Origin: a virus
IMG/VR virus record: IMGVR_UViG_3300025155_000024
Coordinates: 1 to 33,274 of that record
Length of the DNA: 33,274 nt
Reading direction: 5' to 3' (one strand)
Each line of letters begins with the position of its first letter. The first letter of the stretch is position 1. Below are positions 1-33,274 of this stretch, piece after piece. The notes under the pieces were generated by a model. That model was not told the origin of the DNA, did not search any database, and was given only the letters and a program-made list of their open reading frames with translations. The position numbers were made by a program, and so were the translations under genes.

Positions 1-302
1 GCCACAGAGGATCCAACTACGTGTAGTTGGACTCCTCTGTGCCTCTACCACCCTGAAAAGTGTACTTCTCGTAGACTAGTGGGGTAAGCTCCCTAATGTC
101 AATGAGATACCCCCCTAGGGTGTATACCGTAGCAGCGCTGGTATAAGTGGACTGCCCTCTCATAGTACAAAACAAGGATCAAAAAGGGACCCAACGCCCC
201 AAGTCATTCACAGACATAGAGTTAACTCACTTCCCCTTACAGGCCAGGCTGGAAGCCCGAGACTAAGGGTCGTAGAGGGGTAAGACCCAAGAAGGAGATT
301 AA
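1..302. other. Non-coding leader ahead of the late genes
   Basis: I see no convincing gene here. The stretch holds a strong hairpin at its left end (3-41) and a weaker GGGTC/GACCC hairpin (267-271 with 284-288) just before the ribosome binding site GAAGGAG (291-297) of the first gene. It lies between the leftward genes of the right edge (if the genome is circular or permuted) and the rightward late genes, so it is a reasonable place for a late promoter. I could not identify a confident -35/-10 pair or a repeated phage-type promoter. Confidence 0.5.
3..41. terminator. Long hairpin at left end
   Basis: An inverted repeat pairs positions 3-20 with 23-41, giving 18 base pairs with a single bulged C at 32 and a two-base turn (effectively a CGTG tetraloop). 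No T-tract follows on either strand, so it is not a classical intrinsic terminator. It could be a terminator, an RNA stability element at the 5' end of the late transcript, or a protein binding site. Confidence 0.4.
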
Positions 303-629
303 ATGGAACCTCTTAAGCTACTTAAGTCTAAGAGGTCTAGTAGGCGTAGGGGATACACTAGACGGGGTAAGCACAAGTTAGCAGTTGAGTTAGAGCTGTC
401 AGACAAGGATCTGGACCTTCTAAAGAACTACGCCAGGGCTGGGTTCCCGAGAGCCAGAAACGGCAAGTTCAGGCTTGGGGCGGCAGCTAGCAGGATCTTG
501 GAACTTGGGATCCTATACCTATTTGAGAGGTACACGTATGGCCAAGATGAGCAGGAAAGTCAGGAAATCTCAGAGCGGGAAGCCTTGGACGAGGGGCTCC
601 GAATCATCGACGCCCCAAGAGAGGCCTGA
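303..629 (+). CDS. Small basic protein, possible DNA-binding
   Basis: 108 residues, starting at ATG with a good ribosome binding site (GAAGGAG, 291-297). The first 25 residues are very rich in Lys and Arg. Residues about 25-75 read like a small helical domain (LAVELELSDKDLDLLKNYAR), loosely resembling a ribbon-helix-helix or another small DNA-binding fold, but I cannot assign a family. The tail is acidic. It is the first gene of the rightward cluster before the terminase genes. Its last 92 bases overlap the next gene in the +1 frame. Function unknown. Confidence 0.55.
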   Translation: MEPLKLLKSKRSSRRRGYTRRGKHKLAVELELSDKDLDLLKNYARAGFPRARNGKFRLGAAASRILELGILYLFERYTYGQDEQESQEISEREALDEGLRIIDAPREA

Positions 630-939
630 CCCTAAGAGGCTTCCCGCTCCTCCTGAGGACATGCTCAGGATCCTCGTAAGCCCTACTGGTAGGGCTCTGG
701 CGCAGATCTTCAAGCTCGGTCAGGCCGTTACCAGGCACCTGGATGGGAAAGCCCTTCTTGGGCTGAATCGGGTAGAATCCAAGAATCTCATGGCTAGTGT
801 GATCTTGTTATCAGTAGAAGCCAGGGATGCCTATATCCTGGAACGACTTGCAATGGAGAAATCTCATGAAGCGGACGGTGAAATCCCCAAAGAGCCAGAA
901 GAGGCTCCAGCCGAGCCCAAAATCATCCTCGCCCACTAG
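538..939 (+). CDS. Hypothetical phage protein
   Basis: 133 residues. I chose the ATG at 538 over the upstream 475 because GAGAGG lies 7 bases before it. Residues 1-40 are basic and low in complexity. The central part (about 42-105, MLRILVSPTGRALAQIFKLG and following) is predicted helical, and the C-terminus is Glu/Pro/Ala rich. The gene begins inside the previous gene and ends inside the next, in a chain of overlapping small genes ahead of terS. No recognised domain; the position suggests a DNA-binding or packaging accessory role, but that is inference. Confidence 0.5.
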   Translation: MAKMSRKVRKSQSGKPWTRGSESSTPQERPDPKRLPAPPEDMLRILVSPTGRALAQIFKLGQAVTRHLDGKALLGLNRVESKNLMASVILLSVEARDAYILERLAMEKSHEADGEIPKEPEEAPAEPKIILAH

Positions 940-1282
940 GGTTGTAAGGGTCCAGACCCAGGAGCCCCTTGAGAAGATCAACGAGGAGATCGAGAAGGAT
1001 CGCCATCTCTATAGGATTCTCCAACAGATCCTAGTAGAAGTGAGGGCGAACAGGCAATATACCCAGTTCCTACATACACTTATGAGCAGGTCGGATATCG
1101 GGAAGCAGGTCAAGCTTGAGTCTCCCGATGAAATCAAGAAGAAGATGAAGGCGCGAAGGGCTGAAATATCTAGGATCAACCAGCAGAAGCGCGAGGATGA
1201 GCGTACACCCCTAAGCCAGGAGGAGCGAGAAGCCTTCGAACGTGGGGAGGATCCTCCAGGAACCAGTTACGAGGAGGCGTAG
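866..1282 (+). CDS. Hypothetical coiled-coil-like protein
   Basis: 138 residues. The ATG at 866 has GGAG at 855-858, whereas the in-frame start at 827 has no ribosome binding site. The N-terminal 25 residues are Lys/Ser/Pro rich and probably disordered. Residues 30-75 and 90-115 are strongly helical with charged heptad-like patterns (EKINEEIEKDRHLYRILQQI; EIKKKMKARRAEISRINQQK), and the tail is acidic. The first 74 bases overlap the previous gene in the +1 frame. No family recognised. Confidence 0.5.
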   Translation: MKRTVKSPKSQKRLQPSPKSSSPTRVVRVQTQEPLEKINEEIEKDRHLYRILQQILVEVRANRQYTQFLHTLMSRSDIGKQVKLESPDEIKKKMKARRAEISRINQQKREDERTPLSQEEREAFERGEDPPGTSYEEA

Positions 1283-1286
1283 TTGA

Positions 1287-1481
1287 TTGAACCTATGCAT
1301 CCTTTGTGGAGAGGTTCACGCCGGTAACATCCGTACCCACAGGTACATAAACAAGAAAACTGGAAAGACCGTGGATATCCACTGGGTCTTATGCGAGATC
1401 TGCAACTACCTTTCCAGAGTCGATAAGAAGACGTTCCGGGCTTGTGAAGAGAAAGCAATCGAGAACTGGAGTCATACGTGA
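1287..1481 (+). CDS. Small zinc-finger protein
   Basis: 64 residues, TTG start preceded by GAGGAGG (1271-1277), which lies at the end of the previous gene. Two CxxC knuckles (C4/C7 and C36/C39) flank a basic, His-containing middle part (H11, H18, H32), a layout typical of a small treble-clef or zinc-ribbon protein. It lies directly upstream of terS. HNH endonucleases often sit beside terminase genes, but there is no HNH catalytic signature here, so I call it only zinc-binding. Function unknown. Confidence 0.5.
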   Translation: MNLCILCGEVHAGNIRTHRYINKKTGKTVDIHWVLCEICNYLSRVDKKTFRACEEKAIENWSHT

Positions 1482-1527
1482 GTCTATCCCAGATCTCGAT
1501 CACATCTCCGAAAGGATCTGATCCTAG

Positions 1528-2100
1528 TTGAAAGGAGCACGTGAATATTGGGATGGAATTGGTGAAGTTGATCTCGTCCGACTCCCAGAAGGAGTCTCCA
1601 AAGCCAAGAGGGAAAGTCTTACAGCGGAACGTCTCGAAGCCATCGCCTCGTTCTTTGCGCTCCCGGATTGGGAGCGGGGTACAGAAGGTGTACCTGGAAC
1701 GGATTCCGAGATGGCCGCTGCCGTACGATGCTCCGTAGCATCCATCAAGAAGTGGAAACGCCATCCGATGATGGTGGATCGGGTGACGGACAAGATCTAC
1801 ACGGCAGCCGTGTACGCCATGCCCAATATCCTTTTTGGCCAGATCATCGCAGCCTCTCCTATATTCAAGGAAATTGGTGACGGTAGGTACGAGGTCATTC
1901 CAGGAGACACCAAGGCTGCGAACTACGTAGGAACGATAGCGAAGCTTTTGAGATCTGGCAACATCACTCTAAATCAGAGCCAGAACTCATTCTCACCGCT
2001 CCAAGATGAGCACGAGCCTACAGATGAGGAGCTCCGCAAACAGATCCGAGAGCTCGCCAAGCGCGAGCTAAAGGGGGTGGACCTCCCACCTGAGTCCTGA
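1528..2100 (+). CDS. terS: Terminase small subunit (predicted)
   Basis: 190 residues, TTG start with AAAGGA (1511-1516) upstream. It is immediately upstream of, and overlaps, the terminase large subunit. Residues 58-80 form a helix-turn-helix (TDSEMAAAVRCSVASIKKWK), matching the N-terminal DNA-recognition helices of small terminases that bind the packaging site and feed DNA to the motor. The rest is helical and ends in a charged tail, consistent with oligomerisation and contact with TerL. The last codons overlap the proposed CTG start of terL by 11 bases. The strong purine stretch AAAGGGGGTGG (2070-2080) near the end probably serves terL translation. Confidence 0.7.
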   Translation: MKGAREYWDGIGEVDLVRLPEGVSKAKRESLTAERLEAIASFFALPDWERGTEGVPGTDSEMAAAVRCSVASIKKWKRHPMMVDRVTDKIYTAAVYAMPNILFGQIIAASPIFKEIGDGRYEVIPGDTKAANYVGTIAKLLRSGNITLNQSQNSFSPLQDEHEPTDEELRKQIRELAKRELKGVDLPPES

Positions 2101-3613
2101 AGCAAGGACTACGGAGCTCCTCCGCCTATATGAGAAGCGGGCAAAAGAACGACCGTGGAGGTACTACACGTCGGTTCCGTCCATTCTCCCGTTCCACAGG
2201 TCCCTTTCGCACATCAGGGTCCTAGCAGGCCCAAACCGTGGAGGGAAGACCACAGCCGGAGCCATCGAGTGCATCTCCTTCGCCACCGGATGGAACGAGT
2301 TCAGACAGCAGAAGTATAAGACCCCAGACCTCCATTGGGCTGTGGCCCTCGACAATAATCGAATGGGCTATGTCCAGCGGAAGAAACTCTTCGAGCTACT
2401 TCCACCGCAGGGTTACAGGTACTGGAGGCAGGACCAGATCATTGAGATGAAGAAGCAGTGGGGTGGATCTGAGATCCACTTGATGTCCGCTGAGGCTGGC
2501 CCCCAGAAGTTCCAGGGAGCTAATCCCAGAAGCGTCTGGATAGACGAGGAACCGAAGGTACACGGAGAAGAGATCTGGGATGAGATCTATGCCCGTATCT
2601 CTCCAGGCCAGCCTCTGGATATCTACCTCACCTTCACCCCGCTTCTTGGATACAGCTGGAGCTTCAGGAAACTCTGGGATCCCGAGTCCATCGAGAGGGC
2701 TCCAGGAGTTGAGACGTTCATCTTCAGTTTGTATGACTGCGCGATATCGCGTGGCGGGCACTACACGGACGAGGAGATCGAGCACTTCGTCGCTGGATAC
2801 AGCGAGTACGAACGCAGGTCCCGTGTGTACGGAGCGTACTCTCTGGTTGGCGGCTCTCCGTACTTCGATCCCGATAGGGTCCATGCCTGCCGCGCACTTT
2901 GTCCAAAGGGGGTTTCAGCCACCTTCTCGGTGGATCCGACAAACCAGCCGCTCCTAAAGAAGTTTGGGGACGGAACCACCATTCTCTTCAAGGAGCGTGT
3001 GGCGAACCACCGCTACCTGGTGGGTGTGGATATCTCTGGTGGTGGCAGGAAGGACCGGTCGGTTGCTTACGTGATCGACCGGGATGATGACGCCGCCTGT
3101 GTCGCAAGGTTCAAGTCGAACATGATCGACCCAGAGGCGTTTGCCCGCGAAGTGGTGTTTCCAATGGCGCGGTACTATTTCAATGCAACCGTGGTCCCAG
3201 AGATCAACGGGGAGTATGGCGGTGCCTTCCTCACTTCGCTGCGAATGATCTACCCTTCAAGGATCTACAACCAGACTCAGTGGGATCGTGTAAAGAATCG
3301 GTTCACTGGGCAGCTTGGTTGGAGAACCCATGAAGGGACCCGTGGAATGATTATCTCGGCCCTTGAGAGGGCGATACGGGAGAAGAAGTGGAAGCCTACG
3401 TCTTCCCTGCTTGATGAGATGTGCATGATGGTCATCAAGGATAACGACAAAGTGGAGCATGTCGAGGGTGGGTTCGATGACGAGGCGTTCGCCGCTGGAC
3501 TAGCGATGGCTGTCTACTACCTAAATCCAAAGGCCAAACGGATCCCAGAAGATCAAAGGGTCGAGATCTGGGAGAGGGCTGCGAGCGATGAATTGGAGGC
3601 TGTGATCTGTTGA
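2090..3613 (+). CDS. terL: Terminase large subunit, probable CTG start
   Basis: ATP-driven DNA packaging motor and nuclease. The frame is open from 2072, but there is no ATG, GTG or TTG before GTG 2342. A start at 2342 would delete the Walker A motif, so I place the start at CTG 2090, behind the purine-rich AGGGGGTGG (2072-2080). That gives 507 residues. Motifs are complete: Walker A GPNRGGKTT (47-55), Walker B VWIDEE (149-154), coupling motif LTFTP (180-184), and the RNase H-like nuclease acidic residues D314 (GVDISGG), E372 (VPEING) and D463/D464 (GFDDEAFAAG). The gene overlaps terS by 11 bases and the portal start by 4. Expression by a +1 frameshift from terS is an alternative to CTG initiation. 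The identity is very secure; only the start is uncertain. Confidence 0.9.
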   Translation: MSPEARTTELLRLYEKRAKERPWRYYTSVPSILPFHRSLSHIRVLAGPNRGGKTTAGAIECISFATGWNEFRQQKYKTPDLHWAVALDNNRMGYVQRKKLFELLPPQGYRYWRQDQIIEMKKQWGGSEIHLMSAEAGPQKFQGANPRSVWIDEEPKVHGEEIWDEIYARISPGQPLDIYLTFTPLLGYSWSFRKLWDPESIERAPGVETFIFSLYDCAISRGGHYTDEEIEHFVAGYSEYERRSRVYGAYSLVGGSPYFDPDRVHACRALCPKGVSATFSVDPTNQPLLKKFGDGTTILFKERVANHRYLVGVDISGGGRKDRSVAYVIDRDDDAACVARFKSNMIDPEAFAREVVFPMARYYFNATVVPEINGEYGGAFLTSLRMIYPSRIYNQTQWDRVKNRFTGQLGWRTHEGTRGMIISALERAIREKKWKPTSSLLDEMCMMVIKDNDKVEHVEGGFDDEAFAAGLAMAVYYLNPKAKRIPEDQRVEIWERAASDELEAVIC

Positions 3614-5664
3614 TTCCAGACAAGCCGGATCTACCAGAAGCTGAGCTTCCGGAACAGAAAGAGGAAGAAATTGATAGCCGGGAACTGGATGGCTGGAAGA
3701 TAGGTCGCTCCCTTCTGCGATCCGCTAAATCCATTTCATCCAAGTTCCAGACTAAGTTCTATGACAACTGGAAGTTCCTCCTCGGGGAGAACCACTGGAA
3801 AGCACCTGCGAATACAGCCGCCAGGAAAGCAACTGAGTGGCAGAACCGTGGAGTCAGGAACTGGACCTTTGCCGCAGTGGACCAGAAAGCATCCTCGATC
3901 CTCTCTGCCGAGCCACGTATCACGGCGTATGCCTGGGGAGCCAACTCCAGCTTCATAGACCAGTACCGTGCTGCACAGGCCGTGGAGCATGAGCTGGACC
4001 GTATGAGGCGGAGGGAGTATGAAGAGGATGCCTTCTGGGATGGAGCCGCCTGTTCGATTGGTGTAACCAGAGTTGTTATTTGCCGGGATGAGCGCTCTGG
4101 AATGAAGTTCCTGAAACTTGAGTCCGTGGATCCAACAAGGTTCCATGTTGATCCCGAAGCCGACCGGCTCCATGAGTGCCGGTACATCAACTATGAGCCT
4201 GATATGGATATGGCGGACATCAGGAAGTACTTCCCGCTCACCTGGCACCGTCTTCTAAAAGAACCCGATAGGCAGTCACTTGACGTAACAACGGGGTCAT
4301 TGTCCCTGGATGCTGATGTTCGTCAGTACCGCTCCAAGTCGGACTGGGAGATGGTCAGTTCTGGCGGTAGAGAGATCACGGGCGGCAAGGGACCCATGAT
4401 CAGTGGTGTGCATCGGGTGTGTTACACGCTGATCAAAGACGATGAGGTCATCGAGGAAGTGGAGCGGAGGGTGCTCCAGGGAGAGCAGGAGGGCTACCAG
4501 TGCGCCCAATGCAGCTCCATCTTCTACCCCCCGGACCCAATGACCGATGTTGAGGAGATGGCGATGCCGGAGTCGGTCATGTGTCCCGACTGCGGCTCGG
4601 AGGCCGTGGCTGGCGTCACGATCCCTCCTGTGGAGGAACAGGGGGATACGGTACGGCGCTACAAGTACCCCTATGGAAGACTCATCGTCCACACGGAGAC
4701 CGCACTTCTTTATGACGGTCCCAACCAAGATGAGATTGAGGAGCTCTTCTTCCCATTCGCTGTCTACTCCTACTATAGGATTCCTCATAGGTTCCTAGGG
4801 TATGGGGATGTGGATCTCCTTAGATCCGCCCAGAGTTCTGCGGACAGGACCATGGCCCAGCTACTGGATTACTTGAGGCTGTGTGTGAATGGTGTATTCG
4901 AGTATCCAGATGAGGCATACCAGTACGATGCCACCGGGAATGCACCTGGCCAGAAGGTTGCTCTGCCACCCAATCTGATTGGGATGGCTCGCACAGTCCC
5001 CCCAGCTCCAATCAACCTGGGGGCCGTACAGCTAGCTGAGGATATAGCAAAGAGGGACTTCGGTGAGATGTCAGGTATCACTCCCATCTCAACTGGTACA
5101 GCGCCCTCGGCTCCAAGCTCGGGGCGTGAAGTTGAGATGCGGCAGCGTGCTGCTGCTACCAGGCTTGGGGGACACCTGTTCCGATTCAATCAGTACAGGA
5201 CGGACATAGCAAACATCGTCTGGCAGCTGATGTGGCAGCACTATAGGGAGCCCAGAATGGTCCCCATGAAGGATAGCCAGGGCCAGAAGGAAATGGTGGA
5301 GCTTGAGGTAAGGAGCCTGCCTAGGAACCTAAAGATGGTGGTCACGGCAGATCCGGATACCATCGAGAGAAACGACCTGACTGGACAGAATCTACAGGGC
5401 TTGATCACTCAGGGAGTCCTCCCAATGTGGCCCGATATGCTCCTACCTGCGATTGGAATCCCGGCTGGGATTGCAGCTCAGATTCAGGAGCGTATGAGGC
5501 TGGCCCAGGTGGAGCAGCAAATGGCCACTGAGCAACAAATAGCTGGTCAAGAGGGGATGCCACCTGAGGGGATGCCACCTGAGGGGATTCCACCTGAGGA
5601 GGCTATGATGGAGGGGCCACCGATGGAAGGGATGCCTGAGGAGGAGATGCCAGTTGTTTCCTAA
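3610..5664 (+). CDS. Portal protein with inserted zinc ribbon
   Basis: 684 residues, TTG start overlapping the terL stop (TTGA), with GGAG upstream near 3594. Portals form the dodecameric ring through which DNA is packaged and ejected. The assignment rests on position between terL and the scaffold/capsid genes, on size, and on segments typical of the large podoviral portals: an N-terminal helical region (WKFLLGENHW), SVDPTRFHVDPEA (172-184), GYGDVDLLRSAQ (397-408) and the SGREVEMRQRAAATR clip/stem region (504-518). Residues 297-329 carry two CxxC pairs (C298/C301, C325/C328), a zinc-ribbon-like insertion in the middle. The C-terminal 40 residues are Met/Pro/Glu repeats. Confidence 0.85.
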   Translation: MIPDKPDLPEAELPEQKEEEIDSRELDGWKIGRSLLRSAKSISSKFQTKFYDNWKFLLGENHWKAPANTAARKATEWQNRGVRNWTFAAVDQKASSILSAEPRITAYAWGANSSFIDQYRAAQAVEHELDRMRRREYEEDAFWDGAACSIGVTRVVICRDERSGMKFLKLESVDPTRFHVDPEADRLHECRYINYEPDMDMADIRKYFPLTWHRLLKEPDRQSLDVTTGSLSLDADVRQYRSKSDWEMVSSGGREITGGKGPMISGVHRVCYTLIKDDEVIEEVERRVLQGEQEGYQCAQCSSIFYPPDPMTDVEEMAMPESVMCPDCGSEAVAGVTIPPVEEQGDTVRRYKYPYGRLIVHTETALLYDGPNQDEIEELFFPFAVYSYYRIPHRFLGYGDVDLLRSAQSSADRTMAQLLDYLRLCVNGVFEYPDEAYQYDATGNAPGQKVALPPNLIGMARTVPPAPINLGAVQLAEDIAKRDFGEMSGITPISTGTAPSAPSSGREVEMRQRAAATRLGGHLFRFNQYRTDIANIVWQLMWQHYREPRMVPMKDSQGQKEMVELEVRSLPRNLKMVVTADPDTIERNDLTGQNLQGLITQGVLPMWPDMLLPAIGIPAGIAAQIQERMRLAQVEQQMATEQQIAGQEGMPPEGMPPEGIPPEEAMMEGPPMEGMPEEEMPVVS
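5551..5595 (+). repeat. 15-bp tandem repeat in portal C-terminus
   Basis: Three head-to-tail copies of GAGGGGATGCCACCT; the third has one substitution (ATT for ATG). The repeat is in frame and encodes EGMPP units in the disordered portal tail, followed by related but degenerate GPPMEGMPEEEMP. Slippage in replication is the likely origin. Confidence 0.85.
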
Positions 5665-6271
5665 GCCATTTAGCTGGAAGAAGCTAATAAAGATACCAGA
5701 TCCACCCCCAAAGAGGTTTTCAGATCTTATCGAAGAGATGGATGCTACTGATGAGACCATCAATGAGTTGATTCTGGATATCAAAGAGAACAAGATTCCC
5801 CCAGAAGAGATGGACCAAGCCATGAAATACTTGGCAGACCTCCAGTACGACAAGAAGAAATTCATGGAAGAAGTTGATGCCATGGCTAAAGTCATTAATA
5901 CAGAAAACCCAGATATAATTACACCTGATCCTCCTAGATACTCAGGAGACCCAGAGTATGCAGAACTTCCTGGCATCCCAGTACAAAGGATAAACAGTAT
6001 TTGGTATAGGGTTGCTAAGGCGCGTTTCCGTCCGGATCTAAATTCTATTATCGGTGGAGGTGGACTATACGGCTCAATGCGAGCTTCAGATGAGGCCAGA
6101 ACCAGAGAGAGGCAAGAACAGGAAATGGGCCGTATGGGGAAGGGGATGGAGGCGTTTGGCTACATGGTAGATCCTGCTGGTTCAGCTATGCAGGGCGCGA
6201 TCATGAGAATGATGAAAGAGCCAAGAGTCCCCGGAACCCCTGTGTTCTCAAACATCCACAGGGAGTACTAA
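5654..6271 (+). CDS. Hypothetical portal-proximal protein
   Basis: 205 residues, TTG start inside the portal gene with GGAG 8 bases upstream. The N-terminal segment is basic and Pro-rich (KIPDPPPKRFSDLIEEM), followed by a long helical, acidic stretch (30-85). The C-terminal half is Gly/Met/Arg rich (GGGGLYGSMRASDEARTRER; MGRMGKGMEAFGYM). It ends by overlapping the ATG of the next gene (TAATG). Its position between portal and scaffold suggests a virion or assembly role. No family recognised. Confidence 0.6.
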   Translation: MFPKPFSWKKLIKIPDPPPKRFSDLIEEMDATDETINELILDIKENKIPPEEMDQAMKYLADLQYDKKKFMEEVDAMAKVINTENPDIITPDPPRYSGDPEYAELPGIPVQRINSIWYRVAKARFRPDLNSIIGGGGLYGSMRASDEARTRERQEQEMGRMGKGMEAFGYMVDPAGSAMQGAIMRMMKEPRVPGTPVFSNIHREY

Positions 6272-6528
6272 TGGAAAACCAGAGTGTGATTGACCAATTT
6301 CGAGATTTGATGAAGAACACTTCCTCCTCCGCAATTACAACCGGTGGATGGGTGTGGCCTGGAAGCTGGTATCCGCACATCGGATGTCCATACTGTAACA
6401 GGTGCCCGTATTGTGGGCGTCCTTATCACACAGGTCCTTATGGACCGTACATCACTTGGTGCAGTACACCGAGCGGTAGCCAAGGATGTTCCTGTAGTAC
6501 CGCTCAGGAACCCGAAAAGAAGGAGTAA
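6271..6528 (+). CDS. Small Cys-rich protein
   Basis: 85 residues, ATG overlapping the previous stop, with GGGAG just upstream. It contains a dense cysteine cluster CPYCNRCPYCGRPYH (C39, C42, C45, C48) and three more cysteines (C64, C73, C75), interspersed with Gly/Pro/Tyr repeats (HTGPYGPYITW). This suggests zinc or another metal binding in a short Gly/Tyr-rich protein. It lies between the portal-proximal gene and the scaffold, so it may be a minor virion or assembly factor. Function unknown. Confidence 0.55.
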   Translation: MENQSVIDQFRDLMKNTSSSAITTGGWVWPGSWYPHIGCPYCNRCPYCGRPYHTGPYGPYITWCSTPSGSQGCSCSTAQEPEKKE

Positions 6529-6531
6529 CAA

Positions 6532-7530
6532 ATGCCAGAGCCCCTAACTGGTGGACTGGAAGGACTGGGTGCATACCCAGAACCGGAGGTCGTGCCAGAA
6601 GAGGTAGCATCAGATGCCCAACCGGTAGCAGTTCCGGAGGGTGCAGTACCCGTAGAGCCGACAGAGGAAGAGAAGATCCTCTGGCGGTGGCGTAACAACG
6701 AGCGTGAGATCCCACGCAGAGTGGTGAAAGAGATGGCGACAGCTCTTGACGCCCCCAGTGAGGAAGCGCTTGTGCAGTGGACCCAGCAGGGACGTGACTA
6801 CAACTACTGGAAGAGCCAGCTCGATCAAGACCGTGAGTCCTTCGAGGAAGAGCGGCGTCAACTTCGTGCGAAAGAGTCAATGGTGGATAACATCATGAGG
6901 CAAATCGCAGAAGAGCGGTCGCTCCAGGAGGAATACCCGTCTGAAGGGCCTAGGGCGCGTAACGGCGCTGCCCCGCCCAGATATGAGATGCCTTCTCAGG
7001 TAGACGTAAACGACCCCAAGTCGGTCCTCAATGTGATCGCATCGTTACCTGCAACGCTGACCCAGCTTCGTTCGGAGATGTTGTCTGAGATCCGTAGAGA
7101 TCGTATCGACCTCCGAAGACGGGAAGCGGAATACAAGATTGCAGAGAATGCGGTCGTGATCCAAAACGAGGCGGAGTCCTTCGTGAAAGAGATGAAGGAT
7201 GAGGGTTGGGATGTTCCAGATCAGCTCAATCCAGAGCGATTGGTTCAGGAGTGTACCCGCCTGGGGCTGTCTCAGAATCCCGCCATTCCATGGCGAGAGG
7301 CGTTCGAGACGGCATTCGCCAAGATGGTCTATCGACATGGCCTGAGGCTGGGAGCCAGGAACATGGCCACACAGCTCACGACGAATCGGAAGGCAGAGTT
7401 CCGTACTCCACCCTCCAAGCCAGTCCAATCACAGACTACTCTTCCCAAGGATTCTCTCTTGGCTAAGGTAGAAGCTGCGAAGAAGATTGGGGCCAATGTT
7501 AGGATGTCAGACGCAGTTAACGATATGTAG
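6532..7530 (+). CDS. Scaffold-like capsid assembly protein
   Basis: 332 residues, ATG with AAGGAG 6 bases upstream. The protein is acidic at the N-terminus (VEPTEEEKILWRW), highly helical in the middle with coiled-coil-like stretches (about 85-130, QDRESFEEERRQLRAKE, and 165-210), and basic at the C-terminus. The gene sits between portal and major capsid protein. Composition, secondary structure and position all fit a scaffolding protein that directs procapsid assembly and then leaves. No protease domain is visible. Scaffold sequences diverge quickly, so the call is by context. Confidence 0.6.
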   Translation: MPEPLTGGLEGLGAYPEPEVVPEEVASDAQPVAVPEGAVPVEPTEEEKILWRWRNNEREIPRRVVKEMATALDAPSEEALVQWTQQGRDYNYWKSQLDQDRESFEEERRQLRAKESMVDNIMRQIAEERSLQEEYPSEGPRARNGAAPPRYEMPSQVDVNDPKSVLNVIASLPATLTQLRSEMLSEIRRDRIDLRRREAEYKIAENAVVIQNEAESFVKEMKDEGWDVPDQLNPERLVQECTRLGLSQNPAIPWREAFETAFAKMVYRHGLRLGARNMATQLTTNRKAEFRTPPSKPVQSQTTLPKDSLLAKVEAAKKIGANVRMSDAVNDM

Positions 7531-7544
7531 GAGGTGGTTCTCGG

Positions 7545-7790
7545 ATGCAGGAAATCCGAGACTCTAAGAATAAACCACATCCAGCACAGGTGATGACCAC
7601 GCAGGCGGTTCATGCCTACTGCCGTGGCCATGCCACCAGAGGGTTCAGTAAGGGAATCCGGGACCGGGCTGTTAAGGCTATGGATCCGATCTCTACCGAG
7701 GTCGGGGACGACAACTCCGCGATCCCGGCAACCCGAGATCTTCCCAATACGAAGATCAAGGACTCATTGAACCCGGCAGGTGTTCTGTGA
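7545..7790 (+). CDS. Small hypothetical protein
   Basis: 81 residues, ATG with an excellent ribosome binding site (GTAGGAGGTGG, 7527-7537). Basic N-terminal half (HAYCRGHATRGFSKGIRDRA) and a C-terminus ending IKDSLNPAGVL. A similar short DSLNP motif is in the next small protein. It lies between scaffold and capsid genes, where decoration or assembly proteins are common, but nothing else supports a function. Confidence 0.55.
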   Translation: MQEIRDSKNKPHPAQVMTTQAVHAYCRGHATRGFSKGIRDRAVKAMDPISTEVGDDNSAIPATRDLPNTKIKDSLNPAGVL

Positions 7791-8005
7791 TGGATTTCAA
7801 GAAAGATGTAACTTCAGTTAAGCGCAGGACTCTTGAGCAGAAAATCCAGGATGTGAAGAGTCCTCCCAAAAAGCAAAGGGACAGCCTGAATCCGTCCCAG
7901 AGCATCAGTGTTGTACGATCCTGGGACCTGAAGCCCAATCCGAAAGTACCAGAAATGCCGGACGGCCAGGGTCAGTACCAGATGAAAAGGAGCGTGAAAA
8001 ACTAA
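7790..8005 (+). CDS. Small basic protein ahead of capsid gene
   Basis: 71 residues from the ATG at 7790, which overlaps the previous stop (TGATG). A GTG at 7787 would add one residue. Lys-rich (KKDVTSVKRRTLEQKIQDVK, then KSPPKKQRDSLNP) and probably disordered. It ends right before the capsid start. It shares the DSLNP motif with the preceding protein. Function unknown. Confidence 0.5.
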   Translation: MDFKKDVTSVKRRTLEQKIQDVKSPPKKQRDSLNPSQSISVVRSWDLKPNPKVPEMPDGQGQYQMKRSVKN

Positions 8006-8938
8006 TTGGCTACAACTCCGTTACAGCTTAGTACCGTCAACCACTCAATAGTCATCCCGACAGTATGGGAGCCGATGTTCGAATTCACGGCAAACCAGCC
8101 TCGTGGGTTGGCTGAGCGAGTGTGGAACATTTCTGATAGGGTCCAGGGAAGTGGGAATACCTATAACCTGACGATTCTACCGGCATATGCTCCAACTGCA
8201 CCGACGGGAACTGCGCCTGACCAGAGCTTTGCTTCTGGTAACGTGATGACATGGGTTGGCGATGATAGCACGAAACAGGCCAACTATGTCACAGTCGGAA
8301 CACCTACCCAGAAGCAGATCAAGTTCCGTCTGAACAACATTGCCATCAAGCTGGATCCGGATATCCAGACATTTAGCGTTTCGGATCTTGCTGAGGCGTA
8401 TACCCCGGTCCTTGCTGAGTCGCTCTATCAAGCGATTGAGCTTGAGCTATTCTACTTGATTGGGAATACGACTCTGTGGCCGTCGAACGCGACGTTCGAG
8501 ATCGGGACGGATGCTACGCCGTTCTCTGAGGCTAACTTCCTGTCTGGTCTTGGGACACTTCTGACCAATGCTAAGGACAAGTTGGCACCTGGTGATAGTG
8601 AGATTTTCGCAGTTTATGACTTGAACCAGATCGACAACGTTCTGAACGTTGGGAACATTGTCAACGCTTCCGTCCGTGGCGAGAAGAACGGCGCTGCGAT
8701 GACCGGTCGGATCAAGACCGTCTACGGTGTTGACTTCATGTTCACCGGGAACGTTCCGACTCAGGGAGCTGGAAACTCCAACTTCCTATTTGCACGTAAG
8801 GCGATGGCATACGGGCGTAAGTCTAATGCCAAGATCGAGACTGATCGTCAGGATTTGATCACCAAGATCATCGCCCACTGCATCTGGGGAGCAAATCAGG
8901 TTCACCAGGTTCTGGGATTCCGTCACCTGACGAACTAG
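8006..8938 (+). CDS. Major capsid protein
   Basis: 310 residues, TTG start directly after the upstream stop, with AAGGAG at 7987-7992. Called as the coat protein from its position after portal and scaffold, its size, and its HK97-fold/P22-coat-like character: N-terminal STVNHSIVIPTVWEPMFEF, a beta-rich middle with VTVGTPTQKQIKFRLNNIAIKLD (about 95-117), a long helix (SDLAEAYTPVLAESLYQAIE, 125-144) and a C-terminal hydrophobic strand/helix (DLITKIIAHCIWGANQVHQV). A strong hairpin follows the gene, fitting a highly expressed transcript. No procapsid protease is seen nearby, as in P22-like assembly. Confidence 0.75.
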   Translation: MATTPLQLSTVNHSIVIPTVWEPMFEFTANQPRGLAERVWNISDRVQGSGNTYNLTILPAYAPTAPTGTAPDQSFASGNVMTWVGDDSTKQANYVTVGTPTQKQIKFRLNNIAIKLDPDIQTFSVSDLAEAYTPVLAESLYQAIELELFYLIGNTTLWPSNATFEIGTDATPFSEANFLSGLGTLLTNAKDKLAPGDSEIFAVYDLNQIDNVLNVGNIVNASVRGEKNGAAMTGRIKTVYGVDFMFTGNVPTQGAGNSNFLFARKAMAYGRKSNAKIETDRQDLITKIIAHCIWGANQVHQVLGFRHLTN

Positions 8939-8959
8939 TAGTTTAACTTAGTTATGCCA

Positions 8960-8990
8960 GTGGTGGGGGGCTTAGAATACCCCCCACCAC
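8960..8990 (+). terminator. Hairpin after the capsid gene
   Basis: Perfect 11-bp GC-rich stem (8960-8970 with 8980-8990) with a 9-base loop, 21 bases after the capsid stop. There is no T-tract, and the next ribosome binding site (AGGAGGGGGA) starts immediately after the stem. It may act as a partial terminator or RNA 3' stabiliser that keeps capsid expression above downstream genes. Confidence 0.5.
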
Positions 8991-9000
8991 AGGAGGGGGA

Positions 9001-10008
9001 ATGAAAGACCAAGAGTTCATCACAGAGGTAGATCCTACTGCCATACGTAGGGAAGATGCCGACGTTAGTGATATTGATACGATCCCATGGAAGTATGCCC
9101 CAGGAGGGCATCTTCTGGTAGACCGTACCTCTCTCATCGTTGGACCGGTCGGTCACAAGAACCCGATCCGTCTTCCTCACCCATATAACAAGGTTAACCA
9201 GCCTTTTGTAGGTAGCTGTTCCAAACCAGGGCCGGGCAATGCTGGATGCTTCTCGTGGAATAGGTGCCCGTTTGCTAGGTGGGCTGAACGCATGAGGGGG
9301 GCTGCCAAAGCTCCCTGGAATGTGATTCTAAGGCTTGGGGCTCAGACTACCGTAGCACCGTGCTACCACAATTATGTAGGTGTAGATCGTAGGGGTTGGC
9401 CAGTCCATGAGGGTGGTGGAATTAGTAAGGGCTGGAGGATCGTTGATAGTAAGACCACAAATCCAACCAAGAATGCTTACTTCACAACGGATCCAATTAC
9501 CGGTACTCGCACAAGGCATGTGGATATTGTGGAGCGTGAGGTTCCAGATCTTGGCCCTATGTATGCAAAGCTTACGAAAGAAGACTGGTCGCTCAAGGAA
9601 GCAGATGACCCAGTAGAGGAGATGTATGATACGGGAAAAGAGCCTTGGGAAGCTGCCACTGGCATGGGAAAACGAGAATGGGGAGATCGAATCCAAGCTG
9701 GTGGAGCAGTTCGAGGTTACAGCCACGGGGAAGGACGTACAGGAACTGAAGGGTATGCTCAGGAAATCGGCGGAGGCGAATACCCAGAGGAAGAGTATCC
9801 TGAACAGGAACCTACCGAAAATCAAGATTACGGATCCCTCGGGGAGGATACACCACGTCCGGTGCGACCGCGAGGACGCCCTAAGGGATCAGGGATGGGG
9901 AAGATTGGCAACAAAGGTGTCCGTAAGAATGCCCATGGCGTCCGAAGAGCTCGCAAGAGCCCTGGGATGGGATCGGAAGGTCCTCCGTCCGGGCAAGAGA
10001 AGCTATAA
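9001..10008 (+). CDS. Four-Cys protein with overprinted tail
   Basis: 335 residues, ATG right behind AGGAGGGGG. Residues 60-125 hold four cysteines (C73, C83, C89, C121) in a compact, Trp-rich region (GNAGCFSWNRCPFARWAERM), so metal or iron-sulphur binding is possible. From about 210 the protein becomes Gly/Glu/Pro-rich and disordered, ending with an AT-hook-like PRGRPKGSG (residues about 291-299) and a basic tail. The last 383 bases also encode the next gene in the +1 frame, so this C-terminal part may be overprinted. Function unknown; not a recognisable virion protein. Confidence 0.6.
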   Translation: MKDQEFITEVDPTAIRREDADVSDIDTIPWKYAPGGHLLVDRTSLIVGPVGHKNPIRLPHPYNKVNQPFVGSCSKPGPGNAGCFSWNRCPFARWAERMRGAAKAPWNVILRLGAQTTVAPCYHNYVGVDRRGWPVHEGGGISKGWRIVDSKTTNPTKNAYFTTDPITGTRTRHVDIVEREVPDLGPMYAKLTKEDWSLKEADDPVEEMYDTGKEPWEAATGMGKREWGDRIQAGGAVRGYSHGEGRTGTEGYAQEIGGGEYPEEEYPEQEPTENQDYGSLGEDTPRPVRPRGRPKGSGMGKIGNKGVRKNAHGVRRARKSPGMGSEGPPSGQEKL

Positions 10009-10042
10009 GTACTCTCAAGGAAATCTAAAGGAGGTAGTGTAA
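9626..10042 (+). CDS. Protein in +1 overlap with upstream gene
   Basis: 138 residues, ATG preceded by GAGGAG (9615-9620) at short spacing. It lies for 383 bases inside the upstream gene and runs on to 10042, immediately before the next start. The sequence looks like a folded globular protein (LPLAWENENGEIESKLVEQF; ITDPSGRIHHVRCDREDALR; ASEELARALGWDRKVLRPGK) rather than a chance reading. Both frames remain open across the overlap, so I regard both as candidate real genes. Function unknown. Confidence 0.6.
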   Translation: MIREKSLGKLPLAWENENGEIESKLVEQFEVTATGKDVQELKGMLRKSAEANTQRKSILNRNLPKIKITDPSGRIHHVRCDREDALRDQGWGRLATKVSVRMPMASEELARALGWDRKVLRPGKRSYKYSQGNLKEVV

Positions 10043-10300
10043 TTGGCTACACAGTTTAACAGTCTTCAGTCGTTTTCTGCAGGTGGTATGACACATACTG
10101 TTTTGGAGCTTAAGCTAATCACCTCAGGAACAACGGTGACTTATACCCTAACGAATTTAGCACCAGTTGCCATCACGTTCTACAATAAAACTACGGGTGC
10201 GCTTCCATCTGGAGGGACATTTGTGGAATCTACTGGCGTTTATACGTCACCGACTATGGTCGTAAATGATGTGTGTGAGGTTGTGTTTACTACTAGGTAA
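10043..10300 (+). CDS. Small beta-rich virion protein (predicted)
   Basis: 85 residues, TTG start, with AAAGGAGGT (10027-10035) 7 bases upstream. The composition (Thr, Val, Ser, Gly) and alternating pattern (TVLELKLITSGTTVTYTLTN) suggest a beta-sandwich domain such as a decoration or fibre protein. It starts with the same MAT dipeptide pattern and TTG GCT ACA start as the capsid gene. Located in the structural block; no specific family recognised. Confidence 0.5.
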   Translation: MATQFNSLQSFSAGGMTHTVLELKLITSGTTVTYTLTNLAPVAITFYNKTTGALPSGGTFVESTGVYTSPTMVVNDVCEVVFTTR

Positions 10301-10307
10301 ACTGTCC

Positions 10308-10493
10308 ATGCCCCGTAAGAATCCAGAGCGAGTAGAGCACAAGTACCTGTCATGGAGAGACGTTTTCACTAAAAAGAAAATGGTGATAGATGAGTCTTTT
10401 AGCAGACCTGGACATCGTAGCCGACAGGACAAGCAGAGCAGCAAAAATTATCAGGCTCGCAGAGAGGCCGTCCGTCGAAGTCAATCCAGATGA
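10308..10493 (+). CDS. Small basic hypothetical protein
   Basis: 61 residues from ATG 10308; only a weak AGGT precedes it. Very basic (MPRKNPERVEHKYLSWRDVF, then SRPGHRSRQDKQSSKNYQAR). The last 104 bases overlap the next small gene in the +1 frame. The first half looks protein-like while the second half is low in complexity, which could mean that only the downstream frame is under strong selection there. Confidence 0.35.
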   Translation: MPRKNPERVEHKYLSWRDVFTKKKMVIDESFSRPGHRSRQDKQSSKNYQARREAVRRSQSR

Positions 10494-10617
10494 TGATGAC
10501 ATAAAGTTCACACTCAGGGAGGAAGATAAAAACTCGATTCGGTCCAGGTCTGATCCCCTCCTACGGGAGGCAAACCAAGCATGGAATCGAGTCAAGTCCG
10601 TCGTTACTGGAATTTAG
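10390..10617 (+). CDS. Small hypothetical protein
   Basis: 75 residues, ATG with only a modest GGTGAT site upstream. Helical and charged (DIVADRTSRAAKIIRLAERP; REEDKNSIRSRSDPLLREAN). It starts inside the previous small gene and ends 56 bases before the next one. No family recognised. Confidence 0.45.
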   Translation: MSLLADLDIVADRTSRAAKIIRLAERPSVEVNPDDDDIKFTLREEDKNSIRSRSDPLLREANQAWNRVKSVVTGI

Positions 10618-10673
10618 TAAACCGATGAAATATATTGAGGGTGAAGTCCTAGCACTAGGAAGGAGCAGAGTAA

Positions 10674-11153
10674 ATGGCACGTGAATATACCGTAGGAGGA
10701 AGCAACATCACAGTGGCTGGGGCAACCACCCTAATCTCTATTAGGCCCAGCACAACACTCGCGCTTGAGATTCTGAGAATGTGGGTGGCGTTTTCTGGTA
10801 ACGCTACAAGCGCCCAGACTAGGATCCGCGTTGAGATGCAGAGCGGTACAGCACCGACGCTTACCGGCGCGACACCTCAGAAGCTCAAGCAAGGGGATCC
10901 AACCAGTGGGATCGTCAGCGGTACGACTGGAGCTGCTGGGACTACGGGGATCAACGCAAGCGTGGAGGCGGGGACCAAGGCAGCCATTTGGGATGACGCC
11001 TTCAACCATCTCAACGGATGGCTGTGGGTCCCGACGCCGAGGGAGACGCTAATCCTTCCGGCTGGAGGATCGGCCTTGGGTCTGTTCTTCCCCGCAGCAC
11101 CTGGTACGCTGACCGGATGGTCGTTCGGTCTCAACTTCGCAGAGCTTGGCTAA
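10674..11153 (+). CDS. Predicted small virion protein, beta-rich
   Basis: 159 residues, ATG with AAGGAG upstream. Ala/Thr/Gly-rich with alternating hydrophobic strands (MAREYTVGGSNITVAGATTL; LEILRMWVAFSGNATSAQTR; WLWVPTPRETLILPAGGSAL; WSFGLNFAELG), which fits a beta-sandwich structural protein such as a head decoration or connector-associated protein. A strong hairpin follows, marking the end of the capsid transcription unit before the receptor-binding block. Confidence 0.5.
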   Translation: MAREYTVGGSNITVAGATTLISIRPSTTLALEILRMWVAFSGNATSAQTRIRVEMQSGTAPTLTGATPQKLKQGDPTSGIVSGTTGAAGTTGINASVEAGTKAAIWDDAFNHLNGWLWVPTPRETLILPAGGSALGLFFPAAPGTLTGWSFGLNFAELG

Positions 11154-11161
11154 TAGACCAT

Positions 11162-11193
11162 GAGACGGTCCGAGACAAAACTCGGACCGTCTC
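11162..11193 (+). terminator. Strong hairpin, probable terminator
   Basis: A perfect 13-bp stem (11162-11174 with 11181-11193) and a 6-base ACAAAA loop, lying between the 159-residue virion gene and the GC-richer receptor-binding block. The T-run expected of an intrinsic terminator is missing, so it may be a processing or stability element. It coincides with the shift in base composition. Confidence 0.55.
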
Positions 11194-11210
11194 TAGGAAT
11201 CGTATAACCG

Positions 11211-11930
11211 ATGGCACTGGGCGGGTCTCTCGTAGGGGCTGCACTGCACTCCAACTCGGACGCGAGCGTCTACACCTATGCCTCCGCTACCTACTCGAAC
11301 AACCAACTCTACCTTCTCTACACGTGTAGCTCGATAGCGACCGGCACGGCCCCTAGCGTAACCAGCGTGACTGGTGGGGGTCTCACTTGGGTCGAGGTCA
11401 CGGCTGCTGGTGGGCTTCCCTATTCAGGAACGGTGCGCCGCATCCAGGTGTTCCGCGCTCTCGTCACGAGTGGGGCCGGGCCAGGTGCGCTGACGATCAA
11501 CCTCAACGGAACCTCCACGCAGATGGACGCCATCGTCATGGAGATGACTGGAATGGACACGAGCGGGACAAACGGTTCTGGGGCCATCGTTCAAACCGCA
11601 ACGGCCACGGGGGTCGCAAATGAACTAATAATCACGCTCGGCTCGTTCGGAAACTCCAACAACCGACCCGTGGCTGGAATAGGGTACAGGGCCAACACGA
11701 CAGGTACGCAAGAAGCAGGTTATACGCTGATTCAGACCGCAGGTCACAACCTCCCTATTGGAGGCTCGATCGTGTTCTGGCATGTCGCCACAGCGGAGCT
11801 GACGCCGAGCGCGAGCGGCTGGGGCGCGGTCGAGAACGGCGGCATCGCCATCGAGATCAAGGCGGCAGCCGAGGAGCCGACAATGCCCTATAATCCGTGG
11901 CTCTCTAGGGGTCCGATCACGGCGCAATAA
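11211..11930 (+). CDS. Beta-sandwich virion surface protein
   Basis: 239 residues, ATG start with no strong ribosome binding site visible. Gly/Thr/Ser-rich beta strands (GGGLTWVEVTAAGG; RRIQVFRALVTSG; QMDAIVMEMTGMD; NELIITLGSFG) form a domain that recurs at the N-terminus of the large propeller protein encoded downstream, so both are probably parts of the same adhesion apparatus. Codons end in G or C, and TCG/GCG are used more often than in the capsid and hub genes. The end is a short Pro/Ser/Arg tail (NPWLSRGPITAQ). Likely tail fibre or surface accessory protein. Confidence 0.55.
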   Translation: MALGGSLVGAALHSNSDASVYTYASATYSNNQLYLLYTCSSIATGTAPSVTSVTGGGLTWVEVTAAGGLPYSGTVRRIQVFRALVTSGAGPGALTINLNGTSTQMDAIVMEMTGMDTSGTNGSGAIVQTATATGVANELIITLGSFGNSNNRPVAGIGYRANTTGTQEAGYTLIQTAGHNLPIGGSIVFWHVATAELTPSASGWGAVENGGIAIEIKAAAEEPTMPYNPWLSRGPITAQ

Positions 11931-13733
11931 ATGGCGATCTACTACCAACCACCGCAGCCATTCTTAGGGAGTCGGCAACCTCTAGAGGGTAGGAAGCTGA
12001 CGCCGGACTCCACGGACAACCCACCGTTCGGCGGGAGGCGACTCCTCTGGACGGTCCTCGCAGCCTGGCAACTCGTCGCGCCGCCGCTCCAACTGAGGCC
12101 AGGAATCGTTCCCGAAGCCGCAGCGGTCGAAGCGCCGGTTCTCTCGTCTCGTCCATGGTTCCCTGCCGTCATCGCTTCGTGGCAGGCCGAAGTACCGGCC
12201 TCCACCCAGAGACGCATATTGCCGCCGGAGTCTGCCCCGGACGATCCGCCGTTCGGATCTCGGCCTTGGCTCGGTTCCGTTCTCTCAAGCTGGCAATTCG
12301 ATCTCAAACCGGAAGCGGCTCCGAGGCGAGTCGTACCGGAGGAGGCGGGACCGCCAGCGGACGATCTGCCGTTCGGTCTCCGACCCTGGCTTAGCGCCGT
12401 CTCTGATTATTGGAACCAACCCGGTCCGCTCCCGGCCAGACCTCGCCTCACTCCGATCCTCTGTGGCGGCATCAGGAGCGCGAGCGGCACGATCACATAC
12501 CAGAACAACGAACACGGCGACACGACCTCGGACGGCATCCCAGGCTCATACAGCTTCATCGACATCTCTAAAAAGATGCCGCTGGAGTTGGTCGAGCTTG
12601 GGGCCCTCGGCTCTCAGAAGCTCTTTGATGCGGTATCGAACATCAACAACGGCGGCACATGCCCCGAACCGACTTCGTTCATCGCAGAAGACTCAACGGT
12701 GGTCTTCCGCTCCACGAAGACGTTCCAGGTTTCGGCGACGGGAGCCATTGGACGCTCGACACGACTTGGGCGTAAGGAGGGCACTGGCCTCAAGGCCGGG
12801 GGCAGCCACGGCATAAAGATGTACGCCAGTCCGAACTCCTTCGTCTTCCGAGGTCTCACTGAAATCTACGACAGCCACATCATCAACGTCTCATCGGGCT
12901 TTGGGAGCATCAGTTTCTTTCCCGCAGTCGATGACACTGGGGAGCTGATCGGTTCGATCTTCGAGAACCCAGTCGGATTAATCGGGTCCCTTGGTACCGC
13001 AACCTTCCGCCTGAGCAACATCTTCGATTGCACCTTTGTCCACAAGCCTAGCATCGCCAATGCCATGTCCATCAACGTAAACCACATGGAGCAGGTGACC
13101 TTCGTGTGCGTCGCTGGTGGGACCGTGTGCCTGCCGTTCACCGGAACCCTGCAAGCGCGTGACATCTTCTTCGCGGGATCCCCTTCCAGTTGGGACCTAA
13201 GACCGCAGAACGCGGCGGCTGGCGGGACGATACGTAATCCCACATGGAGTCGCGTTGTCCCGCAGATCGGGCCTTCGGTCACCACCTCCACATACGAGAC
13301 CTGGGATTATGGTGTGCTCATAGAGGATAAGACCACGGCTGCACCGCTTGCGGGCCTTGCTGTTGAGTTGTTGGACAAAGACGACGTAACGGTAGTCGAT
13401 ACCACGACAGACGCCACCGGCCAGATAGATTTTGACGCTCTTGGGGCGATAGAGTTCGGAACCGAGTTGTATAAGAACTGCGTGGTGGTCGTGCAGCACG
13501 CGGCTGGGGTTCCCGAGACTCCATCGTATAGGGGACCGTGGACTCTGAAGGTGAACCACAAGGGCACAATCAATCCAGCCTACGAGACCTACGAGCGGAA
13601 GATCGACTGGCCGTATGAGGACTATGCCTACGGAAGACAGTACAAGAAAGTCAACATGGTGGTTTCACTCGGACCACCTCCAGGGCCGGTTCCAGAGCCT
13701 CCGGTAGGGTGGATTGAGAAAGTAGGGTCATAG
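11931..13733 (+). CDS. Tail-spike-like protein with Trp-Gln repeats
   Basis: 600 residues, ATG directly after the previous stop. Residues 28-175 are four imperfect repeats of 37-40 residues built around [F/S]GxRPWLxxVLxxWQ and a closing Arg-Pro-Glu segment (Trp pairs at 40/46, 76/84, 113/121, 153/161). The middle (about 180-450) is Gly/Ser/Asn-rich with regular short strands, consistent with a right-handed beta-helix. Residues about 460-570 resemble an Ig-like or carboxypeptidase-regulatory domain (GVLIEDKTTAAPLAGLAVEL). This architecture fits a receptor-binding spike or fibre. It shares the high GC of its upstream neighbour and overlaps the GTG of the next gene by one base. Confidence 0.6.
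   Translation: MAIYYQPPQPFLGSRQPLEGRKLTPDSTDNPPFGGRRLLWTVLAAWQLVAPPLQLRPGIVPEAAAVEAPVLSSRPWFPAVIASWQAEVPASTQRRILPPESAPDDPPFGSRPWLGSVLSSWQFDLKPEAAPRRVVPEEAGPPADDLPFGLRPWLSAVSDYWNQPGPLPARPRLTPILCGGIRSASGTITYQNNEHGDTTSDGIPGSYSFIDISKKMPLELVELGALGSQKLFDAVSNINNGGTCPEPTSFIAEDSTVVFRSTKTFQVSATGAIGRSTRLGRKEGTGLKAGGSHGIKMYASPNSFVFRGLTEIYDSHIINVSSGFGSISFFPAVDDTGELIGSIFENPVGLIGSLGTATFRLSNIFDCTFVHKPSIANAMSINVNHMEQVTFVCVAGGTVCLPFTGTLQARDIFFAGSPSSWDLRPQNAAAGGTIRNPTWSRVVPQIGPSVTTSTYETWDYGVLIEDKTTAAPLAGLAVELLDKDDVTVVDTTTDATGQIDFDALGAIEFGTELYKNCVVVVQHAAGVPETPSYRGPWTLKVNHKGTINPAYETYERKIDWPYEDYAYGRQYKKVNMVVSLGPPPGPVPEPPVGWIEKVGS
12012..12455 (+). repeat. Coding repeats of about 37-40 residues, four copies
   Basis: Four diverged protein-level repeats in the N-terminal part of the 600-residue spike-like protein. 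Conserved positions are PPFG, RPW, a hydrophobic run with VL or VI, WQ, and a later RR-PE. A partial unit (FLGSRQPLEGRKLTP) precedes them. The DNA copies have diverged, so the duplication is old and probably retained for function. Confidence 0.75.
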
Positions 13734-16700
13734 TGGCACTACCAACCTGGGCGAATCTTGGACCAGCAAGTGGTGGTACGGGTTCGATTACCGTAAACTG
13801 GCCAAACAACTATGCCACGAATGATATTGGGCTTCTGATATGCCAGTCGTCCAACGAAACAGTTACTGAGACAAGCGGTGGGTGGACTCAGGTTGTAAAC
13901 TCACCACAGGGTACTGGGACCGCTGGTGCTCCACTGTCAACGAGGATCACGATGTTCTGGAAGCGGGCAACTGGTTCCCCTCCAGATGATCCAGAACCAC
14001 CGGCCCAGCTTGCAGATGCTGGAGACCACGTAAACGGGATCATAGCAGTCATTCGTGGGTGTCCGATCACTGGGAACCCAATACACATCACATCTGGTGG
14101 TGTGGATGCTGTTTCTGATACGAGCCTGAACATTACTGGGCCGACAACCACAATTGACGAGTGCCTTGTGATTATAGCGGCCTGTCATGGTCTCGATGTT
14201 CCAGACCCACATTGGTCTGGTGAATCAGCTCCAAACCTAAGCGGTCTTATTGAGCGCTACGACAAGTCCATCACGATTGGGAATGGCGGCGGTACAGCCA
14301 TATGGAGCGCGACACTACCAAGTAAGGGACCAGTAGGTAATTTCGAGGCGACCGGTGTAGCGGCGACACTCAAGGCGTATATGGTAGTTGCCTTTATACC
14401 GAAGCCTAAGCTTCTGAATACGGACCTCATTGAGGGAAACACCGGCCCGTGGGTCCCGTGTAATTATGGTGGTGGTGGGACGTTCACTATGTGTGTCGGT
14501 GGCCCGGACGGAACGATCATCACGGCAAGCAACTTGGCTGGTATCTATATCAGCAGAGACCGTGGAGATAGCTGGACCCCGATAGGGAACAAACATGGGT
14601 TCAACGACCAGTTCGTGGCGGCGGTGGCATTCGATCCGGTGGATGCCAAGATCATCCATGCAGCTACATCCCATGGGATCTATGGGACAGTTGATGGTGG
14701 ATCCAGCTGGTCCAAGAGACCAACTGGAGTCACACCAGAGCCATGGATAGCAGATATCCTACCAGCTGCGTCGGATCCGAATATCGTCTATGCAGCCTAT
14801 CACGATGACTTTGATGACCCGGATACCGGGATTCTAAAGAGCACAGATCGTGGCCTGACGTTCCAGGATGTTGTGGATGATCTTCCCACAAATCCACCCA
14901 CCGGCCTAAGGGTTCTGAGGCTGTGGGTTAATACACAGAACCCGGACATTCTCTACATCGTTTCTGGACGGCACGATTTCAACAAGACCGCAGAGGACTC
15001 GATCTGGAAGAGCACGAATGGCGGCGTAAACTGGACGAGGATCAGTGGACCACTGGAGGCGCTGGGCGTCGTGTGGGACTGTTATATGGACCGGAACACC
15101 CCGACAACCTTGTGGGCCACGATCTACACGGGCGACCCATACACAACTCCGTTCAGTTGGGCCGGGTCCACTCACGTTTCTCTGGACTCGGGTGCTACCT
15201 GGACCCAGAAGTCTACCCACACAGGTAGCATCATGGTCAAGTACGGAAGCTCCAACGTGATCTGGTGCTCTGATAACAAAAGAAACTTTGGGGCTGCTGA
15301 GGAAGGTTTCTGGGAGTCTACCGACACCGGAGACACGTGGATCAAGAAAAGCAACCTAGGAGACTACGACTGTGGTTGGCAGTCTAATCCTGACCGCTCA
15401 TATGGATCCTCGCTGTACGGAGTTCCCCATACGTTTGGTCAGGATCTCTCGGATCCAAACAGTGTGTACCAAATCAGCGACCAGTTTGTCCATGGATCGT
15501 TTGATGGGGGAGATGTCTTCCGAAACTTCTATACGTACCAGGTTCCTGGAGGGACATGGACAACTCGTAGGGTCGAGAATCTGACCATAGCTGATATCAG
15601 GATCAGTCCAGCCAACAAAAGCATCATCTACAGCGGAGCCTACGACACAGGAATTTGGAGGAGCATTGATGGGGGGTATAGCTGGGAGATATGCAACTCC
15701 CCAGACTTCACAGAAGACTGGAATGGCGAGGGCGGGAACACCTGTACCATCATGCCAGACCCGGCCAGGAGCAATTTTGTGTGGGCTGCACATGGCAGAA
15801 CCGAGATTACAGCCAACCTCGTTAAGAGCAACGATACCGGTGAGGCAGGAAGCTGGTTTGCCACTACTGGGATCCCGGCGAATCGGTTCGTGTATGGTCT
15901 ATCTCTTGATAAGAGAAGCCTGGTTTCCTCAAGGATCCTGTTTGTAACCGCTGGGTTTAATGATGACAAGACCGGTGGCGTCTACAAGAGCACTGACGAT
16001 GGGATAACGTGGACACTCGTTCTCTCTGGGGCAGCGGATGCTGCACCCAGAGTCACGGCTATAGACGCTGTTGATTCCAACCTAATATATGCTGGTGGTG
16101 AGGGTGGATTCTGGAGGTCCACCACTGGTGGGGGATCTGGATCGTGGACTCTACTAAGTACCCCTTCGGATTTTGTTGGGACTACTGGTACCAGCAGCCT
16201 TGGTACTCTTACTTGGACTGGAGTTGCATGGATTGAAGCAGATCCCACTGTGGCGAACAGGGTATATGTCTGTGCATATGGGACCTCTACCGACAGGGGG
16301 TTATATCGTAGCGATGACCGGGGTGACACATGGACCAAAATCTACAGTGGTGACTTCATACGTCGATGTGCGATACACCCAACCAACTCAGACCATATCT
16401 TCGTGGCCTCTGGTGCTTCTACGACGGCTCCTTCATCCTCCTCATACCTATCCAGTGGGATTCTGAGAAGCATTGACGGTGGGACCACGTGGAGGTCCGT
16501 AAACGACAACCTAGCATGGACGCTAGCCGGTCCCATTGCAGTCGGTCCAGGGATGCCATACACAGTCTTTATAGGATCCATGGGTGGCGGATTCTTCAAG
16601 AGACAGTTTGATACCCTCTGGTGGAATGAAAAGGTGGTTCAGATGATGTCGCCCATCGAGAAGACGGGAACCCTGATTTCCGTTACGGAGAAAACCGGGA

Positions 16701-16759
16701 CCCTAGTATCCATGACTGAGAAACCTGCAACATCCATAACCTGGACAGAGAAGGTGTGA
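13733..16759 (+). CDS. Receptor-binding spike with Asp-box propellers
   Basis: 1008 residues, GTG start sharing a base with the upstream stop. Residues 1-225 form a beta-sandwich domain related to the protein encoded at 11211. Residues 270-920 hold 13 BNR/Asp-box motifs (S/TxDxGxxW), at 274, 319, 370, 427, 483, 529, 589, 644, 699, 753, 796, 860 and 913, spaced 36-60 residues, as in the sialidase, GH74 and sortilin families; the number fits two seven-bladed propellers. The last 36 residues are short repeats of EKTGTLISVT type. It probably binds and perhaps cleaves host surface polysaccharide. I could not pin down catalytic residues. Confidence 0.75.
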   Translation: MALPTWANLGPASGGTGSITVNWPNNYATNDIGLLICQSSNETVTETSGGWTQVVNSPQGTGTAGAPLSTRITMFWKRATGSPPDDPEPPAQLADAGDHVNGIIAVIRGCPITGNPIHITSGGVDAVSDTSLNITGPTTTIDECLVIIAACHGLDVPDPHWSGESAPNLSGLIERYDKSITIGNGGGTAIWSATLPSKGPVGNFEATGVAATLKAYMVVAFIPKPKLLNTDLIEGNTGPWVPCNYGGGGTFTMCVGGPDGTIITASNLAGIYISRDRGDSWTPIGNKHGFNDQFVAAVAFDPVDAKIIHAATSHGIYGTVDGGSSWSKRPTGVTPEPWIADILPAASDPNIVYAAYHDDFDDPDTGILKSTDRGLTFQDVVDDLPTNPPTGLRVLRLWVNTQNPDILYIVSGRHDFNKTAEDSIWKSTNGGVNWTRISGPLEALGVVWDCYMDRNTPTTLWATIYTGDPYTTPFSWAGSTHVSLDSGATWTQKSTHTGSIMVKYGSSNVIWCSDNKRNFGAAEEGFWESTDTGDTWIKKSNLGDYDCGWQSNPDRSYGSSLYGVPHTFGQDLSDPNSVYQISDQFVHGSFDGGDVFRNFYTYQVPGGTWTTRRVENLTIADIRISPANKSIIYSGAYDTGIWRSIDGGYSWEICNSPDFTEDWNGEGGNTCTIMPDPARSNFVWAAHGRTEITANLVKSNDTGEAGSWFATTGIPANRFVYGLSLDKRSLVSSRILFVTAGFNDDKTGGVYKSTDDGITWTLVLSGAADAAPRVTAIDAVDSNLIYAGGEGGFWRSTTGGGSGSWTLLSTPSDFVGTTGTSSLGTLTWTGVAWIEADPTVANRVYVCAYGTSTDRGLYRSDDRGDTWTKIYSGDFIRRCAIHPTNSDHIFVASGASTTAPSSSSYLSSGILRSIDGGTTWRSVNDNLAWTLAGPIAVGPGMPYTVFIGSMGGGFFKRQFDTLWWNEKVVQMMSPIEKTGTLISVTEKTGTLVSMTEKPATSITWTEKV

Positions 16760-16762
16760 TGA

Positions 16763-16939
16763 ATGGCTGAAAAGTGGATCCAGAAGATGCATTTGAAGAA
16801 AGGTGCCCTTCACAGGGATCTTGGGGTTCCCTCTGGGAATAAGATCCCTGCGGTCATGCTTGAGGCGGCGGCGCAGCGCAGTGGGACTGTCGGGCGAAGA
16901 GCTAGACTTGCACAGACCTTTAAGAGGATGAAACACTAG
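16763..16939 (+). CDS. Small conserved phage protein
   Basis: 58 residues. Starts at ATG 16763 (a nearer ATG at 16759 stops after three codons), with AGAAGG upstream, and ends one base before the next ATG. The sequence (KWIQKMHLKKGALHRDLGVP; GTVGRRARLAQTFKRMKH) matches a family of small basic phage proteins with the pattern GALHxxLGVPxxxxIP and RxxLAxTxKxM that is common near structural genes. The family's function is not known to me. Confidence 0.65.
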   Translation: MAEKWIQKMHLKKGALHRDLGVPSGNKIPAVMLEAAAQRSGTVGRRARLAQTFKRMKH

Positions 16940-17632
16940 ATGGGTGCCACCGCAGATCTGGTTCTGGCGCTGAGGCATGACATCGGTGAGGATAGTGCTG
17001 CCAATTCCCACCTTGGTACGACTTCTGTTATTCCGGTTGAGTGGCTGAATCAGGCCCAGAGGAGACTGTGTGCCTCGGGGAATCTTTTGGTAAGTGGGTG
17101 GTATGGTAACTCTGATCCTGCTGTAGAGTTCTATATTGTACCCTCAGATTACTACAGGATTGTTGCTCTTCACGTGATTGATGGTACCACTCGATACAAG
17201 ATCAACCCAAATCCTGGAGGGATCAGACACAGAAGCAAAACAACCGTGGGGCAGAATATCCCCACCTACTACGGGATGTGGGGTGCCAATGACTCCAGTG
17301 GAAACAACAAGGACGTTATCTTCTTTGAGCCAAACTTCAACGTAGCTGGGAAAGTCATAGAGGTCTATGCAGCTCAGATGCCCAAGACAATGGTGGATGA
17401 TACCCAGGGTCCTGAGCTTAATACCTACTGGCAGGATGGGATGCTTACGTACTGCCGTATGAAGTTCTACCTGAGAATGGCGAATGGCGACTCAAGCTAC
17501 AGAACCATGGCTCAGGATGCAAGATCTGAGTGGGAGTCGTTCGTACAAGAGGCCAAGAGGTTCCGTTGGCCGACGGGTATGGATGTACCCTCGCTTCCCG
17601 TTGATCTCATGGAATATACGGTGGAGAGGTAG
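16940..17632 (+). CDS. Head-tail adaptor protein (predicted)
   Basis: 230 residues, ATG right after the previous stop. The N-terminus (ADLVLALRHDIGEDSAANSH, then PVEWLNQAQRRLCA) has the helical start of the phage adaptor/gp4-like or tail-tubular-A-like proteins that dock on the portal, followed by a beta-rich middle (FYIVPSDYYRIVALHVID) and a helical C-terminus (MLTYCRMKFYLRMANGDSSY). It is directly upstream of the hub/nozzle-like gene, which it overlaps by one base; this is the usual podoviral adaptor-hub order. Confidence 0.6.
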   Translation: MGATADLVLALRHDIGEDSAANSHLGTTSVIPVEWLNQAQRRLCASGNLLVSGWYGNSDPAVEFYIVPSDYYRIVALHVIDGTTRYKINPNPGGIRHRSKTTVGQNIPTYYGMWGANDSSGNNKDVIFFEPNFNVAGKVIEVYAAQMPKTMVDDTQGPELNTYWQDGMLTYCRMKFYLRMANGDSSYRTMAQDARSEWESFVQEAKRFRWPTGMDVPSLPVDLMEYTVER

Positions 17633-20028
17633 TGCCAGAAAAGCCATACAGCATCCATAATTTTAAGGGAGTTGACTTCCGGAATGCTGCCGGTCTGGAG
17701 CATGGGAAGCTGACCGACCTGATCAACTTCGTACCACACCCGGATGGATACCTCCAGGTACGGGGCGGATGGAACAAGCCCACATTCATTGGTGGAGGAT
17801 GGGATGCATCCTCACCCATTGTAACAGGGAGCACCACATCCAAGATTGTTGGAGCTCAGGATCATCGAAGCACCTACCCAGTGGTCGTAACCAGGACTGC
17901 TGGTGGAACTTACTCAGAGGATCTTTCCAATCTGGCCTACATGCCTATGTTCACGGCTGCCGCAGCTACGGAGAGATTCTGCATTGGGTCACCGTCCACA
18001 TTCAGTTCCTTAACACTGTACATAGGGAGGGCTGGGGTTAACCTTCCGATAACCTGGTATTACACTAGGCCCGGTGGTCTTACCGTTCTAAGTGGAGTTA
18101 CTGAGCAGTTTACTTCCACGGGTGAGAAAACAATCAGCTTTATACCGCCAACCAGCCCAGAATGGGGCGGCGAGTTCTTCAACGGATACTTTGGGTTCTG
18201 GATCATTGCTGAGGTTGGGACTCCAGGTGGTGGCCCGATCATTCCGTATATAGCAAAGCAGAAGGTTACATACGATGGCCAGTCCAGGAATACCCTGATC
18301 ATAGCAAGCTCTGATGCCTCTGTAAGCACTACAAGCATGAAGGTATGGAGATACGGACCCGATGGGGTTAACACCAGATTTCTCGGAGTAGATACCTTAG
18401 GGCTCCTTACCCAGCTGGATGCGCCTGTCCGTTTTGCAACCAACAATGGTGTCCTGTACTTCGTGAATGGGAACACCATGAGGCGGTACCAGGGTGATCC
18501 AACTTTGAATGCCAACATAGGGTTCACTAAGCCATCTTCTACTGGGTTCAATGTTGCTACCGGTGCAGCTGGTCTGCTCAATGGGTTCTTTAACTATGCA
18601 ATATCCTATGGGTATGGTCCAGCTGGAGAATGGGGAGAAAGTACACCACTGGTTTGGACTGGGACAATACCTAATCCCATAAATACCAAGGTAGATGTTA
18701 CCTTCCCGACCGAGGTGGCAACCATTTCCCGTGGTATAGTTGACGTAATCTATATTTATAGAACTCAGGATATGACCGGCGTGGATGTGAACTCAAGGAA
18801 CGCAGTCCCGCTGTTCCTAATTGCCACTCAGTTAAGGCAAGAGGCTGACGGACTGTTCCCAGCCACGTATGTAGACAATACTCCTCCACTCCCGAGTCCT
18901 ACAAGGCACATGGATCTGAACGACCGTACACCCCCGGAGAGATGCAAGTTCATCATTCTCCACAAGGACCGGATGATCCTTTCTGGATCCAGAAAGTTCC
19001 CTGGAAGGGTCTGGAGAAGCTACCCAAGAGAGTATGAGGCTTTCGACCCGCTAGACTACCAGGACTTTACTAGGGTTGCTGGTGGAGGGGTTACAGGACT
19101 GGCAGACTTCAACGACATGGTGATTGTCTTCACAGAGAGTACAACCTATGCCCTCGCCAATGTAGACCAGGATGAATGGTCCCCACTTGTTGTCCACCCA
19201 GGGATTGGATGTATTGCTCCGGATACGATTGCCGTTGGGTTTGGTCTTCTGTTCTGGCTCTCCAAGGAAGGATACTGGAAGTGGGATGGAGTAAACCCAC
19301 CTGAGCACATATCCAAGAGCATGAGGGTGTTCGACTGCTCCCATGTTATCCATGGCCGAAGTAGGGGAGTAATCACTGAATTCGGGTACGAAACAGAGCT
19401 TATCCCATTTGATCTAGGGGTAAGGAACTGGAGCACAGCCTGGCCAGCTGGAGTCTACAACAGCCTCTTCTCCAAATTGCGTTATGATATACGGAGCGGA
19501 GAGTGGGCTAGGATCACATCCGATATGGCAAATGGGACAACTACACAGCCGATTGCCACCGTCCACTGGCCGCACTACTCGACTTACGAGGGAAGATCCG
19601 GTGCTCTGTACGGGAGGTATATCAGTGGAGGCTCTTCAACGGATCTCATCCCGTTTATTGGTGCAGCTGGTAATCAGGATGATGGGACAGATATTACTGG
19701 CACCATCAAGGTTCCATTTGGACCCCATGATGGGAGTAGATTGAGGCCGCTTAAGTGGACCATCCATGCGAGTGGGGTCACCACACCGGTCATGGTTGTC
19801 CAGGGCCTGAGCTATCTTGGGTACAAGCCGTCCATTGCCACCACACCGACAACAGACGCAGCCAGCTGGTACTCAGCGTATAAGGGAATGTTTGCTGATG
19901 TGGGGCGTGGGAGCGCGAACCTAGAACTGCAATTCCAGTGCGTTTCCAGCCCACCTGCAGAGCGGCAGGCATTTATCTATGCATCCATGCTGGATACCCA
20001 CAGCCAAAAGAACTCAGGCGACCTATGA
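17632..20028 (+). CDS. Tail hub/nozzle-like protein
   Basis: 798 residues, GTG start overlapping the adaptor stop. The opening (IHNFKGVDFRNAAGLEHGKL, then TDLINFVPHPDGYLQVRGGW) is the N-terminal signature of podoviral nozzle or tail-tubular-B/P22 gp10-like proteins, whose first strands form part of a beta-propeller. Later segments such as TAGTxxxVWRSYPREYEAFD-like (around 460-470) and HPGIGCIAPDTIAVGFGLLF (520-540) fit the same family. It should form the central tail tube below the adaptor. It ends with the 4-base ATGA overlap to the next gene. Confidence 0.7.
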   Translation: MPEKPYSIHNFKGVDFRNAAGLEHGKLTDLINFVPHPDGYLQVRGGWNKPTFIGGGWDASSPIVTGSTTSKIVGAQDHRSTYPVVVTRTAGGTYSEDLSNLAYMPMFTAAAATERFCIGSPSTFSSLTLYIGRAGVNLPITWYYTRPGGLTVLSGVTEQFTSTGEKTISFIPPTSPEWGGEFFNGYFGFWIIAEVGTPGGGPIIPYIAKQKVTYDGQSRNTLIIASSDASVSTTSMKVWRYGPDGVNTRFLGVDTLGLLTQLDAPVRFATNNGVLYFVNGNTMRRYQGDPTLNANIGFTKPSSTGFNVATGAAGLLNGFFNYAISYGYGPAGEWGESTPLVWTGTIPNPINTKVDVTFPTEVATISRGIVDVIYIYRTQDMTGVDVNSRNAVPLFLIATQLRQEADGLFPATYVDNTPPLPSPTRHMDLNDRTPPERCKFIILHKDRMILSGSRKFPGRVWRSYPREYEAFDPLDYQDFTRVAGGGVTGLADFNDMVIVFTESTTYALANVDQDEWSPLVVHPGIGCIAPDTIAVGFGLLFWLSKEGYWKWDGVNPPEHISKSMRVFDCSHVIHGRSRGVITEFGYETELIPFDLGVRNWSTAWPAGVYNSLFSKLRYDIRSGEWARITSDMANGTTTQPIATVHWPHYSTYEGRSGALYGRYISGGSSTDLIPFIGAAGNQDDGTDITGTIKVPFGPHDGSRLRPLKWTIHASGVTTPVMVVQGLSYLGYKPSIATTPTTDAASWYSAYKGMFADVGRGSANLELQFQCVSSPPAERQAFIYASMLDTHSQKNSGDL

Positions 20029-20345
20029 TTAACCCTACCATTGTAACAAAGAAGGACATCGTGGACGGGTCGATCACCATGCCCAGGAGGGTGAGGTACG
20101 ACCAGCCTACCACTGGTAAGTACAAGAGCACCAGAGTGTGGATAGCATTTCCAGCATCGAACACCCTGTACCCGATCCCTCACTCACTCAGGAAGGTACC
20201 GACGATCTGGACCGTGATCTCGTGCTATGCAAAGGGCGCAAGCGCCCCCATCGTTTATACAGACTTTCCACTTCCATTTTCCAACTATGTTGCTTGCTTC
20301 AAGTGTAATACGGCTGGCGCATTCGCAGAGATTGAGCTGCGCTAA
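20025..20345 (+). CDS. Small beta-rich virion protein
   Basis: 106 residues from ATG 20025, overlapping the hub stop (ATGA); translation is presumably coupled since the ribosome binding site is weak. The segment YPIPHSLRKVPTIWTVISCY followed by strands ending in FAEIELR resembles a small beta-sandwich found in many phage structural proteins (IPHxLxxxPTxWxV). Likely a small tail or fibre-associated component. The exact role is unknown. Confidence 0.6.
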   Translation: MINPTIVTKKDIVDGSITMPRRVRYDQPTTGKYKSTRVWIAFPASNTLYPIPHSLRKVPTIWTVISCYAKGASAPIVYTDFPLPFSNYVACFKCNTAGAFAEIELR

Positions 20346-20365
20346 CAAAGAACGGAGGGTATTCA

Positions 20366-21058
20366 ATGGCTCTACCAGAACCCTATAAACCACCAACCAA
20401 GCCACCCACAGGTGGAGTTTTGCCCGGTCTACCTCCTCCGATTCCCGGAGGTCCCAGTCGTGGCAGCCCACGTGGGATTGGCTCTTATGGGGGATCATTC
20501 GGAGCAGCTGCTTCCTCCAGATTTGGTGCTGCAAGAAGGGCAAAGCCCTATGGGGAAGATGAGGATCAGGAAGTAGAGGTACCAGGACCGATGCCACAAG
20601 TACCCGGAGTTAGAGGGCGCGGGCAACCTAAGATCCAAGCTCGTCCTCCAGCACCTTCCCAGCAATATACAGACGACCTAGCCACGACTGATTATATAAG
20701 AGAGAACCAGGGCATGATTCACCCGTACCAGGGAATATACGGGTATGAGACCTGGGAACGACCTCAGTGGTGGAGGCGTTTTGGTGCCCCTAAGGAAGTG
20801 ATGAGAGGTATGAACCGTGGCCGGGGGATTGACCCCATGGGATACCAAATTGGCATGAGAGATATTCCCACTAGGGAGCGAATGCAGGAGATGAGCAACA
20901 CCCTTAAGAACTGGTATGGTGGGCCTCCCATGACCGGTGGACTTGTCTCCAGTGAAATGATGGGTAGAGCCAGGAGAGCCCCAGGTAGGGCTTTCTCAAC
21001 TGCAGCCCAAAAGAGGCGCAGGGGACTAGAAGATAAGGATCGGAGGGATCTCTACTAA
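20366..21058 (+). CDS. Pro/Gly-rich internal virion protein (predicted)
   Basis: 230 residues, ATG with GGAGGG upstream. The first 100 residues are Pro/Gly/Ser-rich and disordered (PPTKPPTGGVLPGLPPPIPG). The C-terminal half is basic with Met/Arg/Gly (RGMNRGRGIDPMGYQIGMRD). It opens the block of ejection-protein candidates and ends overlapping the next ATG (TAATG). Proposed as internal or ejected protein by context only. Confidence 0.5.
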   Translation: MALPEPYKPPTKPPTGGVLPGLPPPIPGGPSRGSPRGIGSYGGSFGAAASSRFGAARRAKPYGEDEDQEVEVPGPMPQVPGVRGRGQPKIQARPPAPSQQYTDDLATTDYIRENQGMIHPYQGIYGYETWERPQWWRRFGAPKEVMRGMNRGRGIDPMGYQIGMRDIPTRERMQEMSNTLKNWYGGPPMTGGLVSSEMMGRARRAPGRAFSTAAQKRRRGLEDKDRRDLY

Positions 21059-21750
21059 TGGCTGGAAGATATGACTGGACCATGATGGACGATAGTACTC
21101 TACAAAAGTACGACCGTCTGATGAACATCATGTCTGACTTCGGATTCTCCCAGGGAGACTTCGACAAGTATATGAAGGGGTACTCCGATATGGAGGACCG
21201 GGGACTCCAGGGAGCGTACACAGCAGCCCAGGCAAGGTTACAGGAGCAAATGGAGCCTCAGATGGAAGCGGCTCGTGCCCGCGCATGGGGTCTCTATGGA
21301 GATAGTGGAATGCCCGCTAAGGCCATGCAGCGGTCTATGTCAGATGCCATGGGTAGGCTGATGACAGAGCAGATGGGAATTGGCGCAGGATCAGCTCAAC
21401 GAAAGTCAGACATGTATAGAAATCTGGCCATGCAGCGGCTGGGGCTTCGTGGGAATATTGCCCAGCAGGGATATAACCGTGCCCTAAACGTTAAGAAAGT
21501 GCCTGGGCCATGGCAACAAGCAGCCAGTGCTGGACTCCAGATTGCTGGAGCTGCTACTCCTTTCGCAGCTTCTAAGTTATTTGGTTCCAAGATGCCCGGA
21601 GTCAATATCAACGCCAACGCACCCGATATGGGTCCACGAGAGCCCAAACCTCTCGCACCTGAGGGATACTGGCCTGGACCCAATGACTGGTCTGGATACA
21701 ACCCGCAGCCCATGAGAGCTTATGGAACCCAGAGTTGGGGGAACCGATAA
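21058..21750 (+). CDS. Ejection protein candidate, helical
   Basis: 230 residues, ATG overlapping the previous stop. Long amphipathic helices rich in Ala, Gln and Met (GAYTAAQARLQEQMEPQMEA, 51-70; 91-145), a hydrophobic patch QQAASAGLQIAGAATPFAAS (about 153-172), and a Pro/Gly-rich tail. The pattern matches small internal proteins that podoviruses eject into the cell envelope. The stop overlaps the ATG of the next gene. Confidence 0.55.
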   Translation: MAGRYDWTMMDDSTLQKYDRLMNIMSDFGFSQGDFDKYMKGYSDMEDRGLQGAYTAAQARLQEQMEPQMEAARARAWGLYGDSGMPAKAMQRSMSDAMGRLMTEQMGIGAGSAQRKSDMYRNLAMQRLGLRGNIAQQGYNRALNVKKVPGPWQQAASAGLQIAGAATPFAASKLFGSKMPGVNINANAPDMGPREPKPLAPEGYWPGPNDWSGYNPQPMRAYGTQSWGNR

Positions 21751-22748
21751 TGGCTACTTACGCTCCTCCAGGACAGCTTCCCTACGACACCAAGCTACAG
21801 CTGTTCCGAGAAGCAGCTGAGTCCGGAAAACCTATCATGGAGTTCCTGGATGAGTGGCGTAGGAGACGGCCATCTATTCCAGCGCCGGAGCTTCCTGAGA
21901 TGCCTCCATCAAAGCCTCATGCTCAGAGGGTTCTTGAGGAGATATTCTCCGGGGTTTCTGAGCAGGGGCCTCCTCCAGGTACAGACATGTTCGGAAGTTT
22001 CTCCGCTGGAGTCCGTGGTGCTCTTCGTGGTCGGGGAAGACAGGAAGCAATAGACCGTGAGACCTCTGGTGATAGGTTCGGTAGAGAGCTACAGCTGTTC
22101 AATGCAAAGAATACGGTAGCTCAGAGGAATGAAGCTCTCGATGATCAGGCCCTTAAGATCGTGAATATGATCATGACCGCTCCAGCAGCTCGCAGGTCTT
22201 CGATGTCCCTAAGTGATAAGGCATCTGAGGCAACTGATCTTCTCAGTGGCAGAACTGACATGACCCCAGAGCAGAAACAGCTATTAGTTGACCGATATGC
22301 CCTCGGATCCGGAGCTTCTCCACCAATATGGACGGGGTTTGAGAAACCTCTAAGCTCCAATGAACAGATTGCTGAGATCAAGCTGAAAGCTCTAAAAGAA
22401 GGAGATTGGCCGACCCTAAACCGGTTCGGGATTCGCGATCCTTCACAGGTGACTGTGATCCTTGGAGAGGATCGTGTAACCGGGAGAAGGTACGTTGATG
22501 TTATATCTAAGGAGTCCCAACCTCCTGACGCTGGCAATTTGACTCCAATGGAAGAGGCTGCACTAAGGGCCGCACGTTCTCCATCTACTACACCTGAAGT
22601 CATCTGGAAGATGATTCTTGGTGACGCCTCAATCCCGTTGATTACTGCCTATGGAGATCTTTCTAGGATACGTGGCGAGCTACACAAGATCCGCGCTCAG
22701 AAGCTGGCAGCGGCTCAGTCTAGTAGGAGAATAGGAGGCACCCAGTAG
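21750..22748 (+). CDS. Ejection/internal virion protein candidate
   Basis: 332 residues from ATG 21750 (overlapping the previous stop; an upstream TTG at 21735 is less likely). Pro-rich N-terminus with a helical segment (LQLFREAAESGKPIMEFLDE), then a Gly-rich turn and long helices (105-165) and an Ala-rich C-terminus (KIRAQKLAAAQSSRRIGGTQ). Second of three large internal-type proteins. No enzyme motif is visible. Confidence 0.5.
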   Translation: MATYAPPGQLPYDTKLQLFREAAESGKPIMEFLDEWRRRRPSIPAPELPEMPPSKPHAQRVLEEIFSGVSEQGPPPGTDMFGSFSAGVRGALRGRGRQEAIDRETSGDRFGRELQLFNAKNTVAQRNEALDDQALKIVNMIMTAPAARRSSMSLSDKASEATDLLSGRTDMTPEQKQLLVDRYALGSGASPPIWTGFEKPLSSNEQIAEIKLKALKEGDWPTLNRFGIRDPSQVTVILGEDRVTGRRYVDVISKESQPPDAGNLTPMEEAALRAARSPSTTPEVIWKMILGDASIPLITAYGDLSRIRGELHKIRAQKLAAAQSSRRIGGTQ

Positions 22749-22751
22749 GAC

Positions 22752-25700
22752 ATGGCGCACCAGCCCAGAGATACGTCATATGACGCCCTGAAGGAAGAGC
22801 TCCAAAGAATCGGCGCCGTTCCTCCTGACACTGGCTTCTCTACCGCTGAGGCTGAGGCTACATCTCCGCCACAGGAGGGATCCTCATGGATGAAGGATTT
22901 CCTGGGTCAAGTGGCTGGGACTCCACCAGCACAAGCTATGCTTAAGACCGGGAAGCGGGTTGTTCAGACCGAGATAAACATGGCCAAGTCTTTAATCAAT
23001 GAGATCACGAAACGGGCCAATGCCGGTGAGGTAAGCCTTTGGAGGGAGTTATTTGGGACTACTCCTCCTGGAGTACCGACACAGGCATCAAGAGAGCGTA
23101 GGGCCATGGTCCCATTCCGACAGCCACTGAGAATCCCAGCTGCGATACCGGCTGGTGTCATTGGCGTCCTCAAGGCTGAGCCTTTTACTTTCGAGAAGCA
23201 GGAGGATCCATTCGAGAAGAACTCCTACGAGATGTTAAAGAACCTTGGGTACTCGGATACCGAAGCAATGATCCTGAGTCTAGGATCTGGGTTCACAGCT
23301 GGAACCAAGGTGATCAACTTGGCTGCGAAGCCCATCGCTACTGCTGCCCGTATCGCTGGGAGGACCACGGAGCCTCTGCGACAGATCCCAGCTATTTCCC
23401 AGGTAATGCACCAGATAGGAAAGGTTGGCGGAGGGAAGGCTGCCTACTCTGATAGAACCCTGAGAAACTACGCCAACTACGTGATTGGGAAGGCCCCAGG
23501 AGCGAAGTTTACTGACTGGGCCATGAGGAAGCCAGGAACCAAGTTCCCTAATGAGCGGGAACTAACCAGAACATGGATCTCCCAGGGGGCTGGTCGTGGA
23601 GAGTGGCTCTCTCAGATGGGTAAGCAAGCCCATGACGCTTGGATCAGCGATGTAAAAGCATACGCGTCCGAAACTGGTCTCTCATTAGAGGAAGCAGAAA
23701 GAAAACTCCTTGATATATATGAGAGTACAGGTAGAGGTGCACCATATCTAAGGGAATATTTGTCCAAAGAGCTGAAAATGGGTAAGCGACTTGGCCTAAA
23801 GGCTGAAGAAATCGAGATGGGGAGAGCTCCCGAAAGAATCCGTCGCTCGATCCTTGGTACCTACAGTCTCTTGGAAAAGGAGCGTAAGACCCTAGCCAAA
23901 TACGAGGAGATCGCAAACCAGCCTGGGGCTCCTGCCGAACAGGTCCTCAAGGCGAACCATGCCTCCATTACCACTGAAGAGCAGATCCGTCTCCTTGAGG
24001 AAAAGCTAGACCGTCAGATGCACGTCTGGGAACAGAAGATGGGATACCTCCCAGATGAGGAGACCAAGATCCCGACATATGCCCTTCCTAGGGATATTGA
24101 GAGATCCAAGGCTGCTGGAAGAGAGTTCATAGGCCCAAGCGAGGAAGCGATTAAGACCGTAAAAGAGGTGCGACCACCTCCTTACGCTCCAAGATCCACA
24201 GGTGAGATAAGCGAGAAGATCCACGGGAAGGCCCCATTCCGTAAACCGTTTGGGATCAGTACCAGCCTCGGTCGAGGGAGACAGATGCCACCCTGGATGA
24301 CTACGAAGCAGGCTGAGGAGGCCATACAGACCAATCTCTACCCGAAGTGGTTCCAGAATAGTGCCAAAGATGTTCACAGGGCTGGTGGCACAAGTGTCCT
24401 AGACAAAAGGTATTACGCGCCTCTTGGGGAGGCGCTGGAGTCACATGTAAACGCCATGTCCAGGGCACATGCTGACGCCTTCATCATCAGGGCGATTGCC
24501 CATAAGTGGGGAATTCCCAACGAACAAGCTCCAGCTGGGTTCAGAAGACTTAGCGATATGGGAATCCTGTCTGGTTTTGATGAGGCTACCGAGAGAACTC
24601 TAAGTGGGTTTTCGGTCTCTCCCGATGTTGAGAGAACCATCAAAGCCCTTGCTGCTATTTCAGATACAGAACCAAGAACTGGAATTGGTAGGGCGGTAGA
24701 ATCAGCCCTCAGGCTCTGGAGACCCATTGTAACGGTAGTGAGGCCAGAGTTCCACATACGCAACTTCTTGTGGAGTAAGTACATACAGGCAGAGCTTGGC
24801 AATGTAAACCCAATGAACGATGCTATGGGGATCTCTACGGTCCTGGGAAGGAAGTTCGGACCAGCTCCCGATGTGGCTCCACCTTTCCTTCTTAACGGTA
24901 AGACATACAATGGTTTAACATGGCCTGAGGTTAAAAGACTGTTCGTTCAGCACCGGATACTGAGTGCCGGGAGGATGGAGGAGATCGGTAAGACCTTCCT
25001 AAAGGGTCCTGGGAAAGCCTACCAGGGCCTTGAGGACTACTTAAGGGCTAGTTGGGCCTGGTACAACCTTGGGAAGGGATCGGAGCTCTCAGAGGCTGCT
25101 AGGTCGGTCGGAACGGTCATGTTCAACTACGGCTGGGAGTCCATGACCCACCTGGAAAGCCTTCTCCGTAGGGGGATAGTACCCTTCATGGGCTGGGGGA
25201 AAAACATTCCTAGGCTGGCTGGCAGGGTTATGGGAGAGCACCCCAGCACCATGGCGAACCTGGGGAGGCTTCAAGAGACTGGGGAGCGCAGACTTGGGAT
25301 GACTGAAGAGGACCGTGAGATTATGGATCCGTCCTACAGAACTAGGGGTGGAATTCCCGTATCCTATGATCCTGAAACGGGTAAGCTGCGATACCTTGGG
25401 TACCAATGGGTAGGGATTACGGACCCTGGACAGTACTCCCCGACAGGGGAGCGATCTACAAAGACTCTGGGGAAAGCTGTAGGCCCACTAGAAGGTATGG
25501 TTTCAAACGTAAACCCTTTAGGCCAGGGGATATATGAGCTTACCACTGGTAGGAACCCGATGACCGGGATTTACGGCAAGGGAACGGTTGAGTTGCCCTC
25601 ATACGCCAAGCTCTTGGTTGGAAAGGTACCAGGCATTGAGCTCATGGAAGGACGACCGATAGGTCCCAAAGCACTGGACCTGGCTCTTAGGTTGGCTGGA

Positions 25701-25994
25701 CCTCTACCAAATGTACCCTTCGATCTTAGAGATAAGGAATGGGCTAGATGGGCCAGGGGCTTCAGAACCCTAACAGGAGTCCCTATTTACGAGTCTGATA
25801 CAGAACGTGGGATTATCTCTCAGACGTTTAGAGAGCGCGGTAAGGCTCTTGGTCCCTACATAGATGAAGCAGACCGCGAGCGCCTTCGTGGTCGTCTTTC
25901 AAGGGAGACCGTGGTACCTCCTGAGAGTGGAGATGGTATGGAAGCCCTTCGGGAAGAACTGATCAATATAAGAGTCAGAGAGACAAGCCCTTAA
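22752..25994 (+). CDS. Large internal virion protein
   Basis: 1080 residues, ATG 3 bases after the previous stop. It is the largest protein of the window and follows two smaller ejection candidates, as in podoviruses where the biggest internal protein comes last. Helical and Lys/Glu-rich, with a segment RPIVTVVRPEFHIRNFLWSK (about 656-675) that resembles the PxFHxRN motif seen in large polyvalent-protein-associated domains of phage internal and anti-restriction proteins. The C-terminal third contains Gly/Pro-rich loops. I see no lytic transglycosylase motif in it; the muralytic activity may come from the separate gene at 26237. Confidence 0.65.
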   Translation: MAHQPRDTSYDALKEELQRIGAVPPDTGFSTAEAEATSPPQEGSSWMKDFLGQVAGTPPAQAMLKTGKRVVQTEINMAKSLINEITKRANAGEVSLWRELFGTTPPGVPTQASRERRAMVPFRQPLRIPAAIPAGVIGVLKAEPFTFEKQEDPFEKNSYEMLKNLGYSDTEAMILSLGSGFTAGTKVINLAAKPIATAARIAGRTTEPLRQIPAISQVMHQIGKVGGGKAAYSDRTLRNYANYVIGKAPGAKFTDWAMRKPGTKFPNERELTRTWISQGAGRGEWLSQMGKQAHDAWISDVKAYASETGLSLEEAERKLLDIYESTGRGAPYLREYLSKELKMGKRLGLKAEEIEMGRAPERIRRSILGTYSLLEKERKTLAKYEEIANQPGAPAEQVLKANHASITTEEQIRLLEEKLDRQMHVWEQKMGYLPDEETKIPTYALPRDIERSKAAGREFIGPSEEAIKTVKEVRPPPYAPRSTGEISEKIHGKAPFRKPFGISTSLGRGRQMPPWMTTKQAEEAIQTNLYPKWFQNSAKDVHRAGGTSVLDKRYYAPLGEALESHVNAMSRAHADAFIIRAIAHKWGIPNEQAPAGFRRLSDMGILSGFDEATERTLSGFSVSPDVERTIKALAAISDTEPRTGIGRAVESALRLWRPIVTVVRPEFHIRNFLWSKYIQAELGNVNPMNDAMGISTVLGRKFGPAPDVAPPFLLNGKTYNGLTWPEVKRLFVQHRILSAGRMEEIGKTFLKGPGKAYQGLEDYLRASWAWYNLGKGSELSEAARSVGTVMFNYGWESMTHLESLLRRGIVPFMGWGKNIPRLAGRVMGEHPSTMANLGRLQETGERRLGMTEEDREIMDPSYRTRGGIPVSYDPETGKLRYLGYQWVGITDPGQYSPTGERSTKTLGKAVGPLEGMVSNVNPLGQGIYELTTGRNPMTGIYGKGTVELPSYAKLLVGKVPGIELMEGRPIGPKALDLALRLAGPLPNVPFDLRDKEWARWARGFRTLTGVPIYESDTERGIISQTFRERGKALGPYIDEADRERLRGRLSRETVVPPESGDGMEALREELINIRVRETSP

Positions 25995-26009
25995 CGATTG
26001 GAGTCTACC

Positions 26010-26240
26010 TTGGTCCACTTTGATCCGACAATAAGCCTTGGAAGCGTCTTGGTTGTCGTTACCATGACTTTTGGAGCTGTGTGGTGGGGTGGCGTTATCT
26101 CATCTACAATAAAGAGGATAGAGGAAAAGATGGACGATCTTGTTACGAGAAGGGAATTCGACATAAGCAGGGATGGGCAGCAGAAACAGATCAATGGGAT
26201 CAATACAAGGATGGACCTTGATCCAGATAGGTATAAGTGA
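26010..26240 (+). CDS. Small membrane protein, holin-like
   Basis: 76 residues from TTG 26010, chosen because GGAG lies 6 bases before it (26000-26003); an in-frame TTG at 25998 lacks a ribosome binding site. One N-terminal transmembrane segment (SLGSVLVVVTMTFGAVWWGG) is followed by a charged, coiled-coil-like tail (TIKRIEEKMDDLVTRREFDI). That architecture, right before a transglycosylase, fits a lysis-associated protein such as a holin. It overlaps the next gene by GTGA. Confidence 0.55.
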   Translation: MVHFDPTISLGSVLVVVTMTFGAVWWGGVISSTIKRIEEKMDDLVTRREFDISRDGQQKQINGINTRMDLDPDRYK

Positions 26241-26764
26241 AATCACAAGATAGGTACGATAGCCTCCTTCAGTATTACTCTATGACTGTTGAAATGCCAT
26301 GGAAGCTCCTGAAGGCTCAGATGCTTCAGGAGAGTTCTGCGAACCCAGATGCCAAGTCCAGAGTTGGTGCCATGGGCCTCATGCAGTTTATGCCTAGAAC
26401 AGCTAAGGATGAGTTCATTGGTAGCCAAATGGATCCACTAGACCCAGAGGAGTCGATCAAGGCTGCCTCCAGATATATGGCAAAGCTCGTAACAGCAGTT
26501 AGGCTAGCTGTCTACAGCGGCCCAATCATAGAGCCAGACCACTGGAAGATGGCTCTCGCCAGCTACAACGGGGGGATTGGGTATGTACAGAAGGCCATCC
26601 ACATGTGTACCTACGAGGGAATCCCATACACCTGGGAGAATGTCTTGGCTAAGCTCCCGAAAGTACTCGTGAAAGGAAAGAGGATGGACGTAAAACAGGT
26701 AGAGGACTATGTGTCCAGGATTTGGAAGAAGTACGAGGAGGATTCCCATGAAACGGATACGTAA
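26237..26764 (+). CDS. Lytic transglycosylase (SLT family)
   Basis: 175 residues, GTG start overlapping the upstream stop. Contains the SLT signature: catalytic Glu at E32 in QMLQESSANPDAKSR, GAMGLMQFMPRTA (44-56) and ALASYNGG (107-113). It cleaves the glycan strands of peptidoglycan. As a small stand-alone enzyme next to a membrane protein it is most likely the endolysin, although a virion role in cell-wall penetration is possible. No signal peptide. Its end overlaps the next gene's start. Confidence 0.85.
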   Translation: MKSQDRYDSLLQYYSMTVEMPWKLLKAQMLQESSANPDAKSRVGAMGLMQFMPRTAKDEFIGSQMDPLDPEESIKAASRYMAKLVTAVRLAVYSGPIIEPDHWKMALASYNGGIGYVQKAIHMCTYEGIPYTWENVLAKLPKVLVKGKRMDVKQVEDYVSRIWKKYEEDSHETDT

Positions 26765-27332
26765 GATAACTGATCTCCGTATCGGGGACTTTGTATCCGT
26801 GGAGTGGATGGATCATGCCAAATACGAGGGTGGGTGGGGTAGGGTGTCCGAGAAACCGCCTCCTATTTTGGTGTCCTGTGGGAGACTGGCAGACATTCCA
26901 GGACCATGGTGTACACTGGCCGTACACGATGAGGTAACTGGAACTGGAGAAAACTCTGAGTGGTTTACCGCTGTGACACCTGCGATACGGCAGATCGTCG
27001 TTTATAGGGCTGTGGCGGTTTGGAACTCACCCCTTTCCGATATCGTACAAACCTCACCAACTTCGTTTCCTCCCACACAGGTCCCAAAACCACGCCGGTC
27101 TTCGAAATCTTTGAGCGTTCGTAGTACATCTGTCTTAGCGGCATCTGCTTCCCACCCCAGAAAACGATTGTCCGCCAGATGTCCGGCTTCTCTTTACGGT
27201 CGCTCCAGGGAGTCTTCCCCCTTGGCACCGTACGAAGGGAGGGATCACACCTCACAGAGTGGCAGGCCTCACAAAGTCCGTTCTTCAGGATCTCAGAGGA
27301 AGCCACAAAACCGCACTGAGTACAGGAGTTAA
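26748..27332 (+). CDS. Small phage protein with suspicious long tail
   Basis: The ATG at 26748 has GAGGAGG (26735-26741) 6 bases upstream, inside the transglycosylase gene. Residues 1-86 look like a real small beta-rich domain (RKITDLRIGDFVSVEWMDHA; PGPWCTLAVHDEVTG). The remaining 108 residues are Ser/Arg/Pro-rich and lie opposite the leftward zinc-ribbon gene, so they look like antisense read-through. The native protein may be about 86 residues: a TAG lies out of frame at 27005-27007, so a small deletion or insertion may have removed the stop. Function unknown. Confidence 0.5.
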   Translation: MKRIRKITDLRIGDFVSVEWMDHAKYEGGWGRVSEKPPPILVSCGRLADIPGPWCTLAVHDEVTGTGENSEWFTAVTPAIRQIVVYRAVAVWNSPLSDIVQTSPTSFPPTQVPKPRRSSKSLSVRSTSVLAASASHPRKRLSARCPASLYGRSRESSPLAPYEGRDHTSQSGRPHKVRSSGSQRKPQNRTEYRS

Positions 27333-27342
27333 CAGAAGCCAT
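26965..27342 (-). CDS. Zinc-ribbon protein on opposite strand
   Basis: 125 residues, leftward. The N-terminus has C7/C10 and C24/C27 knuckles (CTQCG, CEAC), a zinc ribbon, followed by a basic body (WRTIVFWGGKQMPLRQMYYE) and a basic tail. Its ATG shares the CATG with the divergent metallophosphoesterase start at 27341. It overlaps antisense to the 26748 gene by 368 bases. The protein-like composition of this frame against the low-complexity one opposite makes me think it is the true gene of this interval. It is the only leftward gene inside the late block. Function unknown. Confidence 0.55.
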   Translation of the reverse strand: MASVNSCTQCGFVASSEILKNGLCEACHSVRCDPSLRTVPRGKTPWSDRKEKPDIWRTIVFWGGKQMPLRQMYYERSKISKTGVVLGPVWEETKLVRFVRYRKGVSSKPPQPYKRRSAVSQVSQR

Positions 27343-28174
27343 GATACTTCATTCTCTTACTAGCAGGCACGAATCCAGGTCCGATGAATTCTACTTTGTT
27401 GCGATAGGGGACATTCACATTGGGTCCAAGGGTTGCGATGTGGAACGACTGCGCAAAACGGTAGAGTGGGTGAGGTCTTGTAAGAACTGTCTGTGGATCG
27501 GAATGGGCGACTACTCCGAGAGTATTAAGGTGAGTGACCGCCGATTCGATCCAAGGAGCCTTGACCCCAGATATCGCAGCCATCTTGATGACCTCACTGG
27601 TATGTGTGTGAATGATCTCAATTACATTCTTTCCCCGATAAAGGATAAATGCGTCGGGCTCCTTACGGGAAACCACGAGGAGAAACTGAGGCTTAGGGAT
27701 TGGGAGGATGTTCACGGTCGCTTCTGCACCCTTATGGGGGCGAAAGATCTTGGACACGATGCCCTTCTTCGATGGATCTTTTCTCGCAGGAAAGATGGGA
27801 AGTGTTCTTCTAAAAAAGTCCTCCACGTCTTCGCATCCCATTCCACTATTTCCGGACGTAACGAGGGCTCGAAGATCAACAGGATGATGAACGTCGCAGG
27901 TAACATTGAAGCAGACCTCTATCTCTTCGGTCATGGGCACTCCCTCCTGAGAACGCAGACTGTTACCCTGTATGATCCAGCTCGTGGTCGGATGAAGCTG
28001 AAAGAACACAGGAAAGCCTTTGCCCAGACCGGGACGTTTCGGAAAACCTATGTGGAAGGGACCCACGATTATAGCGAAAAGGGGCACTTCCGTCCCGCAG
28101 ATCTCGGCGCGTGTGCGGTACGTGTCCGTCCCTGGAGTGATGGGTCTGACCTCTTCGAGTTTTTTACTGTCTAG
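27341..28174 (+). CDS. Calcineurin-type metallophosphoesterase
   Basis: 277 residues, ATG 27341, with AGGAG (27324-27328) 12 bases upstream. Signature motifs are all present: GDIHIG (D24, H26), GMGDYSES (D57), GNHEE (N111, H112), an isolated His (ASH, H167) and GHGH (H198, H200), binding two metals. Such enzymes act on phosphomono- or diesters, including nucleic acids. The phage role is unknown; possibilities include nucleotide or RNA end processing. It may be a moron, since it sits beside an opposite-strand gene. Confidence 0.8.
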   Translation: MILHSLTSRHESRSDEFYFVAIGDIHIGSKGCDVERLRKTVEWVRSCKNCLWIGMGDYSESIKVSDRRFDPRSLDPRYRSHLDDLTGMCVNDLNYILSPIKDKCVGLLTGNHEEKLRLRDWEDVHGRFCTLMGAKDLGHDALLRWIFSRRKDGKCSSKKVLHVFASHSTISGRNEGSKINRMMNVAGNIEADLYLFGHGHSLLRTQTVTLYDPARGRMKLKEHRKAFAQTGTFRKTYVEGTHDYSEKGHFRPADLGACAVRVRPWSDGSDLFEFFTV

Positions 28175-28202
28175 CCTGTTACCACTACCATCTGGAGTAA
28201 TC

Positions 28203-28466
28203 ATGGATTTAACTCCTTGTTGTCAGGTTCCTTGGTTGTACGACGGGGTGGGCCGCTTCTGCCCCTCCTGCCAAATCCCTCCTGGAATAGGAGGATTTCT
28301 AGATCTTCCACTGAATACTGGAGCCACCGTAAATGGGACCGTACGTCGTTTAGAGAACGGAAAATACGTTCTCTCGATTGATGGTCAGTCGGTAGCTGTT
28401 GGGGAGCAGCGCCCGGCGAATCAACCAACCCTCCCTGATGAGGAGATTGTCTCTTATGAACAGTAA
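28203..28466 (+). CDS. Small Cys-containing protein
   Basis: 87 residues from ATG 28203 with GGAG 6 bases upstream. C6/C7 and C20/C23 (CPSC) make a possible zinc site. The middle is a short beta domain (NTGATVNGTVRRLENGKYVL, then SIDGQSVAVG). It lies between the phosphoesterase and a two-helix membrane protein, whose ATG is 11 bases before its stop. Function unknown. Confidence 0.5.
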   Translation: MDLTPCCQVPWLYDGVGRFCPSCQIPPGIGGFLDLPLNTGATVNGTVRRLENGKYVLSIDGQSVAVGEQRPANQPTLPDEEIVSYEQ

Positions 28467-28626
28467 GACCACGTTGTTTGGTGTACTCACGATTCTTGGG
28501 GGCTTGATTGGGTATGCGCTTGCCTTCCTCAAGGGGATGGCTTCTGAGCCCGCTGCTCTCGGAGCATTGGTGGCTGCCCTCACCTCTGGCATCGGCCTTG
28601 TCCTTGCCAAGGACGCTACCCCCTAG
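28456..28626 (+). CDS. Two-helix membrane protein, holin-like
   Basis: 56 residues from ATG 28456 (GAGGAG at 28440-28445; another start at 28438 is possible). Two transmembrane segments (LFGVLTILGGLIGYALAFLK and ALGALVAALTSGIGLVLA) separated by a short polar turn, with little outside the membrane. This is a common small phage membrane protein, often considered a holin. With the lysis genes 2 kb upstream it is a second holin candidate. Confidence 0.6.
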   Translation: MNSKTTLFGVLTILGGLIGYALAFLKGMASEPAALGALVAALTSGIGLVLAKDATP

Positions 28627-28628
28627 CG

Positions 28629-28805
28629 ATGAATCTGCGCCGGATCCTCCGTCTAGTGGGTTCTGTGGGTCCATTTGCACTCCGGGTGTTCGGGGTTAAG
28701 AGGGGTACTATTGCTTCAAAGGTTGGGGAAGTGGTAGAGAAGATTGATCAGACTCTACCTCTAGAGGGTCAGGTAACACCACCTGGCCCGAAGCAATCGA
28801 AATAG
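28629..28805 (+). CDS. Small basic protein at convergent junction
   Basis: 58 residues, ATG 28629, two bases after the previous stop; ends at TAG 28803-28805. Basic N-terminus with a hydrophobic stretch (RILRLVGSVGPFALRVFGVK), amphipathic middle and Pro-rich tail. It overlaps the end of the leftward gene at 28708 by 98 bases. It is probably a membrane-associated small protein linked to its upstream neighbour. Function unknown. Confidence 0.4.
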   Translation: MNLRRILRLVGSVGPFALRVFGVKRGTIASKVGEVVEKIDQTLPLEGQVTPPGPKQSK

Positions 28806-29082
28806 CCTTTAGGTGTCCTTCTTCTGCATGTTCTTTTGACTGGTACCTTTCTTGGTAATAGTTGTGAGGACCACCAAAGATCATTGTTTCCCAAAGGACT
28901 GGTGGATCACTACCATTACCGTGGTCTAGCCCAAGGAAGACGGTGCTCACCTTTACCTCGTTGGACAGATTGTTGAGTCCTATCCTACCACCATTTGGGT
29001 TCTCTTTTTTCCACTCAATGAACTCCCGAGGGTCCTTGCATTGTACTGGCTCACCATCAAGACCGATCTTGTACCATCTCAT
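28708..29082 (-). CDS. Conserved phage protein (VSTVFLGLDHG family)
   Basis: 124 residues, ATG with AGGAGG 5 bases upstream. The segment VKVSTVFLGLDHGNGSDPPV followed by LWETMIFGGPHNYYQERYQS (with EHAEEGH after it) is a recognisable motif set (TVFLGLDH, PxLxETMVFGG, QxRYxxxxxAxxGH) in a widely distributed small phage protein of unknown function. Last gene of the leftward operon; its 3' end converges with the rightward small gene at 28629. Confidence 0.7.
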   Translation of the reverse strand: MRWYKIGLDGEPVQCKDPREFIEWKKENPNGGRIGLNNLSNEVKVSTVFLGLDHGNGSDPPVLWETMIFGGPHNYYQERYQSKEHAEEGHLKAISIASGQVVLPDPLEVESDQSSLPLPQPLKQ

Positions 29083-29090
29083 TAGGCCTC

Positions 29091-29378
29091 CTACAGCTTG
29101 GATATGGGTACAGAGATTTCCTTGATCCTTCTATCCAGCCAGTCTAGATTACTCTCGGCCTTTTTCTGGATGAGTAAATCTCTCTTCATATTACCCTCCA
29201 TGATAATGTTTTGATAATTCTGTAAAACTGGCAAGATCCCTTGCGGTTGGGAGTATGAATACAGGTCGTAGGTGTAGGCCTGTGCCAGACTCGTGAGGCC
29301 CGAAGTTGAGCTAGAGGAAGAGTAGGTGTTACTTGCTACAGTCTTCGCGATTAGTGAGGAGCTATTAGGACGGAACAT
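29091..29378 (-). CDS. Ser-rich hypothetical protein
   Basis: 95 residues, ATG with GAGGAG 7 bases upstream. Residues 1-45 are Ser/Thr/Tyr-rich and low in complexity (SNTYSSSSSTSGLTSL); residues 60-95 are a charged amphipathic helix (IIMEGNMKRDLLIQKKAESN; LDRRIKEI). Follows the coiled-coil gene by 3 bases. It may bind that neighbour. Function unknown. Confidence 0.6.
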   Translation of the reverse strand: MFRPNSSSLIAKTVASNTYSSSSSTSGLTSLAQAYTYDLYSYSQPQGILPVLQNYQNIIMEGNMKRDLLIQKKAESNLDWLDRRIKEISVPISKL

Positions 29379-29381
29379 AGC

Positions 29382-29852
29382 TTATCTCCTCTTTGAGACT
29401 GAGATGTCAGCTATAATCTCAGCACTGGGTAGCCTTTGCATTAGCTGACCAACCAAGTCCCTTAGAGACTGGATCTCACCCTCTAAATGCTTGCGCTGAA
29501 ACTCCATCTCTGCTTTGAACCGTTCTTTATCCGCCTTGAGATTTTCCTCACGAATGGATACCTCGGTAGTTCTCTTGGTCTGATTGATCTCAAACTCCTG
29601 ACGCTTCCTTTCCAGACCAACTTTGTGTTCTACCTCACGCTCCCTACGAGCAAATTCTTCTTCCCGTCCGCTCTTTTCAATCTCCAGCTGGTTAACCTTT
29701 TTCTGGAGATCGGTAATATTTGTTATTGAGGTTATGGTATCCGCCATACTTGACATGGTATTGGATACCACTGACTCAATGGTCTCTCTCACGATGTTTC
29801 TCACATATCTGTTCCACGTAAACTTCTCTATAATCTTTGTAAGCCATCCCAT
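29382..29852 (-). CDS. Long coiled-coil protein
   Basis: 156 residues, ATG with GAGGAG upstream. The N-terminal 48 residues are an amphipathic region (KIIEKFTWNRYVRNIVRETI). Residues 48-140 are a continuous helix with heptad pattern and dense Glu/Arg/Lys (QLEIEKSGREEEFARREREV; REENLKADKERFKAEMEFQR). It starts exactly one base before the upstream membrane protein gene ends. The membrane + coiled-coil pairing suggests an envelope-attached scaffold. Function unknown. Confidence 0.6.
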   Translation of the reverse strand: MGWLTKIIEKFTWNRYVRNIVRETIESVVSNTMSSMADTITSITNITDLQKKVNQLEIEKSGREEEFARREREVEHKVGLERKRQEFEINQTKRTTEVSIREENLKADKERFKAEMEFQRKHLEGEIQSLRDLVGQLMQRLPSAEIIADISVSKRR

Positions 29853-30038
29853 TTACTTCTCCTCTCTGATTGTAAGATCATGAACATCTGTTGGTGCTCG
29901 GTAGGTCATCGCCTTACGCCACTCGATGATAGACTGTGGAATCAGCAAGCCGAGTACCATAGTCAGGACTACAACAATTAGTCCCTTGATGATCCATGGT
30001 AGCAGTCTATCCAATGCATCCATGGGGTCTTGGTTCAC
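29853..30038 (-). CDS. Single-pass membrane protein
   Basis: 61 residues, GTG start overlapping the upstream stop (GTGA), with GGAGG 8 bases upstream. One transmembrane helix (IIKGLIVVVLTMVLGLLIPQ, residues about 16-35) between an acidic N-terminus and a charged C-terminus. Third gene of the leftward operon, wedged between an exported protein and a coiled-coil protein. Confidence 0.6.
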   Translation of the reverse strand: MNQDPMDALDRLLPWIIKGLIVVVLTMVLGLLIPQSIIEWRKAMTYRAPTDVHDLTIREEK

Positions 30039-30370
30039 TGTGAGATCCTCCCACGGAATCTAATTCCGATACGAGGTCCATCCACATAGGACTGGCCCCT
30101 ATGATACCACGTTGAGCTCTGTCCTAAAGCCTGCCACCGGAAGGATGCTCTGAACCAGAATCCCTTCTTCTCAAGAAAGCTGGGAGTCCACTCGAAGCCA
30201 GGTTCAATGTCCCACCTGGGAGACTCAAGGTGCGGGAACCCAAGACCACTGTGGTTTGATCCCCACTTAAACGATGTAAATCCTGAGTCTATGGTAAGGT
30301 AAACAGGAGATGCAGATGCCATAGCGAAGAAGAACATCATCATTGCTGCAAGTAACAAGGCTCGTACCAT
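30035..30370 (-). CDS. Exported protein with signal peptide
   Basis: 111 residues, ATG with a purine-rich GGGAGGGG site. A textbook signal peptide (MVRALLLAAMMMFFFAMASA) with AxA cleavage around residue 20 is followed by an aromatic/Gly-rich mature part (FEWTPSFLEKKGFWFRASFR, WYHRGQSYVDGPRIGIRFRG) whose alternating pattern could form a few beta strands of an envelope protein. Secreted phage proteins of this type may change the host surface or exclude superinfecting phage; that is inference. Confidence 0.65.
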   Translation of the reverse strand: MVRALLLAAMMMFFFAMASASPVYLTIDSGFTSFKWGSNHSGLGFPHLESPRWDIEPGFEWTPSFLEKKGFWFRASFRWQALGQSSTWYHRGQSYVDGPRIGIRFRGRISQ

Positions 30371-30371
30371 G

Positions 30372-30593
30372 TCAACTACCCCTCCCTTCTGATTCCTCGT
30401 CGGGCTCGATTTCCCACTCAGATAACTCTAATAGAGAGCATGGCTCAGTCTCAAAACGAACCACGCTCTCTTTCCCACCACTAACAGCAACTCTCCTACA
30501 AGAGCAGAAGGTTACCTTACTGGGGCTCGTTGATTCCACAGTATCCCCACAGTGGACGCACTGAGCTGCGTTCTTCTTGATCACCCTGGCCAC
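30372..30593 (-). CDS. Zinc-ribbon protein (CxxCGDxxES type)
   Basis: 73 residues, GTG start with GGAGGT 4 bases upstream. C12/C15 (CVHCGDTVES) and C30/C32 (CSC) make a zinc ribbon followed by RVAVSGGKESVVRFE. This is the pattern of a small family found in many phages (CxxCGDxIES...CxC...xVDGG). It heads the leftward operon, directly behind the structured RNA candidate at 30611-30713. Function unknown, perhaps regulatory. Confidence 0.6.
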   Translation of the reverse strand: MARVIKKNAAQCVHCGDTVESTSPSKVTFCSCRRVAVSGGKESVVRFETEPCSLLELSEWEIEPDEESEGRGS

Positions 30594-30610
30594 AGTTACC
30601 TCCTACAAAA

Positions 30611-30713
30611 TTGGGATGCTGGCACCAGATAGCTCAAGTCTTGGATAGGCTACCAAGATCATGTCGCTGCCGGAGTTGTAATCTCTGCCTTAGAGATCTA
30701 GCCAGCACCCCAA
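30611..30713 (-). ncRNA. Candidate structured RNA / 5' leader
   Basis: The gap of 127 bases between the ATPase gene and the zinc-ribbon operon folds, read leftward, into a closing stem (30701-30713 with 30611-30623: 12 Watson-Crick pairs plus one G-U on the minus strand; the same position would be an A-C mismatch on the plus strand). Inside are two 6-bp hairpins (30681-30686/30692-30697 with loop AAGGC; 30639-30644/30653-30658 with loop TAGCCTAT). The loops carry complementary AGGC/GCCT, allowing a kissing contact. It ends 6 bases before the GGAGGT of the next gene. Candidate cis-regulator, ribozyme or processed small RNA. Confidence 0.35.
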
Positions 30714-30720
30714 ACCTTAA

Positions 30721-32220
30721 TTACTCTGATGGCTCCCATGTCGATGAGTAACCATTCATTGCAGCCTTTACTCCATCTCCAATCCTGGAGCCAAGACGAT
30801 CCACAACCTCGTGCAGGCGCCTCATCTGCTTGGCGTCCCTGGTTTCCTTAGTGGAGATGAAGAGCTTCTGCTCCAGCATCAGAGTATCTGCTGCATTGTT
30901 GAGGTCCACAGCCGTGATAGAAGATGAGAGGCCATGCGTCCTGCCTATTGCCTCAAGTTTCGACCTCTCCACAACTTCTCTGATCACAGCAGGGATCTGC
31001 CCTGAGATCTTCTCGGAGACCAAACTGAGATCCTCACTATCCCCGATCTCGCTGTCTCCATAGAGCCTGATCAGCCTCTCTGATGCCTCTCTGTCCGGAG
31101 CCTCTACATGGATTACCGTGTCGATCCTTCCAGGCCTTCGCATGGCAGGGTTGATATCATCCGGATGATTCGACGTGAGAACCGTCATGATCTCGATGGA
31201 CTTGGATCCAATCCCATCCAGCGTGTTCAGGAGCTCATTCACCGAATCATTTCTCTCTGTCCCAGCTGCCCGCTCCACGTCTTCTGCGAACACGATTGCT
31301 GGCTGGAACCTCTTAGCGAACTGGAGAGCCTCTGAGAGCTCGTCTACATCACTTACGTAAACGAACGTCCAGTTGCTTTTCACTGCCTCCCTTGCAAGGA
31401 TCCCAGCTGCCAGAGTCTTTCCGGTGCCATACTTCCCGGCTAACAGGACACCACGCTTCATCGGAACTCCAGCCTTACGTGACCTCTCACTGTACCGTAC
31501 TGGCACGAGAACATTTGACTCGATGGCGTGCTCGATGTGATTGCTAAAGATGACGCTCAGAGGCTTGTCTGTGTCGATAAAGCTGATGTTCGGTAGATCC
31601 ATCAGTTTATCCTCTTCATTCCGGAACTTGATCTTGATGGCCTTGTTCCGGTAGATGCTCTCATGAGCTGCGATCTCCCTGGTTCTCTCGATCAGATGGT
31701 TGATCTTCTTCTTTTCCTTGTTCTTCACCTGAGCCATGAGAACAAAGACTAGATGGCCATCATTGTTCTTGGAAATCCCAGTCTGGATCCATCCATCAAC
31801 ACCAGGGAGAGTAAATCTTCCCCATGGAACCTTGACTGTCTCCGTGGTAGAGATATCCACAGAGATCAGTGCCGGTGGTGACTTCCCAAAGAACCCAGGA
31901 GTGGGCTCCTGCATTGGGAATCCGAAGAGCTCCTTCATTGCCTTTGCCATGGCAATAGCTCCATCCCATGGAAATGCGTTGATGGTCTCATTGATGACAA
32001 CCACTTCCTCATCGTAAATCATCCTACGCTGAAGAACCTCGATTGCCTCGGGGATCCCCATCTTAACAGGAAGCATGATGGGTCCATCGTGGTAGTTTAC
32101 TTCTGCGACTGTTGCTTTCTTTGGTGCCATTGGTCTCTCCTTTTCTACCTCGATGAGGGCTCCCTTAAAGATCTTAAAGAACATCTCATTGAGTGATAGT
32201 TGTTCCGTTGGGTCTCCCAT
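30721..32220 (-). CDS. AAA+ ATPase, CDC48/FtsH-like
   Basis: 499 residues. The C-terminal half is a classic AAA module: Walker A GKYGTGKT (262-269), Walker B IVFAED (309-314), sensor-1 Asn in TSNHPD (N351) and the arginine region RRPGRID (361-367) of the FtsH/CDC48 clade. The N-terminal 230 residues have no recognised domain and probably bind a substrate. Such ATPases remodel protein complexes; targets are unknown. No protease domain. An internal ATG at 32130 has a better AAGGAG site, so a shorter form from residue 31 may be made. Follows the HTH gene by 5 bases. Confidence 0.8.
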   Translation of the reverse strand: MGDPTEQLSLNEMFFKIFKGALIEVEKERPMAPKKATVAEVNYHDGPIMLPVKMGIPEAIEVLQRRMIYDEEVVVINETINAFPWDGAIAMAKAMKELFGFPMQEPTPGFFGKSPPALISVDISTTETVKVPWGRFTLPGVDGWIQTGISKNNDGHLVFVLMAQVKNKEKKKINHLIERTREIAAHESIYRNKAIKIKFRNEEDKLMDLPNISFIDTDKPLSVIFSNHIEHAIESNVLVPVRYSERSRKAGVPMKRGVLLAGKYGTGKTLAAGILAREAVKSNWTFVYVSDVDELSEALQFAKRFQPAIVFAEDVERAAGTERNDSVNELLNTLDGIGSKSIEIMTVLTSNHPDDINPAMRRPGRIDTVIHVEAPDREASERLIRLYGDSEIGDSEDLSLVSEKISGQIPAVIREVVERSKLEAIGRTHGLSSSITAVDLNNAADTLMLEQKLFISTKETRDAKQMRRLHEVVDRLGSRIGDGVKAAMNGYSSTWEPSE

Positions 32221-32225
32221 TTCCT

Positions 32226-32702
32226 TTACCTCTTGGTAATCTTCTTGACCTCCTTAAACCTTGCATCCGGGACAGCCCGGATACCATACTCCCACTGGTC
32301 GATGGTGGCATTGCTCACACCCATCTTCGTTGCGAGCTCAGACTTTCCCAAGCCTGCATTGAGCCTTGCATTCTTGAAGAACCTGGCCCTGACCAGGTGT
32401 CTCTTTAGCTCAGAGCCCCTAAGATCCTTGGACAGGTTTTTGTAGGTACGGTAGGGGGGCCTCAGTGACTTCCGCTTTCCTAGCAGATTCCGCTTCTTTG
32501 GCTTGGCTGGGGCGTCATTGGGATCACCATTCTTCCAGTTTGCTGTGACTTCCCACTCCCCACTCGGTGTCTCTGGGGTACCTGATACTGGATCATGATC
32601 CTCAATAAACATTCTGAGGAGACCCGCCCTAGCCGTGTCTGAATTCAGTGATCCCAGGATAACTCCCAACGCTGCTACTTCTGTTCTGGTTAGGTGTTCC
32701 AT
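32226..32702 (-). CDS. Xre-type HTH protein
   Basis: 158 residues from ATG 32702, chosen over an upstream in-frame ATG (32756) because AAGGAG lies 7 bases before it. The N-terminus (HLTRTEVAALGVILGSL) is a short helical stretch, the middle is basic and Pro/Lys-rich, and the C-terminal 45 residues form a helix-turn-helix (NARLNAGLGKSELATKMGVS, then NATIDQWEYG) of Xre/Cro type. A transcriptional regulator of the leftward genes is the simplest role; operators were not identified. Confidence 0.65.
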   Translation of the reverse strand: MEHLTRTEVAALGVILGSLNSDTARAGLLRMFIEDHDPVSGTPETPSGEWEVTANWKNGDPNDAPAKPKKRNLLGKRKSLRPPYRTYKNLSKDLRGSELKRHLVRARFFKNARLNAGLGKSELATKMGVSNATIDQWEYGIRAVPDARFKEVKKITKR

Positions 32703-32826
32703 GCTCTTTCTCCTTCTGGTTGATGAGATGGTTTTAGTGGATCTCCGGGCAGCCATGACCGGGGACAGTCTGCCCTGGAGTCAGGAGTAACGAGGCCCAA
32801 TATCCCCGCCCGGCCCTCCACTCCCC

Positions 32827-33153
32827 TCACTTGGTGCTGGAGTTACTTCGGGCGCACCTTGCGAGAAGGAGTCGGAACGCACGCTCATCTAGTATAACCA
32901 GAGCGTGCGTGTTCCTTCCCTTACCGGCCCGTCTCTTGACGACAACGATCCCGATCCTGGATCCGGCGTTCTCCTGAGCGTCATGAGCGAGTGACTCCAT
33001 CTCGGTAAGAGACAACCTCTGAACGTGCTTGCATTGTCCTAAGAAGAGCTCTGATTCGATGTCATACTTCTCGCCAGAGTTTGACCAATATCGTTTCCCT
33101 CCAATGAGTTTGGCTGCCTCTCGCTCGAAAGCCTTCCAAGGCTTATCGGGCAA
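32827..33153 (-). CDS. PD-(D/E)XK-like nuclease, resolvase-like
   Basis: 108 residues, TTG start with GGGGGAG upstream, overlapping the truncated upstream gene. The pattern (AFEREAAKLIGGKRYWSNSG, then EKYDIESELFLGQCKH) matches small Holliday-junction-resolvase-like nucleases: E10, D31 and a Q40-C-K42 where most have E-x-K, so the Glu is replaced by Gln. It may act in recombination or DNA processing. The Gln substitution is seen in some phage members, but activity should be regarded as unproven. Confidence 0.55.
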   Translation of the reverse strand: MPDKPWKAFEREAAKLIGGKRYWSNSGEKYDIESELFLGQCKHVQRLSLTEMESLAHDAQENAGSRIGIVVVKRRAGKGRNTHALVILDERAFRLLLARCARSNSSTK

Positions 33154-33274
33154 CGGACTCCCCCTGGAACCGGCTTACCATTTCCCCGAAGTAATCCTTC
33201 ACCACATTCCTTTTCATTTGGTTTAGGCTACCCAGTCTGCGAGGCAACTGGGACTTCACGGCTCGTCGGTCCAG
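33143..33274 (-). CDS. Truncated leftward gene at window edge
   Basis: Open frame of 43 codons to TAA (33143-33145), entering from the right edge, so only the C-terminus is visible. Basic and helical (VKSQLPRRLGSLNQMKRNVV; KDYFGEMVSRFQGESVAR). It overlaps the start of the nuclease gene by 11 bases, and its own sequence carries the nuclease ribosome binding site, consistent with one operon. Function cannot be told from the fragment. Confidence 0.4.
   Translation of the reverse strand: MDRRAVKSQLPRRLGSLNQMKRNVVKDYFGEMVSRFQGESVAR

Follow-up and report, generated by a model that had tools for sequence, protein, structure and literature searches.

An intercistronic gap in a tailed phage operon is predicted to fold into a branched RNA structure

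When read leftward, the gap between an AAA+ ATPase gene and a DUF7695 zinc-ribbon gene of a tailed phage is predicted to fold into a branched RNA whose closing stem ends a few nucleotides before the next Shine–Dalgarno site. This stem is rare by chance, and it is one of the five strongest distinct stems of the window (the whole 33,274-nt stretch of DNA that was analyzed, from a virus record in IMG/VR), all of which lie at gene junctions. We give about as much credence as doubt to the explanation that we favor, which is that the gap RNA acts in cis as an intercistronic structure of the mRNA from a leftward operon and belongs to a set of junction stems.

Results

The gap and its predicted fold

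The gap (30594-30720, 127 nt) extends from the stop codon of the AAA+ gene to the GTG start codon of the DUF7695 gene. Both flanking genes are on the minus strand, and the gap is accordingly expected to be read leftward. The other genes of this operon mostly abut or overlap, and a gene for an HTH protein (32226-32756) lies upstream. The AAA+ ATPase is at most 45% identical to FtsH/26S-like phage ATPases. The features of the gap and its flanks are as follows.

30721-32220, minus strand: AAA+ ATPase gene, upstream of the gap; 499 aa; PF00004; phrog_10440, E 6.8e-137
30701-30713, minus strand: predicted closing stem P1, 5' arm, UUGGGGUGCUGGC
30680-30698, minus strand: predicted hairpin P2, loop AAGGC (30691-30687); MFE and centroid structures
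30625-30673, minus strand: predicted irregular arm P3, with CCGG/CUGG, AGC/GCU, and a tip hairpin; MFE structure
30639-30658, minus strand: predicted 6-bp tip hairpin of P3, loop UAGCCUAU
30611-30623, minus strand: predicted closing stem P1, 3' arm, GCCAGCAUCCCAA; ends 6 nt upstream of AGGAGG
30604-30599, minus strand: Shine–Dalgarno site AGGAGG of the DUF7695 gene, 5 nt upstream of the GTG at 30593
30372-30593, minus strand: DUF7695 zinc-ribbon gene, downstream of the gap; 73 aa; PF24749, 55.6 bits, E 4.6e-15

In the predicted fold of minus-strand positions 30608-30716, P1 encloses 77 nt that carry the two arms P2 and P3, which would give a compact three-way junction. The same three helices are present in the MFE and centroid structures. 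A preliminary description of this DNA had proposed a closing stem of 13 positions, and refolding bears this out: 30713-30701 pairs with 30623-30611 in 13 consecutive pairs, 12 of them Watson–Crick and one G-U. P2 consists of six Watson–Crick pairs and a terminal G-U pair, and is retained in each of the 30 suboptimal structures listed, whereas the lower part of P3 is less certain. The two 6-bp hairpins of the preliminary description are thus recovered as P2 and the tip of P3, except that the second does not stand alone but caps a longer irregular arm (30673-30625). Only ∼7 nt after the AAA+ stop codon and 17 nt ahead of the GTG are left outside P1. These 17 nt comprise a U-rich linker, which begins with UUUUGU immediately 3' of the P1 arm, followed by the Shine–Dalgarno site and a spacer. 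A multi-stem RNA just upstream of this site, at the claimed spacing of 6 nt, is supported, and it is plausible that the leftward transcript contains a structured RNA here. A hidden small ORF of 19 codons (ATG at 30662 to TAG at 30605-30603) was considered and rejected; it is not preceded by a Shine–Dalgarno site.

Two further interactions had been proposed within the gap. The loops do carry the complementary sequences AGGC and GCCU, but a loop–loop contact is not supported and seems implausible. The match is weak: only 4 nt would pair, one loop having 5 nt and the other 8 nt, and the 5-nt loop would be left without slack. We estimate that a match of this kind is expected by chance at ∼4% (2 x 5 registers of four bases, 1/256 each). 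Likewise, GGCTA (30703-30699) and TAGCC (30652-30648) both exist on the minus strand of the gap, but their pairing as a switch fails on energy. The enforced alternative has an energy of -28.8 kcal/mol compared with -46.1 kcal/mol for the MFE structure, a cost of 17 kcal/mol, and its pairing probability is ∼1e-11.

Chance expectation for the fold and for the closing stem

Folding of the minus strand of the gap gives an MFE of -46.1 kcal/mol, whereas shuffles average -35.6 (z -2.84; 1 of 200 shuffles). The plus strand folds almost as well (-39.0 kcal/mol, z -2.46). This similarity bears on the earlier argument that the closing stem identifies its own strand. Its sole non-Watson–Crick position is indeed G-U on the minus strand and A-C on the plus strand. 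However, a single wobble is worth only about one bit, because any Watson–Crick transition reads as G-U on one strand and as A-C on the other. The orientation of the flanking genes is the better basis for reading the gap leftward. When 127-nt windows were scanned on both strands in steps of 50 bases, the gap ranked 51st of 1328 by z, and so its fold energy by itself is not striking: 50 other windows are equal or better.

P1 is rarer by chance than the fold energy suggests. Of 3000 simulated gaps, 3 contained a stem of at least 13 pairs that had no more than one G-U, and the expected number of such stems in a simulated 33-kb sequence is ∼0.25 per strand.

Strong stems at other gene junctions

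Stems of at least 11 pairs, spanning up to 130 nt, were ranked by duplex energy across the window. Eight of the top 10 stem records, which represent five distinct elements, overlap gene gaps compared with 0.74 expected, and none of 2000 random placements matches this count. The gene map used for this comparison was made by hand from the ORFs, so that gap borders and starts are approximate. Besides the P1 element (30611-30713), the strongest distinct stems are the following.

573-649, plus strand: 14-bp junction stem (573-586/636-649), ending 5 nt before the Shine–Dalgarno sequence GAGGA of a gene starting at 661
2026-2122, plus strand: multibranched junction stem over the small/large terminase boundary, z -5.7
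8960-8990, plus strand: 11-bp hairpin after the major capsid gene, ending 1 nt before GGAGG; no U-run
11162-11193, plus strand: perfect 13-bp hairpin in a 57-nt gap (11154-11210), ending 1 nt before AGGA; no U-run

Three of these four elements are followed within a few bases by a Shine–Dalgarno-like site, and the junction stems mostly lack the U-run of a terminator. They have no common sequence or shape. The 5' arms of the stems at 573-649 and 2026-2122 lie within coding sequence, and these two stems would therefore be opened by translating ribosomes. The same scan on the plus strands of T7 and P22 gave top stems of -21.8 and -19.9 kcal/mol, respectively, compared with -28.1 kcal/mol here; 7 of 14 stems overlap gaps in T7 and 4 of 14 do so in P22.

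A contig of the same phage (3300025159_000183), from which the loci designated L001 and L005 are taken, overlaps both window ends and closes the map at ∼41 kb. The window is thus an incomplete, permuted piece, with 7.7 kb missing between its end (33274) and its start (1). This extension (L005) holds further strong gap stems at 5666-5702, 6785-6814, 7416-7453, and 7516-7560, the first of them a hairpin upstream of AAAAAGGAGGG. Another stem, at 4611-4651, differs from these in lying inside a gene. It is a perfect 14-bp hairpin within a small zinc-ribbon-like gene (4432-4791, minus strand) and recalls the DUF7695 hairpins described below. The long hairpins at 7416-7453 and 7516-7560 are situated just upstream of a 17-bp hairpin with one bulge at 3-41 of the window, where ∼300 nt of noncoding sequence precede the first rightward gene. 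This arrangement looks like a divergent control region.

Search for relatives

The preliminary description had recognized no known riboswitch, ribozyme, or tRNA in the gap, and our searches agree. Covariance-model searches against Rfam, which it had proposed as a check, matched no family at gathering thresholds over the window and none sensibly at E ≤ 10 over the gap, and ARAGORN found no tRNA or tmRNA. In IMG/VR, only one second copy of the gap was found. It is in L001 and its RNA is identical; a single base differs between the two sequences over 7551 positions, at 27201, outside the RNA. A second contig of the same phage (3300002407_000029) covers other regions only. The homologous gaps in which base-pair changes could be sought therefore number one, identical in sequence.

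Apart from AAA+ homologs of at most 45% identity, searches with single proteins (AAA+, DUF7695, terminase, capsid, and portal) and with an alignment of the AAA+ family in IMG/VR and bacterial genomes returned only the two near-identical contigs of the same phage, and they revealed no further relative of the gap RNA. The AAA+ homologs occur in Schitoviridae, Kochitakasuvirus, and other phages, where the downstream genes and gaps are different. The gaps downstream of these homologs, when folded, proved mostly to be terminators or plain sequence, with no such RNA and no DUF7695 gene. A loop-pattern search of viral contigs gave one extra match, a repetitive stretch (L073) unrelated to the gap, and blastn of the RNA in phages and plasmids found no relative. 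Covariance model R1 retrieved nothing from 49 loci and 398 genomes; the genome search was run without a positive control, and its empty result is weak evidence.

Other features of the phage

The strongest local fold of the window is in the DUF7695 coding sequence, where two tandem long hairpins (30475-30525 and 30433-30471, minus strand; total span 30433-30525) have a z of -6.9 (0 of 200 shuffles) compared with -0.9 on the plus strand. We initially favored these hairpins as a real element and then dropped them, since their score against synonymous recoding is only about -3.7. This places them 8th among 402 coding windows. Selection on them is not claimed because the score drops on recoding and other genes of the phage reach -5.5.

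The large terminase frame (plus strand) is open from 2072 with no ATG, GTG, or TTG before 2342, and its Walker A motif (GPNRGGKTT) is encoded upstream of 2342. Translation must therefore start at a rare codon, perhaps the CTG at 2090, or proceed via a +1 shift. A putative shift site is the small-terminase stop, which reads UCC UGA and lies within the stable structure at 2026-2122. The sequence of this junction is the same in two other contigs.

Between two phage genes in the extension, L005 5908-6108 (minus strand) is an ORF of nearly pure Gly-Ala repeat (MGAGAGAG...AYNQEG), which may be a gene or a simple-sequence tract. The window differs from contig 3300002407_000029 at 22 positions. Of these, 20, including two N, fall at 12405-13062, in the gene at 11931-13733, and this part of the encoded protein may therefore be variable or subject to recombination.

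Discussion

Comparison with known RNAs

By position, the nearest well-studied precedent for the gap RNA is the set of RNase III processing hairpins of T7. As a yardstick, we folded four T7 gaps that we take to hold the early sites R0.5, R1, R1.1, and R1.3. Their z values range from -1.9 to -4.1, which includes the gap RNA, and their loops are of 3-5 nt. R1.1 serves as a standard substrate for RNase III (PMC6121014). As with the T7 sites, the gap is intercistronic in a phage transcript predicted from gene strand to be polycistronic. It places a strong stem in untranslated RNA, a few to a few tens of nt before the next gene, and shows no terminator U-run. Both also have a duplex that is nearly perfect over at least about one helical turn, which in P1 amounts to 13 stacked pairs. 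However, the T7 hairpins are simple, with their 3-5-nt loops, whereas the gap RNA is predicted to be a three-way junction that encloses 77 nt. Furthermore, the T7 sites share sequence, whereas the companion stems here are unrelated and the 13-mer of the P1 arm does not recur above chance. We do not file the gap RNA as a T7-type site because the small loop and the shared sequence are both absent. Cleavage by RNase III is a candidate role, and the likeness to such sites holds at most in outline.

Other precedents are more distant. The stem-loop that follows the major capsid gene in P22, HK97, and lambda is annotated at 6102-6119 in the P22 record (NC_002371), and the window has a hairpin in the corresponding place (8960-8990); this is a simple hairpin in the late operon and is separate from the gap RNA. 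Ribosomal-protein leaders and riboswitches are also branched RNAs directly upstream of a Shine–Dalgarno site, from which the gap RNA differs in having no known conserved core, no credible alternative fold that hides this site, and no Rfam match. In E. coli operons, mRNA structure is ORF-centric, changing at ORF boundaries and relating to translation rates (PMC5318159). That work deals with structure across whole ORFs and with low pairing around start codons; strong stems in gaps are not its subject (PMC5318159).

Alternative explanations

An unselected structure, in which a neutral spacer folds by chance and its stem was picked as the best looking from 33 kb, is an unlikely explanation but one to be taken seriously. 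The modest z rank, the comparable folding of the two strands, the presence in the same phage of coding windows that fold similarly or more strongly, and the failure to find relatives are all in its favor. Nevertheless, stems with at least 13 pairs, of which about a quarter of one would be expected per strand, occur at several junctions, and the gap is 127 nt long although the genes of this operon otherwise mostly abut or overlap. It is improbable that the gap is instead a regulated leader of the DUF7695 gene, with translation controlled by the binding of the zinc-ribbon protein, the AAA+ protein, or a ligand to the junction, in the manner of autoregulated ribosomal-protein leaders or riboswitches. 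A branched fold immediately upstream of the Shine–Dalgarno site, a small zinc-ribbon product with possible nucleic acid-binding activity, and the lack of an Rfam match would suit such a leader. The Shine–Dalgarno site and the start codon, however, are outside the fold, the sole alternative fold proposed costs 17 kcal/mol, its position is that of an intercistronic element and not of a 5' leader, and no conservation marks a binding core. A generic riboswitch was rejected since the proposed competing fold is not of comparable energy. The gap holds no evidence for a riboswitch or a new RNA class. A combined reading is very unlikely, in which this uncultured lineage marks many junctions with strong, sequence-unrelated stems ending at the next Shine–Dalgarno site and the gap RNA, possibly together with the tandem DUF7695 hairpins, constitutes an undescribed branched class of regulatory RNA bound by the zinc-ribbon protein.

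The inverted repeat TTGGGGTGCTGGC/GCCAGCATCCCAA might instead act at the level of DNA and serve as a paired binding site or a cruciform, for example for the HTH protein encoded upstream. The arms are near-perfect inverted copies that need G-U tolerance at one position only. A repeated operator was rejected, given that the arm 13-mer has three matches in the window (no more than two mismatches) versus 1.7 expected; the other junction stems are unrelated in sequence, and the two arms are separated by 77 bp that contain additional nested hairpins. We regard a DNA element as quite improbable. There is similarly little chance that P1 is a weak intrinsic or attenuating terminator, a GC-rich stem followed by UUUU that would end part of the AAA+ transcripts. 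Although UUUUGU directly follows the 3' arm, this run has four U only, and P1 encloses 77 nt in place of the short loop of a GC-rich terminator hairpin. A terminator scan, which covers short loops only, did not list P1 and found no more terminator-like sites than in shuffles; the U-run is also absent from most other junction stems. Least credible, and in our judgment extremely improbable, is a trans-acting structural RNA that is excised and self-associates through complementary loops like the phi29 packaging RNA. The likeness is one of outline, namely a closing stem, a three-way junction, two arms with complementary loops, and a similar length (PMC5340915). However, Phage_pRNA was not matched in Rfam at gathering thresholds or at E ≤ 10, and the phage has no phi29-type packaging ATPase. 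Its large terminase (PF03237) is of the T4/P22 type and its portal (PF16510) is P22-like, and this packaging locus is far from the gap RNA. A kissing contact of 4 bp would not fit in the 5-nt loop, and the analysis revealed no promoter-like site belonging to the gap RNA itself.

Proposed role and implications

As a cis-acting element, the untranslated 127-nt gap of the AAA+/DUF7695 transcript would fold into a compact three-way junction in the cell. We infer that it most likely serves in the handling of the polycistronic message. The double-stranded stem could be a site at which an RNase III-type enzyme processes the transcript, or the folded block might shield the untranslated RNA of the gap against nucleases and Rho and yet keep the downstream ribosome site open. 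Its predicted anatomy would fit processing, gap protection, and insulation of the downstream start alike. The unremarkable z of the gap within the window counts against a cis-acting element, and the predicted RNA is unusually branched for one. The searches also yielded no divergent homolog of the gap that would show selection on its pairs, and the unrelated sequences and shapes of the junction elements, together with the coding position of two of their 5' arms, weigh against such a set.

Taken alone, the gap RNA is an ordinary and unproven intercistronic RNA structure of modest interest, and this interest rests on the junction-wide pattern. If that pattern holds, the phage would be a clean example of one that organizes its operons by RNA stems and not by terminators. 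It would do so in a lineage for which our searches found no cultured relative, and its defined elements would allow tests of how stems adjacent to Shine–Dalgarno sites act in processing and translation.
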